Source: a virus
Length of the DNA stretch: 64,000 nucleotides
Strand: one strand, 5' to 3'
Virus record (IMG/VR): IMGVR_UViG_3300044630_000280
Span: 1-64,000 of that record
A model generated the notes under the pieces. That model was not told the origin of the DNA. It made no database searches and worked only from the letters and a program-made list of their open reading frames with translations. Positions 1-64,000 of this stretch are shown piece by piece. Both the position numbers and the translations under genes were made by a program. The first letter of the stretch is position 1, and every line of letters starts with the position of its first letter.

Positions 1-1
1 T

Positions 2-157
2 AACTGGATGTACAACGCATGGATTGCATCACATGGTGTTAAGAAGTGGGAGTCGCAAGAGAGTATAGATAAACGCAACCAGAAGAGAACAAAGCAGAGG
101 GAGACTGCTGCTAAGAACAAAGCACTTAAAGCTGAGAAGGAGAAACAAAATGGCTGA
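2..157 (+). CDS. C-terminal part of an unrecognised protein (cut by window edge)
   Basis: The frame is open from the window edge to TGA at 155-157, so the 5' end lies outside. The visible 51 residues end in a Lys/Glu/Gln-rich, probably helical and basic tail. The stop overlaps the start of the next gene by 8 bases, as is usual in this compact early operon. An ATG at position 8 could also be a start. Function unknown. Confidence 0.55.
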   Translation, partial: NWMYNAWIASHGVKKWESQESIDKRNQKRTKQRETAAKNKALKAEKEKQNG

Positions 158-347
158 TAGATTTGAACTAGAACATAATATACTTAGTTGTTGGGGTATC
201 CTCGATGAGATGAAGATGCTAGACGAGCAAGGAGCTAGCGTTAAGGATATGAGATGCTTAATAACCCTGTACGAGTATAAGTTCCAGAAGTTATGGAATG
301 TGTTTGAGGACATGGTACACGAGGGTAGATTTAAAAAGGGGGAGTGA
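150..347 (+). CDS. Small early protein, 65 aa, unknown
   Basis: ATG at 150 is preceded by an AAGGAG-type ribosome site. The protein is mostly helical, with mixed charge and a basic end, and no family was recognised. It overlaps the gene before by 8 bases and shares its last base with the ATG of the next gene, so translation is probably coupled through the run. Confidence 0.65.
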   Translation: MADRFELEHNILSCWGILDEMKMLDEQGASVKDMRCLITLYEYKFQKLWNVFEDMVHEGRFKKGE

Positions 348-508
348 TGCGATTCTGGGTTTACGACGAGGACGATGTTCTGGTACGTAAGTTCTGGGAT
401 AAGTTCTCCGCAGAGAAGTTCTTGCAAGAGGGGTGGCGCATCGAGGTGCAGCCTATACAGAAGAAACAATCACCTACACCTGACACACATGGAGAAGCGA
501 GATGGTGA
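347..508 (+). CDS. Small early protein, 53 aa, unknown
   Basis: ATG overlaps the previous stop (TGATG arrangement) and the frame stays open for 53 codons. The sequence begins MRFWVYDEDDVLVRKF and looks like a small beta-beta-alpha protein with a polar tail. It overlaps the next gene by 7 bases. Coding is supported by the chain of overlaps and not by a known homologue. Confidence 0.6.
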   Translation: MRFWVYDEDDVLVRKFWDKFSAEKFLQEGWRIEVQPIQKKQSPTPDTHGEARW

Positions 509-672
509 CAAAGGAAGCTAAGCGACGAGGATGGACTGAAGCACACATGAAGAAAGAATGGGTAGGGTTGACGGGTGATGAAGTGCAAAGCATGACGCAT
601 AGAAAAATATCCCCGTGGATATGGCTGCTACTGAAAGAGGTTGAATTAAAGTTAAAGGAGAAGAACACATGA
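502..672 (+). CDS. Small early protein, 56 aa, unknown
   Basis: ATG at 502 lies inside the end of the preceding gene. The product is basic at the N-terminus and has a Trp-rich helix (ISPWIWLLLKEVELKLK). The end overlaps the next start by 4 bases. No family recognised. Confidence 0.6.
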   Translation: MVTKEAKRRGWTEAHMKKEWVGLTGDEVQSMTHRKISPWIWLLLKEVELKLKEKNT

Positions 673-854
673 TTAACGCAACAAAACTACAGTATTACAC
701 GATGTCACATAGATTACGTGGCTTCGCTGATGGGCTAGATGAATACAAACAAGGAGCGTTAAAAGATATGCTGACGGGCGCAGCGGCATTACTAGAGGAC
801 GCATGGGATGACTACCAAGAAACATTGCCGTCAGACCATAGAATAGGAAGCTAA
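669..854 (+). CDS. Small early protein, 61 aa, unknown
   Basis: ATG at 669 follows AAAGGAGAAGAACAC, a good ribosome site that is repeated almost exactly before the next gene at 868. The product is predicted helical and acidic, with no recognised motif. It sits inside the run of tiny early genes typical of lytic phages, where such proteins often modify host functions. That role is inferred from position only. Confidence 0.65.
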   Translation: MINATKLQYYTMSHRLRGFADGLDEYKQGALKDMLTGAAALLEDAWDDYQETLPSDHRIGS

Positions 855-867
855 AGGAGAAGAACAC

Positions 868-1092
868 ATGAAAGAAAAGATTATGAATGACCTAGCTACG
901 ATTTGGTTAGCGATGATGGGGTTTTGTTTAGCTGCAATTATATGCAAGCTTACCTATGATTTTATAGGATCACCCAACGTGTTCACCAAAAAGGAAGTAG
1001 AACTAACACAGAAACAAAAGGATGACATGTGCGTAGCATGGTGGTTTGATTCCGACTTAACCGCAGCAAGAAAGCGAGTATGTGGTAAATGA
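868..1092 (+). CDS. Small membrane protein, 74 aa
   Basis: One clear hydrophobic segment at about residues 8-30 is followed by a charged tail with two Cys, so the likely topology is a single membrane anchor. The start has an AAAGGAGAAGAACAC ribosome site. The stop overlaps the next start (ATGA), and the next gene is also a tiny membrane protein, so the two may act together at the inner membrane. Function unknown. Confidence 0.65.
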   Translation: MKEKIMNDLATIWLAMMGFCLAAIICKLTYDFIGSPNVFTKKEVELTQKQKDDMCVAWWFDSDLTAARKRVCGK

Positions 1093-1196
1093 CTTGGATA
1101 CAAGCAATGTTTATATTTATAGGTATGTTTTTCGGTATCGCTATGGCTGCTTGTACAGCATTGTGTATACTATATAAATTTTTTAATCAGGAGTAG
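1089..1196 (+). CDS. Very small membrane protein, 35 aa
   Basis: ATG at 1089 overlaps the preceding stop by 4 bases and the frame runs to TAG at 1194-1196. Nearly the whole product is one hydrophobic helix with a short polar tail. Its last codons contain the AGGAG that serves as ribosome site for the next gene at 1201. Function unknown; the case rests on coupling and the clean transmembrane profile. Confidence 0.5.
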   Translation: MTWIQAMFIFIGMFFGIAMAACTALCILYKFFNQE

Positions 1197-1200
1197 AAGT

Positions 1201-1383
1201 ATGTCAACAGTAGTAGCAACAAGAAACTCTAAGAAGATACGTATGAAGTCTTTAACCGTTAGAGTACCCGAACATATTATCGATCACTTCAGAGATAACT
1301 ACTCAAATGGTAGTAAGAAAATACGTGAGATTCTAGAAGGGTTTGTTAAGAGACAAGGGGCTAAGAATGAAAAAGAAGCATGA
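1201..1383 (+). CDS. Ribbon-helix-helix-like DNA-binding protein, 60 aa
   Basis: After a basic arm, residues about 17-52 show the pattern of a ribbon-helix-helix (Arc/MetJ type) protein: a short strand (SLTVRVPE), a helix starting at HIIDHFRDN, a turn, and a second helix (KKIREILEGFVKR). Such proteins bind DNA as dimers and usually act as small transcription regulators. The TGTAAGA palindromes elsewhere in the window would be natural candidate sites, but no link is shown. Ribosome site AGGAG lies just upstream. Confidence 0.6.
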   Translation: MSTVVATRNSKKIRMKSLTVRVPEHIIDHFRDNYSNGSKKIREILEGFVKRQGAKNEKEA

Positions 1384-1576
1384 TGTAGTTAACAACCCTG
1401 ACCACTACACAGCAGGTGGTATAGAGACTATTGATTTCATAGAAGCTAAAGGACTGGACTATCACTTAGGTAACGTAGTTAAGTATGTTAGCCGCGCAGG
1501 TAAGAAGAGCGCAGATAGCCTAGAAGATTTAAAGAAAGCACAATGGTATTTAAACCGAGCTATAGAGAAGAGGTAA
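1367..1576 (+). CDS. DUF3310 family phage protein, 69 aa
   Basis: The motifs NNPDHYTAGGIETIDFIEAK and VVKYVSRAGKK, followed by SLEDLKKAQWYL, are characteristic of the DUF3310 family. This is found in very many phages and is often annotated loosely as nucleotide-kinase related; its biochemical role is not established. I chose ATG at 1367 because it directly precedes the conserved block. The gene overlaps the previous one by 17 bases and lies next to replication and nuclease genes. Confidence 0.85.
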   Translation: MKKKHDVVNNPDHYTAGGIETIDFIEAKGLDYHLGNVVKYVSRAGKKSADSLEDLKKAQWYLNRAIEKR

Positions 1577-1578
1577 TC

Positions 1579-1875
1579 ATGGCACTTACACCTGAAGCTA
1601 AAGTTAAAGCCCAAGTAGTTAAGCTACTGAGACGATACAACGCATACTATTTTTTCCCCGCAGCTAATGGCTACGGTCGTGCGGGTATACCTGACATCAT
1701 CTCTTGTGTTAACGGTAAGTTCATAGCTATAGAGTGCAAGGCAGGGAGCAACACAACAACAGCACTACAGAAAAAAGAACTTGATGAGATTCAACAGGCT
1801 AAGGGTGTAGCCGCAGTGATTAACGAAACCAACATAGACTTAGTAGAACAGATACTAAAGGAGCATACACAATGA
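1579..1875 (+). CDS. VRR-NUC domain nuclease, 98 aa
   Basis: This single-domain PD-(D/E)XK nuclease of the VRR-NUC type shows the active-site layout GIPDIISCVNGKFIAIECKAG (Asp, then Glu-x-Lys), with an N-terminal helix and a C-terminal helix. Phage stand-alone VRR-NUC proteins are thought to cut branched DNA such as Holliday junctions, which fits its place before the DNA polymerase. ATG at 1579 follows GAGGTAATC and lies 3 bases after the DUF3310 stop. Confidence 0.85.
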   Translation: MALTPEAKVKAQVVKLLRRYNAYYFFPAANGYGRAGIPDIISCVNGKFIAIECKAGSNTTTALQKKELDEIQQAKGVAAVINETNIDLVEQILKEHTQ

Positions 1876-2321
1876 GCGAAGAATTTTGCGATGGAGTAAA
1901 GATACTGCTTAAGCGCATGGAGTCTAACCCTGAAGAGTTTAAAGTGGGTAACTCTAGATGGCAACACGTCCTACATACGGCTGAAGGTAGCTATCCAGAT
2001 TGGTCTAATGCACTTACACCCGCAGAGATAGAAGCATTAAAAGATGGTATACGTAAGATAGCCCGAGATATGTTCACTGAGACGGTTATGTCTATTCTGT
2101 TAGAGGATAAGGAAGAAGTATTGCAAGGACAATTCAGAATAACAGAAAGACACACAAGTGGTTGGACTGACCCTAGAAGCCTTGCTGTTTTTGGTGGAGG
2201 TGGTGGGGGTACAATAGGCACAGGATTGACATACCCAACACTATCACCATTCGCAGAGAGTCAACCGCCTTCGAGTGGTGAAATACTCGCTCGGACTAAG
2301 AAATTTTTAGGGCTAAAATGA
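1872..2321 (+). CDS. Hypothetical early protein, 149 aa
   Basis: The start overlaps the VRR-NUC stop by 4 bases and the end overlaps the DNA polymerase start by 4 bases, so it is certainly part of this operon. The first 100 residues look helical. A run of six Gly follows at about residue 110, and then a Pro/Ser-rich flexible tail. No family recognised; its position suggests an accessory role in replication or recombination. Confidence 0.7.
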   Translation: MSEEFCDGVKILLKRMESNPEEFKVGNSRWQHVLHTAEGSYPDWSNALTPAEIEALKDGIRKIARDMFTETVMSILLEDKEEVLQGQFRITERHTSGWTDPRSLAVFGGGGGGTIGTGLTYPTLSPFAESQPPSSGEILARTKKFLGLK

Positions 2322-4144
2322 AAATAATTGCGTTAGACTTTGAGACTTACTACGACAAAGAGTTTAGTCTATCTAAGATAACTACGGAAGAATACATCCG
2401 TGACAAACGATTTGAAACTATAGGAGTGGGGATAAAGGAGGATGGAAAAGATGCTGAATGGTTTAGCGGAACACAGACCCAGATTGAAAGCTATCTCAAG
2501 TCACTCAATCTTGAACAACACCTTGTACTGGCTCACAACGCTATGTTTGATGCCGCTATACTTAGTTGGCGTTTTGGGATTAGTCCTCGGGGGTGGCTCG
2601 ATACGCTTAGCATGGCACGTGCACTACACACTATTGAGGTTGGTGGAAGTCTTGCTGCGCTTGCCGAATACTACGAGCTTGGTAAGAAAGGTACGGAAGT
2701 CGTCAATGCGCTCGGAAAAAGACGTGTGGACTTCACCGCCCAAGACCTAGCCCAGTATGGTGAGTACTGTAAGAACGACTGCCACTTAACACTAGAGCTA
2801 TTCAAGATACTGTCACAGGGCTACGACAAGGATGAGCTTAAGCTTATTGACTTAACTATACGTATGTTTAGTGAACCAGTGTTGCGGTTGAACAAAGGCA
2901 TACTGACTCTGCACCTAGAAAGAGTTAAGGCTGACAAAGAAGAGTTAATGAATGCAATTGACTCAGTTGGTAAAGATCAGCTTATGTCTAATGATAAGTT
3001 TGCTGAGATGTTAAGAAAGCTACAGGTTGAACCGCCTAGAAAGATAAGTGCTGCGACGGGTAAGGAAACCTATGCGTTCGCTAAGTCTGATGAAGAGTTC
3101 AAAGCTTTACTAGAACACCCAGACAGACGAGTACAAACCCTTGTAGCTGCGAGGTTAGGTGTTAAGTCTACGTTGGAAGAAACAAGAACTCAACGCTTTA
3201 TTGACATTGCTGATCGTGGTTCTATGCCAGTTCCCCTACGCTACTACGCTGCCCACACGGGACGGTGGGGTGGTGACGAGAAAGTTAATTTGCAAAACCT
3301 CCCCAGAAGTTCCCCTATTAAGTTAGCTATTACTGCACCACGTGGTTACTTAATGATTGACTCTGACTCATCACAGATCGAAGCAAGAACGTTGGCTTGG
3401 CTAGCTGAACAAGATGATCTGGTTGATGCCTTTGATAGAGGTGAAGATGTATATAAGAAGATGGCAGCTGCGATTTATAATAAAGCGGAAAATGATATTG
3501 ATAAAGCGGAGAGGTTCGTTGGTAAGACAACGATTCTTGGGGCAGGGTACGGTATGGGCGCAGCTAAGTTTCAGGCACAGCTTAAGACATTCGGGGTACA
3601 GGTTGACGAGGAAGAATGCAAGAGGATCATACAGGTTTATAGGGAGACTTACCCAAAGATACCCGCATTTTGGAAAGCAGCAGGTAAAGCGTTAGATTAT
3701 ATAAAAGACAACACACTATCTACACTAGGTCGTAACGGTGTTTTAGTAGTCGAAGGTAGTAAAGGTATCAAGTTACCTAACGGTATGTATGTCAAGTATC
3801 CTAACCTACGCAAAGTAATTAAGGATGACGGTAATACAGAAATAGTGTATGATACGAAGAAGGGTAGAGCAACTATACCTAATAGGATATACGGCGGTAA
3901 GGTAACAGAGAATGTATGCCAAGCCCTAGCAAGGATAGTTATTGGTAAGCAGATGTTGCTGATAGCTAAGAAGTACAAAGTCGTGATGACTGTGCATGAT
4001 GCGATTGCTTGTATCGTACCAGAAGACGAAGTAGAAACAGCACAAGAGTTTGTTGAGTTGTGCATGAAGGTAAGACCTGATTGGGGTATGGAGTTACCCT
4101 TAAACTGTGAAGCTGGTAACGGCACAAGTTATGGAGCGTGTTAA
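2318..4144 (+). CDS. Family A DNA polymerase with 3'-5' exonuclease, 608 aa
   Basis: This is the replicative polymerase. The N-terminal proofreading domain shows DFET (residues 7-10, Exo I), HNAMFD near 75-80 (Exo II) and a late Asp in YCKNDCHLTLEL (Exo III). The polymerase domain shows motif A (MIDSDSSQIEARTLAW, about 345-360), motif B with KTTILGAGYGMG (about 404-415) and motif C (TVHDAI, about 558). No 5'-nuclease domain is present, as in T7-like enzymes. It starts 4 bases inside the preceding gene. Length is normal for small phage PolA-type enzymes. Confidence 0.95.
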   Translation: MKIIALDFETYYDKEFSLSKITTEEYIRDKRFETIGVGIKEDGKDAEWFSGTQTQIESYLKSLNLEQHLVLAHNAMFDAAILSWRFGISPRGWLDTLSMARALHTIEVGGSLAALAEYYELGKKGTEVVNALGKRRVDFTAQDLAQYGEYCKNDCHLTLELFKILSQGYDKDELKLIDLTIRMFSEPVLRLNKGILTLHLERVKADKEELMNAIDSVGKDQLMSNDKFAEMLRKLQVEPPRKISAATGKETYAFAKSDEEFKALLEHPDRRVQTLVAARLGVKSTLEETRTQRFIDIADRGSMPVPLRYYAAHTGRWGGDEKVNLQNLPRSSPIKLAITAPRGYLMIDSDSSQIEARTLAWLAEQDDLVDAFDRGEDVYKKMAAAIYNKAENDIDKAERFVGKTTILGAGYGMGAAKFQAQLKTFGVQVDEEECKRIIQVYRETYPKIPAFWKAAGKALDYIKDNTLSTLGRNGVLVVEGSKGIKLPNGMYVKYPNLRKVIKDDGNTEIVYDTKKGRATIPNRIYGGKVTENVCQALARIVIGKQMLLIAKKYKVVMTVHDAIACIVPEDEVETAQEFVELCMKVRPDWGMELPLNCEAGNGTSYGAC

Positions 4145-4420
4145 ATGAAAAGCTTTAATATACCTGAAAGACTTAGACGCTTATTTGCTAGTAGAGAGGA
4201 ATCAGATGGAGAACCTTACGTTACACATAATGTAAACTCTAAAATAAGAATTCATTTACACAAGGCTATAAATGGTAGAGTTATTGAGGTTCACAGCTAT
4301 AACCCCAAACCAAACTCACATGAATCAGATTGGGATTCTGAGTTTTACCTTGTCCCTGAAGGTGAATCATTACATGCGGCTGTATCTACCGTACTAACTA
4401 TGAAGAGTTTAGCATCATGA
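4145..4420 (+). CDS. Hypothetical protein A of a tandem paralogous pair, 91 aa
   Basis: It starts directly after the polymerase stop. Its second half (ESDWDSEFYLVPEGESL, then a helix) matches the same part of the next gene closely, and both share NGR-I-EVxxY-type strands before it. The two are therefore tandem duplicates that have drifted at the N-terminus. No known family recognised; they look like small alpha/beta proteins tied to replication by position. Confidence 0.7.
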   Translation: MKSFNIPERLRRLFASREESDGEPYVTHNVNSKIRIHLHKAINGRVIEVHSYNPKPNSHESDWDSEFYLVPEGESLHAAVSTVLTMKSLAS

Positions 4421-4704
4421 TAAAACTTATTAAAGATTTTATTTCCGCAGTGACTAGGTTGAATGAAATGCAGGTTGCGGATAGTGTCAAGCATCAAAGC
4501 CCCCACAACACTAACCCGTCACTTAAAGTTTCTTTGTATCACGGACTTAACGGTAGGATACTAGAGATAGCAACACACTCAACCGTAAACCAAGGTAGCT
4601 TTAAACATTCTGAATGGGATTTTGATTTTTATTTTGTCCCTGAAGGTGAGTCGTTGAGTACCGCTATAGCTACTGCGTTTACATTAAAGGAACTTGCAAA
4701 GTGA
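4417..4704 (+). CDS. Hypothetical protein B of a tandem paralogous pair, 95 aa
   Basis: It overlaps its paralogue by 4 bases and the nuclease gene that follows by 4 bases. The C-terminal block (SEWDFDFYFVPEGESLSTA) is nearly the same as in the gene before, while the first 30 residues differ and are more helical. Function unknown. Confidence 0.7.
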   Translation: MIKLIKDFISAVTRLNEMQVADSVKHQSPHNTNPSLKVSLYHGLNGRILEIATHSTVNQGSFKHSEWDFDFYFVPEGESLSTAIATAFTLKELAK

Positions 4705-5372
4705 CAGTGCCAGCTTGGTCTTACAGCAGTATCAAAACTTTCGATCAATGCCCTAAGAAGTACTATCACTTACGGATACTCAAAGATGTCAAAGATTCGG
4801 ATACGACTGCGACAGTCTATGGTAAGGAGCTTCACACAGCAGCGGAGTTGTACATACGTGATGGTGTAGAGATACCCCCTAAGTTCAGCTTTATTAAGAC
4901 GACACTTGAGGCTCTTAACAAGATCGAGGGTGAGAAGCACTGTGAGATTAAGCTAGGTGTAGCAAAGAAGGACGGAGAGTTCACACCATGTGAGTTCTTT
5001 GACGAAGATGTATGGTGGCGAGGTATAGCTGACTTACTTATTATTCAAGGTGAGAAGGCTTTCCTAGTAGATTATAAAACTAGTAAGAATGCGAAGTACG
5101 CAGATACTAAACAGCTAGACTTGCTTGCAGGTGCAGTGTTCACGCACTACCCTCAGGTCAAAACCATAAAGTCGGCACTACTATTCGTAGTAAGTAACGA
5201 GGTGGTACAGAAAGAGCATGATGCTTTATTTAGAACCGCCTATCTATCAGCGATGCAACCAGAGCTAACAAGACTGGAAGCCGCTATTAATAACGATGTA
5301 TGGAACACTAATTCTGGTCCGCTATGTAAGTACTGCCCAGTCGTAGAGTGTCCGCATAATAGAAGAGGTTAA
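4701..5372 (+). CDS. Cas4/RecB-like PD-(D/E)XK exonuclease with likely Fe-S cluster, 223 aa
   Basis: The order WSYSSIKTFDQCPKKYY, GKELHTAAE (His45), WRGIADLL (Asp111), FLVDYKTSK (Asp124, Lys126) and KQLDLLAG (Gln138) is that of RecB/Cas4-type nucleases (PF12705-like). Four cysteines are placed as in the iron-sulfur members: Cys17 near the N-terminus and Cys209, Cys212 and Cys217 at the C-terminus. In Cas4 and AddB these hold a 4Fe-4S cluster. The likely role is DNA end processing in replication or recombination. No CRISPR array or cas1/cas2 is present. GTG/ATG ambiguity at the start is small; the ATG overlaps the upstream stop. Confidence 0.85.
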   Translation: MTVPAWSYSSIKTFDQCPKKYYHLRILKDVKDSDTTATVYGKELHTAAELYIRDGVEIPPKFSFIKTTLEALNKIEGEKHCEIKLGVAKKDGEFTPCEFFDEDVWWRGIADLLIIQGEKAFLVDYKTSKNAKYADTKQLDLLAGAVFTHYPQVKTIKSALLFVVSNEVVQKEHDALFRTAYLSAMQPELTRLEAAINNDVWNTNSGPLCKYCPVVECPHNRRG

Positions 5373-5374
5373 TC

Positions 5375-5650
5375 ATGCCGTATGTAAACAAGAAGCGCCC
5401 TTACAAAAAAGAATATCAGCAACAGCTAGATCGTGGTGAACATGAGACTAGAATGGATAGACAACGTGCTCGTAACGAGATGGACAAGAAGGGTATAGAT
5501 CGTACAGGTAAGGACATAGATCATACTATCCCTCTGTCTAAGGGTGGCACGAACGCACCGTCTAACTTGAAACTAAAATCACCCAGTGCTAACAGATCGT
5601 TTAGTCGTAACCCAGACCATACTGTTAAAACAAATAAACCTAAAAAATAA
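5375..5650 (+). CDS. HNH endonuclease-like protein, 91 aa
   Basis: A very basic protein with the core KDIDHTIPLSKGGTNAPSNL, a typical HNH zinc-less variant (Asp-His, then Pro-Leu-x-x-Gly-Gly, Asn). The long charged N-terminal helix precedes the nuclease core. It lies between the Cas4-like nuclease and the helicase in the same direction, so it may be part of the replication/recombination set rather than a parasite. A homing role is possible. Confidence 0.75.
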   Translation: MPYVNKKRPYKKEYQQQLDRGEHETRMDRQRARNEMDKKGIDRTGKDIDHTIPLSKGGTNAPSNLKLKSPSANRSFSRNPDHTVKTNKPKK

Positions 5651-5651
5651 A

Positions 5652-7214
5652 ATGCAAATCGTAGATGATAAGTTGTTGGTTGTACGCACCCGTAGACCAC
5701 ACCTAGTAACCGAAAAGATTAAGCGTAGCAAAGTTGTACAAGTCCTAGTAGATGGGCTGCATGACGTTGCCGTTTATTGGGGGTTGAAGGAAGCACAAGA
5801 CTTAGCAGGTCTAAAGATCAAGAACGTACCGTCTACGATTAACCGTGACTACGAATACCCCGGTCAGTTTAAACCGTTTGCACATCAGAAAGAAACAGCA
5901 GCGTTCCTAACCCTGCGTAAGAAAGCATTTTGTTTTAACGAGCAAGGTACAGGTAAGACCGCAGCAGTTATATGGGCGGCTGATTACTTAATGAAGCTTG
6001 GTCTTATCCGTCGTGTACTTATCATTGCACCGCTATCTATCTTGAAGTCTGCATGGCAACAAGACCTATTTCGTTTTGCTGTACACCGTAGCTGCGAGAT
6101 AGCCTATGGTAAGCGTGAGGTACGTAAAGAAATTATTAGAGGTGAAGCTGAGTTTGTAATTATTAACTTTGATGGTCTTGATATTGTTAAAGAGGACATC
6201 ATAGAAGATGGTAGGTTTGATCTGATCGTAGCTGACGAAGCATCTGCTTATAAGAACATGCAGACTAACCGTTGGAAAGCATTGAAGGCTGTTACTACAC
6301 CTGATACATGGCTATGGTTGTTGACAGGTACACCGGCTGCTCAGTCACCAGTAGATGCGTATGGTCTAGCTAAGCTAGTTAATCCTGATGGTGTGCCTAA
6401 GTTCTTTGGTCAGTTCCGTGACAAGGTAATGGAGAAGGTTGGTCAGTTCAGATGGGTTCCACGTCCTAACGCTGAGGTGATTGTCCATAATGCGCTGCAA
6501 CCTGCTATTAGATTCGAGAAGTCACAGTGCCTAGACTTACCAGACGTTACGTATCTTGAACGTGAAGCACCACTTACCCCGCAGCAGAAGATGTACTACA
6601 AGACCCTAAAAGACTTGATGGTTATGGACGCGGCAGGTGAAGAGGTTACAGCTATTAACGCAGCAGTAAAGATCAATAAGCTGTTACAAATTTCAGGTGG
6701 TGCAGTTTACTCAGATACAAAAGAAGTTATTGAGTTTGATGTTAGTAATAGACTAAATGCTGTGCAAGAAGTTATCGAAGAGTCAAGTCATAAGGTGTTA
6801 GTGTTCGTGCCTTTTTCTCATACAATTCAATTACTTAAAGAACATTTAGCTAAGGCAAGTATCAAGGCTGAGATCATTAGTGGTCAAGTTCCTGTGAACC
6901 AACGTAACGATATTATTAAACGCTTCCAAGAACAGCAAGACCCTAAAGTGTTAATCATTCAACCACAAGCTGCATCACATGGCTTGACACTAACCGCAGC
7001 TGATACAATAATATGGTACGCACCTGTCACCTCAGTGGAAACATACCTGCAAGCTAATGCTCGTATCAATAGACCGGGGCAAAAGAATGCAATGACTATC
7101 GTACATATTAAGGGTAGTGAAGTAGAGACAAGAATGTATAGTATGTTACGTAACAACATTAAGAATCACAATCGAATCATCGAACTCTATAAACAAGAAT
7201 TATCGGAAAAGTAG
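5652..7214 (+). CDS. SNF2-family (superfamily 2) helicase, 520 aa
   Basis: ATP-driven DNA translocase with the superfamily 2 motifs in order: Walker A NEQGTGKTAAV near residues 94-104, motif Ia LIIAPLSIL, motif II VADEAS near 193-198, motif III WLLTGTPAA, motif V QAASHGLTL and motif VI QANARINRPGQ near 468-478. Such SNF2-like enzymes are common in phage replication modules. ATG at 5652 was chosen because it follows the HNH stop by one base; an upstream in-frame ATG would overlap HNH. A non-coding region follows. Confidence 0.92.
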   Translation: MQIVDDKLLVVRTRRPHLVTEKIKRSKVVQVLVDGLHDVAVYWGLKEAQDLAGLKIKNVPSTINRDYEYPGQFKPFAHQKETAAFLTLRKKAFCFNEQGTGKTAAVIWAADYLMKLGLIRRVLIIAPLSILKSAWQQDLFRFAVHRSCEIAYGKREVRKEIIRGEAEFVIINFDGLDIVKEDIIEDGRFDLIVADEASAYKNMQTNRWKALKAVTTPDTWLWLLTGTPAAQSPVDAYGLAKLVNPDGVPKFFGQFRDKVMEKVGQFRWVPRPNAEVIVHNALQPAIRFEKSQCLDLPDVTYLEREAPLTPQQKMYYKTLKDLMVMDAAGEEVTAINAAVKINKLLQISGGAVYSDTKEVIEFDVSNRLNAVQEVIEESSHKVLVFVPFSHTIQLLKEHLAKASIKAEIISGQVPVNQRNDIIKRFQEQQDPKVLIIQPQAASHGLTLTAADTIIWYAPVTSVETYLQANARINRPGQKNAMTIVHIKGSEVETRMYSMLRNNIKNHNRIIELYKQELSEK

Positions 7215-7215
7215 A

Positions 7216-7247
7216 TTGCATTGTAAGAAAATGGTGTAGAATAAAAT
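7216..7247 (+). promoter_or_regulatory. Possible promoter with TGTAAGA motif upstream of structured RNA
   Basis: TTGCAT at 7216-7221 is followed after 15 bases by TAGAAT (7237-7242), with an overlapping TAAAAT (7242-7247) as an alternative -10. The spacing is short of ideal. TGTAAGA at 7222-7228 is the same motif that clusters at 57.4-57.8 kb and sits under the promoter at 59.35 kb, which raises the chance that this is a control point. Confidence 0.35.
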
Positions 7248-7264
7248 TTAGTATCAATATGCAT

Positions 7265-7508
7265 GAGGATTGGATTTGATTAAGGCAACTGGCGGGAACC
7301 ACTAGCCCCAGTCCTCAGTCGTGTTGGTACTAAGAAGCCTGAGAATTAGGAAGTTGTATTTGTTTACAGCAAAAAAGCGATGGGAATCCTTTTCCCTAGT
7401 TCTCAGACTTGTTAGACTAGCCCAGCCGGAGGTGGCGCATATAACACCGGCAGTGGGAGCTAAGCCCTTCCTTTCCGTATTTAGTAGTACTAGGCTTAGT
7501 GATCCCAC
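7265..7508 (+). ncRNA. Candidate structured RNA with four consecutive hairpins
   Basis: This 317-base gap between two genes (7215-7531) has no credible reading frame but four strong stems in order. 7265-7273 pairs with 7308-7316 (9 bp, one G-U). 7339-7350 pairs with 7395-7406 (12 bp, one G-U). 7425-7427 and 7431-7434 pair with 7449-7451 and 7445-7448 (one bulge). 7453-7458 and 7460-7466 pair with 7503-7508 and 7493-7499 (13 bp, small internal loop). The ribosome site of the next gene follows 12 bases later. It could be a small RNA or a long regulatory leader. No known RNA family recognised. Confidence 0.6.
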
Positions 7509-7531
7509 ACCTATAATTAAAAGGAGCTGAT

Positions 7532-7933
7532 ATGGAAGATGAAGATATACCCGCCGAGAAATTGGCAAAGATTTATATTAAGATTCGTGATGCCAAATCA
7601 GAACTAGTGAAGAAGCATGACGCAGAAGTAGCCGAGTTAGATGCGCAGATGGATATGCTATCTAAGAAGATGCTAGAAATTTGCAAAGAAAACGGAGCTG
7701 ATTCAATAAAAACAAGTGCAGGTACTATCATGCGTAGTGTGTCCACAAGATACATGACGAACGACTGGGATAGCTTGTACTCGTTTATCAAAGAACATGA
7801 TGCTATTGGTTTATTAGCTAAGTTTATACACCAAGGCAACATGAAGCAGTTCTTAGAAGATAACCCTGATGTTTTTCCACCCGGCATGTTAGTTGACAGC
7901 CAATACAAAATCGTTGTGAGGAGAAGTAAATAA
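7532..7933 (+). CDS. Hypothetical coiled-coil protein of the replication region, 133 aa
   Basis: The N-terminal half (about residues 8-60) is a charged coiled coil. Then come a short strand pair (IKTSAGTIMRSVSTRYM) and a helical end ending in KIVVRR. This plan resembles phage Gp157/Gam-like proteins linked to DNA-end protection or recombination, but no diagnostic motif proves it. ATG follows a strong AAGGAGCTGAT ribosome site, and the stop shares a base with the next start, so it forms an operon with the putative ssDNA-binding gene. Confidence 0.7.
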   Translation: MEDEDIPAEKLAKIYIKIRDAKSELVKKHDAEVAELDAQMDMLSKKMLEICKENGADSIKTSAGTIMRSVSTRYMTNDWDSLYSFIKEHDAIGLLAKFIHQGNMKQFLEDNPDVFPPGMLVDSQYKIVVRRSK

Positions 7934-8835
7934 TGAGCGAAGTCTCTATTTTTAAAAACCGTGCTGTAACCGTAGGCGGTAAGAAAGCCCCTAGTGCCTT
8001 AACTCAATCGTTGATGAAGGCGAGTTCTGGTAGCCGTATCCCACGTATTTCCCCACGTAATGGTATGTTCAAGCGTATCGTTAATGGTGAAGATGTAGGT
8101 AAGCTAAAGAGTCCACTGCGTGTAGTTATTGTAGGTGTAGCACCTGCGACAGCACAGCGTACTTTCTATGCTAAGACATGGGATCCAAACGCAGAAGCAG
8201 CACCACCAGATTGCTGGACTAACGATGGTCAAAAGCCTGACGCTAGCATCAAAGCACCACAAGGTAAGAACTGCGAAACCTGCCCACAGAACGTAAAAGG
8301 TTCAGGTCAAGGTGATACTAAGGCTTGCCGTTTCAAACGTCGTATTGCTGTGATCTTGCCAGAAGAAGTTGAAGGCAATAACAGTGGTCAGATATATCAG
8401 TTTGAAGCTGCATCTAAGTCTATCTTTGGTAAGGGCAACAACCACGTCCACCCATTGAATGCTTATATCGACTACATCATTGCTAACGGTGAGGACATCG
8501 ATGGTGTTGTTACTGAAATCTCTTTCAACGAGAACAATGACAACCAAAGCGTTCTGTTCCGTGCAGTTGACTTTGTATCTAGCTATCCTGAGTTAGCTGA
8601 AGTTGTGGCTAAGGCAGTTGAATCCTCAGAAGCACACAAAGCAGTTATGTTGACTGCCGGTGCTATCGACAAGGGTGAGACTGAAGTTCCTAAAGCTATC
8701 GCACCACCAGAGGTAGCCGATGAACCAGAAGAGCCAATAGCTGCACCTACTAAGCGAGTAAGTAAGAAAGCTGAAGTAAGTGAAGCACCAAAAGCTAACC
8801 TCGCAGATGTGGTTAGTGCATGGAGTGACGACTAA
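7933..8835 (+). CDS. Putative zinc-containing ssDNA-binding protein, 300 aa
   Basis: The basic N-terminal 60 residues are followed by a beta-rich core with four cysteines (Cys94, Cys114, Cys117, Cys132) that can form a zinc site. After it comes a long flexible Pro/Ala/Glu-rich linker (about 230-285) and a short acidic tip ending SAWSDD. A beta core plus disordered linker plus acidic tip is the plan of SSB and T4 gp32-like proteins, and the place between helicase and primase fits. The family itself was not recognised, so the function is inferred. A terminator follows at once. Confidence 0.6.
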   Translation: MSEVSIFKNRAVTVGGKKAPSALTQSLMKASSGSRIPRISPRNGMFKRIVNGEDVGKLKSPLRVVIVGVAPATAQRTFYAKTWDPNAEAAPPDCWTNDGQKPDASIKAPQGKNCETCPQNVKGSGQGDTKACRFKRRIAVILPEEVEGNNSGQIYQFEAASKSIFGKGNNHVHPLNAYIDYIIANGEDIDGVVTEISFNENNDNQSVLFRAVDFVSSYPELAEVVAKAVESSEAHKAVMLTAGAIDKGETEVPKAIAPPEVADEPEEPIAAPTKRVSKKAEVSEAPKANLADVVSAWSDD

Positions 8836-8860
8836 GTAACTGTCCCGCACGTAGCGGCTT

Positions 8861-8882
8861 GGGGGGCTTGCCCCCCTTTTTT
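8861..8882 (+). terminator. Rho-independent terminator (+ strand)
   Basis: Six G (8861-8866), a CTTG loop and six C (8871-8876) are followed directly by six T. It closes the unit ending with the putative ssDNA-binding gene. The primase-helicase gene starts only 14 bases later, so that gene depends on read-through or its own promoter. No clear promoter is visible in the gap. Confidence 0.9.
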
Positions 8883-8896
8883 ACCCCTATAAAAAC

Positions 8897-11758
8897 ATGG
8901 CTAACTTTGACCTATTAGATACAGTACTTGCTACCGAAGGGTGGTACGCTGTTGTGGGGATTAAGGAAAAGTCAGTACTACAAGAATTAGTTCAAACTCG
9001 TGAAGAAGTAGACGCATTAGTAGCTAAGTTTCTAGCAGCAGAACGTAACGTATATTTTGGATGTGCCAAGTACGAGACGGGCGAGAACCGGAAGAAAGAC
9101 AATGCTAAGTACTTCAAAGCGTTCTGGATGGACATTGACTGTGGTGCGGATAAGGCAGTACCAGACCCCACGACTGGAAAGATTGACGGCTATATAGACC
9201 AAGCTACAGGCTTAGCCGAGCTACAAAGATTTTGCAAGACCTTAGGATTACCAAGACCAACATTAGTTAACTCAGGACGTGGTATACACGCATACTGGGT
9301 GTTGGATGAAGTTATATCAAGAGAAGAATGGGAGCCTGTATCTAACCGATTACATGCACTGTGCGACATACACGACTTGTTGGCAGACCCATCGTGCTTT
9401 GAGGCTGCGCGTATCCTGCGTATACCTGACACGTTAAACTTTAAAGATTCACCCCCCTCTAATGTAGAGGCACTTTCTTTGGGTAAGACCACAAGTCTTG
9501 CTCAGATGCGCGAGATACTAGGTGTGGTGGATGAGCCTAAAAAGCTTTTCACCCCTCGCCCATTACGTCAACGTAGTGCTTTGACCATGTCCCTTATGGG
9601 TAACCGTGTGTCGAAGTTTAAGACAATCATGATTAAGTCAGCACAAGGTCAGGGTTGTCAGCAGTTAGTGCATTGCTATCAGAACCAAGATTCCATTAGC
9701 TACAACCTATGGCGCTCGGCTTTGTCTATTGCAGCTTTCTGCGAAGAAGGAGTTAACGCTGCTCACAAGATGTCTGAGAACTATCCGGGGTATGACCCTG
9801 AGGAAGTGGAGACTAAAGTCCATGACCTACAGCGTAACGGTGGTCCTCATTTCTGTGAGACGTTTGAGAAGGAAAACCCTAGTGGTTGCGAAGGCTGTAT
9901 ACACAAGGGCAAGATCAAGACCCCTATATTATTGGGTAAAGAGATTGCACGTGATGAGCCAACAGAAGAGGGGTATGTAGTTGAGGTGGAAGCGGAGGAA
10001 GAGGAAGAAGTTGAAGAGTATGTAATCCCTACGTATCCGTTCCCATTCTACAGAGGTAAGGCAGGTGGTATATACAAGCAAGCTAAGGATGACGATGCTG
10101 AAGATGATCTAGTCTATGAGCATGACTTGTATGTAGTTAAGCGTATGAGAGACCCAGAGTTGGGTGAGGTTGCTTTGATGCGCCTACACCTGCCACGTGA
10201 CGGTGTTGCTGAGTTTACTGCGCCACTTGACCACATCATTGCTAAGGATGACCTACGTAAAATCTTAGCTAAACGGGGTGTAGCAGGATACCCGAAACAA
10301 ATGGAACTACTAGCACAGTTTGTACTGGCTAGCATAAAAGAACTACAGCTTGAAAGAAAGGCGGAGCTTATGAGAACACAGTTTGGCTGGGCAGATAATG
10401 ACAGCAAGTTTATTATTGGAGATCGTGAGATAACAGCAGAGGGTATATTCTACAGCCCACCATCATCGCAAACTGCGGCTATAGCACACCACATGACGCA
10501 AGCCGGTACATTAGAGGGGTGGAAAGAATGCTTTAACATGTATAATCGACCCGGACTAGAACCAAACGCGTTTGCTGCGCTGACAGGATTCGGCTCTCCG
10601 TTGTTGAAGTTTACAGGGTTGAGTGGCGCTATTGTTAATGTGATCTTCAAGAAGTCAGGCTCAGGTAAATCTACTACCTTAGCAATGTGTAACAGCATTT
10701 ATGGACACCCTAGTAGGTTGATGTCTATGCCTAGGGATACAATGAATGCACGTATGCAGAAGCTAGGCGTGATGAATAACCTGCCTTTCACGATGGACGA
10801 AGTCACTAACATGAAGTCAGACGAGTTCTCGGATTTAGCCTACGCTATGTCCCAAGGGAGAGGTAAGGATCGTCAGAAATCGTCCGCCAACGAGCTGCGC
10901 CTTAACCTCACTTCTTGGCAAAACTTATCCCTTTCCAGCGCTAATGCCAGCTTCTATGAGAAGTTAGGTTCCTTAAAGGCTACACCTGATGGTGAGCGTA
11001 TGCGCTTTATCGAGTATGAGATTGGCTACAGCGATGCTATATCTACCGAAGAAGGCAAGCGTGTATTTGACCATGAGCTGTTACAGAACTACGGACATGC
11101 CGGTGATGTATACACACAATGGTTAGTAGCTAACAGAGAAGAAGCTATCCGTAGCCTCCTTGAAGTACAAGCTAAGATAGATAAAGAGTTACGTCTTACC
11201 CAGCGTGAGCGTTTCTGGTCAGCAGTTGTAGCATGTAATATCACAGGTGGCTTGATTGCTAAGTCATTAGGTTTAATTGACTACGACATGAAAGCAATTT
11301 ACAAGTGGGCTACTACGATGGTACGTGACGTTCGTGAAGATACTGTTGCTCCAGTTGATGACGCTTCTAATATCATTGGTGACTACATGAACCGCCACTT
11401 GCGTAACATCCTAATCGTTAACGGCGAGACAGATGCACGTACTAAGTTATCAGCTGCACCAATACAAGAACCCTATGGTGAGTTAGTTATACGGTATGAG
11501 CCAGATACTAAGAAGATGTTTATTGTATCTAAGCACTTTAGAGATGACTGCGTAGAACGTCAGGTTAACTACAAGGACACACTAAAGCAGCTAACAGCTC
11601 GTGGTGTATACCAAGGAAGCACTACACGTCGCATGACTACAGGCACTAAGATTAAAGGACCACCTGTTCATGTCATGCAGTTTAATTGTGATACACCTGA
11701 CTTCATTAGCGTGGATGATTACCTAGATGCGAATTCAGGGGATACCGTATCAAATTAA
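8897..11758 (+). CDS. Primase-helicase, 953 aa
   Basis: The N-terminal third resembles archaeo-eukaryotic-type primases: FWMDIDCG (about residues 75-82, metal-binding acids), NSGRGIHAYWVL (about 125-136) and a block AARILRIPDTLNFK as seen in RepB/primase-polymerase folds. The second half is a P-loop ATPase with Walker A KKSGSGKSTT (about 583-592) and MDEVTN as Walker B-like motif, as in DUF927-type helicase domains. An acidic stretch near residue 360-375 links the halves. It would prime and unwind at the fork with the family A polymerase. The ribosome site is weak. Confidence 0.88.
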   Translation: MANFDLLDTVLATEGWYAVVGIKEKSVLQELVQTREEVDALVAKFLAAERNVYFGCAKYETGENRKKDNAKYFKAFWMDIDCGADKAVPDPTTGKIDGYIDQATGLAELQRFCKTLGLPRPTLVNSGRGIHAYWVLDEVISREEWEPVSNRLHALCDIHDLLADPSCFEAARILRIPDTLNFKDSPPSNVEALSLGKTTSLAQMREILGVVDEPKKLFTPRPLRQRSALTMSLMGNRVSKFKTIMIKSAQGQGCQQLVHCYQNQDSISYNLWRSALSIAAFCEEGVNAAHKMSENYPGYDPEEVETKVHDLQRNGGPHFCETFEKENPSGCEGCIHKGKIKTPILLGKEIARDEPTEEGYVVEVEAEEEEEVEEYVIPTYPFPFYRGKAGGIYKQAKDDDAEDDLVYEHDLYVVKRMRDPELGEVALMRLHLPRDGVAEFTAPLDHIIAKDDLRKILAKRGVAGYPKQMELLAQFVLASIKELQLERKAELMRTQFGWADNDSKFIIGDREITAEGIFYSPPSSQTAAIAHHMTQAGTLEGWKECFNMYNRPGLEPNAFAALTGFGSPLLKFTGLSGAIVNVIFKKSGSGKSTTLAMCNSIYGHPSRLMSMPRDTMNARMQKLGVMNNLPFTMDEVTNMKSDEFSDLAYAMSQGRGKDRQKSSANELRLNLTSWQNLSLSSANASFYEKLGSLKATPDGERMRFIEYEIGYSDAISTEEGKRVFDHELLQNYGHAGDVYTQWLVANREEAIRSLLEVQAKIDKELRLTQRERFWSAVVACNITGGLIAKSLGLIDYDMKAIYKWATTMVRDVREDTVAPVDDASNIIGDYMNRHLRNILIVNGETDARTKLSAAPIQEPYGELVIRYEPDTKKMFIVSKHFRDDCVERQVNYKDTLKQLTARGVYQGSTTRRMTTGTKIKGPPVHVMQFNCDTPDFISVDDYLDANSGDTVSN

Positions 11759-11921
11759 TTGGAAAGCATTCAAGCCGGGGACTTCGTTCTTTATCCCTTG
11801 CTTGGATACCAAAGCTGCTGAGGAAGAAATAACCTTTGTCGTGAACCGTCTACAGATGGACGTGGTTATCAAAGTTGTAATCGAGGATGGTGTGCAAGGT
11901 GTGCGCGTCTGGCGAGTTTAG
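11727..11921 (+). CDS. Small protein overlapping the primase-helicase end, 64 aa
   Basis: It begins 32 bases before the primase stop in another frame. The product has a compact alpha/beta profile (GTSFFIPCLDTKAAEEE, then VVIKVVIEDGVQGVRVWRV) that looks like a real small fold and not an overlap artefact. The ribosome site is weak, suggesting translational coupling. It ends the left-arm early unit before the terminator at 11992. Function unknown. Confidence 0.65.
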   Translation: MRIQGIPYQINWKAFKPGTSFFIPCLDTKAAEEEITFVVNRLQMDVVIKVVIEDGVQGVRVWRV

Positions 11922-11991
11922 GTTATACTATTTTTCAACGGCTTTTAGTTAGCTCCTTTTAGTCGTTTATTCTCCTTCACAGAGAACTTTG

Positions 11992-12016
11992 CCCCCGGTA
12001 CGTCCGGGGGTTTTTT
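11992..12016 (+). terminator. Rho-independent terminator between converging units (+ strand)
   Basis: A 7-bp stem (CCCCCGG at 11992-11998, CCGGGGG at 12004-12010) is followed by six T. The T-run overlaps the stop codon of the giant - strand gene. It ends early + strand transcription where it meets the late unit. On the - strand the hairpin is not followed by T residues. Confidence 0.9.
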
Positions 12017-15000
12017 ATTGGGACTCTTCGTCCAACAATTTTTCAGTACGATCTTGTAGGTCAAGCAAGTCTGCAAACTTCAACTCTGGTGTGATACCTC
12101 TAACGTTACCCTGAAGTAGTTTCAAGCGGCGTTCAAAAGCTCTTTCTATATCTGCAAACTCTATGGTTAGCTCAGGGTTAGGGTACATAGAATTAAACCG
12201 TACAGCTTTATCAATCATAGCTTGGAAGCGTTCATCTTTATCTAACTCAGCAGAACGTTCAATCTGTTTAATAATATCCGCACGTTGAGTTGTAATTTTT
12301 TGCTTCGCGTTGTTGTATGCAAATATATCTTTTTGGCGCTCGGCAAGACCTTTAGTCTTATACCCCAGTGCTTGCATTGCTAACTGCGCCTTAGTAAACT
12401 CAGCAGCTTCTTTAATAATTTGCAAGCTACCAGTACGTGCGCCCTCTTGTGTATACCTAACGTCAGTCAATAGACCACGGAACATAGCAGGTGTCCACTT
12501 CTCAAATGCTTTAACCCAATCACCATTCTGGGCATCTTTAACACCCTTAGCCCACGTATCTACCAACCCTACTGAAGCACCGCCCCAATCAACCAGAGTA
12601 TCAGCTACAAAGTTACCCCAATCTGAAGGTGGAGATTCATCGGTAAACCAGAAGTCCATAGATAAGCTAGAAGATATATCGTAGCCAGTTAAGTTATCTA
12701 TAGTACCCGTCAACATCAGTTCACTTAGTGGAACCCCGCCAATCGTAGGTTCGCCAAACATTTCAGGCAGCCACACGTTCTCAAAGTACTTCTTAAAATT
12801 AGTCTGCCACAACTCCAACTCATCATCGTCATCACCAGCCATACGAATCAGATTAATCATGCCTTGTATAATACCCATGACTACGCTATACATAAACGTT
12901 CCACGGATACCAGTAAGTAACGCAGTCATACCTAACGTACCAGTAAACGCCTTTAATGCACCCATGCGTTGTTCTTTAGGTAGGCTGCTGAAAATCTCCA
13001 TGAAGTTACGACATAAAAACTCTACGTTAAATACTTGGAACTTACGATACTGAGCCGCTACTCTAACGGGTGTACTACGCATTAATTCAGGAGTATTAGC
13101 ATCACTGTAGTCAAACAAACTTTCTTTGGTGATTTCAAGGGCTAAGTCAATAGACTTATTTACACGTTTGTTGTGATCTGGTTCGCTTTTAAACTTATCC
13201 ATTGCGAGACTAAACGCAGACATAAACGTAATCTCACGGGACATACGCTCGCCAAAATGGAACGGCGCAGTCATAAGAGTTTCTACAGTGCTTATTACTG
13301 GTGAATAATTCTCGCTAGCTGTTTTCTTTCTATTAGCTAAGTCCATAGTTCTAGTAGCATCTTGGACACCACTCTCACGTAAAGCCCTAAACGCTCTAAC
13401 TAAGTCTGGGTTGTTACGTACTATTGATGACGAACCAATAGATGGAGCTGTGTAGATAACGTTACCCTTAGCATCTTTACTAGTAACCCCCACCTGCTTA
13501 TACGCATCTCTTGCCATCCGCATCATTTCAGCCGTGGTCTTACCGTAGCCAAAGTGTTTCCACATGACAGGCATTGCGTGGGTAATAACGCTGAACTGTT
13601 GGGCTACAGCCGATTTAATACTTGTCATCTGCCATATAAAGGCACTCTTAGTCGCTGTGCGGGCTATCTTTTCTGCTACGGTATCCATCTCTGGAGGGTT
13701 AAGTTCTTCCTCAGCACGTGCGGCTATACGGTTTATGAACATCTCCATCCGTGCTTTATTTGGGTTCTTCTCAATAGAAGCTCTAGCACCACTAATACCA
13801 TTACGAATCTTAGGCGCATACTTAATATTAGCTAGTTGGTTTGCAAACCGGTTACCCATCACGATAAAGTTACGCATAGCATCTCTGCTGTAACCAGCTG
13901 TATTTTGACGTGGCATGAACTGCTTACGGAATGTACCTTCAGGCATAGCTACCAAGTGCATGGTAAATATGTCTTTCTTTATTTCTTCTTTAGTAGCGGT
14001 ATCCGTTGCAGTAATACCATCAACCATAGTGAATAGCTTCTTTAAAATCTCACTAGACTGCATAGCTTCTCTTTGTAGAGACTGCATATCTTGACCAAGC
14101 TTGATGTCACCATCTTTAATCATTTGGTCTTTTGTACGGCGATCACCTTTCATGTTCTGTTCTTTGACATACTCATCCATTAAGAAGTCACGCTCTTGCC
14201 CCGCCTCACGCATAATAAACTGCTTGTTCTCACCCTTACCTAACGTAGCCCAGTATTTACCATAACGCATAATAGGGAAGTAAGGAGATAACTTAGCACC
14301 AGTCTCGTAAAGTTTACGTACTTCATCCATCAACATCTGCTTAGCAGGCCCAGTTATATTTGCATTTGCAATACGCTGGTTTAATAACCCACGATACAGG
14401 TTATAGTGATCGGTATAGAAGTCACGTGCGTCTATGTATACTTGTTTAGCTTTGTCAGACAAGCTATTCCACACAGCATTTAGTTTAGCGTCAGACTTAT
14501 TAACTGCTGGGTCAACCTGCGCCATAGTGGATACGTGCATTAGATCAGATACGCGTTGTGATTCTTTACCCTTAAGCTTAACCCAACCACGGACTATATC
14601 TTCTACTTTATGGATAGTACGCATACGGAAGGCGTTCTTTTCTTCGATGCCTTTTTGTATATCGTTAATTGAGTCTTCACCTACACCAATTTCTTTTGCT
14701 ATACGGTATAAGCGGTTAGTTGTAGAAGCACGAAGCATTACATCCAGTTTTTCTGGGTTCATGTACTTCCACTTAAGCTTAATGTAATCACTCCACAGGC
14801 TAGGATCACGTGCTACTTTGGATAAAGAACCAAGAGCGTTAAGTCTTTCTTCTGCTGTTTTACCGGCTTTTAATTTATCTATAGCTGTATCAACATCGGT
14901 TTTCTTTGACTTAGCTTTTTGTCTTAGGGCTGTATCAGCCATACTTAATAGCTGTTTACCACTAGGTTCTTTTGCCCCCATTATTTCGTGAGAGATAAGC

Positions 15001-18000
15001 ACTAAATCTTTTAGACCAGACTGCACCTTAGGGTCAATACCAAACAGCTTTAATAGGATGTCAACGAACGTATCAAACCCAGAAGTCTTAGTTGTTGTGC
15101 CGGGAACTTTAGTAAGGAGAAACTCCTTCATTGTTGGGTCAGTCAGACCGTAAGCATAGAACTCTTGGATGTCTGTGAACGCACCAGCTTTGTTTAAGTG
15201 ATTAAGTTTAAAGTTACGCTCACCACGTGGCAGTGCATCAAATGCAGCCTTAGCTTTTTCCATCAACATCTGTAACTCAGCAACTGCCGATGCTAGCTTA
15301 GGCTCTACTGGCTGCCCTTGTTCTATGGCTAACTGCGCAAATGCAATCTTCTTAGACCCTGTAGCGTGCATAGCCTCATGCAAAACAATCTCAGAGTTTA
15401 TACCTTGTTCATTCTCCCCATAGCTTTCACCACGGACATAGACCATATTGTCTTTGGAGGTAGGCACAAAATACCCAACTGCGTCACTATCTAACTCAGA
15501 CTTAATATCTGATGGGATGTCTTTATCATCTGACTCTACAACACGGAACCCAACAGTATTAACGGTACCTAAGTTATCAGGCTGCAACAACCTAGCCGCT
15601 AGCATTTGTTCTATCGGGTTAGCAGAACTGAGTACATGTAGCAAAGCATCTTTAAGGGTTTTAAATTTCTTAAATATTGGATCAGGTTGCATGTCTAGCT
15701 GTTGTTCAGCTTCATACGGTGTTTGCTCTGTTACTTCTGCTTTTACTGTACTGCGTGCAGCTTGTGGTTTTAACGCCGCAGCTTTTCTAGATTCGTAAAC
15801 ATTCTTTGCACGTGCTAGCTCCGCAGGTTTGAGTCCACGTATGTAGTCCTTAGCTAATACATAGCCAGTCTGTGGATTCTTAGATTGTGCTAGGCGGTAT
15901 AACTCAGCACGCATTTGTTCAAGCTTATTTACACGTTGCTCTTCTTTTGCATCAAGTTCTTCTTGTGTCGCAAACGTACCAAACTCTTGGCGCTGAGCAA
16001 ATTTATTAGCTACATTTATTAGAGTCTTAACATCACGGGTAAACTGATTGATCTCGTTTACTTGTTGACGACGTTCTTCTGTTGTCTTAGCAGTTTCAGA
16101 CTTCTTACGACCGCCACCCGGCGCACGCTTCTTTACTTCCCTATCTACCGCTGCCTCTGACTTAGCAACTGATGTAACTTCAGGAGGCTCAACTTCAAGC
16201 TCTTCATTACGTGTAGACTCTAACTCGAGTGGAGCTGGTTCTGTTTTACTAGACGGTGTTAACGCAGCTATAGTCGCATCAACATCTTGGTCTAATGCAG
16301 ATTTTATATTTATTAAAGCAGCAGAACTTAACTTTGCACGGATTTCTTCAGGTATATTATTTACGGTTATAGTTCTTCCTGAGTCTTTAAGGAACTGTAA
16401 ATCCCCCTGTAACTCTAAACGTTCGGCATCAGGTAACTCAAACCACCCACCCCTAGCTGTTTGTTCTACTTCTTTTTTATTTACTGCGGGTGCGGCTGGC
16501 TTGGGTGCTTCTTGTCTTTCTTCTTTTGCTTCGACGGCTTTAGGGGTTTCAGCGACACGTGGTGTTTCCTTTGCAGGTTGTGAAAATTCTGGTGCTCTAC
16601 CATTCAGTTCTTCTAGACGAGCATAAGCAGCATCTTGGTATTCTTCAGGTGTTGGGTTTCTTGCTAATGTTTGACGTACCCAATCAGCCCCAAGTTGTAC
16701 ACCTAAGTCTGGGTACGCTTCACGATTAAACGCTTGAGATACTTGAGATTGAACACGTTGTTTATTAGCATCTAATGAATCTTGCTCTCGCTCATCTCTT
16801 GAATCAAACTGTCCAACCAATCTCCGACTTGCATCCAATCCTCTAGCGATAGGTCCGCTAGTTCCTCCGGCGGGTAACTGTTGTTCGCTAGGCAATCCAT
16901 CGCCATACTGATCTGTGCTAGGCTGAGTGACAAAAGCTGGCGGCTCGGTAGTAACATTATCACCTCCTAAAATTTGTTGTTCCGCACGTTCGGCTTTCCC
17001 TTCTACAGTGCGTTGTTCATCTTCAGCTACATCTCTTTCTAATACTCTACCTACACGACCTACATTGCTATCCTTAAGCATTTGCTCCGCAAGCATCTGA
17101 GCATCATCCTCAGCAAACCCTTTAACCATAAAGTCTTGAGTCAGTGCTGTTAATTGTTCAGGGTCAATAGGTGTAGGTTCTGCGGCTTTTGGCGCTGTTG
17201 GCTGCGCTTGTGCTTGTGCCGCCGTCATTGCAGGTATTACTAATGTGGTTCCAGCTTCACCAGTCTTAGCTAGGGTCTTAATTAACCCACGTATATCTTT
17301 ACCATGCGCACGAACTTCATCCTCTGACATGCCAGTATTTTGCATAACAAAGTTGAGGTAGTCCGCATCGCGTTTAGATGGGTTAGGCTGCGCAGCAATA
17401 TAAGCAGCACGATCAATATCGCTTTCAAACTTTAGTTCAAACCCTTTGTCACCATAAGAATAACGAGGTTTCGCCCCAGCTAAATCTTTTGGTAGTGTTG
17501 CAGTCGGTGTTACAGGGGGTTCTGTTTCAATACCTTCGTTACGTGCACTCTGTAAAGCCGCCAAAGGATCGACAGGTGTAGGGGCTGGAGGCTCAGTTTC
17601 TATTGCTTCGTTACGTGTTTTCTCTAGCGCTAAGTTAGTAGGTGGAGCAGGAGTTTGTGTTATAGCCCCAAGTGTTGCATCTTGGTCTGCTCTGCCAGTA
17701 TAACGTTCACTATCTGGTGTTAAAGGCCCTACCTCTACAGTACCTTCTTGTTCGTCTAAACCTTTAGTATTACTTAGTGTTTCTTTTATTCTATTTAGAT
17801 CAGGTACTTCTTCTTTTTTACCCGCAAATTTACCAGTTAGAGCGCCAACACCCTTAGTGCCTGCAGTCATCATGCCGCTTTGCATCAGCGTCTGAACTGT
17901 GGTGTCTGCCATCTGCTCTAGGTAATCCCCGAGCGTAGCATCTTTGTTCAATCCAATAGCCGACTTATCAACGGCAAACTGCCCCGTAGTAGTAAAGTAT

Positions 18001-19157
18001 TCGCCGGGTAGTTCTTTCTTGAGTGTGTTACCTAAGAAGTCTTTAAGCTGGCTAGTTGGTACACCTTGTGTAGCTCTGCGGATTTGATCTAACTCAAACT
18101 TCAAACCTAAGCGTTCACCAGCAACTTCAAAGCTAGCAAACAAGCCAGCACGTGATGCAGCATCAGCACCATCTAAACCCTTAGCCCTACCCTCTGCGTA
18201 CTCTTGACCAAACGAGTTTACAAACATGCTGCTAAGTACTAATGCTGAACTACCAGTCATAGCACCGCCAACCATAGCAGGTAACTGCTGAGCAATAGAA
18301 CTAATAGCCCCTTCAGCCATACGACCTAGATACTGTTTGTTCTGCCCCATTGATTGGATTTGATTGCGGGACTCAGCGGCTCTCTTAGCAAACCCTGCAG
18401 CGTATTCATCTGCACCTACTAAGTCAGAGATAGCTTGGTTAACACCAACTGCACCTTGAATATAACCTTCCAATGCAGCTTTAGCACCACGCATACCTAG
18501 CGAAGCGTTCTCATATTTTTTCTGAGTTTCAAAATCAAACTGGCTAGGTTCTGCTACACCTTGCTGTGACATGAACTTAGACTCACCACCCGGGGCTACA
18601 CCTGCTTCTGCTGCTTGTTCTGCAGCTACTGCGGCAAACTCAGGCTTCTCACCTTTAGCAATTAACTCGCGCTCACGGGCTTCTTTACGAGGGTCAAACT
18701 TTTCTAATGCTTGGTTTTGTGGTTTTGCATAACGCTCAGCACGTTCACGGGCTATATCACCTATGACACCGGGTTGTCTTTCAAGTACTGCACGACGTGC
18801 GGGGGATGCAGCGTCATAGCTCTGTTGAATACTACGACGTACCTCTGGTTTAACTGGGAGAGTTGAAGTCTTATCTGGAGTGCCTTTGAACCCAGTCATC
18901 ACACTACGTTCAGGTCCAGCTACCTCCATGATAGATGAACCAAGATCACCACCCATAGCATCAGAGGTGGCGAAGTCTTCAGTAGGCTTAGCTTCTTTTT
19001 TAGCAGCTGCCTTAGATTCTGCTTTAGCTTCTTGCTTTGCCGCAGCTGGTTTTACAGACGGTAGAATATCAGTTTCGATAGCCTTAATAATATCTTCTTG
19101 TGACATATCGTCAGGAAAATTAACCTGACCTACACCCTCTACGTTTACACGTGGCAT
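12015..19157 (-). CDS. Giant virion or ejected protein, 2380 aa, with metallopeptidase motif
   Basis: The N-terminus (RVNVEGVGQVNFPDDMSQ) is of the type found on phage structural proteins. A long Pro/Glu/Lys-rich linker region with repeated ESTRNE/LEVEPPE-like pieces spans about residues 450-1050. A zincin motif VLHEAMHATG lies near 1255-1264. The C-terminal 900 residues are helical and resemble the large polyvalent or PLxRFG-type proteins of podoviruses, thought to be carried in the head and injected. It is the last gene of the late unit and follows two probable ejection proteins, which supports this. The exact role is unknown; the peptidase activity is inferred from the motif only. Confidence 0.75.
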   Translation of the reverse strand: MPRVNVEGVGQVNFPDDMSQEDIIKAIETDILPSVKPAAAKQEAKAESKAAAKKEAKPTEDFATSDAMGGDLGSSIMEVAGPERSVMTGFKGTPDKTSTLPVKPEVRRSIQQSYDAASPARRAVLERQPGVIGDIARERAERYAKPQNQALEKFDPRKEARERELIAKGEKPEFAAVAAEQAAEAGVAPGGESKFMSQQGVAEPSQFDFETQKKYENASLGMRGAKAALEGYIQGAVGVNQAISDLVGADEYAAGFAKRAAESRNQIQSMGQNKQYLGRMAEGAISSIAQQLPAMVGGAMTGSSALVLSSMFVNSFGQEYAEGRAKGLDGADAASRAGLFASFEVAGERLGLKFELDQIRRATQGVPTSQLKDFLGNTLKKELPGEYFTTTGQFAVDKSAIGLNKDATLGDYLEQMADTTVQTLMQSGMMTAGTKGVGALTGKFAGKKEEVPDLNRIKETLSNTKGLDEQEGTVEVGPLTPDSERYTGRADQDATLGAITQTPAPPTNLALEKTRNEAIETEPPAPTPVDPLAALQSARNEGIETEPPVTPTATLPKDLAGAKPRYSYGDKGFELKFESDIDRAAYIAAQPNPSKRDADYLNFVMQNTGMSEDEVRAHGKDIRGLIKTLAKTGEAGTTLVIPAMTAAQAQAQPTAPKAAEPTPIDPEQLTALTQDFMVKGFAEDDAQMLAEQMLKDSNVGRVGRVLERDVAEDEQRTVEGKAERAEQQILGGDNVTTEPPAFVTQPSTDQYGDGLPSEQQLPAGGTSGPIARGLDASRRLVGQFDSRDEREQDSLDANKQRVQSQVSQAFNREAYPDLGVQLGADWVRQTLARNPTPEEYQDAAYARLEELNGRAPEFSQPAKETPRVAETPKAVEAKEERQEAPKPAAPAVNKKEVEQTARGGWFELPDAERLELQGDLQFLKDSGRTITVNNIPEEIRAKLSSAALINIKSALDQDVDATIAALTPSSKTEPAPLELESTRNEELEVEPPEVTSVAKSEAAVDREVKKRAPGGGRKKSETAKTTEERRQQVNEINQFTRDVKTLINVANKFAQRQEFGTFATQEELDAKEEQRVNKLEQMRAELYRLAQSKNPQTGYVLAKDYIRGLKPAELARAKNVYESRKAAALKPQAARSTVKAEVTEQTPYEAEQQLDMQPDPIFKKFKTLKDALLHVLSSANPIEQMLAARLLQPDNLGTVNTVGFRVVESDDKDIPSDIKSELDSDAVGYFVPTSKDNMVYVRGESYGENEQGINSEIVLHEAMHATGSKKIAFAQLAIEQGQPVEPKLASAVAELQMLMEKAKAAFDALPRGERNFKLNHLNKAGAFTDIQEFYAYGLTDPTMKEFLLTKVPGTTTKTSGFDTFVDILLKLFGIDPKVQSGLKDLVLISHEIMGAKEPSGKQLLSMADTALRQKAKSKKTDVDTAIDKLKAGKTAEERLNALGSLSKVARDPSLWSDYIKLKWKYMNPEKLDVMLRASTTNRLYRIAKEIGVGEDSINDIQKGIEEKNAFRMRTIHKVEDIVRGWVKLKGKESQRVSDLMHVSTMAQVDPAVNKSDAKLNAVWNSLSDKAKQVYIDARDFYTDHYNLYRGLLNQRIANANITGPAKQMLMDEVRKLYETGAKLSPYFPIMRYGKYWATLGKGENKQFIMREAGQERDFLMDEYVKEQNMKGDRRTKDQMIKDGDIKLGQDMQSLQREAMQSSEILKKLFTMVDGITATDTATKEEIKKDIFTMHLVAMPEGTFRKQFMPRQNTAGYSRDAMRNFIVMGNRFANQLANIKYAPKIRNGISGARASIEKNPNKARMEMFINRIAARAEEELNPPEMDTVAEKIARTATKSAFIWQMTSIKSAVAQQFSVITHAMPVMWKHFGYGKTTAEMMRMARDAYKQVGVTSKDAKGNVIYTAPSIGSSSIVRNNPDLVRAFRALRESGVQDATRTMDLANRKKTASENYSPVISTVETLMTAPFHFGERMSREITFMSAFSLAMDKFKSEPDHNKRVNKSIDLALEITKESLFDYSDANTPELMRSTPVRVAAQYRKFQVFNVEFLCRNFMEIFSSLPKEQRMGALKAFTGTLGMTALLTGIRGTFMYSVVMGIIQGMINLIRMAGDDDDELELWQTNFKKYFENVWLPEMFGEPTIGGVPLSELMLTGTIDNLTGYDISSSLSMDFWFTDESPPSDWGNFVADTLVDWGGASVGLVDTWAKGVKDAQNGDWVKAFEKWTPAMFRGLLTDVRYTQEGARTGSLQIIKEAAEFTKAQLAMQALGYKTKGLAERQKDIFAYNNAKQKITTQRADIIKQIERSAELDKDERFQAMIDKAVRFNSMYPNPELTIEFADIERAFERRLKLLQGNVRGITPELKFADLLDLQDRTEKLLDEESQ

Positions 19158-19172
19158 ATCAGCTACCTTATA

Positions 19173-21767
19173 TTAATTACGTGGTCGTGTATAGTTAAAT
19201 GACCCATCTGCATTTGGTGTTAAAGGCCCTGCTGCTGGTGGTGCTACTGGAGCTGGGTTTACCGCTGCGCCTCTAGCGGGAGGTAGTGGATTCTTAGCCT
19301 CGATCTCTCTTCTGATTCTATCTGAAACTACTTTCCCTGCTGCCACTGGATCACGATTTTCTTTTTTAGCTAAGGCTTCAGCAGCTTGAATTTCTTTACG
19401 CCCCGGACCCATCATTGTTGCGCTAAGAACTTCTTTATTTACTTTTTCATTTCTTTCTGCAACAGCTTTTATACGTGCCGAATCCGCATTTGCTGGGTCT
19501 ACTACTGCTCCAGTTTCAGCACGTAGGGTAGCAGGAGCTGCATATACACCAGCAGCAGTTACTGTGGGTTGCATTGCATTAGCTTCTATTAATGCTTGGC
19601 GCATAGTAGAGGGGTTCTCAGGTTCACCTCTAAATACTTTCTCTGCATATAATATTTCAGCTTGCTGAATAACCTTGTCCTTGTTTGCGCCTTTAGCCAC
19701 TATAAGTTCATTTTTAAGCGCTTGTATCTCAAGTTTATTTGCTGCATCCATTTGTTTGATAGATATCTCTGCACGGTGCTTTAACAACTCTTTATTAATA
19801 TTGAAGTACTGTTCACCAGCTCTAGTCTTTAAGGATTCAGCTTCTTTTTCGTTACCTAATCTACGCTCGTACTCACTACGATTAACGGCACGACTAGCAT
19901 CTTCCAAATCTTCCAACAATTTCTTACGTAGTTTTTTATCTTCTACATTAGCTTCAATTAGATTACCACCAGCATTAATAAACCCGTTCAAAGCTGGACC
20001 CGGAGTTCTACCCCAGTCAATTAAAAACTTAGTTAAGCGATCTTGTGCAGCTTCACGTGTTTCACCTTCAATTTTTGCTTTTCTTTCGGCTATAGCTTGC
20101 TGTTCCGCAATAGCTGGATTAATAAACCCTGCTGCTTTTCTTTCCGCATCTCTGCTAGCTATAATCTCGTTTACATTTTGTTCCGATTTAAGTTTTTCTG
20201 CATTGGCTTGAGCCTGCAGTGTTTGTTCATATGCTGCGTATGGATCTGCTGGTTTTACAGCTTGTGTGGCTATACCTTTTCTAGCCTCGTCAGCAACACT
20301 ACCTTTTAAATCTGGGTATGGTGCATCTGTTACAGGCGGCTCTGCTGGGAATCTTGTATCCTCAGGGGTAACAGTCATCTCAGGTTTAATTACCGGAGTC
20401 GTTGGAGATTCTTTTGCTAACGCACCTAAGATACCCTTTTTAGTGTCCTTTAAATCTTTAACTTCTTTATCTTTCTCTTTGTCTTTTTCTGGGTCATCGA
20501 CTTCTTTACCTTCCTTGAAGGCAACAGCACCACCAGCAGCCATACCCTTGATCCCGCTACGTAAGGCATTACGGCGAGCTAGTTCTGCATCAACATCTTC
20601 TCCTGTAGCAGGGTCTGTGCTTTGGTCTTTATCTTTTTGTTCTAACTGCCCATCAGATAATTTACGCAGCATACTTGGTAGCTTAGCAGGTGGAACACCC
20701 GTAGCAATACCACCACCAGCCATTTCTTTAACTGCACCCCCGTTAGCACCGAATGCAGACTTAGCTGTTTTATATAGTTCTAAGCCAGCACCAATACTAC
20801 CCATTGCTTGTGATGCAGCTGATGGTTGCGCTTGGTACATCTGGGTAGTAGAAGCTTGCATAGGCAAACCACGTAACATGTTCGATAGAACACCCAACTG
20901 CATGAGCGGGTATTGCTGTGACGTAGCGTAATCTTGAACAATCTGGTTGAGGCGGTTTTGTTCAAAGTCTTGTTGTGTTTTACCAACAGCTAACTGTTGA
21001 CCCATTAAACCTAGTTCTTGACCGTACTGCTGCTGTCCTAATGCACCCAAAGTCTGAGCGCCTTGTAGCCCTTGACCTAAACCCTGTAAGTTTAAGTTAG
21101 CACCGAACTGCTGAGCTTGTTGAGCGTTTTGATATGCGTTTTGCATACCTTTACCGTATATGTCGCTTTGTTGCATTGCAAGATTACGTTGACGCTCTGC
21201 TTCTACAAGTGCAGAACCTGAACCACCAAACGCACCTTGCTGTATAGCTTTAGCTTGGTTCATCTGACCTTGCATAGCTGATTGACGTGCAGCTTCACGT
21301 AGCTCAGGGGCTACTGCGCCTTCCATATAAGGAGACATGTAGGCTTGCATTGCATAAGGATTTGTAGCTTGTTGTGCGTACTGATTACCAGCTTGCATTG
21401 AACCTAAGCCAGCCATCCCTGCCATTTGGGAGCCGTATTGGGTTTGTCCGGGCAATTGGTAGTTTTGGATTCCCCGCATTGCCTGCGATTGTAGGGGGGT
21501 AAAGCCTGCAACGGTCTCACCGGAACCACCACGCGCTTGATCGTATTGTGCATAAGATTGATATGGTTTAAACCCACGGACATTACCTTTAGCATCAAGG
21601 TCATATATTTGTTTCTCGGTCGCCTCTGTCATCTTTGTTACATACGGCTCCAAGTACTCAGGGATATTGGATGTGTATGTAGTGCCTGTAGAGGTAGTGC
21701 CACCACCACCGCCACCGAGGTTAAACGTAAACCACTCAGGGTTAAATAGCCATTTTAGGATGTTCAT
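19173..21767 (-). CDS. Probable internal/ejection virion protein, 864 aa
   Basis: The first 350 residues are Gly/Gln/Ala-rich with many short helices (NQYAQQATNPYAMQAYMSP and similar), as seen in podovirus internal virion proteins. A GGGIATG-type glycine region follows. Then comes a charged linker rich in Asp/Lys (about 400-450), and a helical coiled region at about 500-680. It is located between a gp13-like gene and the giant protein, matching the order of ejection proteins in T7-like phages. The assignment rests on composition and order. Confidence 0.65.
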   Translation of the reverse strand: MNILKWLFNPEWFTFNLGGGGGGTTSTGTTYTSNIPEYLEPYVTKMTEATEKQIYDLDAKGNVRGFKPYQSYAQYDQARGGSGETVAGFTPLQSQAMRGIQNYQLPGQTQYGSQMAGMAGLGSMQAGNQYAQQATNPYAMQAYMSPYMEGAVAPELREAARQSAMQGQMNQAKAIQQGAFGGSGSALVEAERQRNLAMQQSDIYGKGMQNAYQNAQQAQQFGANLNLQGLGQGLQGAQTLGALGQQQYGQELGLMGQQLAVGKTQQDFEQNRLNQIVQDYATSQQYPLMQLGVLSNMLRGLPMQASTTQMYQAQPSAASQAMGSIGAGLELYKTAKSAFGANGGAVKEMAGGGIATGVPPAKLPSMLRKLSDGQLEQKDKDQSTDPATGEDVDAELARRNALRSGIKGMAAGGAVAFKEGKEVDDPEKDKEKDKEVKDLKDTKKGILGALAKESPTTPVIKPEMTVTPEDTRFPAEPPVTDAPYPDLKGSVADEARKGIATQAVKPADPYAAYEQTLQAQANAEKLKSEQNVNEIIASRDAERKAAGFINPAIAEQQAIAERKAKIEGETREAAQDRLTKFLIDWGRTPGPALNGFINAGGNLIEANVEDKKLRKKLLEDLEDASRAVNRSEYERRLGNEKEAESLKTRAGEQYFNINKELLKHRAEISIKQMDAANKLEIQALKNELIVAKGANKDKVIQQAEILYAEKVFRGEPENPSTMRQALIEANAMQPTVTAAGVYAAPATLRAETGAVVDPANADSARIKAVAERNEKVNKEVLSATMMGPGRKEIQAAEALAKKENRDPVAAGKVVSDRIRREIEAKNPLPPARGAAVNPAPVAPPAAGPLTPNADGSFNYTRPRN

Positions 21768-22171
21768 ATACTAATCCTCATTACTTGGTGGGTGTTTTCC
21801 ATACCCATTTTTTTATACATATCAACCAGCGTACCTTTAGCCCAACATTGTGCTTTAGTGGCACCATAGCTACGCATCCAATTCATTGCTTCTGCAAATA
21901 CATGATCTCTTACTATCCCTTTACCACCCATTAAATTTACATGGGCAATACGCTCACGGGGGTAGTCCATAAACTCTACAGTTACTGCACCCGTTATACC
22001 CTGCTCTGGTTCGTCCCAGACTAATAAAAATACTTTACCTGTACGTACTGCGTATTCAACCTGCTCAATAGTAGTAGCTTCAGGCTCTAGATCAATCGCC
22101 TTTTGTAGTAAAGGTGCGGCTATAGGCCATACTTGTGGTAATTGGTTAGGTGTTATATGGTATAAGGGCAT
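21764..22171 (-). CDS. GNAT-fold internal virion protein, T7 gp13-like, 135 aa
   Basis: The pattern of an acetyltransferase fold is visible: VFLLVWDEPEQGITGAVTVE strands, then MGGKGIVRDHVFAEAMNWMR as the cofactor-loop and helix region, and a C-terminal MYKKMGMEN strand-turn. T7 gp13 and its relatives share this fold and act in virion assembly rather than as proven enzymes. It overlaps the ejection protein gene by 4 bases and follows a related virion gene, which fits that role. Confidence 0.75.
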   Translation of the reverse strand: MPLYHITPNQLPQVWPIAAPLLQKAIDLEPEATTIEQVEYAVRTGKVFLLVWDEPEQGITGAVTVEFMDYPRERIAHVNLMGGKGIVRDHVFAEAMNWMRSYGATKAQCWAKGTLVDMYKKMGMENTHQVMRISI

Positions 22172-22173
22172 CT

Positions 22174-24003
22174 TTATTTAGGTAAGTGTTTAGTTGCTTT
22201 CGAGTTAACTGCGACTTTGCCTTTGCCAATACTTTTCTTACGATCAGCTTGGACACGTTCCATCATTTGGTAGAGCTTTCTTGCACCGGCCTCTGTAGAT
22301 CCATTTCCCAACTCTGATACGATACGTGCAGGCACCACGAACTCACCATCAGCAAGACGAGCGGGCTGACGATTACCAATAGTAGCAGGGATAGAATCAC
22401 TAACGCCATCACCGGGACCTTTCAATAAACGACCACCATCGGAATAACCACCTAAGCCATACATGATACCGCCGTTTGCGGCGTAGGTTGGATATTTATC
22501 AAAATATTCTTCAATCCAAGGCGGTAATTCAGCACGACCCATACCACCAATACCAGCTATACCAAAAGTTTCAAGTCGTTTAATCATTTCTGGACTAACA
22601 GTATTTGAAGAACCGCCTTTTGAAGAACCGCCTTTTGCATAGCCTACAGCACCGCCATTAGCAGCTGCATGGAATACATTTGAGTCAGTAACGTTGGACT
22701 TAGGTAAGTCAACAGGTTTAATACCAACACGCTTACCAATCTTTTTTAACGAAGTTAGCGAAGCATTCAGGGGGTCTTTGAGGCGTGTATCTACATCCGC
22801 ATCTGTATTAATACTCTTAGCACTTTCTCTTTTAGCGTATGCATCTAGATACTCTTCGTCAGCCCTTTGTTGTTCTGCGGAACGAATACCCATCATCTGT
22901 GCATATCTCTTTGACGCATCCGAACTTACCGTTGTACCGCCTTTAGCATATCTCTGTTCGCCACTATAAGGATCAACAGGAGTGTCAATACCAGCGTTAA
23001 TTACGTTGTTTTGTATTGGGCGCTGTGCCATAGGGTTGCTATACATAGCAGTCTGTAACTGAGACTGTGGGTACATCTGGTTTGAACTCAGTGCATTTTG
23101 TGCAGACATCTGTTCAACTGCACCACCTATACCATAAGTTATACCGCCTTCAGCGTAAGGAGTTGGTTGGTAAATTGGGTTGTACTCAATAGTGCTAGGT
23201 TCACTAGCTTGAAACTGCGACATATTACTACGTGCGTATTGTTTCTTTGGTGGGCCGCCAGAGCTTGGTTTAGGGGCAAGTAACGTACCTACTGCCTGCA
23301 TACCAAGCGTAGTTGCTAATGGGTTGTCTTTAGCAAACTTCATCGCAGACTCAAACCCTTTTTGTAACCCGGTTGATGCAGCTTCTGACCCCGCATGTGC
23401 AATATCTACGCCGGGCATTTCAGCATAGTCCACCCCTTTTAATAAATTTGCGTTAGGGTCGATTGGGTTGCCGGGGGTGCCGAGAGTCGGTGTGGCAGGG
23501 GGAGGGGTACCGGGTGATATGCCCATAGGAGGAGCGCTGGAAGGTGCCGTATATGCACTAGTAGCCTCTGGTACTGCAGGGGGGAGGGCGGAGGGAGTGC
23601 CGGTGGATATACCCATAGGAGGAGCACTGGAAGGTGCCGCATACGAACTAGTTAACTGCCCTGCGCTGTTCGTAATCCCCGGGTTAACTGCTTGCTTAGC
23701 GACTTCTACACCTGCGCTTTTAGCAGCTTCTACACCAGCTTGTTGCGCCCCAGCTTGAATAATTCCTTGTTTACTTGCCTCTAATGCAGCTGTAGTACCG
23801 AGATTAGCAACAGTAGGAGCAGCGGCAGCAGTAGCAGCAGTGGTAGCAGCAGTGGTAGCAGCAGGGGCAGCCATAAGCAAGGGGGCGGCAGCACTAGTAA
23901 CAACAGGAGCGGCGGCGGCAGTAGTAGCGGCAAGGGCAGGGGCGGCAGCGGCGGCGGCGGCGGCTTTAGCACCGGCAGCACCAATAATAGCAATTAACGG
24001 CAT
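22174..24003 (-). CDS. Ala-rich virion-associated protein, 609 aa
   Basis: The first 120 residues are almost pure Ala with Val/Thr/Pro. Two repeats of a SAPPMGIS-(P/T)GTP block follow near 130-170, then Gly-rich segments with YAEGGITYG and YAKGG motifs. The C-terminal 90 residues (DGVSDSIPATIGNRQPARL, then ADGEFVVPARIVSELGNGS) form a conserved phage module seen at the end of many head/tail-associated proteins. It lies in the ejection protein group; precise role unknown. Confidence 0.65.
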   Translation of the reverse strand: MPLIAIIGAAGAKAAAAAAAAPALAATTAAAAPVVTSAAAPLLMAAPAATTAATTAATAAAAPTVANLGTTAALEASKQGIIQAGAQQAGVEAAKSAGVEVAKQAVNPGITNSAGQLTSSYAAPSSAPPMGISTGTPSALPPAVPEATSAYTAPSSAPPMGISPGTPPPATPTLGTPGNPIDPNANLLKGVDYAEMPGVDIAHAGSEAASTGLQKGFESAMKFAKDNPLATTLGMQAVGTLLAPKPSSGGPPKKQYARSNMSQFQASEPSTIEYNPIYQPTPYAEGGITYGIGGAVEQMSAQNALSSNQMYPQSQLQTAMYSNPMAQRPIQNNVINAGIDTPVDPYSGEQRYAKGGTTVSSDASKRYAQMMGIRSAEQQRADEEYLDAYAKRESAKSINTDADVDTRLKDPLNASLTSLKKIGKRVGIKPVDLPKSNVTDSNVFHAAANGGAVGYAKGGSSKGGSSNTVSPEMIKRLETFGIAGIGGMGRAELPPWIEEYFDKYPTYAANGGIMYGLGGYSDGGRLLKGPGDGVSDSIPATIGNRQPARLADGEFVVPARIVSELGNGSTEAGARKLYQMMERVQADRKKSIGKGKVAVNSKATKHLPK

Positions 24004-24329
24004 CAGATCACCTCGTCAAGGACTTTGGGGGACTGCATCTCGGTACCCCGTAAATTATGTAAACAACATAGCACCACATCATCAGTCAAAGATACAAATA
24101 CGTGCTTCTTCCCCGCCGGTACAGTCAGCAGGGCTGGGGCTACATGCCTAGAAACTTCGGCACCATCTTCCCAATATGAAACTTCACCACGTGCTACTAG
24201 AGTAATATGGTCATGCTCGTGTACATGCTGCACTGCTACAGAATGTTTGTTGTCGATAGTATAAGCTCGGACCCAAATATCATCTGCTTCGGCGAACTCA
24301 ACATAGTCAGGATTTGTATTTATATGCAT
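24003..24329 (-). CDS. Cupin-like small protein (first of two), 108 aa
   Basis: A single-domain cupin pattern is visible: HVHEHDHITLVARGEVSYWEDG, then PALLTVPAGKKHVFVSLTDD, which carry the paired His and the later His of cupin metal sites. It is similar to the cupin at 31987-32349. I chose ATG at 24329 (after the preceding stop); an upstream TTG at 24365 would overlap that gene by 17 bases. It sits among tail and ejection genes, so a virion or assembly role is possible. Enzymatic activity is unproven. Confidence 0.7.
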   Translation of the reverse strand: MHINTNPDYVEFAEADDIWVRAYTIDNKHSVAVQHVHEHDHITLVARGEVSYWEDGAEVSRHVAPALLTVPAGKKHVFVSLTDDVVLCCLHNLRGTEMQSPKVLDEVI

Positions 24330-24348
24330 ATTTGTCAATGATATCAGT

Positions 24349-25029
24349 TTATAGCGCGGAAACAAAGGTCATTGTGGCAACTACCGAGGCTGTTGCAGGA
24401 GTTACAACCGGGGTTGTAGTGGCAGGGAAAGTTGTTATACTAATCAGGTCGCTCTCTGTTGCCCACCATAACTCAACAAACTCATTAGCGCCTAAAGAAA
24501 CAAAATAGTTCCAGCCATATATCTGATGCGCCTCATCTCCTGCCGAAGCGCTTTTACGTGCAGGTAGAGAAATAACACCCTTAGACCCCGGAATATCTAT
24601 CCCTGCGCCGGGGCCATCTTGTCGTAACCATATACTTACATCATGGATTGCGTTGTCTGTATTTTTAAATTGCGCAGACCATTGTAGATTGTAAAGCCCT
24701 GCCTTTTCAACAGTAATCCTAGACCCACTTACTATAGATACACCACTGGCAAAATCGACAGTATCAAACGTCATAACCGTAGCGGTATCAGCTGTTGTAG
24801 TTTGTATGGTTAAATCTTGAAAAGCACCGTACGGAGCGTAAAATTTACTACCCCCTGTAGACAAACTTAACTGCGCTGCAAGGTTATCAATGGTATTAAA
24901 GTATTGACGTAGTATGTTGTTTAGTGAGTCTAAGTACGCACGGTCATATGCAACCGGCGCAAGTGGTAGCGCTGGGGTTTTAGTTTTAGTTAACTCAACT
25001 GAGTCTGTAACAACAATACTCGTGGTCAT
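24349..25029 (-). CDS. Probable tail-associated beta-sandwich protein, 226 aa
   Basis: The N-terminal 80 residues contain a helical oligomerisation stretch ([20 protein letters not shown]). The remainder resembles the C1q/TNF-like jelly-roll found at the tips of phage fibres: [44 protein letters not shown]. It may be a receptor-binding or spike protein. It overlaps the nozzle-type protein by 4 bases. Confidence 0.65.
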
Positions 25030-27368
25030 CGTCTACCATCCGGTTTAACATCCATACGAGGTGTGCCTAACTGCCACTGTGTACCAACGGTGTTTGATTC
25101 AACTCTTAATGCCATCTGTCTACCACGCACTCGAGTATAAATAATCTCAGTAAATTCTTGTACGTTATGTGTACGCACGTTGGAATAGTTTTGCGCTGTG
25201 GATACTGTAGGTGAAGTTGTAGGTCCATAAGGCGAGCCGGGATTTTGCTTAGGGCGCAACGTAAATTGAACCTGTGGGGTATCCGCTGTGTTACTTGTGT
25301 TAGACCCATCAAATGTAATGTCAGGCAGCATTCTCCATACGAACCCATAGTTATGCCCATCACCAATATCAAAGTCCGAAGACTGGACATAAGCATTAAT
25401 AGCACTTGGCGGGTTTGTTAGACCATCGTCAACAGCAGCTTCATGGAACACGATCTGATCTGTCAATGTTGCAGCTTGTGGGAACTGACGTAGTGGGCTA
25501 TCTAACCAAGCAGTGCGTGACATAGTGCCGTAGTACCATACACGATCAAGGTAGTTAAATATGACATACTTATCAATCACATCTGAGTTAGCTGAGCAAT
25601 AGAAGAACCATACTTCACTATACCCCTCGTTAGTGCCAGCAAAGAACTGACTAAGCTGGTTACGGTTAATGTCATCAAACACGTAAGAACGAAGTGCGCA
25701 AGGTAATGTTTCTACACGACCAGAGTATGCATAGAATTTATCTGTACCCATCCAGTAAGTAACACCAGCCGCAGTAGCCGCAGCATTAGGAGAAGCAATA
25801 GAAATATTATCAGCTAGTAGGGTAAAGCCCCACACATTAGGTGGTCCAAGATACTGCATACCATACACAGCAGTGTCAGTCCAAACAAGAATTTCTTGAC
25901 GAGTCTGTAATGCACTAACAATCTGGGAGCCATGTGAAAGTCTGTAAAAACCTGCTTGGCTTGTACCATCAGTTCTAAATGTCCAATCTGTATAACTCTC
26001 TGTGCCTGTCCAACGGATAAGCATTGGGTCCATAGTAGCCTGACCGTAGTCGTTACAGCCGAATGCAATAGTAATGCGGGATGAGTCAGAAACTAAGATT
26101 TGATTAATAACAACTGGAGCATCGGATGTACCTGCAATTGCCACACCTGAGGCTGACGCTGTAGCCGCTATGCTTAATATATAAGTACCCGTTCTTCCGG
26201 TACCTGTACCAAATGCAGCAATCGTTGCGCCTGCTGGAATACCAGCACCAGCTATCTCCATACCAACATGTATAGCACCTTCGTACACATCTGTAACAGT
26301 GATGGTTGTAAGTGTGTTGGTAGTTGTAGCTAAGCCAGAGAAGACACCTACTGCATGTGATGGGTTGTTTGTACTAAAGTCAGGGAATAACTCAGGACCC
26401 GGTGCCCAATGGTATAGAGTGCCACCTCGTGGGCAGAACAACAAGTCTTGACCAAAGTTACTCTGGCTCCACAAACGAAGCTTAGTATTAACTGATGTAG
26501 ATATTGACTGACCCCAACCAGCATAACTTGAAGCATCTTGTACGTTGATGTTGTTTGCATGCGCTACAGCAATAGTGCCATTAGTTCCACGTACGCAGCC
26601 AGTGAAGGTAAGTGAAGTTATACCTGAGTAAGTTATAAGCTCTTGTTCAATTAATATTATTCCAGATGTAGGGAACCCAGTAGTAGACTGCACTGTTATA
26701 GTAGTAGCCGAATTATTTATGCCACCAATTACATTAATCTTAGTTGTCTCAACGTTTGTAGCCACACCACCCCATAGACCAGCGCCCCAGCCTGTTTGTG
26801 TAGAGCCTACGTCTGACGCAGTATTTAATTGATACGCTGCTTGTACTGTACCACCCCCAGTAGCGCTTGAGGTAGCCGCAGTATCCACTACGATTGAGTA
26901 CGTATTTGAATCTATATAGGTTACTCGATGTTCACGATTAAACTCAGCGGCAGGTATACCAGCAAACCCCGTAGCGCCAGAGAAAGTAACAAAGTCACCT
27001 GTGATAGCACCGTGGTTAGCATCGGCTACAGTAACAACTACAGAACTATTGGTTGTAGTAAATGGGTTGGTAAGCGTAGCAAATTGGCGTATAGGGGTTA
27101 CATCGTTAAACTCACCACCTAGTTCAATATAAAACTTTGATGATGTGCCGACACCTAGCATGTTGTAGCCAGCTAGGGTTACCCAATTCCATAACGAACG
27201 TGCAGTGCCTAAGTAAGTAGTATCAGATAAAAGTCTCCACCCACCTATCTTTTCAGGATAGCCAGAACGAAACCTTATCTTGTCACAGTCATACCAGCCA
27301 CCCTCGTTAGAGAGCGTAGTGCCCTCACGGTTAACCCCGGGGCGAAACTGAAGTTTTTGTAGGGGCAT
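25026..27368 (-). CDS. Tail nozzle / tail tubular B-like protein, 780 aa
   Basis: The N-terminus ([12 protein letters not shown], then [18 protein letters not shown]) is a signature of podovirus tail proteins of the tubular B or stabilisation class, with beta-propeller-like repeats downstream ([30 protein letters not shown]). Inserted modules of adhesion type occur at about residues 95-160, 215-275 and 355-410, the last one shared with fibre genes nearby. It would form the tail tip. The exact family was not checked. Confidence 0.7.
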
Positions 27369-27376
27369 CGTGCACC

Positions 27377-28039
27377 TTAGTATTCAAATATTACAACGCC
27401 AGCAGCGCCAGCAGAACCCCCAGTACCACCACCGCCGCCGCCATATGCTCTACCTACAGAACCAGAGGCACCGCCCCCACCCAAAAATGAGCTACCACCA
27501 CTACCACCAGCAGTACCAGAGTTATAGTTACCTGAGCCTGCATTACCACCTATATTTAAATCCCCACCTGAACCCACGCCACCAGAAGCGTTTGAACTAC
27601 CTTGGGTACCGCCTGCACCTCCAGTAGCTTGGATAGTCGTGATAGTTTGGGAGCCAGAAGCAACACTTGTAGTACCACCTGCAGCACCTGCTGTTGCACC
27701 ACCTGCCCCAATAGTTACAGCTAAGGTAGCACCGGGAGTCAAACCTGTAAGTACTTTAATAGCTGTACCACCACCGCCACCACCTGAACCAGCAGTGCTC
27801 GTACTATTACCACCTGCGCCACCGCCACCAACTACAGTGACACGCATCTTAGTAATACCCGCTGGGATAGTAAAAGTAGAAGTTGTTGTAACTACAGACA
27901 TCGAAGGTATTGGGCTAACACCAGAACCTGTTACTGATATGTTACCTAGTACGTATAAATTACCTGTAACTGTCTCATCGCCATTAACTGTTTCACCGGG
28001 TGTAATAATGCCGGTAGTCCCGCTTAAAGATATAGTCAT
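27377..28039 (-). CDS. Gly-rich tail fibre tip protein, 220 aa
   Basis: The protein begins [20 protein letters not shown], a short fibre repeat. From about residue 60 it has the pattern [22 protein letters not shown], followed by 130 residues of Gly/Ser/Ala-rich sequence with GGGGG runs. This is the glycine-rich adhesin plan of phage fibre tips (as in T-even gp38-like domains), probably for host surface recognition. It is one of many fibre genes here. Confidence 0.75.
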
Positions 28040-28048
28040 AGTTGTTCC

Positions 28049-28780
28049 TTAGTATTTGATGCAGACCATTAAGGCGGCGTTAACTGGACGTGACTCTGTG
28101 CCAGAACCTGCAGCTTGTGTGCTAGTAGCAAAGGGTTGTTGCCCATTAGGCCAAGTAAAAGGTCCATCACACCAAGCGTTGTAACCATAACCACCACCGG
28201 TAAACGTATACACGGCATAGGCACCATGAGAGTGAGCAGGGTAAGCATCAATCTGATTAGACCCAATAGCACGACCTGAGTCTGGCACTGTACAAGTTAT
28301 ATTTGTAGCTGCAACTAACTGGCTAGCACTTACTGTATATACACCCACACCACCTGTAGTGCCACTAACTTGCGCAATAATTCTTGTACCTGCGGTTACA
28401 CCTGTACCAGATAAAGTTTGACCTAACACAATACGTCCTGATACAACTGCGCTAACTGTAAGAACAGTACCTGCTGCGGGGGTTGGAGTAGCTGCGTTAT
28501 TAATTGTGGCTGTAACTATGGCACCTGTTGGACTAGCACTTGACCAACTACGTAAGAACTGCCCACGGAAGTCTGGTAAGTTAAATGTTGTTGACCCGTT
28601 ACCAGCGCCATATACAGTGCCTATAGCTGCGAATAACTCAGCGTAGTTTGTTCTAGATATCGCTGCGCCGTTGCATTGGAACCAACCTTGTGGCGCTGTT
28701 GCATTAGCAAAGTACATAACCATACCGGCAGGTAGTGTGCCAATAATTGATCCTGTTGATCCGTTGACGACTAATGACAT
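28049..28780 (-). CDS. Tail collar domain fibre protein with inserted module, 243 aa
   Basis: It has the phage tail collar pattern: [20 protein letters not shown], then [14 protein letters not shown], and later [18 protein letters not shown]. Between the last two, about 75 residues (roughly 95-170) form an inserted module, [20 protein letters not shown] and onward, also found in two neighbouring genes. The inserted piece interrupts a domain that is normally continuous. It likely forms the fibre end. Confidence 0.85.
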
Positions 28781-28789
28781 GTTTATTCC

Positions 28790-29401
28790 TTAAGGCTTAA
28801 ATTCAATCAAAGTTAGGTATGATACAGAACTTGAATACTGCACAGCTAAAGGAGCAGAAGCGCCATTTGTTCTTGCATATACTGTATAGGTGACAGCAGA
28901 TGTTGTGTTTGGGGAATCTAAGTAAATACCAGATGCAGGTCCCGCTGCAGAAGTATTTGTATTAACAGTGCTAGGTGCGTAAAACCAATTTGAGGTTACT
29001 TGAGTCGCGTCTCTATATAAAGAAAATACGGCTGTTTGGTAATAAGTACCTTGGTTAACATATACATAACCAAAGTTAGCAAGCACTAGTATTTTACTTG
29101 TGGTGGACGAAGGTGTTATTGTTCCAGTTAAAGTAGTAGAAGTCCCTGCTATAGCTGTATTAGTTATAGTCACTGGGGTACTAGTCGTTGTCTGCAAAAT
29201 CTGCCTAACCCCACTCACACCACCTGTAACCGCGCCTAGTACATTTACATTACCAGCAAACGTAACATTCTGTGCAGTGTCAATAGTCATAGCTGTAACA
29301 CCACCAGCAGTTAGACCTGTCCTAATTTGTAATTCACCACTCTGGTCAGGGGTTGTTGTAAACCCAGCTGATGTACTACCTACTTTAATAATATTTGCCA
29401 T
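28790..29401 (-). CDS. Tail fibre protein, 203 aa
   Basis: The N-terminal domain (residues 1-55: TPDQSGELQIRTG, then AMTIDTAQNVTFAGNV) is the phage fibre shaft motif and is paralogous to the start of the 37580-38500 gene. The C-terminal 130 residues form a Thr/Ser-rich beta domain ending VSYLTLIEFKP, typical of a receptor-binding head. It is packed tightly between other fibre genes. Confidence 0.75.
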   Translation of the reverse strand: MANIIKVGSTSAGFTTTPDQSGELQIRTGLTAGGVTAMTIDTAQNVTFAGNVNVLGAVTGGVSGVRQILQTTTSTPVTITNTAIAGTSTTLTGTITPSSTTSKILVLANFGYVYVNQGTYYQTAVFSLYRDATQVTSNWFYAPSTVNTNTSAAGPASGIYLDSPNTTSAVTYTVYARTNGASAPLAVQYSSSVSYLTLIEFKP

Positions 29402-29404
29402 GTC

Positions 29405-30625
29405 TTATCCTAGAATGACCCAGTTAGATGTGGTCGGTATAGTTACTACAACATCCGATGCTATCGCCGTACTTCCTACGTTTTGTTGGATGTTAACTAA
29501 GTAAGTGCCTGTATTACCACTACCTGTACCAAAAGCTGTAATAGTCGTGCCTACAGAAATGCCAGTTCCCGTAATAACTGCGCCAATATACAAATTGCCC
29601 GAAGTCACAGCGGTTACAGTTAACGTAGTCTCATTAGTCAAACCATTGTATGCAATTGAACCTGTACCACTAAATGAAGTGATAGTTACTGGGCCTGTAG
29701 TCATGGCGTTTTTGTTTGCACCAATCGTGTAGCTTGCAGTTATGTTCTGGTCGTTTTCATAGAATACTTGGTTAGCACCGCCACCTGTTGCGCCACCACC
29801 GATAGTGCTCCATGTAGAAGCATTGATGTCATAACCTTCGTAGCGTGACAATGTGGTGTTGTAGCGGATACCTGAACCAGAGCGTTGCGCTGTTGTACCT
29901 ACTGGAGTACCTAAACTGCCTGTACCATCAAAAGAACCATTACCACCAAACGTAGCATCTCCACCGACTGACAACGTGCCTTGAACTGACAGACCGCCTG
30001 ATACATTATTTAACGACTCAAATATACTTACGCCAGTGGAGAAGAACGTCATCGTCTTGCCAGCTGGGATGCGCAGTGAAGCGCTCATAGTTGTTGGAGA
30101 TGATACTGTCTGGCTTATACTTACTATGTATACACCTGCAGCACCTGTCGTACCTGATACTTGACCAATGATTCTTGTACCTGCAGTTACACCTGTACCA
30201 GCTATATTCATACCATTCGACAGCAAAACTCCTGAAGATACAGAAGCTACCGTCATTGTTGTACCAGCTATGGTTGCACTAAACGTTTGTGCAGCTACTG
30301 TTGTATTTGGTGAACTTGCTGTGGCTATGTACGCATCGTAGTTACACGCATTGAATATTGTGTAGGTCTTAGTATATGGTGGGATATATAAAGTAAATGC
30401 AGAAGGAGCGCCAACAAGTCGAATATTAGCGAACCGGAATTCAGCACTAGCCCCATCAACAACCGCAAGGTAGTCAGTAGCAGTAGATATTGTTTTTGAT
30501 GTAAAACCAACGATGGCTTGCTCTAACAGCGTACCTAAGTTAGTATTGGTAGTGTTGCCCCATACGCCCGCCTGTTCACCAGTGCCGATTAATGTAATAC
30601 GTAGGTTGTTTGAAGTAGTTGCCAT
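29405..30625 (-). CDS. Tail fibre protein with two copies of a shared module, 406 aa
   Basis: The N-terminus ([20 protein letters not shown]) is a common phage fibre anchor. Two copies of the module SGxLxxGxxIxGTGxxxGTxI appear, near residues 130-185 and near 340-395. The middle has a shaft repeat ([17 protein letters not shown]). It is likely a trimeric fibre segment. It lies directly after the endolysin gene in transcription order. Confidence 0.75.
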
Positions 30626-30627
30626 GA

Positions 30628-31074
30628 TTAATCCTTAGCACTTGAGAACGGTCTTGTCCCAGCTTTGTCGATAATCAGCGCCATTTTACGGGGCTTTTCA
30701 TCTTTTGTATTCGGTATACTAACATGCGTCCAGCTATCAAATTCACGTATAACTTGGTCGTAGGGTAACTTAGCGTTAATTATCGCTTTGACAACTTGGT
30801 CAGGAGTCATTCCTTTTACTCTGATGTCTGCTGCCACCCCACGGCAATGCTGGCTTGTTGGTTTTCCACCAACTTTTTTGTTGGTTTCTACGCTACGATA
30901 GGCAGAATTTATACGTATCGGCATGCCTATAGCAGCCCGAACTTCTTCGAGAAATAACGCCAAACGTCTGAGGTTCATTAATACCTCATTATCGGGGGTG
31001 TTGTCAATGCCATATCTAACTGCGGTCTCGCTTGCAGTCATTTCCTCTAGGGTAAAACTGGGAGATAAGTTCAT
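30628..31074 (-). CDS. Endolysin, peptidase M15 type, 148 aa
   Basis: A single-domain zinc peptidase of the M15_3 family with [19 protein letters not shown] (His76, Asp83) and SWTHVS (His117) as metal ligands, which cuts peptidoglycan peptides. It has no signal peptide, so it needs a holin; two membrane protein genes lie directly upstream in the same direction, overlapping by 4 bases. Length is normal for the family. Confidence 0.9.
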
Positions 31075-31571
31075 TTTTTAAGCGCCATTAGTTCTGACTT
31101 ATCCTTGCTGCCTTGGGATGAGCCAAAGTAATAAGAGAGAATCTGAGTCACAGCAGCAGACAGCACACCTAATATGTAGATCAAAATATCCTTAGCTTCA
31201 GGACGTACATCTACAAAGATCAGAATAGCAAACAAAACAAACGAGGCAAGCATCACAAATATAGCCAGTGCTGGGGTTATGACCTTGTTTATCAGAGGCA
31301 CATTCTCGTTAGAAGCAATGTCAACCTCACGCTGCCTAGCACTGCTACGGTCTTTGACTTCTTGCTCAAACATAAACTCTTCGTGCTTCATTGCTGCTTC
31401 TTTTAGTGACGCAAGTTTTTCGTCTGATAGTTTGCCATCAGGTCCGGGGGTTAGGGTTATACCTAACTTTTCTTCAACGACTGCAGTGCCTTTGTCTAAT
31501 ACAGCGTCAACGACTTTCTGCATGCCTGCGCCTGCAAGTTGGGATAGGATTGGTACGAGTAGTGGCAGCAT
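31071..31571 (-). CDS. Holin-like membrane protein, GTA_holin_3TM-like, 166 aa
   Basis: A short hydrophobic N-terminal segment, a charged middle helix (about 50-90) and two membrane helices at about 100-122 and 131-150 end in SYYFGSSQGSKDKSE. That end resembles the three-helix gene-transfer-agent holin family. I chose ATG at 31571, just after the preceding stop and with a GGGGAA ribosome site; an upstream in-frame codon at 31628 would lie within the previous gene. Together with the M15 endolysin this forms the lysis cassette. Confidence 0.75.
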   Translation of the reverse strand: MLPLLVPILSQLAGAGMQKVVDAVLDKGTAVVEEKLGITLTPGPDGKLSDEKLASLKEAAMKHEEFMFEQEVKDRSSARQREVDIASNENVPLINKVITPALAIFVMLASFVLFAILIFVDVRPEAKDILIYILGVLSAAVTQILSYYFGSSQGSKDKSELMALKK

Positions 31572-31572
31572 A

Positions 31573-31977
31573 TTATTTCCCCGATGTAAATTGTTCTTCG
31601 CCTTTACGAACCGTAACTTTGTCGCCATCTATTTGGACGGACATAGGATCACGATCAGCCATACGATCAAGACGTTCAATCAACTGCTTCATTACTTCAA
31701 ACTCAGGCTTCTCTTCTTTGGTGCTTGAACCTGCAATGCTATTTAACATTGAGATCAACGCAGTGAGAGACGCACCTAACAGACCCATGACCGCGGCCAT
31801 CTTGCCTTCATCCAACTGCAAACTAGCAAGCACACCAATGATGACAATAATCACAATTGCTGGAAGACCGTATGTACCAATAGCTTTACCCGCAACTTCT
31901 TTTGCAGGAGACGCAGCAGTAATTCTAGCTAGTTCGGTTTGTGCTTCTAACTTGATTTTTTGTAATTCGTTTTCCAT
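31573..31977 (-). CDS. Membrane protein of the lysis cassette, 134 aa
   Basis: Two adjacent hydrophobic helices at about residues 36-54 and 60-80 lie between a charged N-terminal helix and a polar C-terminal tail with a coiled segment. It lies directly before the holin-like gene and could be a second holin or a holin antagonist. No family recognised. Confidence 0.65.
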   Translation of the reverse strand: MENELQKIKLEAQTELARITAASPAKEVAGKAIGTYGLPAIVIIVIIGVLASLQLDEGKMAAVMGLLGASLTALISMLNSIAGSSTKEEKPEFEVMKQLIERLDRMADRDPMSVQIDGDKVTVRKGEEQFTSGK

Positions 31978-31986
31978 GTTTTACTC

Positions 31987-32349
31987 CTATGTATTAATTA
32001 ATTTATCTGTGTTGTTTGGCGCAACGTCGTAGGGGGAGTTAGCATCTCCATAAATATCCCCAACTTCCCCGTTTACATCACGTAGCGCAAAGACACAGTA
32101 CCAAAGCGAATCATCTTCTAACGCTATGAAGTTATGTTCGTATTCTTTCTTAATCACTATGAACGTAGGTGCAGTAAATTCTTTAGGCGCAAACCCTTCA
32201 ATCTCTACTCTTACCTTACCTCGCGCTAGCAAAGATACATGGTCAAAGTCATGTTTATGCCCGTTAAAAATTTCCCCTGCTTTGGGTATGTAGTTCATCT
32301 TTACCCATATATTTCCAAAGTACCCAAGTATTGCGGTTTCAAAGCTCAT
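31987..32349 (-). CDS. Cupin-like small protein (second of two), 120 aa
   Basis: It shares with the 24003-24329 protein the block HKHDFDHVSLLARGKVRVEI and a later strand pair (APTFIVIKKEYEHNFIALED), so the two are paralogous cupins. The His residues suggest a metal site. It overlaps the preceding gene by 4 bases and precedes the lysis genes. Being surrounded by fibre genes, it may be an assembly or virion protein; activity unknown. Confidence 0.7.
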   Translation of the reverse strand: MSFETAILGYFGNIWVKMNYIPKAGEIFNGHKHDFDHVSLLARGKVRVEIEGFAPKEFTAPTFIVIKKEYEHNFIALEDDSLWYCVFALRDVNGEVGDIYGDANSPYDVAPNNTDKLINT

Positions 32350-32636
32350 GGCATGGTCTCCACCGGTGTTTTAGGAATACTGGTTAATGCGCTGCCTACT
32401 TGTGCTTTTGCTTTTTGTCTTAGAAGTTCTAAATTTACTATCTCTTCACCTTGTGGGTTACGCCAAGTTTGAGAACCGTCTTCGTTAATTTCCACCACAG
32501 AATAAGGTGCATTTTGCGTAAAGTTGTTTAATATAGATATAGCCGTGTCTGCCAAAATGTCTGTACACACTTCTAGTGTTTCCGCAGTGGTATATTCACC
32601 TGTTAGAGGGTTAAAAATTTTATATATAGTAGCCAT
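32346..32636 (-). CDS. Hypothetical fibre-region protein, 96 aa
   Basis: A small alpha/beta protein (MATIYKIFNPLTGEY, with a C-terminal helix) without recognised family. It sits after a Gly-rich fibre gene and overlaps the cupin gene by 4 bases. A tail fibre assembly helper is possible because such helpers usually directly follow fibres, but this is inference. Confidence 0.6.
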   Translation of the reverse strand: MATIYKIFNPLTGEYTTAETLEVCTDILADTAISILNNFTQNAPYSVVEINEDGSQTWRNPQGEEIVNLELLRQKAKAQVGSALTSIPKTPVETMP

Positions 32637-32641
32637 AATTA

Positions 32642-33538
32642 TTAAGAGACTGCTCCGTAAGTTGTACCTGAACCCGATCTAGTCGCAGTAAATCCGTTAA
32701 GCGCAATAGCTTTACCGCCTGCACCCCCCGCACCACTATACGTACTGCTTCCACCTGCCGCGCCCCAACCACCACCGCTACCATTAGGGTATGCATTGAT
32801 AGGGGCCTGTGTTCCGGGATTTCCAGCAGAACCGCCGGGAGCACCGGGACCACCATTGTTATACACAAGTCCGCCCGAACAACCACCCCCTGCTCCCCCA
32901 CCACCGCCACCAACTGCTTGGTAATCTGCATTAGAGGGACCCGCCGCTCCGCCTACGCCCGGCATGATGCGACCGCCGCCACCAGCAGCCAAAGTTTGAC
33001 CATCAGTACCAGCAGCTCCCGGCCCACCACCTACGCCGGGGTTGTAACCCGCGCCGGAAACACCTCGTCCACCCGCACCGCCACCCGCGCCACCGCCACC
33101 TCCAGAAGCGTCACCATACGTTCCTCCGCCGCCACCGCCACCTATGTAGCTATTATTTATAATTGTGGTGTTAACACCAAGTGATATAGCAGGGCCACCT
33201 GCTCCGGGAACAAAAGAACCCCCATTAGCGTTTGCCCCTGCGCCCCCCATACCCATAATGAAGCCACTATTAACTACAGTTACGCCTCCGGGCCAAGAAC
33301 CATCTACAGTCATACCAGCAGTTGCAGTTGCTGTGGAATAAACGTAAACCCCTGTCCCTACTGTAATAACTGCGGGGAGAGTGCCGTTCCATCCGTTAGC
33401 AAGTGCCCACGTACGAAGGTTTAAGTTTGTTTGGTTAGTAGAGATAGTTTGAGTAAACGCTGCTTGTGCAGTACCCCCTCTACCGTACACACCATACGCA
33501 CGGGCAGCAGCTTCACCTGTTGTGGCTAGTAATGGCAT
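32642..33538 (-). CDS. Gly-rich tail fibre tip protein, 298 aa
   Basis: The N-terminal 100 residues form a beta domain (QTISTNQTNLNLRTWALANG, the pattern seen in phage fibre tip proteins). It is followed by about 180 residues of extreme Gly content with GGGGGG runs, probably a polyglycine helix sandwich that exposes recognition loops. It matches the 27377 gene in style but not in order of domains. Confidence 0.75.
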   Translation of the reverse strand: MPLLATTGEAAARAYGVYGRGGTAQAAFTQTISTNQTNLNLRTWALANGWNGTLPAVITVGTGVYVYSTATATAGMTVDGSWPGGVTVVNSGFIMGMGGAGANANGGSFVPGAGGPAISLGVNTTIINNSYIGGGGGGGTYGDASGGGGGAGGGAGGRGVSGAGYNPGVGGGPGAAGTDGQTLAAGGGGRIMPGVGGAAGPSNADYQAVGGGGGGAGGGCSGGLVYNNGGPGAPGGSAGNPGTQAPINAYPNGSGGGWGAAGGSSTYSGAGGAGGKAIALNGFTATRSGSGTTYGAVS

Positions 33539-33966
33539 TATGCAAACTTAACTTGAGATGCTAGAACAGTGTATGTGTTACTAGCGGTTTTTAAAATTGA
33601 GTATGTATAAACATCAATACCATTAGTGTTACCTGCACCGGGGGCTGTACCACCTTGCCATCTAGGAGTAACCGAAGTTCCATCAATAGTTAACGCAGTT
33701 GAATAAAAAGCAGTGCCGCCTTGTGTAGCCATAAATACTATAGTGATAGCTGAGTTATTCGCCATCAAAGAGTTCAAAGTAGTAGTACCATCGCCACGTA
33801 TATTTAATGTCCAGTTACCCGAAGCATTAGTTGTGTAGTATAAAATAGATTGAGTAAGTACGTTATAGTTTACGGTACCTGTAGCAGCGGTTGCACTTAC
33901 TGTTAAGTTTTCATAGATTGCTGGGAACCCAAAGAGACCAGTTGACCCACTAATTAATATAGCCAT
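33538..33966 (-). CDS. Tail fibre protein, 142 aa
   Basis: A Ser/Thr/Asn-rich beta protein starting MAILISGSTGLFGFPAIYEN. It shares the strand pattern (TGTVNYNVLTQSILYYTTNA, later LDGTS-like turns) common in phage baseplate or fibre shaft proteins. It shares one base with the next gene. Likely a fibre segment. Confidence 0.65.
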   Translation of the reverse strand: MAILISGSTGLFGFPAIYENLTVSATAATGTVNYNVLTQSILYYTTNASGNWTLNIRGDGTTTLNSLMANNSAITIVFMATQGGTAFYSTALTIDGTSVTPRWQGGTAPGAGNTNGIDVYTYSILKTASNTYTVLASQVKFA

Positions 33967-33967
33967 C

Positions 33968-34480
33968 TTATACTCCTTGATCTGGGCTTAAAGGCCAGAC
34001 TATGTTTTGCATTATGATTTCAACTTCAGCTACGTCAACAGCAGAGTTAATTGCAGTGGCAGTGGTTGCTGCAGTAGTTCTAATAGACTCTCTCCATGTA
34101 TTCCAATCAGCAGGTACCGTCGTGCTAGTCTCTATTGCTTTTACAACCATCCAGTCCGTAGGGAGTAGTATGGCGTATGCAGCGCTGTTAATTTGTGACA
34201 CACTATCAACTTTAATACCGTCTAAATCTTTTGCTGTGTTTGTATAGTTAATGTCTACTTGGTTAGTCTGTGCGTTATATACAGGCTCATCTTGGGTAAC
34301 CCAGTAGTATTGGGGGTTAGCTTGTTGCCCATACACCACATCAACCATACCTATAGCGGCTTTCTCTTCTGGTGTTGATAAGTTGCACCAATTAGAAGGG
34401 TAGAAGTTACCAGCCCACTCAAACGCTGACCCTGTTTGGACCAACATCATAATTATTCCATCTTGAACTATTGCAAACAT
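33968..34480 (-). CDS. Tail fibre assembly/chaperone-like protein, 170 aa
   Basis: The N-terminal small beta domain (MFAIVQDGIIMMLVQTG, then a WAGNFYPSNWC stretch) and the C-terminal helical part with VPADWNTWRESIRTTA resemble phage fibre assembly (DUF4376-type) proteins. These usually lie directly behind a fibre gene, as here after the 34483-36873 adhesin. The match is by pattern only. Confidence 0.6.
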   Translation of the reverse strand: MFAIVQDGIIMMLVQTGSAFEWAGNFYPSNWCNLSTPEEKAAIGMVDVVYGQQANPQYYWVTQDEPVYNAQTNQVDINYTNTAKDLDGIKVDSVSQINSAAYAILLPTDWMVVKAIETSTTVPADWNTWRESIRTTAATTATAINSAVDVAEVEIIMQNIVWPLSPDQGV

Positions 34481-34482
34481 TT

Positions 34483-36873
34483 TTACCTCGCTAAAGCATT
34501 TTGGAATGGGTTCTCAGCAAATGCCATGTATATAAATGTGTTACCTGCACCATCGTTTACGTTTATGTTTGTGGACTTAAGTCTAAACCCATTTGAAACA
34601 ATATCAATTAGAGCTAAAGTCCCCTCCGCTGCCGCAGTTTCTACAAACAAATATTTATCTACTACATTAACTGGGCTTCTTGAAGTGTCAAACACAATCC
34701 AACCTCTTACAGCAGAAGACTCTTTAATCAATATGTACCTAGGGCGAAACCCTGTTATTACAAATGGCCCGTCCGCTAATCCGGTTGATATATATCTACC
34801 AAATTTTGAATACCCCGGTACAGAAGAAAAACAATATGCCACACCACTTGCACCATAATTTGCCGTAGTAAACCCAGAACCCAACGTAAACACAGAAGAT
34901 GTTGGAGATGTGTTATTCCATGCGGTTATATTCGCCACAACTGCGGCGGATGAATTAAGTATTACGTATGAAGTATTTCCTAACGACGTATGGTACATAA
35001 TCCACGCTTGCGTACCGCTAGTTACGCTTTTCACGATAATCATATCGGGGGCTACGTTTAACCCATGCCCTATTGTGTATATACCAACAGCTTGAAAAGG
35101 GAATGTAACCGTACTAAACCCCGCAGTTATATTTGCGTTTACTTGCGCAGACACACTACCAGCCGTATTGGTTACTGTAGAATTTCCGCCCTTCCAATTC
35201 CATGCAACGTATGTAGCAGCATTAGTATTTAGCGCCGCCAAAGTGCCCAGAGTAAACCCACTAGAATTAAACGCAGTTAGTCCAGTTGCTTCTGTTGTTT
35301 CTGCAATGTTAGAGTTAACTACTAACTGTTTGGTCGGCCCACGTACTACATCATATTCAACATGGTTAGTACCCGCAGAGCGACTTTTAATCCATACTAA
35401 ACCGGGGCTAAACGAAGCGTTTCCAATAGTGTTTACAATACTTATAGTTGCCCCTGTCCCTGTGTATAACGTAGCTGCAAATTGTGTTGCGCCGTTAGGT
35501 ACCATGGAGTTACCGATGTTGTACGTGTTAAGAGGGGCATACCCCGCCGGTAATGGATACGCAAATGGTCTTTGTCCGAAGTTAAGATTCCACGTAGCGC
35601 CATTGTTTGTACCTGCGCGATATATAACAGGGGTTACTTCACCTAATGACATGCCTGTAATAGACCCCATCAGCACACCATTTTTATAGAAGTTAGCTGA
35701 CCCTGCGTATGCGTTATAAGCAATACCAAAAATATCGGTAGATATAGGAGTCGTTGTATTAAACACTGTATTGGTAATCGTTGTACCCGCAACTATATAC
35801 ATAGCACGAAGTGCCATAGAAGTACCGTTCGACCCCCACCCAAACTCAACTGAGGTTCTTCCCGCTACCGTAGTTTCAGGAGTTTTAAACCCCATCATAA
35901 AAAAGTTATTACCTGCGTTACCGTTAGCAAATGCTGCTAAATTACCTTCAAAATACCACTCACCTTGGTTTACTAACATCGTACCGGGGTAATAATAAGC
36001 CGCACTACCAGCTGTAAAAGCAAGTGTTAAGTTACCATTACTCCATGTTGTACCTGTTACTGTTGGGAATATATTATTTAAAGTACAGAAGTTAGCAGCA
36101 TTAGGGCTAGTCCTAGTTGGTACGTCAAGCATCGAGTCATACGTTGTGCCAGCAGCTAAAGAGATATTATTAGGTGTCCAGTTGTTACCATTACCACTAG
36201 AGTCTTTACCAATAGTAGTAGCAGTTGAACCAGAATTATCTTGGAAATTAAGATAGAAGCCATTAGTACCATACGTACCTGTGTAATCCATAAACTGCCA
36301 TACCCCCGTGTAGGGGTTGATAGAGCCAAATGCTGTAGGAGATAGCGCTTGACCAGCAATAAAGTTTATTTCTGCTAGGTATCCATCGAGATATTGACCA
36401 TTAAAATCACCTAATCTACCTATTGCGTTAACCCAACTAGCAGTATTTGTAAAAAACCAATAACCCGCAGGTACAGAACCTGAAAAAACTTGCACTCCAT
36501 TTACATAAAGAATACCATTGCCACCTGCTGTAGAAGAAAAAACAATATGGTACCAAGCAGCAGGGTCACGATATACAGCAGTAGATGTGCCAATTACACT
36601 AGTTGCGCTACCGTTTGTTAAACCAATTGAAATTTGATCGCTTGCATTAAACAAAATATATGCTGATTGAGCGCCATTTAATCGTGATGCTGCTATTACC
36701 TGTTGTACCCCTAAAGTTCCACGTTTCACCCAACAGCTAAATGTAAATGTAGTAGGGCTTGCCGAAAAAGTACGATTAAAATAAGCAGCTGCACCTGACC
36801 GCAGACGTACACTACGCTGGGCGGGGTAAACTGGGTCTAAGGGGCTATCGCCACCATATATAAGTGTGGTCAT
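34483..36873 (-). CDS. Large adhesin with LamG-like and SPRY-like domains, 796 aa
   Basis: Residues about 20-250 show a concanavalin/LamG domain (FTFSCWVKRGTLG, WYHIVFSSTAG, DSSGNGNNWTPNNIS). Residues about 265-445 show a SPRY-like domain, with EFGWGSNGTSM and ending NFGQRPFAYPLPAGY. A second beta region to the end contains VWIKSRSAGTNHVEYDVVRG-type repeats and closes with a conserved AFAENPFQNALAR end. It is probably the main carbohydrate-binding fibre. Confidence 0.8.
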   Translation of the reverse strand: MTTLIYGGDSPLDPVYPAQRSVRLRSGAAAYFNRTFSASPTTFTFSCWVKRGTLGVQQVIAASRLNGAQSAYILFNASDQISIGLTNGSATSVIGTSTAVYRDPAAWYHIVFSSTAGGNGILYVNGVQVFSGSVPAGYWFFTNTASWVNAIGRLGDFNGQYLDGYLAEINFIAGQALSPTAFGSINPYTGVWQFMDYTGTYGTNGFYLNFQDNSGSTATTIGKDSSGNGNNWTPNNISLAAGTTYDSMLDVPTRTSPNAANFCTLNNIFPTVTGTTWSNGNLTLAFTAGSAAYYYPGTMLVNQGEWYFEGNLAAFANGNAGNNFFMMGFKTPETTVAGRTSVEFGWGSNGTSMALRAMYIVAGTTITNTVFNTTTPISTDIFGIAYNAYAGSANFYKNGVLMGSITGMSLGEVTPVIYRAGTNNGATWNLNFGQRPFAYPLPAGYAPLNTYNIGNSMVPNGATQFAATLYTGTGATISIVNTIGNASFSPGLVWIKSRSAGTNHVEYDVVRGPTKQLVVNSNIAETTEATGLTAFNSSGFTLGTLAALNTNAATYVAWNWKGGNSTVTNTAGSVSAQVNANITAGFSTVTFPFQAVGIYTIGHGLNVAPDMIIVKSVTSGTQAWIMYHTSLGNTSYVILNSSAAVVANITAWNNTSPTSSVFTLGSGFTTANYGASGVAYCFSSVPGYSKFGRYISTGLADGPFVITGFRPRYILIKESSAVRGWIVFDTSRSPVNVVDKYLFVETAAAEGTLALIDIVSNGFRLKSTNINVNDGAGNTFIYMAFAENPFQNALAR

Positions 36874-37298
36874 TAAGATACCAAAAACGATTGTCCTTGT
36901 TGGTACAAGTTGGTTCCGTCGCTACGAAAAATAAAATAATCCCTTGCTCCGGGGGCTGTCGATAATACTGGGGCTACAGCACCGGGCCATTTAAACACCG
37001 AGTTCCATGTCAACGTATTACTACCAGCGTTTTGTATAACTGCTAGAGCGTAGAAGGCACCATTCATCAAACCTGTAGGAGCGCCCATCGTTCTGTTAGA
37101 TGATACAAAAGTAAACGTAGCTACCTGACCTAGTGTAGTGTCCCAAGCAATCGTAGCTGCATCGGTTAGCGTAGTGTTTGGTGAATATGCAGTGCCGGGG
37201 TATGCAACTTGTCGTGTGGTATTGATCTGAATGGCATCTTGTCCACCGACTCGAATAGCCCCAGTACCATCATTGTTTGCCATAAGTGCTGCTGTCAT
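36873..37298 (-). CDS. Tail fibre protein, 141 aa
   Basis: A beta-rich protein with NNDGTGAIRVGGQDAIQI and a GLMNGAFYALAVIQNAGSNT strand pattern, ending in RDYFIFRSDGTNLYQQG. This last block is common at the end of phage fibre domains. It overlaps the large adhesin start by one base. It may form a connecting or tip domain. Confidence 0.65.
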   Translation of the reverse strand: MTAALMANNDGTGAIRVGGQDAIQINTTRQVAYPGTAYSPNTTLTDAATIAWDTTLGQVATFTFVSSNRTMGAPTGLMNGAFYALAVIQNAGSNTLTWNSVFKWPGAVAPVLSTAPGARDYFIFRSDGTNLYQQGQSFLVS

Positions 37299-37301
37299 TT
37301 G

Positions 37302-37574
37302 TTACTCCTTTGGGTACTTTTCTTTTACAGCAAGGCAAGCTGCTATATAAGCATCAATTTGTGCTTGGTCACCTTTAACCACACCATCTAAATAATCTGC
37401 TATAGGTGGGTATTCAGTAGCACGAAGTATTTTATACGCAGGGTCAATAGGTTTTGGTCTAAGCTCTTCTGCCTCTTCATCCGTGATTTCTATACAGCCT
37501 TCTGGTAGTAAATGCGCAAACGCCGCATTATCAATAAAATGTAAATTGTTATCTAGGTCTTTATAATGTGGCAT
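37302..37574 (-). CDS. Small XkdW-like fibre-region protein, 90 aa
   Basis: The second half reads RATEYPPIADYLDGVVKGD and then AQIDAYIAACLAVKEKYPK, a pattern well known in phage XkdW-like and fibre helper proteins. The first half is a small beta domain. It lies between two fibre genes. The function of the family is not proven. Confidence 0.7.
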   Translation of the reverse strand: MPHYKDLDNNLHFIDNAAFAHLLPEGCIEITDEEAEELRPKPIDPAYKILRATEYPPIADYLDGVVKGDQAQIDAYIAACLAVKEKYPKE

Positions 37575-37579
37575 ATTTA

Positions 37580-38500
37580 TTACCTCAACTCTCTAGGGTT
37601 ACCCAGACCCGCTTGCGCAGATGTTGCTGAGTAGGACATATTAGGAGGGACAATAACTGTGATCTGAGTTACATAAGGTTGCGCACCTACAGTAACGGCA
37701 TTAGCCCCACCAATAGTAACGGTTGTAACTTGGGTTAAGTTAGCGGTGAACGTAAATACAATTGGACGACCTGTTGTATTGTAGTATGTAACCCCTGATG
37801 TTCTAGTTACTGTCTGCCATGTTTGGCTGTAACCAAGAGAACCCATTACATCTAATGCTTGACCGCCCGCGCCTTGAATCGTGGAGGGTGCAGTAGCCCA
37901 TGTTCCAGCAGTAGCCTGTGTAGATTCAACGTAACCAACTACTCTATATGGCACATTAGTTCTTGCTGTCGTAGAGTAAATAACGTTTGCACTGTCAGCT
38001 GCACCAGCGCCACCCTCAGCGGTGGTAGATATTAAATTAGTCTCATCGAGTTGGTTACCACCCGCAATATTTACTACCGCTAATTCAACTGTACCTGCGT
38101 TGTCAAGAGCTAGTATAACTATCTTTGATTGTATAGCGTTAACAGTACCTAATGTAGAACCTGACGACACCGTCATTGATATGGCGTTACCAACTGTGCG
38201 TGTGTTTACAGTACCACTAGCTAGTGAAAAACTACGAAATGATAAGTAGGTAGGATTAAGAGTAACAGTTAAAGCGTTCCCAGACACTGATGCAGTAATT
38301 GGTTGGATTTGGGGTGAGCCTGTACCTAAAATACCACCAGATGCTGTGATAGACCCCGCTATGTTTACATTTTGACTAGCGTCAATAGTCATTGCAGTAG
38401 TACCAACACCTGTACCTGTTTTAATTTCCAATATGCCGGTGCTATCGGGGGTAAACACACCTCCTGACGTAGCGTTACCTGCTTTTAATACTGTAGCCAT
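37580..38500 (-). CDS. Tail fibre protein, 306 aa
   Basis: The N-terminal domain (TPDSTGILEIKTG, AMTIDASQNVNIAGS) is paralogous to that of the 28790-29401 gene. The remainder is a Thr/Val-rich beta protein with a block SLGYSQTWQTVTRTSGVTYY and a C-terminal strand domain, typical of phage fibre ends of the pyocin/tail knob kind. Likely a receptor-binding fibre. Confidence 0.75.
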   Translation of the reverse strand: MATVLKAGNATSGGVFTPDSTGILEIKTGTGVGTTAMTIDASQNVNIAGSITASGGILGTGSPQIQPITASVSGNALTVTLNPTYLSFRSFSLASGTVNTRTVGNAISMTVSSGSTLGTVNAIQSKIVILALDNAGTVELAVVNIAGGNQLDETNLISTTAEGGAGAADSANVIYSTTARTNVPYRVVGYVESTQATAGTWATAPSTIQGAGGQALDVMGSLGYSQTWQTVTRTSGVTYYNTTGRPIVFTFTANLTQVTTVTIGGANAVTVGAQPYVTQITVIVPPNMSYSATSAQAGLGNPRELR

Positions 38501-38509
38501 GTCTACCTC

Positions 38510-39121
38510 TTAAGTAATTACCACAAAGTTAGCACCGTCTTCTACCGTTATTGAGTACCCATTTGCTACTGTTACAGGCCCAACTAACATAGCATTATTC
38601 CCGGTTGTAACTGTTATATCTTGACTTATTGTCGCTGGATTTACAAATGGGAATGAAGCCCCACCCCCGCCGCTAGCAGCAATAGTTATGGAACCATTAC
38701 CGTTCGTGATTGTGATATTTGTACCAGCAGTTAATGTTGTTTTATTTAGTGCCCCTGTAGAAGAATCACCAATTAATAATTGCCCATCCGTAAAACTATT
38801 TGTGTCAGCGCTATCTAAAAATACTGATCTTTCAGCAGGATATGTACAAAAAATAGTTACCGTTCCTGAGAAAGTTACGGCAGAACCCGAGTTGCTAGAC
38901 TCAAAAACAGTTACGCGAGATAGTGTGTCTGGGCCGTTTGAGTAAAAACCATAACCAACTTCCCAATTACCACTTGCATCTGTTGCCCCATAGTACGTAT
39001 TATTACCCGCACCTATTGCAGCAAAGTCTTGAAACCCCGCAACGGAACCGGACAAGTTAAATTGTGATGTATTGGGTGCCGTCCCAGTTTGTTGTATTCT
39101 ATCTTTGACTACGAGTGCCAT
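38510..39121 (-). CDS. Tail fibre protein, 203 aa
   Basis: The first 110 residues carry a common phage fibre block: VKDRIQQTGTAPNTSQFNL, GFQDFAAIGAGNNTYYG, WEVGYGF, LSRVTVFESSNSGSAVTFSG and IFCTYPAERSV. The C-terminal part is a short shaft repeat with an NGNGSITIAASGGGG turn. It probably links fibre to tail. It is read directly after the repeat-rich fibre gene. Confidence 0.78.
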   Translation of the reverse strand: MALVVKDRIQQTGTAPNTSQFNLSGSVAGFQDFAAIGAGNNTYYGATDASGNWEVGYGFYSNGPDTLSRVTVFESSNSGSAVTFSGTVTIFCTYPAERSVFLDSADTNSFTDGQLLIGDSSTGALNKTTLTAGTNITITNGNGSITIAASGGGGASFPFVNPATISQDITVTTGNNAMLVGPVTVANGYSITVEDGANFVVIT

Positions 39122-39130
39122 AATATTCCC

Positions 39131-41302
39131 TTATATCTCTAGTGCGGTATCGATCTCAGTCCAACCAGCATCAGGTTCAGTATCTATCTGCACCCACCCA
39201 GTTTCAGCCACAGTTTCTACCGGCTGCCAACCTGTACCACCATTCGAATTAATAATCTTCCACTGTATCTTTGCCTCTACATTACCTGCAGTACCTGTTG
39301 CTGTAACACCAAGCAAATTAATAAATTGTACGTACGCAACGTCATTGGTACTTACAGTAGCTGTTACCTCTGTTGGGAACGCTGGGAACTCAAAATCTAT
39401 ATCTCCTACTGTGCCTGTAGCAGTGTCACCAACTAGTGTTTGGGCAGATATAACACTACTTACAGATGTAGTTGCAGATACTCCGGTAAGGTTACGCTGT
39501 TGTAATCTACTAACATCACCCACAGTGCCAGTAGCTGTCACACCACTTAGAGCAGGGTTTTCTCTCTGTACCCTACCTACTGAACCTGTAGCTCTAACCC
39601 CTGTCAGCCCTACTGCAAAACTCGATGCTACGTTTCCAACACTACCAGTAGCTGTTACCTTCGTTATAGGCCTAACAAGTCTAACCGTACCAACTGAACC
39701 TGTAGCTATTACTCTTGTTAAAGCTTGTGTTCTAGCCCCTAATGATACATTACGAACACTACCTGTTGCTGTGTTACCTGTAAGCGTTACTGATCTTGTT
39801 ACTCTACCCGTTAAACCTACAACAGAGCCAGTAGCAGTTACTGCAGTTAATCTTGTACCACCGTTTACAAAACCTACAGAACCCGCCGCAGAATTACCTG
39901 TCAACGCAACAAACGGACCGCTCTTAACGGTACCAGCAGTGCCAATTGCAGTACGGCCTGTTAAACTTTCAACCTGACCCGCGCCAATAATAGAGCCGGG
40001 TGTACCCGCAGCTGAAACACCTGTTATTGTTCTAGGTATACGAGCAGTTATATTACCTGCAGTGCCAGTCGCGGTATTACCATTTAAGGTAAATGTACGC
40101 GCAGGTTTTATTACAGTGCCAACAGAAGTAGTAGCAGTTACACCTACCAACGCTTTACTACGGGTCGTCGTTATTGTACCTTGAGATAGCGTAGCTGTAT
40201 TACCAGTCAGTCTTTGCCCACCACGAACAGTACCTACAGATCCTGTAGCACTTACACCCGACAGCGTTACGCTCTTAACACCTACAACAACGTTACCAAC
40301 AGTACCATACGCAAACTCTTTCTTCAGAGTCTGACTCATTCTTGCTAACGGAGTGCCAGCTGTACCTGTTGCTATTACGGCAGTGGGGATCTCCCTATGG
40401 TCTTCGTTAGCGGTTTGTACAGAGCCAACAGCAGTTACACCAGTAATAACTCTAGTATGTATGTTGTTAGCAATTTCACCAGTATCAGTAACAGCAGAAA
40501 CGCCAGTGAACGCTTGACCCCCACGTACTGTACCAACAGAACCCGTAGCAGTTACGCTTGCAAGTGTTTCACGATGGTCTTCTATTGGAGATGTAACTGT
40601 ACCAAACGCTGTTACGCCAGATAGCGTAAAGGTTTTATTTTGCTGAGATATAGTTCCAACAGAACCAGTAGCAGTGTTACCTGTAATTTCTTCTAAGTTT
40701 ACAGGGTTAGGTTTTCTAACCGTACTAACAGCAGACACCCCAGTCAATACAGCACCGATGGTCATCGTACCGGCAGTACCAAAAACTAATACACCACTTA
40801 TTGCGGGGGTAGCGCGATACGTTATATTACCAACGGAGCCTGTAGCCGTAACCGGGGCTGGTGTTTCTTCGTGGTCTTCAACGGGGGTTTGTACTGAACC
40901 TGTAGCAGTTACGCCAGATAAAGATAGCGTGTTGTTTGCTAAGGAAGGTGTTCCGGCTGTACCCGTAGCAGTTACGCCTGTTGGGTATACAGGTACTGCG
41001 TTGATTACTGTACCAACTGAACCTGTGGCGGTTACGCCAGATAAATCTTCACTTATCCCTTGTGCTACATCACCAACCGAACCAGTAGCAGTTTCCCCAG
41101 TTAGGTTTACAACTACAATCTGTTGATATACTACAGTGCCAACTGAACCAGTAGCAGTAGTATCGGTGACAAAAACATCTGCCGTAACATTAACTACACC
41201 AACACTACCAGTAGCTGTAACACCAGATAGCCCAACTATAACCCCACCAGCTGCGGGCAGGGTAGAGAAGGGGGTGGCGGCGAACGAACTTATACCAAAC
41301 AT
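39131..41302 (-). CDS. Repeat-rich fibre protein with about 33 copies of a 20-aa unit, 723 aa
   Basis: From about residue 20 to 675 the protein is built of degenerate repeats of the type GVTATGSVGTV plus 6-10 variable residues; I count about 33. This predicts a long beta-solenoid or shaft. The last 45 residues differ (KIINSNGGTGWQPVETV, then Trp-rich WTEIDTALEI). N-terminus reads MFGISSFAATPFSTLP, typical of virion proteins. Some copies have lost the core (for instance those starting GVSAVT and GVLVFG). It is likely a tail or head fibre. Confidence 0.75.
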   Translation of the reverse strand: MFGISSFAATPFSTLPAAGGVIVGLSGVTATGSVGVVNVTADVFVTDTTATGSVGTVVYQQIVVVNLTGETATGSVGDVAQGISEDLSGVTATGSVGTVINAVPVYPTGVTATGTAGTPSLANNTLSLSGVTATGSVQTPVEDHEETPAPVTATGSVGNITYRATPAISGVLVFGTAGTMTIGAVLTGVSAVSTVRKPNPVNLEEITGNTATGSVGTISQQNKTFTLSGVTAFGTVTSPIEDHRETLASVTATGSVGTVRGGQAFTGVSAVTDTGEIANNIHTRVITGVTAVGSVQTANEDHREIPTAVIATGTAGTPLARMSQTLKKEFAYGTVGNVVVGVKSVTLSGVSATGSVGTVRGGQRLTGNTATLSQGTITTTRSKALVGVTATTSVGTVIKPARTFTLNGNTATGTAGNITARIPRTITGVSAAGTPGSIIGAGQVESLTGRTAIGTAGTVKSGPFVALTGNSAAGSVGFVNGGTRLTAVTATGSVVGLTGRVTRSVTLTGNTATGSVRNVSLGARTQALTRVIATGSVGTVRLVRPITKVTATGSVGNVASSFAVGLTGVRATGSVGRVQRENPALSGVTATGTVGDVSRLQQRNLTGVSATTSVSSVISAQTLVGDTATGTVGDIDFEFPAFPTEVTATVSTNDVAYVQFINLLGVTATGTAGNVEAKIQWKIINSNGGTGWQPVETVAETGWVQIDTEPDAGWTEIDTALEI
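39260..41250 (-). repeat. Tandem coding repeats of about 60 bp
   Basis: The region encodes about 33 degenerate copies of the GVTATGSVGTV unit. At DNA level the copies are visible on the + strand as repeated words such as GAACCTGTAGCAGTTACGCC and related forms. Unit length varies by a few codons. Because of this the region is prone to expansion and contraction and to assembly errors. Confidence 0.8.
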
Positions 41303-41328
41303 GGCTTCTCCGTCCGCCTTTTCTTAAG

Positions 41329-41784
41329 TTAAGCTATATTCAATAAAGCTGTACCAGCAGCATTCGTTGGCATCACCAGTGTGAAAGTACCAGCAGTGAT
41401 CGTCTGTGAGCCAAACGTATGAACACTAACTGCTTTGTTTGTCTGTGAACTGTTATAAATTAACACAGCATCAAACGCGGTAGATAATGTCACGTTGGTA
41501 TATGTGATCGAAGCTGAAGGTGTCCAGTATGCGGTAGTACCACTGCTAGTTGGGGCAGTTGCATTAGTTACGTTCACACCGCCCGCAGTGTAGTTTGTAC
41601 CGGTTACTTCACCAGTCGATGAATACACAGTTGTACCAGCGCCCAAAGAAGCGGAAGCTAAATACAAAGCTGCTTTAAATGTATCAGCTACGCCCGTACC
41701 ACGAGTAGGAGCAGTACCGAAGTTGTGTGTTGCGGTCAGAATCTCGGTTTTAAACGAGGTCGTCATTGCTTGTGAATTTGGCAT
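41329..41784 (-). CDS. Virion structural protein, paralogue of 42001-42423, 151 aa
   Basis: It starts MPNSQAMTTSFKTEIL and carries the same order of blocks as the gene at 42001-42423: a LASASLGAGTTVYSS / GEVTGTNYTAGG segment, AVLIYNSSQTNKAVSVHTF and a TAGTFTLVMPTNAAGTALL end. Such proteins are found in phages near tail or head fibre genes; the role is not proven. A 26-base gap separates it from the repeat fibre gene. Confidence 0.65.
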   Translation of the reverse strand: MPNSQAMTTSFKTEILTATHNFGTAPTRGTGVADTFKAALYLASASLGAGTTVYSSTGEVTGTNYTAGGVNVTNATAPTSSGTTAYWTPSASITYTNVTLSTAFDAVLIYNSSQTNKAVSVHTFGSQTITAGTFTLVMPTNAAGTALLNIA

Positions 41785-41797
41785 GATCTAAGTCCTA

Positions 41798-41992
41798 TTA
41801 AAAAGATGCGGCGACGGCTTCGCCCATTAAGTTAAATTTCTTCAGTGTCATGTGCACTGAGCGATGTACTAGCTCGCCGTCCAGCCAGTATTCTGTCCAG
41901 AGGACTGTCTCGTTATCGTTGTCGACAGTACCCTCTTTTTTCTCGAGCAAAGACTCTTCCATCTCGCCCTTGGTAGTAGTTACTAATGCCAT
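41798..41992 (-). CDS. Small hypothetical late protein, 64 aa
   Basis: A small acidic protein, MALVTTTKGEMEES, with a strand pair around VLWTEYWLDGELVHRSVHM. It lies between the two paralogous structural genes. No family recognised; in-line spacing of 8-14 bases and a purine-rich ribosome site (GGAGATAAA) support expression. Confidence 0.6.
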   Translation of the reverse strand: MALVTTTKGEMEESLLEKKEGTVDNDNETVLWTEYWLDGELVHRSVHMTLKKFNLMGEAVAASF

Positions 41993-42000
41993 TTTATCTC

Positions 42001-42423
42001 CTAAGTAAACCGCAATAGTGCGGTCGTTGCTGAATTAACAGGCATCGTTACAGTAAAAGTATTTGTCGCTGTTTTATCAGAGCCAAAGTCTAAGACTGCA
42101 ACGGACTTATTGCCCTGTGTTACGTTGTATATCAAGGCTCCACGCGCAGTAAAAGCCGCTGGGTCCCATACTACATTACCAAAATTAACATATACTACAC
42201 CCGTCGTAGGATCAGTATTAACTGAGACACCTTCTAAAACTTGGCCTCCAGCAGTATACCCATCTCCTACGACTTCGTTATCTGTTGTGTACTCCGTTGT
42301 ATTTGGACCTATCGTTGCGAAGCCTGTGTACAACGCTATGTTTAGTGTATCCGATACAAGATTCTGCACCGCTTGGAGCATTTCTTGTTTAAAACTTGTG
42401 GTTAATGTTTGCTGTATAGCCAT
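42001..42423 (-). CDS. Virion structural protein, paralogue of 41329-41784, 140 aa
   Basis: The blocks TTSFKQEMLQAVQN, DNEVVGDGYTAGGQVLEG, GALIYNVTQGNKSVAVLDF and TNTFTVTMPVNSATTALLRF parallel the gene at 41329-41784. The arrangement of two copies around a small gene suggests an old duplication. It overlaps the adaptor gene end by one base. Confidence 0.65.
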   Translation of the reverse strand: MAIQQTLTTSFKQEMLQAVQNLVSDTLNIALYTGFATIGPNTTEYTTDNEVVGDGYTAGGQVLEGVSVNTDPTTGVVYVNFGNVVWDPAAFTARGALIYNVTQGNKSVAVLDFGSDKTATNTFTVTMPVNSATTALLRFT

Positions 42424-43097
42424 TACGGATTAACCTTAATCTTAGCCTGACCATCACGGTATGCGTCACCACGCTCAAGACCAGTTCCCAGACGATTCAA
42501 TTGAGCCATAGCTTCATCATACTTAGCTTTGTAGAACGTCATTACGTCTTGCTCGCCCTTCATAAACACGTAGGCTTCAAGCAATGCACCGTATAACAAG
42601 ACTGGGGAGTAGTTCAAACTCAACCATGTAGTACCATCATCTGCTACTGTGATCGACTCTGGGTATGCATAATAGTGTAGCTCTGCCGTATACGCAATGT
42701 CAGGTGTTGGGGCGAACATAAAGCTTAATGAGTCTTGTGGCGCATTCGCCACTACTTTAGGGCCAAACAAAGCATAGTACTTAGGTGTACCTACCTCAGT
42801 TGGGTCTGGGTAAGCAGCACGTAAGAAGTTCACATCTTTGTTCAACAAGTACTCATATCCACTTGGCGCATCTTTAATCGCCATAGAGAACGCAGACATG
42901 AAGTCACCGGGGCATGATAAGTATTGATTACCTGCAACTAACAAACCCGTTACGTTCTTACGAAGTGGTGGAATCTGAACCGAGTTATAAATGCGCTCCT
43001 CAGCCTGCGTAATAAACGTAGGTATATAGTCTATAAACGCAGGGTCATCGTTCTGCGTATAGTTAATGATTGCATTTGTAAGTTCGGTTAGAGTCAT
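42423..43097 (-). CDS. Head-tail adaptor-like protein, 224 aa
   Basis: The sequence plan TLTELTNAIINYTQNDDPAF, ITQAEERIYNSVQIPPLRK and the C-terminal LNYSPVLLYGALLEAYVFMK, FYKAKYDEAMAQLNRL is that of phage proteins annotated as adaptor or tail tubular A-like (T7 gp11 type). Such proteins ring the portal exit. It lies downstream of a second adaptor-like gene at 44047. Confidence 0.75.
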   Translation of the reverse strand: MTLTELTNAIINYTQNDDPAFIDYIPTFITQAEERIYNSVQIPPLRKNVTGLLVAGNQYLSCPGDFMSAFSMAIKDAPSGYEYLLNKDVNFLRAAYPDPTEVGTPKYYALFGPKVVANAPQDSLSFMFAPTPDIAYTAELHYYAYPESITVADDGTTWLSLNYSPVLLYGALLEAYVFMKGEQDVMTFYKAKYDEAMAQLNRLGTGLERGDAYRDGQAKIKVNP

Positions 43098-43100
43098 CTA

Positions 43101-43370
43101 TTAACCCATCGGGCCTCGTGCCATCGTACCTTTAGTTGCTGCGCCTGTACCACGGATTTTAATACCGTCAGTCTTCACATCTTGGTTAGCAGGATTACCA
43201 GCGCTTACACGTGGTGTAGCAGTTTTCTTAGTCATCTTATCGGCGACTAGTTTGTTCGGGTCTTCCATTTTATTCATGACCATAGGGCCTCCAGACATAC
43301 TGTGTGGTTTGGCATAGACAGCGGCTTGACCCACTTCTTTACCCATAACCTTTTGTGAAAACTTAGCCAT
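43101..43370 (-). CDS. Small basic late protein with DGIKIRG motif, 89 aa
   Basis: A Lys/Gly/Met-rich basic protein of low complexity, with VKTDGIKIRGTGAATKG near the end. That short motif recurs in the small proteins at 45509 and 45671. It shares one base with the next gene. Function unknown; it may coat or condense DNA or be carried in the head, but this is inferred from charge only. Confidence 0.6.
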   Translation of the reverse strand: MAKFSQKVMGKEVGQAAVYAKPHSMSGGPMVMNKMEDPNKLVADKMTKKTATPRVSAGNPANQDVKTDGIKIRGTGAATKGTMARGPMG

Positions 43371-43606
43371 TACTTACCTCGGCTAGACTTATAGGTAAAT
43401 GAAGAAACTTTTTGATTAGCAACTTTAGCTAAGTTACGACCCATTGTCTTCATCTGCGAATTAGTTTTACCACCTTTAGCATAGCAAGCTGCGCCGCCTT
43501 TTTTCAAAGCAAGTGCAGTTTTTTTACCACCATGCTGCTGGGTATCGTGTTGACCGATAGCTTTCTTAATCATAGCCTTGTCTTGCTTTTTGTCCATCTT
43601 GTCCAT
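43370..43606 (-). CDS. Small basic late protein with KGGK motif, 78 aa
   Basis: Very Lys-rich, beginning MDKMDKKQDKAMIKKAIG, with an LKKGGAACYAKGGKTNS block and a SSFTYKSSRGK end. The YAKGGK motif is shared with the neighbouring small proteins. It shares one base with the start of the 43101-43370 gene. Function unknown; high charge suggests nucleic acid binding. Confidence 0.6.
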   Translation of the reverse strand: MDKMDKKQDKAMIKKAIGQHDTQQHGGKKTALALKKGGAACYAKGGKTNSQMKTMGRNLAKVANQKVSSFTYKSSRGK

Positions 43607-43615
43607 GTTTTACTC

Positions 43616-44044
43616 CTAAGTTGTCGTGATAGTCACGGTTCCTACTGCACTTATGCTTGTTAGATAATTAGGTGTTAATCCAAAATCATTAGCGCTAGCA
43701 CCACCTACTGGTCGCCAACCCCACTGAAACACTCGACTACCACCTTCAGGTAAACCAAACGCAGCTACAACATCTGGTGGGGCTGAAGTTAACTGCAATC
43801 CACTAAACCCAGATTGGTAATAACTGTTGTCAGGGCGTGGTTCCCGTACTGCTTGTGGGTCATCCACAGGATACATACCTAATTGTAACTGAGGTTGATC
43901 CGGTTCCCAACACGTTGGGCATACTTTAATACTGACTTGCTTAGTCTTAATCGTGAGCTTCTTAAGCTCTTTTAACTTGTACCTGAACCCGCAGCGATCA
44001 CACTCCGCAATCGAGTTCTTGGCTGAACTAAACCTATTGCCCAT
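43616..44044 (-). CDS. Zinc-ribbon virion protein, 142 aa
   Basis: Two Cys pairs, Cys15/Cys18 (CDRC) and Cys42/Cys45 (CPTC), with a strand-rich linker form a zinc ribbon. The C-terminal 90 residues include a DVVAAFGLPEGGSRVFQWGW stretch and a strand-rich tail ending TVTITTT. It lies between adaptor-like genes, so a structural place at the head-tail joint is likely. Confidence 0.65.
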   Translation of the reverse strand: MGNRFSSAKNSIAECDRCGFRYKLKELKKLTIKTKQVSIKVCPTCWEPDQPQLQLGMYPVDDPQAVREPRPDNSYYQSGFSGLQLTSAPPDVVAAFGLPEGGSRVFQWGWRPVGGASANDFGLTPNYLTSISAVGTVTITTT

Positions 44045-44046
44045 GA

Positions 44047-44787
44047 TTAGAAGAACATTTCACGGGGGACTAAACGATCCGCAGCTTTCTCACGATCTTC
44101 AGTAGCCGCCCATTCCCAAGCTTCATCATACGCAGCTTTTAAACCTAGTACGCGATTTGGATCAACTTCAGGCTTCTTCATTGCAATCATGTAGGCTAAA
44201 CCAGCAACCAAACAGCTTAGGAAACGGAAAGGAATGTCGATTACATTAGTACCATTACCTGCATCATAAATCCTTTTCATTCTCCAATAATAGAAAACGT
44301 AAAAGGGTTGTTCAGCAGTGCCTTGATCTGGAGCAGGCCACACGTTTATTTGGGGGTTTTTCGCTGTCGCCTCGTTGGAGCCAACCTTTTGCCCTGACTG
44401 TCTATTAATCCAGACTTGAATGGGTCTTCCCTGTGCTTCTTTGTTGGGGATGGTTGAGTACGTGGATACACTGATCCGAGTAATGTTGAGGTCTGTCTGG
44501 TTAGGACCTTGTCCGGAAAAAGTCCGAATAACATGCTCCACCAAATCAACGGTGTCAATAGGTAGATCATATGCAGTCTGACCTTGTACTAAATTAATAG
44601 AACCTTCTTCAATCGTCCAGAGATTGATACCACGATTAGCCCACTCAGCCGTCAAGAAGTTCATACTACGACGAGCAGTTCTGAAATCGTAACCCGTGCG
44701 TAACTCTAAGCCACAACGCTCAAAAGCCTCTTCAAATAGTTCGTTGAGGTCAGGATTAAAGCTAGTTGTAGCTGTGGTGTATGCCAT
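44047..44787 (-). CDS. Head-tail adaptor / tail accessory-like protein, 246 aa
   Basis: The start FNPDLNELFEEAFERCGLEL and the following ARRSMNFLTAEWANRGINLW with a later NRQSGQKVG and FYVFYYWRMKRIYDAGNG are features of podovirus adaptor proteins (P22 gp4/T7 gp11-like). The last third (IAMKKPEVDPNRVLGLKAAY) is helical. It probably ring-binds the portal. It shares one base with the upstream coiled-coil gene. Confidence 0.75.
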   Translation of the reverse strand: MAYTTATTSFNPDLNELFEEAFERCGLELRTGYDFRTARRSMNFLTAEWANRGINLWTIEEGSINLVQGQTAYDLPIDTVDLVEHVIRTFSGQGPNQTDLNITRISVSTYSTIPNKEAQGRPIQVWINRQSGQKVGSNEATAKNPQINVWPAPDQGTAEQPFYVFYYWRMKRIYDAGNGTNVIDIPFRFLSCLVAGLAYMIAMKKPEVDPNRVLGLKAAYDEAWEWAATEDREKAADRLVPREMFF

Positions 44788-44999
44788 TACATTCTTTCTA
44801 AGACTTCATATCCACGTAGCATTGTACGGAGTCTTTCAATTTCTTTGTCGCGCTCTTCCAACTTTTTGACTAAATTAGCGCTAAGGTCATATGCATCAAC
44901 CAAAACTTTCATACGCTCGTTATGGTCATCCATCATCATTTGGTATAAACGCTCAGATGCTTCTATTTGCTTCTGGTAAAAGTCACTCATTGTGGTCAT
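44787..44999 (-). CDS. Small coiled-coil late protein, 70 aa
   Basis: Most of the 70 residues are charged heptad sequence (FYQKQIEASERLYQMM, KLEERDKEIERLRTML). No family recognised. It overlaps the genes on both sides by one base, so it is translated as part of the structural run. It may be a small head component. Confidence 0.65.
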   Translation of the reverse strand: MTTMSDFYQKQIEASERLYQMMMDDHNERMKVLVDAYDLSANLVKKLEERDKEIERLRTMLRGYEVLERM

Positions 45000-45232
45000 T
45001 ATCTATACCCTGCAGTTTTTTTGGCTATGCCCTTAGGCTGCTTGACAAATTGTTTACCAGCAGCTTTACCTTGTCGCTTTGCCTTCGTTGTGGCTGCGTA
45101 CTCGGCAGGGCTTAGTGCTTTTATCGCCTTTTCTGGGAGGTATCGCTCTCCTGTCTTTGACGATGGTTTTCCACTTTTGGTTCGCCACTTCTGGTCTCCC
45201 CAATCTTTAAGTGACTGTTGCGGGGCTTTCAT
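44999..45232 (-). CDS. DUF5872 family protein, 77 aa
   Basis: The sequence QQSLKDWGDQKWRTKSGKPS, then TGERYLPEKAIKALSPAEYA and TTKAKRQGKAAGKQFVKQP, is characteristic of DUF5872, found in phages and some giant viruses. Very basic, function unknown. ATG at 45232 was chosen because it begins right after the preceding stop; upstream in-frame codons lie inside that gene. Confidence 0.82.
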   Translation of the reverse strand: MKAPQQSLKDWGDQKWRTKSGKPSSKTGERYLPEKAIKALSPAEYAATTKAKRQGKAAGKQFVKQPKGIAKKTAGYR

Positions 45233-45233
45233 G

Positions 45234-45509
45234 CTAGTCCCTGTATCCACCACCTGCTGCTTTGTATTTCTTAGCAACAAGCTGTGCTTTACGTGCTGAC
45301 CATTGCCCTGCACCTGTACCGTGGGTTGCTGCAGATTTTACTTGAGATACTATTTTCTTACGAAGTTCTGGCTTTGTATAATTGCCAGCAGCATTAACCT
45401 TCCCACCTTCTTTATACTGAGTAAAGTCAGTATCATCCCTACGGGCTTTTTTAACACCCTTAGGCATCTTAGATGGAGCGATGTCGCCCATACCTCGTGA
45501 AGCTTTCAT
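45234..45509 (-). CDS. Small basic phage protein, 91 aa
   Basis: The end (NYTKPELRKKIVSQVKSA, GAGQWSARKAQLVAKKYKAA, GGGYRD) is a conserved block of small phage proteins that usually travel with DUF5872 and DUF6321 genes, as here. A KEGGKV motif near residue 35 is shared with neighbouring genes. Function unknown. Confidence 0.75.
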   Translation of the reverse strand: MKASRGMGDIAPSKMPKGVKKARRDDTDFTQYKEGGKVNAAGNYTKPELRKKIVSQVKSAATHGTGAGQWSARKAQLVAKKYKAAGGGYRD

Positions 45510-45655
45510 TACTTCTTACCGGTCATCTTATTGCCGGGCATAACGATCTGCTTGCCCTTTGTTTTACCTTTGATAGCAACACCATCACGGCTAGGAGCTG
45601 CAGTTTTTACTTTGCCCATTGGGGTTGCACCGGGTGCGTTTTTTACTTTTGCCAT
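45509..45655 (-). CDS. Very small basic late protein, 48 aa
   Basis: ATG at 45655 follows an AAGGAG ribosome site; the frame ends TAA at 45509-45511, overlapping the next ATG by one base. The sequence contains APSRDGVAIKGKTKGKQIV, the same DGxAIxGKTK motif that ends the protein at 45671-46102. It would be missed by a size cut-off but the spacing, ribosome site and motif support it. Confidence 0.65.
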   Translation of the reverse strand: MAKVKNAPGATPMGKVKTAAPSRDGVAIKGKTKGKQIVMPGNKMTGKK

Positions 45656-45670
45656 GTTAATACTCCTTAA

Positions 45671-46102
45671 TTAAGCTCTTGTTTTACCACGAATTGCAAT
45701 ACCGTCTGCACGAGATGAAGCTGATTTTACAGAACCACCTTTTTTGTACCCATCAAAACCATCTTTTGGCCCTATATCTTTATTTGCTTCGTCCGCAAAT
45801 TGTTTTCCACTGATACCACGTTGCTTCATTTCACGATCTCTAGAACTCTTTAAAGCATCACTATACTTTCTTTGTTCTTCACGGGGTACAGGTTTAGCTG
45901 GCGATTCATCATTCTTCATACCTAAACCTTTTTTGACGAAGTCAACAGCCTTGCCGATTGCTTCACCTGTGGCTTTACGAGCAGCTTGGTTATCTTCTAT
46001 TTCTTGTTTTTCGTAACGCTTACGACCTTCTTCTTGCGCTTTATCAGCAGCTGCGTTCTTTTGCTCTAGCTTGCTGCTTTCAGACTGTTTATCCTTAGCC
46101 AT
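45671..46102 (-). CDS. Charged small late protein ending in DGIAIRGKTRA, 143 aa
   Basis: The first 100 residues are a charged helical/coiled region with a short hydrophobic GEAIGKAVDFVKKGLG stretch. The tail FDGYKKGGSVKSASS and RADGIAIRGKTRA repeats the small motif also present at 43101 and 45509. Function unknown; member of a group of small DNA-binding-like phage proteins. Confidence 0.65.
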   Translation of the reverse strand: MAKDKQSESSKLEQKNAAADKAQEEGRKRYEKQEIEDNQAARKATGEAIGKAVDFVKKGLGMKNDESPAKPVPREEQRKYSDALKSSRDREMKQRGISGKQFADEANKDIGPKDGFDGYKKGGSVKSASSRADGIAIRGKTRA

Positions 46103-46293
46103 TATTTTTTCCCTTTAATTACATTTACCCAGCCTTGAACAGTTTTGGTTTCCCAAATACGAATAGCTGTCCAAATTATAGTAAACAATGCAGCAATGGC
46201 TGGTAGCGCTTCCATTAGTGTCCCTAGTACTGTAATGACTGACAACGCATCAACTGCATGTTTAGTCGCTTCGTGATGATCTAACATTTCCAA
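46102..46293 (-). CDS. Small membrane protein, possible holin, 63 aa
   Basis: One long or two short hydrophobic helices cover residues about 13-46 (LSVITVLGTLMEALPAIAAL, then FTIIWTAIRIW), ending in a basic tail KTVQGWVNVIKGKK. This is the plan of very small phage holins. It is far from the endolysin, where two other membrane proteins lie, so which one is the real holin is open. It shares one base with the 45671-46102 gene. Confidence 0.6.
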   Translation of the reverse strand: MEMLDHHEATKHAVDALSVITVLGTLMEALPAIAALFTIIWTAIRIWETKTVQGWVNVIKGKK

Positions 46294-46526
46294 GCCCTCA
46301 AAGATTTATTAATTCTGCTATTCGGGTCATTTGCTGTTTTCGCAGACGTAAGTTTCTTTTTCATGCCTGACATACGGGCGCAGAACGAATCTCTCCGACT
46401 TCCGCCTTCCGGCTGGGGAGCTTTTAAATTCATTCCTTGCTTTTTCGCAGAGGCTCTCCCCTTGGCGTTCAGTCCGCCGTTGGGATTCTTGCCCTCTTTG
46501 CGCTGCCATGCAGGAGACTTAGCCAT
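46281..46526 (-). CDS. DUF6321 family protein, 81 aa
   Basis: The sequence SPAWQRKEGKNPNGGLNAKG, QPEGGSRRDSFCARMSG and TSAKTANDPNSRINKSLRAW is diagnostic of DUF6321. This family is very common in phages and very highly conserved for a protein without known function. Basic with a single Cys pair (Cys49 and the C-terminal Cys81). It overlaps the membrane protein gene by 13 bases. Confidence 0.88.
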   Translation of the reverse strand: MAKSPAWQRKEGKNPNGGLNAKGRASAKKQGMNLKAPQPEGGSRRDSFCARMSGMKKKLTSAKTANDPNSRINKSLRAWKC

Positions 46527-46800
46527 AGAACACCGTTACTTTAGCTGCTGTTGGTAACGTCACATGTACACTTGTGTCAAACAAAATACCTTCACCGGGA
46601 ATTAAGTTTGCAAATGGATTGTTTGTATTAGCTGGGATATTAAATTGTAGGCGTATAGTGCCAGTAGCACCGCCATCACGAAAAATAATATCGCCCGCTG
46701 TACCTCCAGAAAGACATTGGTAGCCCTTAACTCGTGTACGTCCGGTCACCATAGTGCCGGTTGCTTCGACGTGCGAAGCTTTAACGTCTGTTTGCATCAT
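46519..46800 (-). CDS. Small structural-type late protein, 93 aa
   Basis: A beta-rich protein, with a GDIIFRDGGATGTIRLQFNI pair and an IPGEGILFDTSVHVTLP turn, of the kind used as small virion decoration or fibre-base proteins. ATG at 46800 with an AGGGGG ribosome site 7 bases before. It overlaps DUF6321 by 8 bases. No family recognised. Confidence 0.65.
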   Translation of the reverse strand: MMQTDVKASHVEATGTMVTGRTRVKGYQCLSGGTAGDIIFRDGGATGTIRLQFNIPANTNNPFANLIPGEGILFDTSVHVTLPTAAKVTVFYG

Positions 46801-46815
46801 AATGATGCCCCCCTA

Positions 46816-47043
46816 TTAGGCTGGTGTTATTGTAGTAGCGTCGGAACCTCTCCAAGGAGATGCTGGAAGTACGCCTGTGCAAGTATAAATAACGCCGGTA
46901 GCCAGATCGACTACAGATTTGCCTACAGTTTTGTTTTGGGTGTTGATTACGTTACCAATAGCGCCTAATGCCGCTGCGGTTGTAGCTGGGAAGACGAATC
47001 CGTTTTGAGATACTACTGGACCCGAGAAGGTAGTTTGTGCCAT
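46816..47043 (-). CDS. Small structural-type late protein, 75 aa
   Basis: The protein begins MAQTTFSGPVVSQNGFVFP, a start seen in capsid-associated beta proteins, and contains a TGVIYTCTGVLPASPWRGSD block. ATG at 47043 was selected for its AAGGA ribosome site 8 bases before; upstream in-frame codons (GTG at 47112, ATG at 47085) lack one. This is the first gene behind the probable internal promoter at 47134-47161. Confidence 0.65.
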   Translation of the reverse strand: MAQTTFSGPVVSQNGFVFPATTAAALGAIGNVINTQNKTVGKSVVDLATGVIYTCTGVLPASPWRGSDATTITPA

Positions 47044-47133
47044 GTCAATTGTCCTTACATGCAAGTTAGGCGTATCTGTCTGCATGTCGTCAGCCGGGAC
47101 TGTCAGATACACCGGGAACCCCGGGATGCCGTA

Positions 47134-47161
47134 GTTATACCATACTTAATAAAAAAAGCAA
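47134..47161 (-). promoter_or_regulatory. Probable internal late promoter (- strand)
   Basis: On the - strand TTGCTT (complement of 47156-47161) is followed after 16 bases by TATAAC (complement of 47134-47139). It lies just behind a - strand terminator and before a run of late genes without another obvious promoter, which is why transcription should restart here. Confidence 0.45.
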
Positions 47162-47174
47162 GTACAATATCAAA

Positions 47175-47537
47175 ATGCCACATAAAGATATCAGCGCACG
47201 TCGGGCGACAAACCGACGACACTATGAGAGAAACAAAGCTGCTGTTATAAAAAGAAACGCTGAATTTAAGCTAGCCGCAAGGGCTAAATGGGCTGAATTT
47301 AAGGCTACACTATCCTGCACAAAATGCGGTGAAAACCACCCTGCCACCCTAGACTTCCACCACGTGGTACGTTCGCCAGACAACGTTAAAGTATATAAAT
47401 TAACAGCAGATGGGGCGTATAAGAAAGCCCTAAAAGAAATAGAAAAGTGCGTAGTTCTGTGCGCAAACTGCCATAGAAAGCACCATTATGAAGAAGCTCA
47501 AGAAAAGAAAAAGGGAGCCGAAGCCCCCCAAGATTAA
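47175..47537 (+). CDS. HNH endonuclease on the opposite strand to the late genes, 120 aa
   Basis: Basic N-terminal helix, then a zinc-bound HNH domain: CTKC (Cys48, Cys51), DFHH (His62, His63), and CANCHRKHH (Cys96, Cys99, His100, His103/His104). It is the only + strand gene within 44 kb of - strand genes. Such isolated HNH genes in phages are usually free-standing homing endonucleases. Its last 4 bases overlap the stop of the acidic protein tail to tail. The - strand terminator of that gene lies inside its coding sequence. Confidence 0.88.
   Translation: MPHKDISARRATNRRHYERNKAAVIKRNAEFKLAARAKWAEFKATLSCTKCGENHPATLDFHHVVRSPDNVKVYKLTADGAYKKALKEIEKCVVLCANCHRKHHYEEAQEKKKGAEAPQD
47506..47528 (-). 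terminator. Terminator T1 (- strand) inside the HNH gene end
   Basis: On the - strand GGGGGC-TTCG-GCTCCC (complement of 47528 to 47513) with one G-U pair is followed by TTTTTCTTTTC. It ends transcription of the acidic gene at 47534-47734. The hairpin with its UUCG loop is nearly the same as T2 at 47803-47824. Confidence 0.8.
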
Positions 47538-47734
47538 TGCAAGTCTTCGTCTTCGTCTTCGTAATCTTCTAACTCAACCCAATCATCTTCATCTTCGTCG
47601 AAATAGTACCAAATTGCATCTTCTTCGTCGAACCACCAAGCTACACCATCTTCATCGTACTCAACATCTTCATCTTCGTACACGTACTCTTCTTCAAACA
47701 CTAACTCATCATCAATATAAATTGCGATATTCAT
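47534..47734 (-). CDS. Very acidic small late protein, 66 aa
   Basis: More than a third of the residues are Asp or Glu, with many aromatic residues (YVYEDEDVEYDEDGVAWWFD, then WYYFDEDEDDWVELEDY). This kind of DNA-mimic-like acidic protein occurs near phage capsid genes; its role is unknown. ATG at 47734 was chosen because of the GGAGAAATGTT ribosome site. It is bounded by terminators on both sides. Confidence 0.7.
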   Translation of the reverse strand: MNIAIYIDDELVFEEEYVYEDEDVEYDEDGVAWWFDEEDAIWYYFDEDEDDWVELEDYEDEDEDLH

Positions 47735-47802
47735 AACATTTCTCCGCCAAGAAAGACAGCCACATAGCTGCATCGCTATTATAACCCGGGAATGTTACAA
47801 AT

Positions 47803-47824
47803 AAAAAAGGGGGCCGAAGCCCCC
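47803..47824 (-). terminator. Terminator T2 (- strand) behind the capsid gene
   Basis: On the - strand GGGGGC-TTCG-GCCCCC (complement of 47824 to 47809) is followed by six T, a perfect 6-bp stem with a UUCG tetraloop. It lies 20 bases after the capsid stop. It probably limits read-through, so that capsid message is much more abundant than the genes behind it. Confidence 0.9.
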
Positions 47825-47844
47825 TCTTAGTTGCCAAAACGCTA

Positions 47845-48759
47845 TTAAGCGCCTGGGGAACCAAACATACCAAGCGGATCGGACCAACCGAAAGAATAAC
47901 GCTCACGTGACTTGTAGCGAACGTTACCGGTGTCAAAGTCACCGTCCATCGAGTTAGCCAATGGGCTACGTACAAAGTGCTTCATACCGTTAGGTACGTC
48001 GGTTGTTAAGAACCAAGCATTTGTATCGGTCAAGAAGTGGTTAATCGCGTAGCCTTCTGGGATTGAACCATTGTTCTTGATTGCGTTGATGTCGTTGTCA
48101 GCTGTACCAACACGGAGTTCGGTTTCTAACAAACGAGTTGCAACGAATTGCAGTGATGGTGGAACGATCAGTTTCTTTGGCTTAGCAGCGATCAACAGAC
48201 CACGTTCATCAGTCCAAGCAGCGATCTGAATAACAGCGTTTTCCAACGAAGTTTCGTTCAAGTCTGCAGCGGTTGATGGTGTATTGCTGTTGAAGCCACC
48301 GGAAATCAAAGGATGCTGAGTAGAGAACAGAGGCACGCCGTCACCGCCGTAGTAAGCAGATGAGTTTGTGAAGCCATAGTTCAATGTGTTAGCAGCTTTA
48401 ACTTGCTTGGTGTAAGCCATAGCACGAGCCAAAGATTTGGTGTAACGAGCGGACAACGAATCATACAAGTTGTCTTCGATAGCTTCTTCAGTCAAGCTGA
48501 AGCCCAAAGCGATTGTTTCGTGTGTATAGCGAGCAGTCCATGCTTCTTGTGCATTGTCATAAGCGATGGCGGAACCTTCGTTTTTAACAGGTGCAGCTGA
48601 GAAACCAGACAGCTTTGTTTCTTCTTCAAATGAACGCTCGGAGGTCTCTGTTTCGTAGATCTCTTTGTGTTCTTCGCCGTAGCGAGCATATTCCAAACCA
48701 AACAGAGCATTTAAGCCCGGTAAGAGTTCTTTAAGTAGTTGGGCGCGTGAAATTGCCAT
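47845..48759 (-). CDS. Major capsid protein, HK97-fold (Mu gpT-like), 304 aa
   Basis: The sequence plan, with LLPGLNALFGLEYARYGEEH, ETSERSFEEETKLSGFSAAP, ALGFSLTEEAIEDNLYDSL, VPLFSTQHPL and KLIVPPSLQFVATRLLETEL, corresponds to Mu-type major head subunits. Length is normal. It is followed at once by a strong terminator and preceded by a head decoration-like gene, as expected for a very highly expressed head gene. Confidence 0.9.
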   Translation of the reverse strand: MAISRAQLLKELLPGLNALFGLEYARYGEEHKEIYETETSERSFEEETKLSGFSAAPVKNEGSAIAYDNAQEAWTARYTHETIALGFSLTEEAIEDNLYDSLSARYTKSLARAMAYTKQVKAANTLNYGFTNSSAYYGGDGVPLFSTQHPLISGGFNSNTPSTAADLNETSLENAVIQIAAWTDERGLLIAAKPKKLIVPPSLQFVATRLLETELRVGTADNDINAIKNNGSIPEGYAINHFLTDTNAWFLTTDVPNGMKHFVRSPLANSMDGDFDTGNVRYKSRERYSFGWSDPLGMFGSPGA

Positions 48760-48771
48760 GATTTAATCTCC

Positions 48772-49359
48772 TTATACACCAGTGGTGTTGTTGTACTGAT
48801 GTGTATTGAGCTTAACCAGCAGTTCTACATAGTTGCCAGAAGCCAACTGAGTTGCAGGTACTACATCAATAACACGAACAGGCAATGTGTTGGTTGTGTC
48901 TGACGAAGCTACGTCAACACCTGATCTTGAATCACCAGTAATGGCGTTACCAGAGTTGATGATTAGAGCCATGTTAGAACCAACAACAGCACGAGTAACA
49001 CCAACAGTTGATACGGTTGTGCCAGAGCTTAAAACAGCTACTTTGAACAGAGCCATAGGATCGTCAACAACATAAACGATACCGTTGGTTGCAGAAGCTG
49101 GTAAGTACTGAGCTTGTACCGTTTGACCCAACGAGTTAGTATACTGACAGCCAACAGACACACCGCAAGGTGTACCAGCGGTACCATCAGACATTTTATC
49201 TACGCCACCAGCGGTGGTAAGATTTACCGCATCACCAAACGCAATCGCGGCATTACCGGAAATAGCTGGGATTTGGCGAACTGCGCCTGCATATGGCATA
49301 CCATCAATACGATTGATAGCAATTAGACCATATGGAGCGCTTACAGTAGGATAAGCCAT
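48772..49359 (-). CDS. Head structural/decoration-like protein, 195 aa
   Basis: A beta-rich protein starting MAYPTVSAPYGLIAINRIDG, with the run SVGCQYTNSLGQTVQAQYLP and VYVVDDPMALFKVAV. This is common directly before phage capsid genes and is thought to bind the shell. ATG at 49359 was chosen because of its GGAG ribosome site; an upstream codon at 49371 lacks one. Confidence 0.75.
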   Translation of the reverse strand: MAYPTVSAPYGLIAINRIDGMPYAGAVRQIPAISGNAAIAFGDAVNLTTAGGVDKMSDGTAGTPCGVSVGCQYTNSLGQTVQAQYLPASATNGIVYVVDDPMALFKVAVLSSGTTVSTVGVTRAVVGSNMALIINSGNAITGDSRSGVDVASSDTTNTLPVRVIDVVPATQLASGNYVELLVKLNTHQYNNTTGV

Positions 49360-49383
49360 ATTTAACTCCAAAAATAAAAAAGT

Positions 49384-49833
49384 TTATTTACCTTTACCGA
49401 ACGACGTTGAGGATTTTCTCTCCGAAAAGAGTGGCATCCGTGGGTCATTCTCTCGCATCAAGCTATTGTCAACTGCTGCAGTTTGCGCATTGGTTTGTTG
49501 GTTGTAGTATTCACTACGTTGATCCACAAATTCCGATGGTGTTTTGCATAACAATAACCCGCCAACTTCGATATTGCCTTTAAAGCGACTATCTGGGTCG
49601 ACTAGCAGTTGGAACTTCGGTTGCTCTTCCATCTTTACAGGCTCCCAACCCTCACGTAATTTCGCAGAAATGTTACGAGGGTCAGCGTTGTTAAGTGTCG
49701 AGACACGAATCCATCTATACGAGAAGCCCGGCTGCTTATCTGGTTCAGGTAGCAATTCTGCAGGTGCCCACTGCTTAGGACGCACTTGCACTTCACGGGT
49801 TTCTAGTTCACGAGTAAGTCTGGTATTAGCCAT
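49384..49833 (-). CDS. Hypothetical head-region protein, 149 aa
   Basis: The protein has a basic N-terminus (RLTRELETREVQVRPKQW), then PGFSYRWIRVSTLNNADPRN, EGWEPVKMEEQPKFQ, VDPDSRFKGNIEVGGLLLCK, and a disordered tail. The set of blocks is known from phage head clusters next to scaffold genes; role unknown. It shares one base with the scaffold gene end. Confidence 0.65.
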   Translation of the reverse strand: MANTRLTRELETREVQVRPKQWAPAELLPEPDKQPGFSYRWIRVSTLNNADPRNISAKLREGWEPVKMEEQPKFQLLVDPDSRFKGNIEVGGLLLCKTPSEFVDQRSEYYNQQTNAQTAAVDNSLMRENDPRMPLFSERKSSTSFGKGK

Positions 49834-50816
49834 TATTGTTTCTCCAATTTAAGAAATTCTTTAACGTATTGCTCCGGGGTAATTCTCAGCTTCTTTATCA
49901 GTGCAGTTTGCGCTGTAGTGAGCCTTACCTGTTTAGGTGCAGTACTACGTTTGGCTGATGCCACGACTGTCGTCGCTTTGCGCTGGGGTTTGGAGTCAGC
50001 TGAAATTTCATCTTCATCAGTCGCGTCGTTTGGAAACGCTTCTGGAAACCGTTTACGTATGGTGCTATCTATACGCCGGTAGTAATCATCTGTGCCCACA
50101 TATTCGGGACCATATTGATTCGCAAGCTTTTCGTGAAGGCCGAGCGCCGCTTGAGTCATCTCTGGGTCTTTTTGAAACCAAGAGCTATTGCGCTCATTCC
50201 AATCAACAAATTTGGGATCAGGGGCCGATTTTCGGGTCGGTTCTGAATATGTCGGTAGTTGTACATCATTTTTTACATCTTGTAAAGTAGGTTTAAAGTC
50301 TTTAGCCTGTTCCGCCTTAAGGCTAGCCCTAGTTAGCTTCTGCTGAGCTTCCGCCATTAGGTCAGGATCACCAGACTCATACGCCTCTTTAAACTGCTTT
50401 TTTGCCATCTCAAGGTCTACGTCGGCAGCGTATTGCATGGTCGAGATGTACTCTTTCTCGCCGGTTGCCATTGTAGATTTGAGCTTTTTGTTCTCTTCAA
50501 TCACCTGCTGGGCTAGACGAATAGCCTCTTCCTGCTCTCGTTGCGCCTTCTCTTTCTCACGACGTTCATCGTGATAGACCTTCTTCATCTGGAGAATGCG
50601 TTCTTTTGCTTTCGCAGAATATTCCTCTAACTCGTCCTCTTCAATCTGTTGGACGATCTCTTTGGGCATGGGTTTATGCCCGCGATCCTCAGGTGGGGTA
50701 TCATCCTCGATAGTGATCTGGAATTCTTCCGACTCATCTTGCTGCAGTGCAGCATTTGTAGCCTCATCCTTATCTACTTCATCGGGGAACTTAAATTCAT
50801 GTTTTTCGAATGCCAT
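49833..50816 (-). CDS. Probable scaffolding protein, 327 aa
   Basis: Acidic N-terminal 60 residues, a very long charged coiled coil at about 60-170 (KAKERILQMKKVYHDERREK), a middle domain and a basic C-terminal helix (QVRLTTAQTALIKKLRITPE). An elongated helical acidic protein with a basic end directly upstream of the capsid is the usual plan of head scaffolds. The basic end would bind the shell lining. No protease gene is visible nearby. Confidence 0.72.
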   Translation of the reverse strand: MAFEKHEFKFPDEVDKDEATNAALQQDESEEFQITIEDDTPPEDRGHKPMPKEIVQQIEEDELEEYSAKAKERILQMKKVYHDERREKEKAQREQEEAIRLAQQVIEENKKLKSTMATGEKEYISTMQYAADVDLEMAKKQFKEAYESGDPDLMAEAQQKLTRASLKAEQAKDFKPTLQDVKNDVQLPTYSEPTRKSAPDPKFVDWNERNSSWFQKDPEMTQAALGLHEKLANQYGPEYVGTDDYYRRIDSTIRKRFPEAFPNDATDEDEISADSKPQRKATTVVASAKRSTAPKQVRLTTAQTALIKKLRITPEQYVKEFLKLEKQ

Positions 50817-50824
50817 GTTGTCTC

Positions 50825-51232
50825 CTATGCTCTAGAAATACCACGTGGGTCTTGGACCACAGCTTCAACCGTATCGTCATTAATGATGCGGAACTCTCTG
50901 CCGTGAATCTTCAAGCGTGTGCCTGAATTAGGACGTGCAAGCACAAAGTCACCCTGTTTACACCAAGGACCCGTAGGGAACTTCTCCTTGTCGGTGTAGC
51001 AATCAGGGCCTAACTTAACCACGAAGAACACGGTACTTAATACCTCTTCGAAATGCTTGGTTGAGTCAGCTTTAATAATGCCGCTCTCGTACGTCTCTTC
51101 CTGCTCTGGTAGTGCTACTAGCATATGGTAACCAGCTGGCTCTGGTAATTGACTTGCCTTTTCTTCTGCTGTTTGTGGCAGAACTGTTGCTGCTAAACTA
51201 TCGGGGTTTGAGCCGATTAGGATTTCACTCAT
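50825..51232 (-). CDS. Phage GroES-like co-chaperonin, 135 aa
   Basis: The second part follows the GroES plan: GYHMLVALPEQEETYESG, GIIKADSTKHF (mobile loop region), then VVKLGPDCY, GPWCKQGDFVLARPNSGTRL, and EFRIINDDTVEAVVQDP. The N-terminal 30 residues are an extra extension. It would cap the host GroEL, with capsid as its likely client, as T4 gp31 does. ATG at 51232 has a GGAG ribosome site and overlaps the coiled-coil gene by 8 bases. It lies between scaffold and portal genes. Confidence 0.85.
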   Translation of the reverse strand: MSEILIGSNPDSLAATVLPQTAEEKASQLPEPAGYHMLVALPEQEETYESGIIKADSTKHFEEVLSTVFFVVKLGPDCYTDKEKFPTGPWCKQGDFVLARPNSGTRLKIHGREFRIINDDTVEAVVQDPRGISRA

Positions 51233-51419
51233 CAAATTGCTCCAAGTTTTTTGCGAGGTCTATTAGGTACATCTCCACTGCAGTGAGGCCTCGAATCTCT
51301 CCGCAAATGAATTGATACTCTTCGTAGTTTTTAGCAGCTCTACCTGCTAGAGCTTCGGCTAGTTGAGCCTGCTTCTCACGTATTTGGCGTAAGACTACTT
51401 CGATTAATTTGTTGTCCAT
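51225..51419 (-). CDS. Small coiled-coil protein, 64 aa
   Basis: Charged helix MDNKLIEVVLRQIREKQA, then NYEEYQFICGEIRGLTAVEM and a final helix. This type is found behind phage portal genes with unknown role. It shares one base with the portal end and overlaps the GroES-like gene by 8 bases. Confidence 0.7.
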   Translation of the reverse strand: MDNKLIEVVLRQIREKQAQLAEALAGRAAKNYEEYQFICGEIRGLTAVEMYLIDLAKNLEQFDE

Positions 51420-53905
51420 TACTCACCTTTTTTGGGGGGTTTGTTTGGTTGTTGGTTACGTTGTTGGGAGTCACGTTGTTTCATATGTGCGGCTATACCT
51501 TGACGGAACCCTTCTGTTTCTTGCATCTTGTCCATACGTTCTTTGTCTGCAAGGTGTCTTAGCGTCATTTGTGCACCAGCGATTTCTGCTTGTGATTCGA
51601 TGCGCATCTGTTCTATTGCTAACTGCTGTTGCTTCAGAGCTATATCGGCTGCATCTTTGTCTGCTTTGCGTTTTTGCTCTGCTGCTTTGATTGCCAACTC
51701 TTGCTGTTGCATTTGGATCACAGGGTCTTGAGCCTGTTGCTGCGCTTGCTGTTGTTGGGCTTCCTGCTGGTGCTGCTGTAACAACTGTTGTGATGCTTGT
51801 GCTGCACGACGTGAAATCTCGATCTCCATCTCTTTTGGTATCTCTTGATCGTCGTCCTCGTCCATCTCAGGTATCTGCATACCCATTACTTGTTCAATCT
51901 GCTTGCGGTACTCGTAACCTAAGTGCTCGTTAATATGAGCCATCATCGCCGCCGCTAATGCTGGAGCTTGTGGGTTGTTTGCTAATAGAGATTGAATTTT
52001 TGGATCTTGCATCGTGGCTTGATGAACCATGATATGTGCTTGGTGATCCTGATAGATAAATGCTTTGACCGGTTTACCCTTGAGAATGTTTTGGTTCTCT
52101 GTTACTGGGTCACGTGGACGTATATCATCTTCCATCGGTACTAACTTAGAGTAATTCTTTATACCCAACACATCTAACATCTGACGATGTAACAGTGGTA
52201 AGTCATATAACTGTGGAGCGCCTTGTGCTAGTTGTAATGCTGCTTGATACTGAACAACCTTCTGTGACATGGTTGCTGCGTTAGGATCAGAGACTGGAAT
52301 TACATCTACTTGGTCATAGTCTGACTGCTTAGCACGACGTGTACCTTGCACTGGCTCATAGCTATACTCATCTGAAGTGTAGTCACGGATAATGCCTTTG
52401 AGTAAACGTAGTTCTTCATGCAGTGCGTAGTGAATACGAGCTTGTACAGCCGACATCACTTTCAGAGTTCTTTCCAATATAGCCAGCGTTGTACCAACTG
52501 GAGAGTTGGCTGACATATCACTAACTTGTAGATCAGCAGCTGAAGCGAAACGACGGCCTTCGTCAATAATCTGGTTCATTAAGCCAGCTAATACTTGACT
52601 TGGCTCTTTATATGGCAGAGGAAGAATGTTGTCTCTGATTGAACCACTTGGTACGTCTACGTCTCTGAATTCACCCGGGGAGATTGGGGTATCGTCGCCT
52701 TTGATCCGCAACCCGCGAGACTTAAGTCCACCCGGAAGGTTCGACAGGGTCCCTGCATCAACGAGTTGACGGAGAATGGATGTGCCTGACTTTGCAAAAG
52801 CTCCGATAAGGTGAATGAGACCGAAGCAGTAGAAACCAAAGCCCGGGATATACCCATAGTGAACGAAATGGTTGCGTTTTTGTTTGCGTTTGTCATCTGG
52901 CTCCCAATTACGACGGATAGCTAAGACCTTTTGTGATGCTTTATCGATGGTGATGACGTAAGGCAATGCTATACCTGTCTCTTCACCCTTCTTATCTTTG
53001 TCTTCGTAGCCCGGTAAGTCATAGTCCACGTGCATCTCAAGTAATCTGTAGCGAGAATCAACTGTTGCACGGAAGCCTAGCTTCTCAGCGATCTTCTTTT
53101 CTACTTCATCTAGAGTATTTGTTGGCAGCCCAAGGTCTACATCTCGGTAAAAGCCATCAACTTGCAGCTTTCTTATGTCATTCTCGGTCTTTCTCATTAC
53201 GTGCGTTACACGTTCTGCAGTCTTCAGAGACGATGCACCGTAGGGCACTACTATATCCTCTGCAGGTACGAAAATAGACATTTGACGACCAAACGAAGGG
53301 TCGTAGTACACCTTTTTGAATGCGTTACCAGCTAGACCCAAGCCCCATAACATGCGCTCATGCTCAGGTCTAAACTCAGGCATCTCTTCGGTTAAGCGAT
53401 AGTTCATATCTTCCTGAACACGCTCCGCTGCTTCTTTCTTTTCTGGAGTTTCTTTACCAATAATCTTAGTTTTTACTGGACCCGCTGCTGGGAACGTCTC
53501 CATTATTGTTTCTGACTGGAACTTAACTAGAGCTTCGGACATAAGAGGGTGTGTAACTCCACAAGCGCCCGCCCACGGTTCAGTTCTTTCCTCTAACTTC
53601 ATACCCAGAAGGTCTAAACCGTCTACGTAAGTTTGGATCCAATCCTTTCTACTACTAACATCGTCGTCATAAGCCTCTACTAAGTCTGAAGCGATCAGGG
53701 ATAGCTCATCCTCAGTCATAAATTCAGCTAAGTTAGCATCAAAGTCCTCATCGCTATCCTCGGCTTTCTCCATGCTTATCTGCAGACCGTCTACACCTAT
53801 CTCAACAGACTCTGGGTCCTCGATAGTTATCTCTAAATCGGGTTCTTCCTGCATTGCTTGGTCGATACCTTGGGGTGCAGCGTACAAGCCTTTGTCAATC
53901 GCCAT
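51419..53905 (-). CDS. Portal protein, 828 aa
   Basis: A podovirus-type portal with the conserved part near residues 95-185 (WAGACGVTHPLMSEALVKFQ, then GLGLAGNAFKKVYYDPSFGR and EDIVVPYGASSLKTAERVTH), a GDDTPISPGEFRDVDVPSG crown-to-clip region, and a long C-terminal Gln/Ala-rich coiled coil (about 705-800) that probably forms the barrel inside the head as in P22. Acidic N-terminal extension. It forms the dodecameric DNA gate and partners TerL and the adaptors. Confidence 0.88.
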   Translation of the reverse strand: MAIDKGLYAAPQGIDQAMQEEPDLEITIEDPESVEIGVDGLQISMEKAEDSDEDFDANLAEFMTEDELSLIASDLVEAYDDDVSSRKDWIQTYVDGLDLLGMKLEERTEPWAGACGVTHPLMSEALVKFQSETIMETFPAAGPVKTKIIGKETPEKKEAAERVQEDMNYRLTEEMPEFRPEHERMLWGLGLAGNAFKKVYYDPSFGRQMSIFVPAEDIVVPYGASSLKTAERVTHVMRKTENDIRKLQVDGFYRDVDLGLPTNTLDEVEKKIAEKLGFRATVDSRYRLLEMHVDYDLPGYEDKDKKGEETGIALPYVITIDKASQKVLAIRRNWEPDDKRKQKRNHFVHYGYIPGFGFYCFGLIHLIGAFAKSGTSILRQLVDAGTLSNLPGGLKSRGLRIKGDDTPISPGEFRDVDVPSGSIRDNILPLPYKEPSQVLAGLMNQIIDEGRRFASAADLQVSDMSANSPVGTTLAILERTLKVMSAVQARIHYALHEELRLLKGIIRDYTSDEYSYEPVQGTRRAKQSDYDQVDVIPVSDPNAATMSQKVVQYQAALQLAQGAPQLYDLPLLHRQMLDVLGIKNYSKLVPMEDDIRPRDPVTENQNILKGKPVKAFIYQDHQAHIMVHQATMQDPKIQSLLANNPQAPALAAAMMAHINEHLGYEYRKQIEQVMGMQIPEMDEDDDQEIPKEMEIEISRRAAQASQQLLQQHQQEAQQQQAQQQAQDPVIQMQQQELAIKAAEQKRKADKDAADIALKQQQLAIEQMRIESQAEIAGAQMTLRHLADKERMDKMQETEGFRQGIAAHMKQRDSQQRNQQPNKPPKKGE

Positions 53906-53914
53906 GATTAGTCC

Positions 53915-55453
53915 TTAATAATATGCTTTACTTCTCTGTGACTTGAAAAATTTTGGCTCGTCCGGCTCGTCACTTGGTAACCGTATGAACCCACCTTGTC
54001 TAAATCGTGCTAATGCTAGTGTTGTTGCATCAACTAAGTCATCATGTTCGCCTGACGGGAAGGACGCAATCTCATCTACCAGCTCTTCAGCCCATCTTGT
54101 ATCTGGAACCCATACTTTACCTGACGCTATTAAGTCAGAAACTGCATTTAATCGACTAATCTTATCTTGACCTTTGCCCGGACTGAACTCCATCGCAGGT
54201 ATGCCCATCGCTCTAAACTCATAAATTAGAGGAGCGCCTGAAGCTTTCTTCTCAATCAGTATGTTATCAGGTTCCCAATCTTTGTAATGCTCAAATGCCG
54301 TCTTTTTAAGCTCAATCCATTCCATTCGCTCTTTAAATGCGTTCAACAGAATGATATTTGCCTGCCCATCATCCTCATCGTTGTAAAAAATACCCCATGT
54401 TGTACACGCAGAATAGTCGGCGCGGGTGTTTTTCTCGAACGCAGTATCCCATGTTTGGAGGATGTAATCACATTGTGGGGGATGTTCACTAGGCCACTTC
54501 TTCCACCACTCTCTTTTTATAATTGCGGACGAGTCTGAGGTGGGTTGTTGCTGATACTGAGCCATCCATTTGCCGTTCGGCAGTTCAGTATGTAGCTTTT
54601 CTAGCTCATCAATCGACCAAAACTCAGGCCAGAGGGGATTTCCAGACGGGAGAATCGCGGGAAACTCAATAACCTCCCATTCATCACCGCCCCGTGAGGC
54701 ACTGGATTTAATCACTTGACCTGTTAAATCACGTAACGACCACCTAGTCATCACGATTACGATGGATCCACCCGGTTGCAGACGCTGCCTCGGTCCGGAT
54801 GTGTACCACTCATAAACCTTATCGTATATCTCTGGGTTGACTTGGGCTAGTGCAGCCTCTTGTTCACTGTGTGGGTCATCAATTATTAGGATATCTGCGC
54901 CCTTACCGGTTACAGCACCGCCCACACCGATAGCGAAATAGTCACCACCTTTACTAGTATTCCATCGTCCTGCTGCTTTTGAGTCTGCTTGTAGTGCTAG
55001 CTCTGGGAAGATTTTTTTGTACGCTTCCGAGTCGACGAGGTTACGGACTTTTCGACCGAATCCGACTGCGAGTTCTGCTGTGTGCGACGTTTGGATAACT
55101 TTTTTGCCCGGGTATTTTCCGAGGAACCATGCTGGGAGGAGATAGGAGGCAAATTCACTCTTGGTGTGTCGGGGTGGCATATTGATGATAAGACGCTTAC
55201 ATTCACCTCTAGCCACTCTTTCAAACGCTTCAGCCATTCTCGCATGATGTCTACCTCCAATAAATGTGGGCCATACTTCTCCAACAAAGGACAAGAATTT
55301 ATCCTGTGCTAACTCTTTACGCTTTAATTCTTGTAGGGTCTCCAGCTCGACCAAAAGCTGACGCTGCTCCTGCTCTGACAACAGAGGGAGTATCTGGGGT
55401 ATATCTTTCAACGAGACGCTACTAAGTAGGCTCTGTTTCTGGGTCTGGGTCAT
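53915..55453 (-). CDS. terL: Terminase large subunit, 512 aa
   Basis: The packaging ATPase-nuclease: Walker A-type RLIINMPPRHTKSEFASYL near residues 88-106, Walker B GADILIIDDPHSE, coupling motif MTRWSL, and the RNase H-like nuclease domain with LQTWDTAFEKNTRADYSA, then IEKKASG and EHDDLVDATTLALARFR. I chose ATG at 55453; a TTG at 55495 is also possible. Either start lies inside the terS gene and has no good ribosome site, so translation is probably coupled to terS. Confidence 0.92.
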   Translation of the reverse strand: MTQTQKQSLLSSVSLKDIPQILPLLSEQEQRQLLVELETLQELKRKELAQDKFLSFVGEVWPTFIGGRHHARMAEAFERVARGECKRLIINMPPRHTKSEFASYLLPAWFLGKYPGKKVIQTSHTAELAVGFGRKVRNLVDSEAYKKIFPELALQADSKAAGRWNTSKGGDYFAIGVGGAVTGKGADILIIDDPHSEQEAALAQVNPEIYDKVYEWYTSGPRQRLQPGGSIVIVMTRWSLRDLTGQVIKSSASRGGDEWEVIEFPAILPSGNPLWPEFWSIDELEKLHTELPNGKWMAQYQQQPTSDSSAIIKREWWKKWPSEHPPQCDYILQTWDTAFEKNTRADYSACTTWGIFYNDEDDGQANIILLNAFKERMEWIELKKTAFEHYKDWEPDNILIEKKASGAPLIYEFRAMGIPAMEFSPGKGQDKISRLNAVSDLIASGKVWVPDTRWAEELVDEIASFPSGEHDDLVDATTLALARFRQGGFIRLPSDEPDEPKFFKSQRSKAYY

Positions 55454-56030
55454 CTGTGCTTGGGTTTGGATCAAGCCTTGGATCTGGGTCGGCAACGCCT
55501 AACTCTTCATCCAAACTATCAGTCAGTGGGGTTACATCAATAACATTGGCATTAAGTAAGCGTTTGATGCGTTCTTTGATTGCCTCTTCCAATCCTTCGG
55601 AAGTTTTGTGATTAACCGTAATCTCACTTCGTTCAGTAAACAAGCCTATGTCACTGTGCTTACCTAACAACTCCAACGCCTTTAGCTCATACCTCGTGTC
55701 ACCGCAGTTGGCGATTTCCAAAAGTTTAGCCGTGATAGCTGAGCGGACTTCATTGGCATCCGCAGCTAACTTATTAGCGTAGGTCTTCAAAAATAATGAT
55801 GCAGCGAAAGCAGTCTCGGGGCGTTTGAACTCCTTAACAGCTTTTCTAGACTTAAACAAATCAACTGTCTTGTCTAGGTCGGCAGTATCGATCTCAATAG
55901 AGGAACCTAGTTCTTTCAACAGATCAGCTGTGTTGGCAGCAACGACTACTTTGTCGTGGAAGGTTTTGGCCTCCTCGGGTTCTGTTGTGTAAGGGACCGG
56001 CTTTCCCTCTGTGGGTTCGATATTAACCAT
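55422..56030 (-). CDS. Probable terminase small subunit, 202 aa
   Basis: Located directly before TerL and overlapping it, with a helical N-terminal part (about 30-110), a middle block ANCGDTRYELKALELLGKHS which in TerS proteins follows the DNA-binding domain, and a C-terminal ERIKRLLNANVIDV stretch with a Pro/Asp-rich tail. It would recognise the packaging site and load TerL. The start codon lies directly at the predicted start of the late transcript, without a ribosome site. Confidence 0.8.
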   Translation of the reverse strand: MVNIEPTEGKPVPYTTEPEEAKTFHDKVVVAANTADLLKELGSSIEIDTADLDKTVDLFKSRKAVKEFKRPETAFAASLFLKTYANKLAADANEVRSAITAKLLEIANCGDTRYELKALELLGKHSDIGLFTERSEITVNHKTSEGLEEAIKERIKRLLNANVIDVTPLTDSLDEELGVADPDPRLDPNPSTDDPDPETEPT

Positions 56031-56035
56031 GCCCG

Positions 56036-56066
56036 ATTATATAGCATAAATAATAATACGTGTCAA
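56036..56066 (-). promoter_or_regulatory. Main late promoter (- strand), apparently leaderless
   Basis: On the - strand a perfect TTGACA (complement of 56061-56066) is followed after 17 bases by TATATA (complement of 56038-56043), with an overlapping TATAAT (complement of 56036-56041, spacing 19). The predicted start falls at about 56031, right before the terS ATG. The -10/-35 are the best in the window. Confidence 0.75.
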
Positions 56067-56386
56067 AAACGATTTGGGACTCCTACCCGGGGGGTGTTTC
56101 TGGGAACGATGTTGCGTAAGGTTAGCAAAAAAAGTGAAGGGGGTGGGGGTATGTAAGACAATGTTAGGGAAGTTATGGGGAGTGGTATTGGCTGTGCAGA
56201 TTAGGGTGTATGTAGAACGTGGGACTCCTTCCTGCCCATGTTGGGGGGTGGGGGTTAGCTATGCCACCAGCTTTGCTTCGTTATGCCATACCCTCAGTTG
56301 TGACTAACGATGTTGCCTTTGCTTTTGATGTTGTCTTTGCAGGCAAGCCCCGCAGGGAAATTTTGTTCTTATTATTGCTTGCGTAT
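56067..56386. other. G-rich non-coding control region with 10-bp repeats
   Basis: No credible gene is visible between the late promoter and the early leader. TGGGACTCCT occurs at 56075-56084 and 56220-56229. GGGGGTGGGGG occurs at 56139-56149 and again at 56244-56254. TGTAAGA occurs at 56152-56158. The G tracts lie on the + strand. Candidate roles are a packaging-site region next to terS or a regulatory site; nothing proves either. Confidence 0.5.
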
Positions 56387-56387
56387 C

Positions 56388-56419
56388 TGTAAGACAATTA
56401 AGCCTTTATTTGATATAGT
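56388..56419 (+). promoter_or_regulatory. Possible early promoter with TGTAAGACAAT at the -35 position
   Basis: TATAGT at 56414-56419 (within GATATAGTAG, 56412-56421... the same word recurs at 57686-57695) would be a -10 box. The -35 place is occupied by AAGACA within TGTAAGACAAT (56388-56398), which is poor for the host factor but matches the repeated motif. This might be a regulated early promoter for the long leader. Confidence 0.4.
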
Positions 56420-56425
56420 AGATTC

Positions 56426-56878
56426 ATGGCAGCAAACAAGGCGAATCACCCGCTAGTGCATAGGTGATGTAGGGTTAGTCAGTACACCGAAATAGTACTG
56501 TCAGGCTAGCGGTTCTGTAATGGGGCAAATTTAGGCTAGTGGATATAAAGAGTATCTAGCGAAACACAAGCGGCTTATTGTATAGGGTTGCGAGATAGTG
56601 GCTAGATAACATGATGCGTGTAGAAGTGACAACAAGATCACCGGCTCATCAATTTATATCTTGTGAGGTGCATATATAGAGTGCATTGCCTTAGGGGTAA
56701 TGTAGCAGGGCTTTGTATATCGTGCCAATAATTAGCGGTTTAGAGCCGCGTTATTAAAATCACTACATTGACGTTATTTTCGGCTTGCTTAGCAGGTGAG
56801 CCGGATAACGGGATGAGTCAAGGCGCATTGTCTAGTTCTCATCCTCTTATCAATCAAATAACGTTAAGGAAAACTATC
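56426..56878 (+). ncRNA. Long structured 5' leader with three-way junction
   Basis: About 450 bases without a gene precede the ATG at 56879. A likely three-way junction has P1 56450-56456/56506-56512 (CCGCTAG/CTAGCGG), P2 56457-56461/56467-56471 and P3 56480-56485/56495-56500 (CAGTAC/GTACTG). Further stems are 56535-56538 plus 56542-56545 with 56553-56560, an alternative 8-bp pairing 56553-56560/56601-56608, and 56727-56731 plus 56735-56738 with 56746-56749 and 56751-56755. No known family recognised; it could be a regulatory leader or a separate RNA. Confidence 0.45.
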
Positions 56879-57373
56879 ATGACAGCAAATTTACTCACTA
56901 AGTCCGAAGTCACCGAGTTAGCTAAGTCCGTTGCAGGGCGCGGCAAGTCACTCAATCGTGACATTCAGAAACTTGCAGCAATGGCAATAGGTTACGCCAA
57001 CATTCATGGCGATGTAACCGTTGCTCAAGATATATATGCACAGTTATGTGTAAACAAGGCTTTGCGCTTAAAGTCATTCGTTGCCTATTTAGAAACACAT
57101 GGCAAATTAGAGTATGACAAGTCAAGCAAGAATTTTATCTACCGTAGACGTGACGATGTAGAAACAGATGTAATGTCATTGTTTATCTCGTTGTCAGATT
57201 GTCTATGGTACGAAGCGCTTAAGGAAGCTGAGCCGGTGTCAATGTATGACTTGTCCGCTAAGATTGCAGCGCTCGTCAAGCAAGCCGAGAAAATGGCAGC
57301 GCAAGAATCGACAACCGTTGCTCACCTCGAATTATTAGAGCCACTACGTAGCTTAGTAGTAGCAACCAACTAA
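56879..57373 (+). CDS. First early protein behind the long leader, 164 aa, unknown
   Basis: Helical, mixed-charge protein. The middle part (RDIQKLAAMAIGYANIHGDV, then QLCVNKALRLKSFVAYLETH and KLEYDKSSKNFIYRR) may be a small DNA- or RNA-binding domain; a helix-turn-helix cannot be claimed. ATG at 56879 has AAGGA 8 bases before it; the open frame upstream to 56768 is not supported. Its stop codon is the first strand of the hammerhead ribozyme, so its mRNA 3' end is probably made by self-cleavage. Confidence 0.7.
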   Translation: MTANLLTKSEVTELAKSVAGRGKSLNRDIQKLAAMAIGYANIHGDVTVAQDIYAQLCVNKALRLKSFVAYLETHGKLEYDKSSKNFIYRRRDDVETDVMSLFISLSDCLWYEALKEAEPVSMYDLSAKIAALVKQAEKMAAQESTTVAHLELLEPLRSLVVATN

Positions 57374-57424
57374 GGCGAAACGGGCGCAAGCCCGTCTAAC
57401 GGTCAAGCCGTTACTGATGAGCCT
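57373..57424 (+). ncRNA. Type II hammerhead ribozyme
   Basis: All invariant core bases are present in the order of a type II hammerhead. Stem II is AGGC 57373-57376 with GCCT 57421-57424. GAAA is 57377-57380. Stem III is ACGGGC 57380-57385 with GCCCGT 57390-57395, closed by a GCAA loop. The cleavage base is C57396. Stem I is TAACGG 57397-57402 with CCGTTA 57408-57413. CTGATGA is 57414-57420. Predicted cut is between 57396 and 57397. The first stem base overlaps the stop codon of the preceding gene. Confidence 0.9.
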
Positions 57425-57486
57425 AAATCTAACAATGTCATACAATGTAAGGGAAAGTGTTGCTTTGTAAGAAACTTTTGGTTGCT

Positions 57487-57503
57487 TTGTAAGAATCTTA
57501 CAA
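57487..57503. promoter_or_regulatory. Palindrome TTGTAAGA-A-TCTTACAA
   Basis: Perfect 8-bp arms about one central base (57487-57494, 57496-57503). A likely binding site for a dimeric regulator or initiator. Also could form a small hairpin, but without a T-run in either orientation it is not a terminator. Confidence 0.7.
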
Positions 57504-57664
57504 TACAAAACTCCCTTTAGAATCAATGGGTTAGGCTTATATGCCATACAATGTAAGGTTGTAAGAACTTTTTTAGAGTGACTTTGGGAAATTGAAGTCG
57601 ATCGAAGCATCTCGCAAGTCAAGATAAGCACAAGCCTCACGAGGGCTTAATTTCTAAAATTCTC

Positions 57665-57693
57665 TTACATTATTACAATATAATAGATATAGT
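57665..57693 (+). promoter_or_regulatory. Possible early promoter
   Basis: TTACAT at 57665-57670 and TATAGT at 57688-57693 are 17 bases apart; TATAAT at 57679-57684 overlaps as an alternative. The -10 lies in GATATAGTAG, the same word as upstream of the leader at 56.4 kb. Start of transcription would lie before the run of tiny early genes. Confidence 0.4.
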
Positions 57694-57735
57694 AGGTACA
57701 CCAAGCTATAACCCGCATAAACACTAGGTTTTGCT

Positions 57736-57757
57736 TTGTAAGAAAAAGTTCTTACAA
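57736..57757. promoter_or_regulatory. Palindrome TTGTAAGAA-AAAG-TTCTTACAA
   Basis: Perfect 9-bp arms (57736-57744 and 57749-57757) with a four-base spacer. It is the strongest inverted repeat of the cluster and lies 58 bases before the next start codon, inside the predicted transcript or promoter area, which would fit a repressor site. Confidence 0.75.
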
Positions 57758-57814
57758 TACCCCCCGATTTTCTTACAATCTTACAATACATTTCTTACAT
57801 TACAAGGAGCTACT

Positions 57815-57979
57815 ATGAAAGCATCAGATATTCTCATGCTAACCGGCACTATATTGCATGTCGTGTTCTTAGTATCAGTTATATTTTTTCCAATGCCATT
57901 ATTCCCTGCCGCATTGCTTACTGTGTTAGGCATAGCGTATCAGGGCTATGGTGTCTTTATGTCCTACGAAGGGAGCTAA
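57815..57979 (+). CDS. Small membrane protein, 54 aa
   Basis: Two hydrophobic helices (about residues 4-26 and 28-46) with almost no soluble part: ILMLTGTILHVVFLVSVIFF, then ALLTVLGIAYQGYGVF. ATG at 57815 follows AAGGAGCTACT. It is the first gene after the operator-like cluster. Function unknown; in this place a superinfection exclusion or host membrane role is possible. Confidence 0.65.
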   Translation: MKASDILMLTGTILHVVFLVSVIFFPMPLFPAALLTVLGIAYQGYGVFMSYEGS

Positions 57980-57981
57980 GC

Positions 57982-58146
57982 ATGATAACGGAAGAACTGT
58001 TTAAGCAATGGGTAGGACGTGAGCCACAAGACGATGACCTTGATCGTTGCAATTGTAGTAAGGCGGGGCAAGCAGGGCATGGGCAATGCGGTTGGAATAA
58101 TAAACAGAACTTACCTGTGTTCATGGTAGGTAGTGAGGAGGTGTGA
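57982..58146 (+). CDS. Small Cys/His protein, 54 aa
   Basis: An acidic N-terminus is followed by CNCSKAGQAGHGQCGWNN, with Cys23, Cys25, His33 and Cys36 placed as a possible zinc site. It begins 3 bases after the preceding stop, with GGGAGCTAAGC as ribosome site. Function unknown. Confidence 0.55.
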   Translation: MITEELFKQWVGREPQDDDLDRCNCSKAGQAGHGQCGWNNKQNLPVFMVGSEEV

Positions 58147-58147
58147 G

Positions 58148-58309
58148 ATGGGCGAACTATTAAACAAAGCATTCATCGATGAGCTAACCGATGAGGAAGA
58201 AGCGGTACTCGCAAGGTTAGAGCAAGAGTGGCTGCAAAGATGTGCACTCGCAGAGTCAACGGAATGGCATGACCCTAAACCTATTATCAAAGCAACATCA
58301 CTTAACTAG
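58148..58309 (+). CDS. Small early protein, 53 aa
   Basis: An acidic helical protein (FIDELTDEEEAVLARLEQEW) with no recognised family. It begins one base after the preceding stop, and the AGGAG ribosome site of the next gene overlaps its end. Function unknown. Confidence 0.55.
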   Translation: MGELLNKAFIDELTDEEEAVLARLEQEWLQRCALAESTEWHDPKPIIKATSLN

Positions 58310-58317
58310 GAGCTAAC

Positions 58318-58608
58318 ATGGGCTGGAGATATGGATTAAAGCGTGAGATGTGGGGCAACACAATCGAGGGTTACAAGGTGATAGAAGTGTTTGACTTTGA
58401 CCGCCCTGCATTACAGCGTTCATGGTGTGAGACCGCACCGTATAGCGACACCGAAGATGAGATGTTGACTGTGCTTGACCGCATGAAGAAAGACATCCAA
58501 CGTTTCAATATTGACATCAGCACACCCGATGTGGTCGAGGACTTAGAGCGTAGGCTGTGGTGGTGGGACGATGCACCTGCCAAGATATACCCAAGCGAGG
58601 AGGTATGA
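58318..58608 (+). CDS. Hypothetical early protein, 96 aa
   Basis: An alpha/beta protein with a Trp-rich end (RRLWWWDDAPAKIYP) and GYKVIEVFDFDRPALQRSWC in the first half. ATG has the stereotyped AGGAGCTAAC ribosome site. No family recognised. Confidence 0.65.
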   Translation: MGWRYGLKREMWGNTIEGYKVIEVFDFDRPALQRSWCETAPYSDTEDEMLTVLDRMKKDIQRFNIDISTPDVVEDLERRLWWWDDAPAKIYPSEEV

Positions 58609-58609
58609 G

Positions 58610-58828
58610 ATGCGACCATGTTTATTATGTGGCGAGGAAGAACTGTCAACTGCACGATGGGCACTAGGTTACAAGACCTGCCTACCATGTGGTGACTTAG
58701 CAGCAAAGGAAGCTAGGAAGTCGTGGACTATCTTAACCCCGCATAAGCAGGGAGCTATGTTCTTTACGGCTGAGTCTGCGTTCGAGATGGCTAAGGGTAT
58801 CAACAATAAGGGAGGGTTAATTAAATGA
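58610..58828 (+). CDS. Small zinc-ribbon protein, 72 aa
   Basis: CLLC (Cys4, Cys7) and CLPC (Cys24, Cys27) form a four-cysteine zinc ribbon, followed by a helix and an ALGYKTCLPCGDLAA / KQGAMFFTAES stretch. The plan is common among small phage proteins of unknown role. ATG at 58610 follows the preceding stop by one base; the frame upstream to 58571 overlaps that gene. Confidence 0.65.
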   Translation: MRPCLLCGEEELSTARWALGYKTCLPCGDLAAKEARKSWTILTPHKQGAMFFTAESAFEMAKGINNKGGLIK

Positions 58829-58959
58829 CAATGACCTGTAAGAGCGCAAGACAAAGAGTAGATAGGTTAAACAAAACGCAACAGCAACGCAGACTGTTTG
58901 ACTTAGAAAAGAACCGTCGTGTGGTGCATTCAAGATGGATTAGGAGGGAGCAAGCATGA
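58825..58959 (+). CDS. Very small basic protein, 44 aa
   Basis: ATG at 58825 overlaps the preceding stop (ATGA); the frame ends TGA at 58957-58959. It is rich in Arg and Gln (QRVDRLNKTQQQRRLFDLEK) and could bind nucleic acid. It overlaps the next start by 4 bases. Support is from coupling only. Confidence 0.5.
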   Translation: MTMTCKSARQRVDRLNKTQQQRRLFDLEKNRRVVHSRWIRREQA

Positions 58960-59138
58960 TAGACCCGAAGTTAATAGAAGAACTGAAGTTTGTAATGGAC
59001 GGCATGGCTAACGAAGCGTTCTATGAATGGGAAGAAACCCACAACGTAGAAGGTCTAAGCGATAGAGATAGGGAGCTATGGTGTGAGGGCTACAAGATAG
59101 GGCGGCTAGTAGAAAACTTTGCAAACAGGGAGAATTGA
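58956..59138 (+). CDS. Small early protein, 60 aa
   Basis: Acidic helical protein (EELKFVMDGMANEAFYEWEE, then ELWCEGYKIGRLVENFAN). It overlaps the preceding gene by 4 bases, with AGGAGGGAG as ribosome site. Function unknown. Confidence 0.65.
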   Translation: MIDPKLIEELKFVMDGMANEAFYEWEETHNVEGLSDRDRELWCEGYKIGRLVENFANREN

Positions 59139-59139
59139 T

Positions 59140-59358
59140 ATGACGTGGATAAATGTAGATGTAGATATGAGCGAGTTCAACGATGAAGAACTTGTTATTG
59201 AAATGCAAAGACGTGGCTATGTAGTGCAGGACAGCGACGAGCCACAAGATAAGGAAGAACTGAACCGTATCTACGAAGCGTTGTATCTAGGTAAGCAGGA
59301 GGAAGCGATGCGACGCATGAAAGAATATGTTTGCAATAAGGTAGGTAGGCTGTTATAA
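59140..59358 (+). CDS. Small early protein, 72 aa
   Basis: The first 35 residues have a strand-helix pattern (TWINVDVDMSEFNDEELVIE), and the rest is a charged helix. ATG at 59140 lies one base behind the preceding stop. The end of the gene overlaps the promoter of the MoxR operon (59331-59359). Function unknown. Confidence 0.65.
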   Translation: MTWINVDVDMSEFNDEELVIEMQRRGYVVQDSDEPQDKEELNRIYEALYLGKQEEAMRRMKEYVCNKVGRLL

Positions 59359-59359
59359 T
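59331..59359 (+). promoter_or_regulatory. Strong sigma70-type promoter of the MoxR/VWA operon
   Basis: TTGCAA (59331-59336), a 17-base spacer and a perfect TATAAT (59354-59359). Immediately behind lie two TGTAAGA copies, 59359-59365 and 59369-59375, 10 bases apart (one helical turn). They cover the expected start of transcription and could repress it. Confidence 0.75.
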
Positions 59360-59411
59360 GTAAGACGATGTAAGAAGTATATAAACCACAACAACACAAC
59401 AAGGAGCTAAC

Positions 59412-60479
59412 ATGGCTGAAATAAATTTCGGTAAGACCGTCACACTCAAACAAGCTGCGAAGATTATCGTAGCATCCCCAAAGAATCGTTACTTACTACG
59501 TGGTGAGCCGGGCATTGGCAAGTCAAGTCTAACCGCAACCCTCAAAGAATTATTACCTCGACATCACGTTGCATATATGGACGTGCCCAACATGGACTTA
59601 GGTGACATCGCCATGCCCGTAGTGGACAAGGACACCAAGACTACACGTTACTATCCCAATGCACGATTCATGTTTCACACAGGCGAGCCAGTCATTGTCA
59701 ATCTTGACGAGTTCACCAAAGGCGCAGAGCCAATCAAGAACATGCTGCACCCACTACTCGAAGCACACAATCCTAGACTAGGTGACGTGCCAGTACATAA
59801 CGAGTCAATCATATTCCTTACAGGTAACTTAGCAACCGATGGTGTCGGTGACAATCTCAAAGCACACAGTCTTAACCGTATCATCCCATTGAACATCGAG
59901 AAGCCGAGCTTTGAAGAGTGGGCAGAGTGGGCTATGAATCATGGCATTGCACCAGAAATCTTAGCGTTCGGTCGTATGATGCCGCAGATATTTGCAAGCT
60001 ATACCGATGCAAGCCAGAAAGAAAATCCTTACATCTACAATCCGCTTAAACCTACACAAGCATACGTATCCCCTCGTTCACTCGAACGTGCAAGTAACAT
60101 CGTCAACATCAGACAGCAGCTAGATAACGAAAGCGTAATAGCTGCGCTAACAGGAGCGATAGGCGAATCAGCAGCACGTGACTTCCAAGCCTACCTCGAA
60201 TACTCAGACCAACTACCTACATGGGAGTCGACAATCAAAGACCCTAAGGGTGCGCTTGTACCTAAGTCCGCAGGTGCAGCAGCAATCGTCGTGTTCGGTG
60301 CAATCCAGAAGGTAGACAAGACTACGATCGAGCCATTCATGCAGTACTTAGAACGCTTCACCGAAGAATGGCAAGCAGCGTTCGCAATCAACATCGCTAA
60401 GTCCAAGACCAAGCAACCCGTTGCATTCAGTTGCAGAAAGTTTAGCGAGTGGGTAGCTAAGAACGAGGACTTACTGTGA
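59412..60479 (+). CDS. MoxR-like AAA+ ATPase, 355 aa
   Basis: Walker A GEPGIGKSS (about residues 32-40), Walker B VIVNLDEFTKG (about 96-106), sensor 1-type IIFLTGN, and Arg finger/sensor 2 region SPRSLERASNIV, in the order of MoxR/CobS-like ATPases. These AAA+ proteins work as chaperone-like remodelers with VWA partners, and a VWA protein follows two genes later. ATG follows AAGGAGCTAAC behind a strong promoter. The 3' end overlaps the next start by 4 bases. Confidence 0.88.
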   Translation: MAEINFGKTVTLKQAAKIIVASPKNRYLLRGEPGIGKSSLTATLKELLPRHHVAYMDVPNMDLGDIAMPVVDKDTKTTRYYPNARFMFHTGEPVIVNLDEFTKGAEPIKNMLHPLLEAHNPRLGDVPVHNESIIFLTGNLATDGVGDNLKAHSLNRIIPLNIEKPSFEEWAEWAMNHGIAPEILAFGRMMPQIFASYTDASQKENPYIYNPLKPTQAYVSPRSLERASNIVNIRQQLDNESVIAALTGAIGESAARDFQAYLEYSDQLPTWESTIKDPKGALVPKSAGAAAIVVFGAIQKVDKTTIEPFMQYLERFTEEWQAAFAINIAKSKTKQPVAFSCRKFSEWVAKNEDLL

Positions 60480-60706
60480 GAGAGCCTAGATATTTCATAG
60501 CATGGGTGAGTGAGGACAATGTAGGTAAACCCAACATGCCATATCTAGCAGCACGTAAGGAGTATATGTACCGAGTATTCAGGGAGGACTTTGACAACAG
60601 CAATGCTGCACCTATTACAGAAGCAATGACGTATGAGGAAGCAGAAGCAAAGAGAAAAGAAATCTTATTACTAACTAAAGGTAAGGAGCTAGCATGGATA
60701 GCATAG
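60476..60706 (+). CDS. Small protein between MoxR and VWA genes, 76 aa
   Basis: A small alpha/beta protein (EPRYFIAWVSEDNVGKPNM, then MTYEEAEAKRKEILLLTKGK). It overlaps both neighbours (4 and 13 bases), so it is part of the module. No family recognised. Confidence 0.65.
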   Translation: MREPRYFIAWVSEDNVGKPNMPYLAARKEYMYRVFREDFDNSNAAPITEAMTYEEAEAKRKEILLLTKGKELAWIA

Positions 60707-61887
60707 ACAGGGAAGAACGTAAGGTCAAGAAGGTCAAGATCAGTCTAATGCGTGAGCCTAAGTTTGCATTGTGGCAGGGCGCAATGATGATCGGCAAGAC
60801 TAGCATCGAGGACGATATACCTACGGCTGCAACCAACGGTCGTGATGAGTTCTATGGGCGGGAGTTTGTTAAGGACTTGACCGAGAAGGAACTGGCATTC
60901 GTTGTTCTTCACGAATGTATGCACAAAATTTACCGGCACTTAACTACGTGGCGAAAGCTGTACGACGAGGACAAATACCTAGCTAACGCAGCTTGTGACT
61001 ACGTTATTAACCTTGAGCTATTCGACATGGACAAGGAAGGCAAGTATATCGCTAGACCTATTAAGAACGGCAAGCCGATAGGTTTACTTGATGAGAAGTA
61101 TCGTGGCATGAACACCAAGCAAGTCTATGACCTACTTAAGCAGCAGCAAGAAGAAGGCGGGGACTGTGGTTGTAACTTTGACGAGCATGACTGGGACGGT
61201 GCTGAGAACATGACCGATGCCGAGAAGAAAGAGTTGTACAAGGAAGTCGAGCAAGCTATACGGCAAGGCGCAATGACACACCAGAAACTTAATGGTAGTG
61301 GCGCAGGTGGTATGAGTCGTGAGCTAGGTGAGTTGCTTGAACCCAAAGTTAATTGGCGTGAGCAGCTACGTGAGTATGTTAAATCAATCTGTGCAGGAAA
61401 GGACGCATCATCATGGAGACGAGTAAACCGCAGGTACATTGGGCAAGACGTGTATATGCCCACGTTAATCAGCGAACGAGTAGGACACATAGTAATCGGG
61501 ATAGATACAAGTGGGTCTATCGGGGGCAAGGAATTAAACGACTTCCTTTCTGAAGTCAAGGGTGTAGCTGAGGAAGTATCACCTGAGAAGGTTGACTTGT
61601 TGTATTGGGACGGGGAGGTAGCAGGACATGAAATGTACGATGCTGCAACGGTGGGTTCGATCATTGATTCTACTAAGCCAAAGGGTGGCGGTGGCACTTC
61701 ACCTTCTTGTGTCAGCCAATATCTTAAAGATAAGGGAATCAAACCAGAATGCACAATCATGCTCACCGATGGTTATGTTGGTTCGGATTGGGGTAGCGAT
61801 TGGGAATCGCCAGTCCTCTGGGTTATCGTGGGTGGCAACACTGCCACAGCACCTAACGGCAAAACTATTCACATCAAGGGGAACTAA
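60694..61887 (+). CDS. VWA-domain and putative metallopeptidase protein (DUF2201-like), 397 aa
   Basis: The N-terminal part carries a zincin motif, VVLHECMHKIYRH (HExxH at about residues 72-76), in the arrangement of DUF2201 putative metallopeptidases. The C-terminal part is a von Willebrand A-like domain with the MIDAS motif IDTSGSI (Asp270-Thr-Ser-Gly-Ser274) and a later MLTDGYVG. A MoxR ATPase plus VWA is the standard pair, with the VWA protein as the substrate-binding partner. Ribosome site AAGGAGCTAGC. Confidence 0.88.
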   Translation: MDSIDREERKVKKVKISLMREPKFALWQGAMMIGKTSIEDDIPTAATNGRDEFYGREFVKDLTEKELAFVVLHECMHKIYRHLTTWRKLYDEDKYLANAACDYVINLELFDMDKEGKYIARPIKNGKPIGLLDEKYRGMNTKQVYDLLKQQQEEGGDCGCNFDEHDWDGAENMTDAEKKELYKEVEQAIRQGAMTHQKLNGSGAGGMSRELGELLEPKVNWREQLREYVKSICAGKDASSWRRVNRRYIGQDVYMPTLISERVGHIVIGIDTSGSIGGKELNDFLSEVKGVAEEVSPEKVDLLYWDGEVAGHEMYDAATVGSIIDSTKPKGGGGTSPSCVSQYLKDKGIKPECTIMLTDGYVGSDWGSDWESPVLWVIVGGNTATAPNGKTIHIKGN

Positions 61888-61888
61888 G

Positions 61889-62137
61889 ATGAGCAAAGTC
61901 GTGGTAGAGATGGGCTATAAGTCATTCATTATGGATACTAAAGATGGTGTAGCACTGATGGAAGTACTAGGTAAGGCTGAGATATACGAAGAGAAGTATC
62001 ACAGAGATGAGGGAGCAACAGAGTCACGCTATACATATCATGTGTACCCGATGGATGTTCGTAGTGGTATAGCTATGAGGTTGATGAGTGATGAGTTGTA
62101 TAAGTTGTACAAGATAGCAGGTAAACCACAAGACTAA
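61889..62137 (+). CDS. Small protein of the MoxR/VWA operon, 82 aa
   Basis: A small alpha/beta protein (VVVEMGYKSFIMDTKDGVAL, then SRYTYHVYPMDVRSG). ATG at 61889 follows the preceding stop by one base. No family recognised. It lies between the VWA gene and the DUF3150-like gene. Confidence 0.65.
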   Translation: MSKVVVEMGYKSFIMDTKDGVALMEVLGKAEIYEEKYHRDEGATESRYTYHVYPMDVRSGIAMRLMSDELYKLYKIAGKPQD

Positions 62138-62161
62138 TTAAACACAACAAGGGATCTAATC

Positions 62162-63019
62162 ATGGGTATATCATCAAGCGCAGTATTGGTAGAGTTAAAC
62201 GTATCTAACTGGGGTGCAAGTAAGTTAGACCGTAACGTAGCAGATACGGTGAATGCAAATCACAACGCAGCACACGATGCAAGCAAGGTGTACAAGAATC
62301 TGACCGCAGGTTCGACACTATGTTCTGACATCGGCAAGTACGCAGCAAAGATTCGTCTGTATCACAATGACATGACTATGCCGTGGGCATCCAAAGGTGC
62401 AAGGCTTCTACCTACGGGCTTAGTCTTAGAGTATAAGCAGCACATCAATAACATGAAGATCACATACGAAACAATGTGTAACAAGTTCTTCAATGAGTAC
62501 CCGACAATCGTATCGAATGCACAGAATCACTTAGGTGCATTGTTCAAAGCAGATGACTACCCAACGCTTGACGAGGTTAAGCATAAGTTTGGTTTCAAGA
62601 TAGTGTTCTCGCCATTGCCTGAAGCAGGTGACTGGAGATTAGATGTAGCTAACGAGGACTTGCGTGAGTTAGCCGCAAGCTATGAAGCAGACTTCAATGA
62701 TCGCTTAGCCGAAGCAGTACGTGCCCCGTGGGATAAGTTGCACAAAGAATTAACAGCACTATCAACTAAGTTGAATGATGAGGGTGCTGACCCTGACAAG
62801 AAGAAACGCTATCACGACAGCTTGATTGAGAATCCTCAAGAGCTATGCCGTCTACTTACTCACTTAAATGTAACCAATGACCCTAAGTTAGAGGAAGCAC
62901 GACGTGACTTAGAACGTGCGCTAGTAGGTGTAGATATCGAGGAGATCAAAGAGTACGAGACTGCACGTAGCGATGTGAAGAAGCGTGTCGATGCAATACT
63001 CGAGAAGTTCGATTGGTAA
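62162..63019 (+). CDS. DUF3150-like protein, 285 aa
   Basis: The N-terminal block VLVELNVSNWGASKLDRNVA, followed by a long helical domain of about 250 residues with PWASKGARLLPTGLVLEYKQ, resembles DUF3150 proteins, which accompany CobS/MoxR ATPase and VWA genes on plasmids and phages. Mostly coiled or helical (AEAVRAPWDKLHKELTALST). ATG follows AAGGGATCTAATC. Probably the third member of a MoxR/VWA complex; the family match is by pattern. Confidence 0.65.
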   Translation: MGISSSAVLVELNVSNWGASKLDRNVADTVNANHNAAHDASKVYKNLTAGSTLCSDIGKYAAKIRLYHNDMTMPWASKGARLLPTGLVLEYKQHINNMKITYETMCNKFFNEYPTIVSNAQNHLGALFKADDYPTLDEVKHKFGFKIVFSPLPEAGDWRLDVANEDLRELAASYEADFNDRLAEAVRAPWDKLHKELTALSTKLNDEGADPDKKKRYHDSLIENPQELCRLLTHLNVTNDPKLEEARRDLERALVGVDIEEIKEYETARSDVKKRVDAILEKFDW

Positions 63020-63042
63020 TGTGGAAGAAAAGGAGAGCTAAC

Positions 63043-63408
63043 ATGGGATACCGAAGCGATGTAGCAGCAGCTATATATACAAACGATGAAGAACACGTAC
63101 CACTACTTAAGCTATGGCTAACAGCTAACTTCCCTATGAAACAGTTTGAGAAGAGTATGCGATGGTTCAAGTATGGGGTAGTAATTGAAGAGCATGATGT
63201 TAAATGGTATGACAGCTACGACGAGGTTAAGTTATTTAATGCAGCAGTTAGTAAGTTTGTAGAAGAGTTCTGTGGGGCTAAGGGAGCGTTCGATGGTGCG
63301 TATGAGTTCTTGCGTATAGGTGAGAGCGAGGATGACATAGAACATGAGTGTCATGGTGACTATGATTACTTACTTAGTTGTGAACGTTCAATTTGTATAG
63401 ATGTTTAA
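63043..63408 (+). CDS. Hypothetical early protein, 121 aa
   Basis: The start MGYRSDVAAAIYTNDEE, with a beta-alpha core and an EEFCGAKGAFDGAYEFLRIG block, is known from many phages but without function. ATG at 63043 was chosen because of the AAGGAGAGCTAAC ribosome site; the frame upstream overlaps the DUF3150-like end. Confidence 0.7.
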   Translation: MGYRSDVAAAIYTNDEEHVPLLKLWLTANFPMKQFEKSMRWFKYGVVIEEHDVKWYDSYDEVKLFNAAVSKFVEEFCGAKGAFDGAYEFLRIGESEDDIEHECHGDYDYLLSCERSICIDV

Positions 63409-63419
63409 GGGAGAATAAC

Positions 63420-64000
63420 ATGAGCTATAGAAACAGTGGTATAAGCCGCTTGACTAACTATGCACAAGCGAAGGAATGGTATGAAGCAGTAGAGCCTATC
63501 AGAGGTAAAGGTAGTAACGCAGGTGTTAAGCCACTAGGACATCGTAACCGTCCGCACTTCCAAATACTCAAGGGGGCTGATGATGAGATCAAGTGTAGGT
63601 TATATCAGACTGATGTAGTTACGTTCTTTCCTGATGGTCGTATCTTTATTAAGGATGCAACCTATATCACACAAACCACAGCTAACTTTATTCAGGATGT
63701 ATTGGGTATACGTGCAGCAGTACAAGATCACGACATAGTAATTGGACTGCATGGTAATAGCTATCGCTTGCGTGATGGTATGGTGTTAGCACGTGATGAG
63801 TGTGGTTTGTTAAAGGTACTCAAGGTTGATAAGGCTTATGTACACCAAGTTAATCGTAAGGCTATGAGTACACTACGTAAGAGTGTCAAAGACTTTATGA
63901 ACTATCTCAACGGTAGCATCAAGGTACGAGATAGAGGTTTGTTTAACGAGGAAGAGAAGATAGAGCTATTAAAGCATCTTAATCTACCTGACTATAGTTT
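63420..64000 (+). CDS. Hypothetical early protein, at least 193 aa (cut by window edge)
   Basis: It begins MSYRNSGISRLTNYAQAKEW and stays open to the end of the window. A beta-rich first part (VVTFFPDGRIFIKDATYITQ) and a helical second part are visible. This family occurs in other phages near such early genes; no function known. GGGAG lies before the ATG. The C-terminus is outside the window. Confidence 0.7.
   Translation, partial: MSYRNSGISRLTNYAQAKEWYEAVEPIRGKGSNAGVKPLGHRNRPHFQILKGADDEIKCRLYQTDVVTFFPDGRIFIKDATYITQTTANFIQDVLGIRAAVQDHDIVIGLHGNSYRLRDGMVLARDECGLLKVLKVDKAYVHQVNRKAMSTLRKSVKDFMNYLNGSIKVRDRGLFNEEEKIELLKHLNLPDYS

Follow-up and report, generated by a model that had tools for sequence, protein, structure and literature searches.

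A type II hammerhead ribozyme abutting the stop codon of a phage early gene: a recurrent arrangement and a candidate route to mRNA 3' ends

Type II hammerhead ribozymes were described in 2011, together with their tendency to cluster near genes of phages and the proposal that they cleave phage mRNAs (PMC3088659). In that work, clustered hammerheads flank phage genes (Agrobacterium ardA, Clostridium scindens, Azorhizobium) and were proposed to cut long transcripts into gene-length mRNAs; on phage transcripts carrying several hammerheads, all sites were cut in vitro, and one set was cut in E. coli (PMC3088659). A review treats the role of prokaryotic hammerheads as an open question (PMC6155905), and a 2023 paper states that it is unknown why they are associated with genes of phages (PMC10085705). 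The term "stop codon" is absent from PMC3088659, where an anchoring of hammerheads to stops is not mentioned, and we found no report of such anchoring in the accessible literature, with most subscription papers lying outside it. Here, we analyzed a viral DNA stretch of 64,000 nucleotides (the window; positions 1 to 64,000 of record IMGVR_UViG_3300044630_000280) that carries a single ribozyme directly behind a stop codon. The ribozyme belongs to a known kind, and the general anchoring of this kind to stop codons is the part worth following up.

An earlier note, made from the sequence alone, had read positions 57373-57424 on the + strand as a complete type II hammerhead, and the 52 bases indeed hold all core bases and three stems, at the coordinates originally given. 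Read 5' to 3', they comprise the 5' strand of stem II (AGGC, 57373-57376), the core GAA (57377-57379, extended to GAAA by the A of the stem III closing pair), the stem III hairpin (57380-57395, strands ACGGGC at 57380-57385 and GCCCGT at 57390-57395 around a GCAA loop), the C17 position at 57396, the stem I hairpin (57397-57413, strands TAACGG at 57397-57402 and CCGTTA at 57408-57413 around a TCAAG loop), the core CTGATGA (57414-57420) and the 3' strand of stem II (GCCT, 57421-57424), which pairs with 57373-57376. Stems I, II and III thus span 6, 4 and 6 base pairs, with a possible extra U-G pair on stem I, and the invariant CUGANGA and GAA elements, the A-U pair closing stem III (A-T in the DNA) and an H (not G) at the cut are all present. 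From its position in the RF02276 alignment, C17 is the predicted cleavage nucleotide, placing the predicted cut at 57396/57397. Energy minimization folds the RNA into the hammerhead itself, in which loops close stems I and III while stem II opens to the flanks; the free energy of this fold is -22.5 kcal/mol (z -3.2; none of 200 shuffles was as stable), and the stem III and stem I hairpins contribute folds of -10.8 and -6.2 kcal/mol, respectively.

The Rfam model Hammerhead_II (RF02276) aligned to the ribozyme from end to end, supporting the assignment of both hairpins and both core segments. The check proposed in the earlier note, an Infernal search with this model, gave a significant match of 35.8 bits (E 4.4e-6 in a search of 201 bases) that lies below the gathering score of 37 bits, which is why a default Rfam scan of the window came back empty. 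The 37-bit threshold was set by curation on a longer consensus and carries no structural requirement, and class members with short loops score lower. Against the whole record (66,130 bases), the match had an E value of 3.4e-7 and was the only one. When run on 3.8 Mb of reversed sequence, a purpose-written type II scanner returned no match, and a scan of the window for type I and type III hammerheads found none. A competing reading as a c-di-GMP-I-GGC riboswitch scored 13.1 bits where 59 are required, and was rejected. Regarding tertiary contacts, loop I (UCAAG) has, by reading, no 4-nt complement in the tail AAAUCUAAC. The pseudoknot that commonly joins loop I to the tail in type II is therefore not evident, and quick intracellular cleavage cannot be taken for granted. 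The form of this loop I, GU-N-A-N-GC, is however widespread across the type II class, so that a tertiary contact of another sort is possible.

A search with the upstream protein, independent of the ribozyme motif, gave a sole close relative, 96% identical, on contig IMGVR_UViG_3300020159_000130, which we refer to as the sister phage. There, 50 of the 52 ribozyme bases are kept (96%), while the gene is 89% and the next 100 bases are 79% identical. The two changes fall on one stem II pair and convert G-C to A-T (AGGC/GCCT to AGAC/GTCT), an outcome for which we estimate a chance of about 0.004 if two random changes in 52 bases are to make one restored pair. An unrelated phage locus, L207, found through the stem I sequence alone, has the same stem I, while its stems II (GATC/GATC) and III are wholly different yet perfectly paired; its ribozyme begins with the base directly after a TAA stop. 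The structure is thus conserved by compensation in two relatives, the sister and L207. Beyond the sister, no ribozyme copy was found among 80 scanned relatives identified by their terminase large subunit (TerL), and a DNA search among annotated phages gave no near match. Seven relatives with TerL identities of 72-85%, several of them represented by records of 41-63 kb, have neither the gene nor the ribozyme. As the Rfam search overlooked the sister ribozyme, these absence calls also rest on the scanner wherever sequence existed. Since gene and ribozyme are both missing from related phages, the pair is dispensable in this lineage and appears to come and go together.

The ribozyme directly follows a gene on the same strand, as the earlier note had described. 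This gene (56879-57373, +) encodes 164 amino acids, matches PHROG_1448 (E 6e-24) and ends in a TAA stop at 57371-57373, whose final A doubles as the first base of stem II. In T7-like Pseudomonas phages, relatives from PHROG_1448 occupy the first or second place among the early genes, which makes the label of an early gene reasonable; no solved structure was found for the protein, and in six T7-like neighborhoods other PHROG_1448 genes had no adjoining hammerhead. The overlap of stop and stem II by a single base, although correctly noted for the window, is not conserved, given that the sister stop ends 5 nt before GAA, as compared to 3 nt in the window. Downstream lie 390 nt of non-coding DNA (57425-57814, +; 79-91% identical in the sister) that contain eight of the nine window copies of the palindromic 8-mers TTGTAAGA/TCTTACAA, a cluster resembling an operator or origin. 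The next gene (57815-57979, +; 54 aa) has AAGGAG ahead of its start. The distance from the ribozyme core to this start at 57815 is about 390 nt, and a close downstream cistron (within about 60 nt) is absent. Between the early gene and the next gene, no terminator-like site was found on the + strand.

Several further features of the record were seen. In related phages, many contigs stop about 400-800 bases upstream of the TerL gene, corresponding to window positions 56030-56300. This suggests a physical genome end near 56030-56300, in which case the gene at 56879 would be the first one rightward. Bases 1-100 of the window are repeated near the record end, from position 65990, which suggests that a circle of about 65,989 bases was assembled. 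The product of 60694-61884 is a DUF2201 metallopeptidase/VWA-like protein, which together with the AAA ATPase encoded at 59412-60476 forms a MoxR/VWA-type pair; its PHROG label "HNH endonuclease" looks doubtful.

We next consider how type II hammerheads are placed relative to genes in general. Two viral pattern scans, using different stem II patterns and covering at least 120 stretches each, were complemented by a bacterial and archaeal scan of 118 stretches, of which 15 loci passed the structural scan. A ribozyme was counted as anchored if a same-strand stop of an open reading frame of at least 60 aa ended between -2 and 12 nt before GAA, after removal of near-duplicates. Among the matches listed, with reading frames called mechanically and kinship ignored in the statistics, this applied to 94 of 174 and 119 of 179 viral and to 15 of 26 bacterial and archaeal ribozymes, compared to 4-5.5% for randomly chosen positions and 4-8% for the opposite strand. 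With one listed ribozyme per locus across the three samples, 118 of 204 had a stop no more than 12 nt before GAA, where 8.7 were expected. Among these matches, stop abutment is the commonest arrangement for phage type II hammerheads, and the view of the earlier note that the exact stop coupling is unusual was not supported. The modal spacing between stop and GAA was 3 nt in both viral samples, identical to that in the window, where the TAA ends 3 nt before GAA. Genome compactness as the mere cause of abutment was rejected by a slack control: within listed gaps offering at least 60 nt of slack, 90 of 169 ribozymes abutted the stop, compared to 12.8 under uniform placement. About 40% of the loci showed no abutment. 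On the downstream side, most ribozymes are followed by a start preceded by a Shine-Dalgarno sequence, with a median distance from the core of about 28-29 nt in both viral samples, a pattern expected for cuts between cistrons. Among the matches listed, 56 of the 76 ribozymes far from any stop were within 60 nt of a start, whereas 70 of the 101 with a far or absent downstream start still adjoined an upstream stop. Abutting cases without a close start, which include the window ribozyme, are a minority (73 of 204). A stop fit common to more than half of the ribozymes, in unrelated phages, points to a protein-free role in making mRNA ends.

The sampled loci revealed additional hammerhead features. 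In about 11% of the type II ribozymes listed (43 of 390, as compared to 6.8 in shuffles; for example L223, L228, L237, L281 and L292), an NTCAG element that could pair with the core CTGAN follows soon after stem II. Its variable base covaries with the core: CTGAT occurs with ATCAG in 36 cases and with GTCAG in 7, CTGAC with GTCAG in 7 and with ATCAG in 1 (Fisher p 2e-4). The resulting hairpin may lock the core after the cut or turn it off; the element is absent from the window ribozyme. Similar phage loci also held 13 type I or III hammerheads (L448, L069, L233, L075, L221, L266 and others), a scan that gave no match in the reversed control. The Streptomyces phages R4 (L451, NC_019414) and Hank144 (L452) carry type II hammerheads in arrays amid small genes; Rfam finds 9 in R4 and 8 in Hank144, in each case on a single strand. 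Their neighboring genes are mostly hypothetical, and the ribozymes are missing from the returned annotated feature tables. In Hank144, the gaps between stop and GAA measure 5, 18, 20, 20, 27, 45, 47 and 275 nt.

Taken together, we consider it fairly probable that this genuine type II hammerhead serves as a protein-free mRNA 3'-end former, a punctuation mark of the operon, and the formation of the early mRNA 3' end, as proposed in the earlier note, is retained as the best explanation. In the proposed sequence of events, the early gene would be transcribed, ribosomes would finish at the TAA, and the RNA would fold and cut itself at 57396/57397. The upstream mRNA would keep a 3' tail of about 23 nt with the GC-rich stem III hairpin at its end, while the downstream RNA would begin with a 5'-OH flush on the stem I hairpin. 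Hammerhead chemistry leaves a 2',3'-cyclic phosphate, which would form the new mRNA 3' end. To our knowledge, no circular permutation other than type II closes both stem I and stem III, and for this reason a type II cut leaves a hairpin on each product. These hairpins would be expected to shield the ends from 3' exonucleases and from decay that depends on a 5'-monophosphate, much like the ends that RNase III makes between T7 early genes. The hairpin on each end, the 23-nt tail and the lack of a terminator-like site on the + strand favor 3'-end formation. Against this role speak the loop I with no evident partner in the tail, the looser stop gaps of Hank144 and the dispensability of the pair in the lineage. 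In addition, with 390 nt to the next gene in place of the usual short intercistronic layout, no downstream cistron would be directly punctuated at this particular locus.

The long non-coding stretch behind the ribozyme raises the question of which product the cut is for. It might instead serve the downstream side, splitting the non-coding leader with its operator- or origin-like repeats off the early mRNA and setting a downstream 5' end, the stop position being incidental. The 390 nt of conserved DNA with its dense repeat cluster would fit such a role, as would the many other ribozymes that lie about 28 nt ahead of a Shine-Dalgarno start and the 56 of 76 stop-distant ones no more than 60 nt from a start. 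However, the 70 of 101 ribozymes that abut a stop despite a far or absent start, as the window ribozyme does, indicate that the stop side anchors the arrangement, and we regard a purely downstream purpose as unlikely. A different possibility concerns the ribosome. The size of the ribosome footprint is established, and a ribosome terminating 3 nt before GAA, the modal spacing, would have the 5' half of the ribozyme within its footprint, hiding GAA together with some of stem III. Cleavage could then occur only when the gene is untranslated, an uncut message marking active translation and a cut one a message retired or released. The spacing is much tighter than genome compactness demands, consistent with such a switch, but selection for a short 3' tail would by itself yield equal spacing, about 40% of the loci show no abutment, and hammerhead cutting is generally slow compared to ribosome transit. 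Accordingly, a ribosome-gated switch seems improbable to us. We view as speculative, too, a broader proposal, in which a module shared by many unrelated phage lineages (stop, 3 nt, type II hammerhead) would rely on RNA catalysis, instead of terminators or RNase III, to generate mRNA 3' ends, with the spacing coupling the cut to translation termination through a terminating ribosome that blocks or triggers it.

Two other accounts deny the ribozyme a function. Gene and ribozyme might have arrived as one selfish or inherited cassette in which the ribozyme is merely carried along, functionless for the phage. Both parts are missing in the sampled relatives with TerL identities of 72-87% and present in the two closest phages, and the other PHROG_1448 neighborhoods checked lack a hammerhead. 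Against this, the compensatory pair and the 96% identity of the ribozyme, which exceeds that of the gene (89%) and of the 100 nt that follow (79%), argue for selection on the RNA, and stop anchoring recurs in unrelated phages, leaving a passive cassette very unlikely. Smaller still is the probability that we assign to a chance look-alike or an inactive relic: while the Rfam score slightly under the gathering cut-off and the lack of an evident type II pseudoknot would be in line with it, the core bases are all intact, the sister shows the compensatory change and 3.8 Mb of reversed control sequence gave no match.

Returning to the preferred role in mRNA 3'-end formation, stop anchoring in more than half of 204 separately located loci translates the association of hammerheads with phage genes into a specific and testable proposal. 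It would also explain the preference of phages for type II, the only type to provide a hairpin at both new ends. Streptomyces phage R4, with its 9 copies, should offer a practical test system.

Compared to the described systems, the window ribozyme shares with the RF02276 class (Perreault et al., 2011; PMC3088659) the permutation that opens at stem II, the core bases, the C at the cut, the small closed stems I and III, the phage genome and the adjoining same-strand genes, and it differs in its score (35.8 vs a gathering score of 37) and in that its loop I shows no obvious pseudoknot pairing with the tail. The hammerheads that flank phage genes come in clusters, whereas the window ribozyme is a single copy in a 66-kb record, with 390 non-coding nucleotides behind it instead of a gene. 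The HHphage elements of haloviruses HF1 and HF2 are likewise a hammerhead variant in a phage early region (PMC3088659), yet they sit 13 nt upstream of a start codon, whereas the window ribozyme sits behind a stop. Streptomyces phage R4 and its relatives (Arquatrovirinae) also carry type II hammerheads, located between small genes on one strand, but with many copies, longer stem I loops and, in Hank144, looser stop spacing. In T7-like phages, RNase III cuts between early genes and leaves hairpin-capped mRNA ends. Because the upstream gene belongs to PHROG_1448, an early family in such phages, this processing of early messages would be the natural analogy, the predicted ribozyme products likewise arising from a cut between early cistrons and ending in hairpins. 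The two routes differ in agent and chemistry, RNase III being a host protein that generates 5'-phosphate and 3'-OH ends, whereas the hammerhead generates 5'-OH and 2',3'-cyclic phosphate ends.
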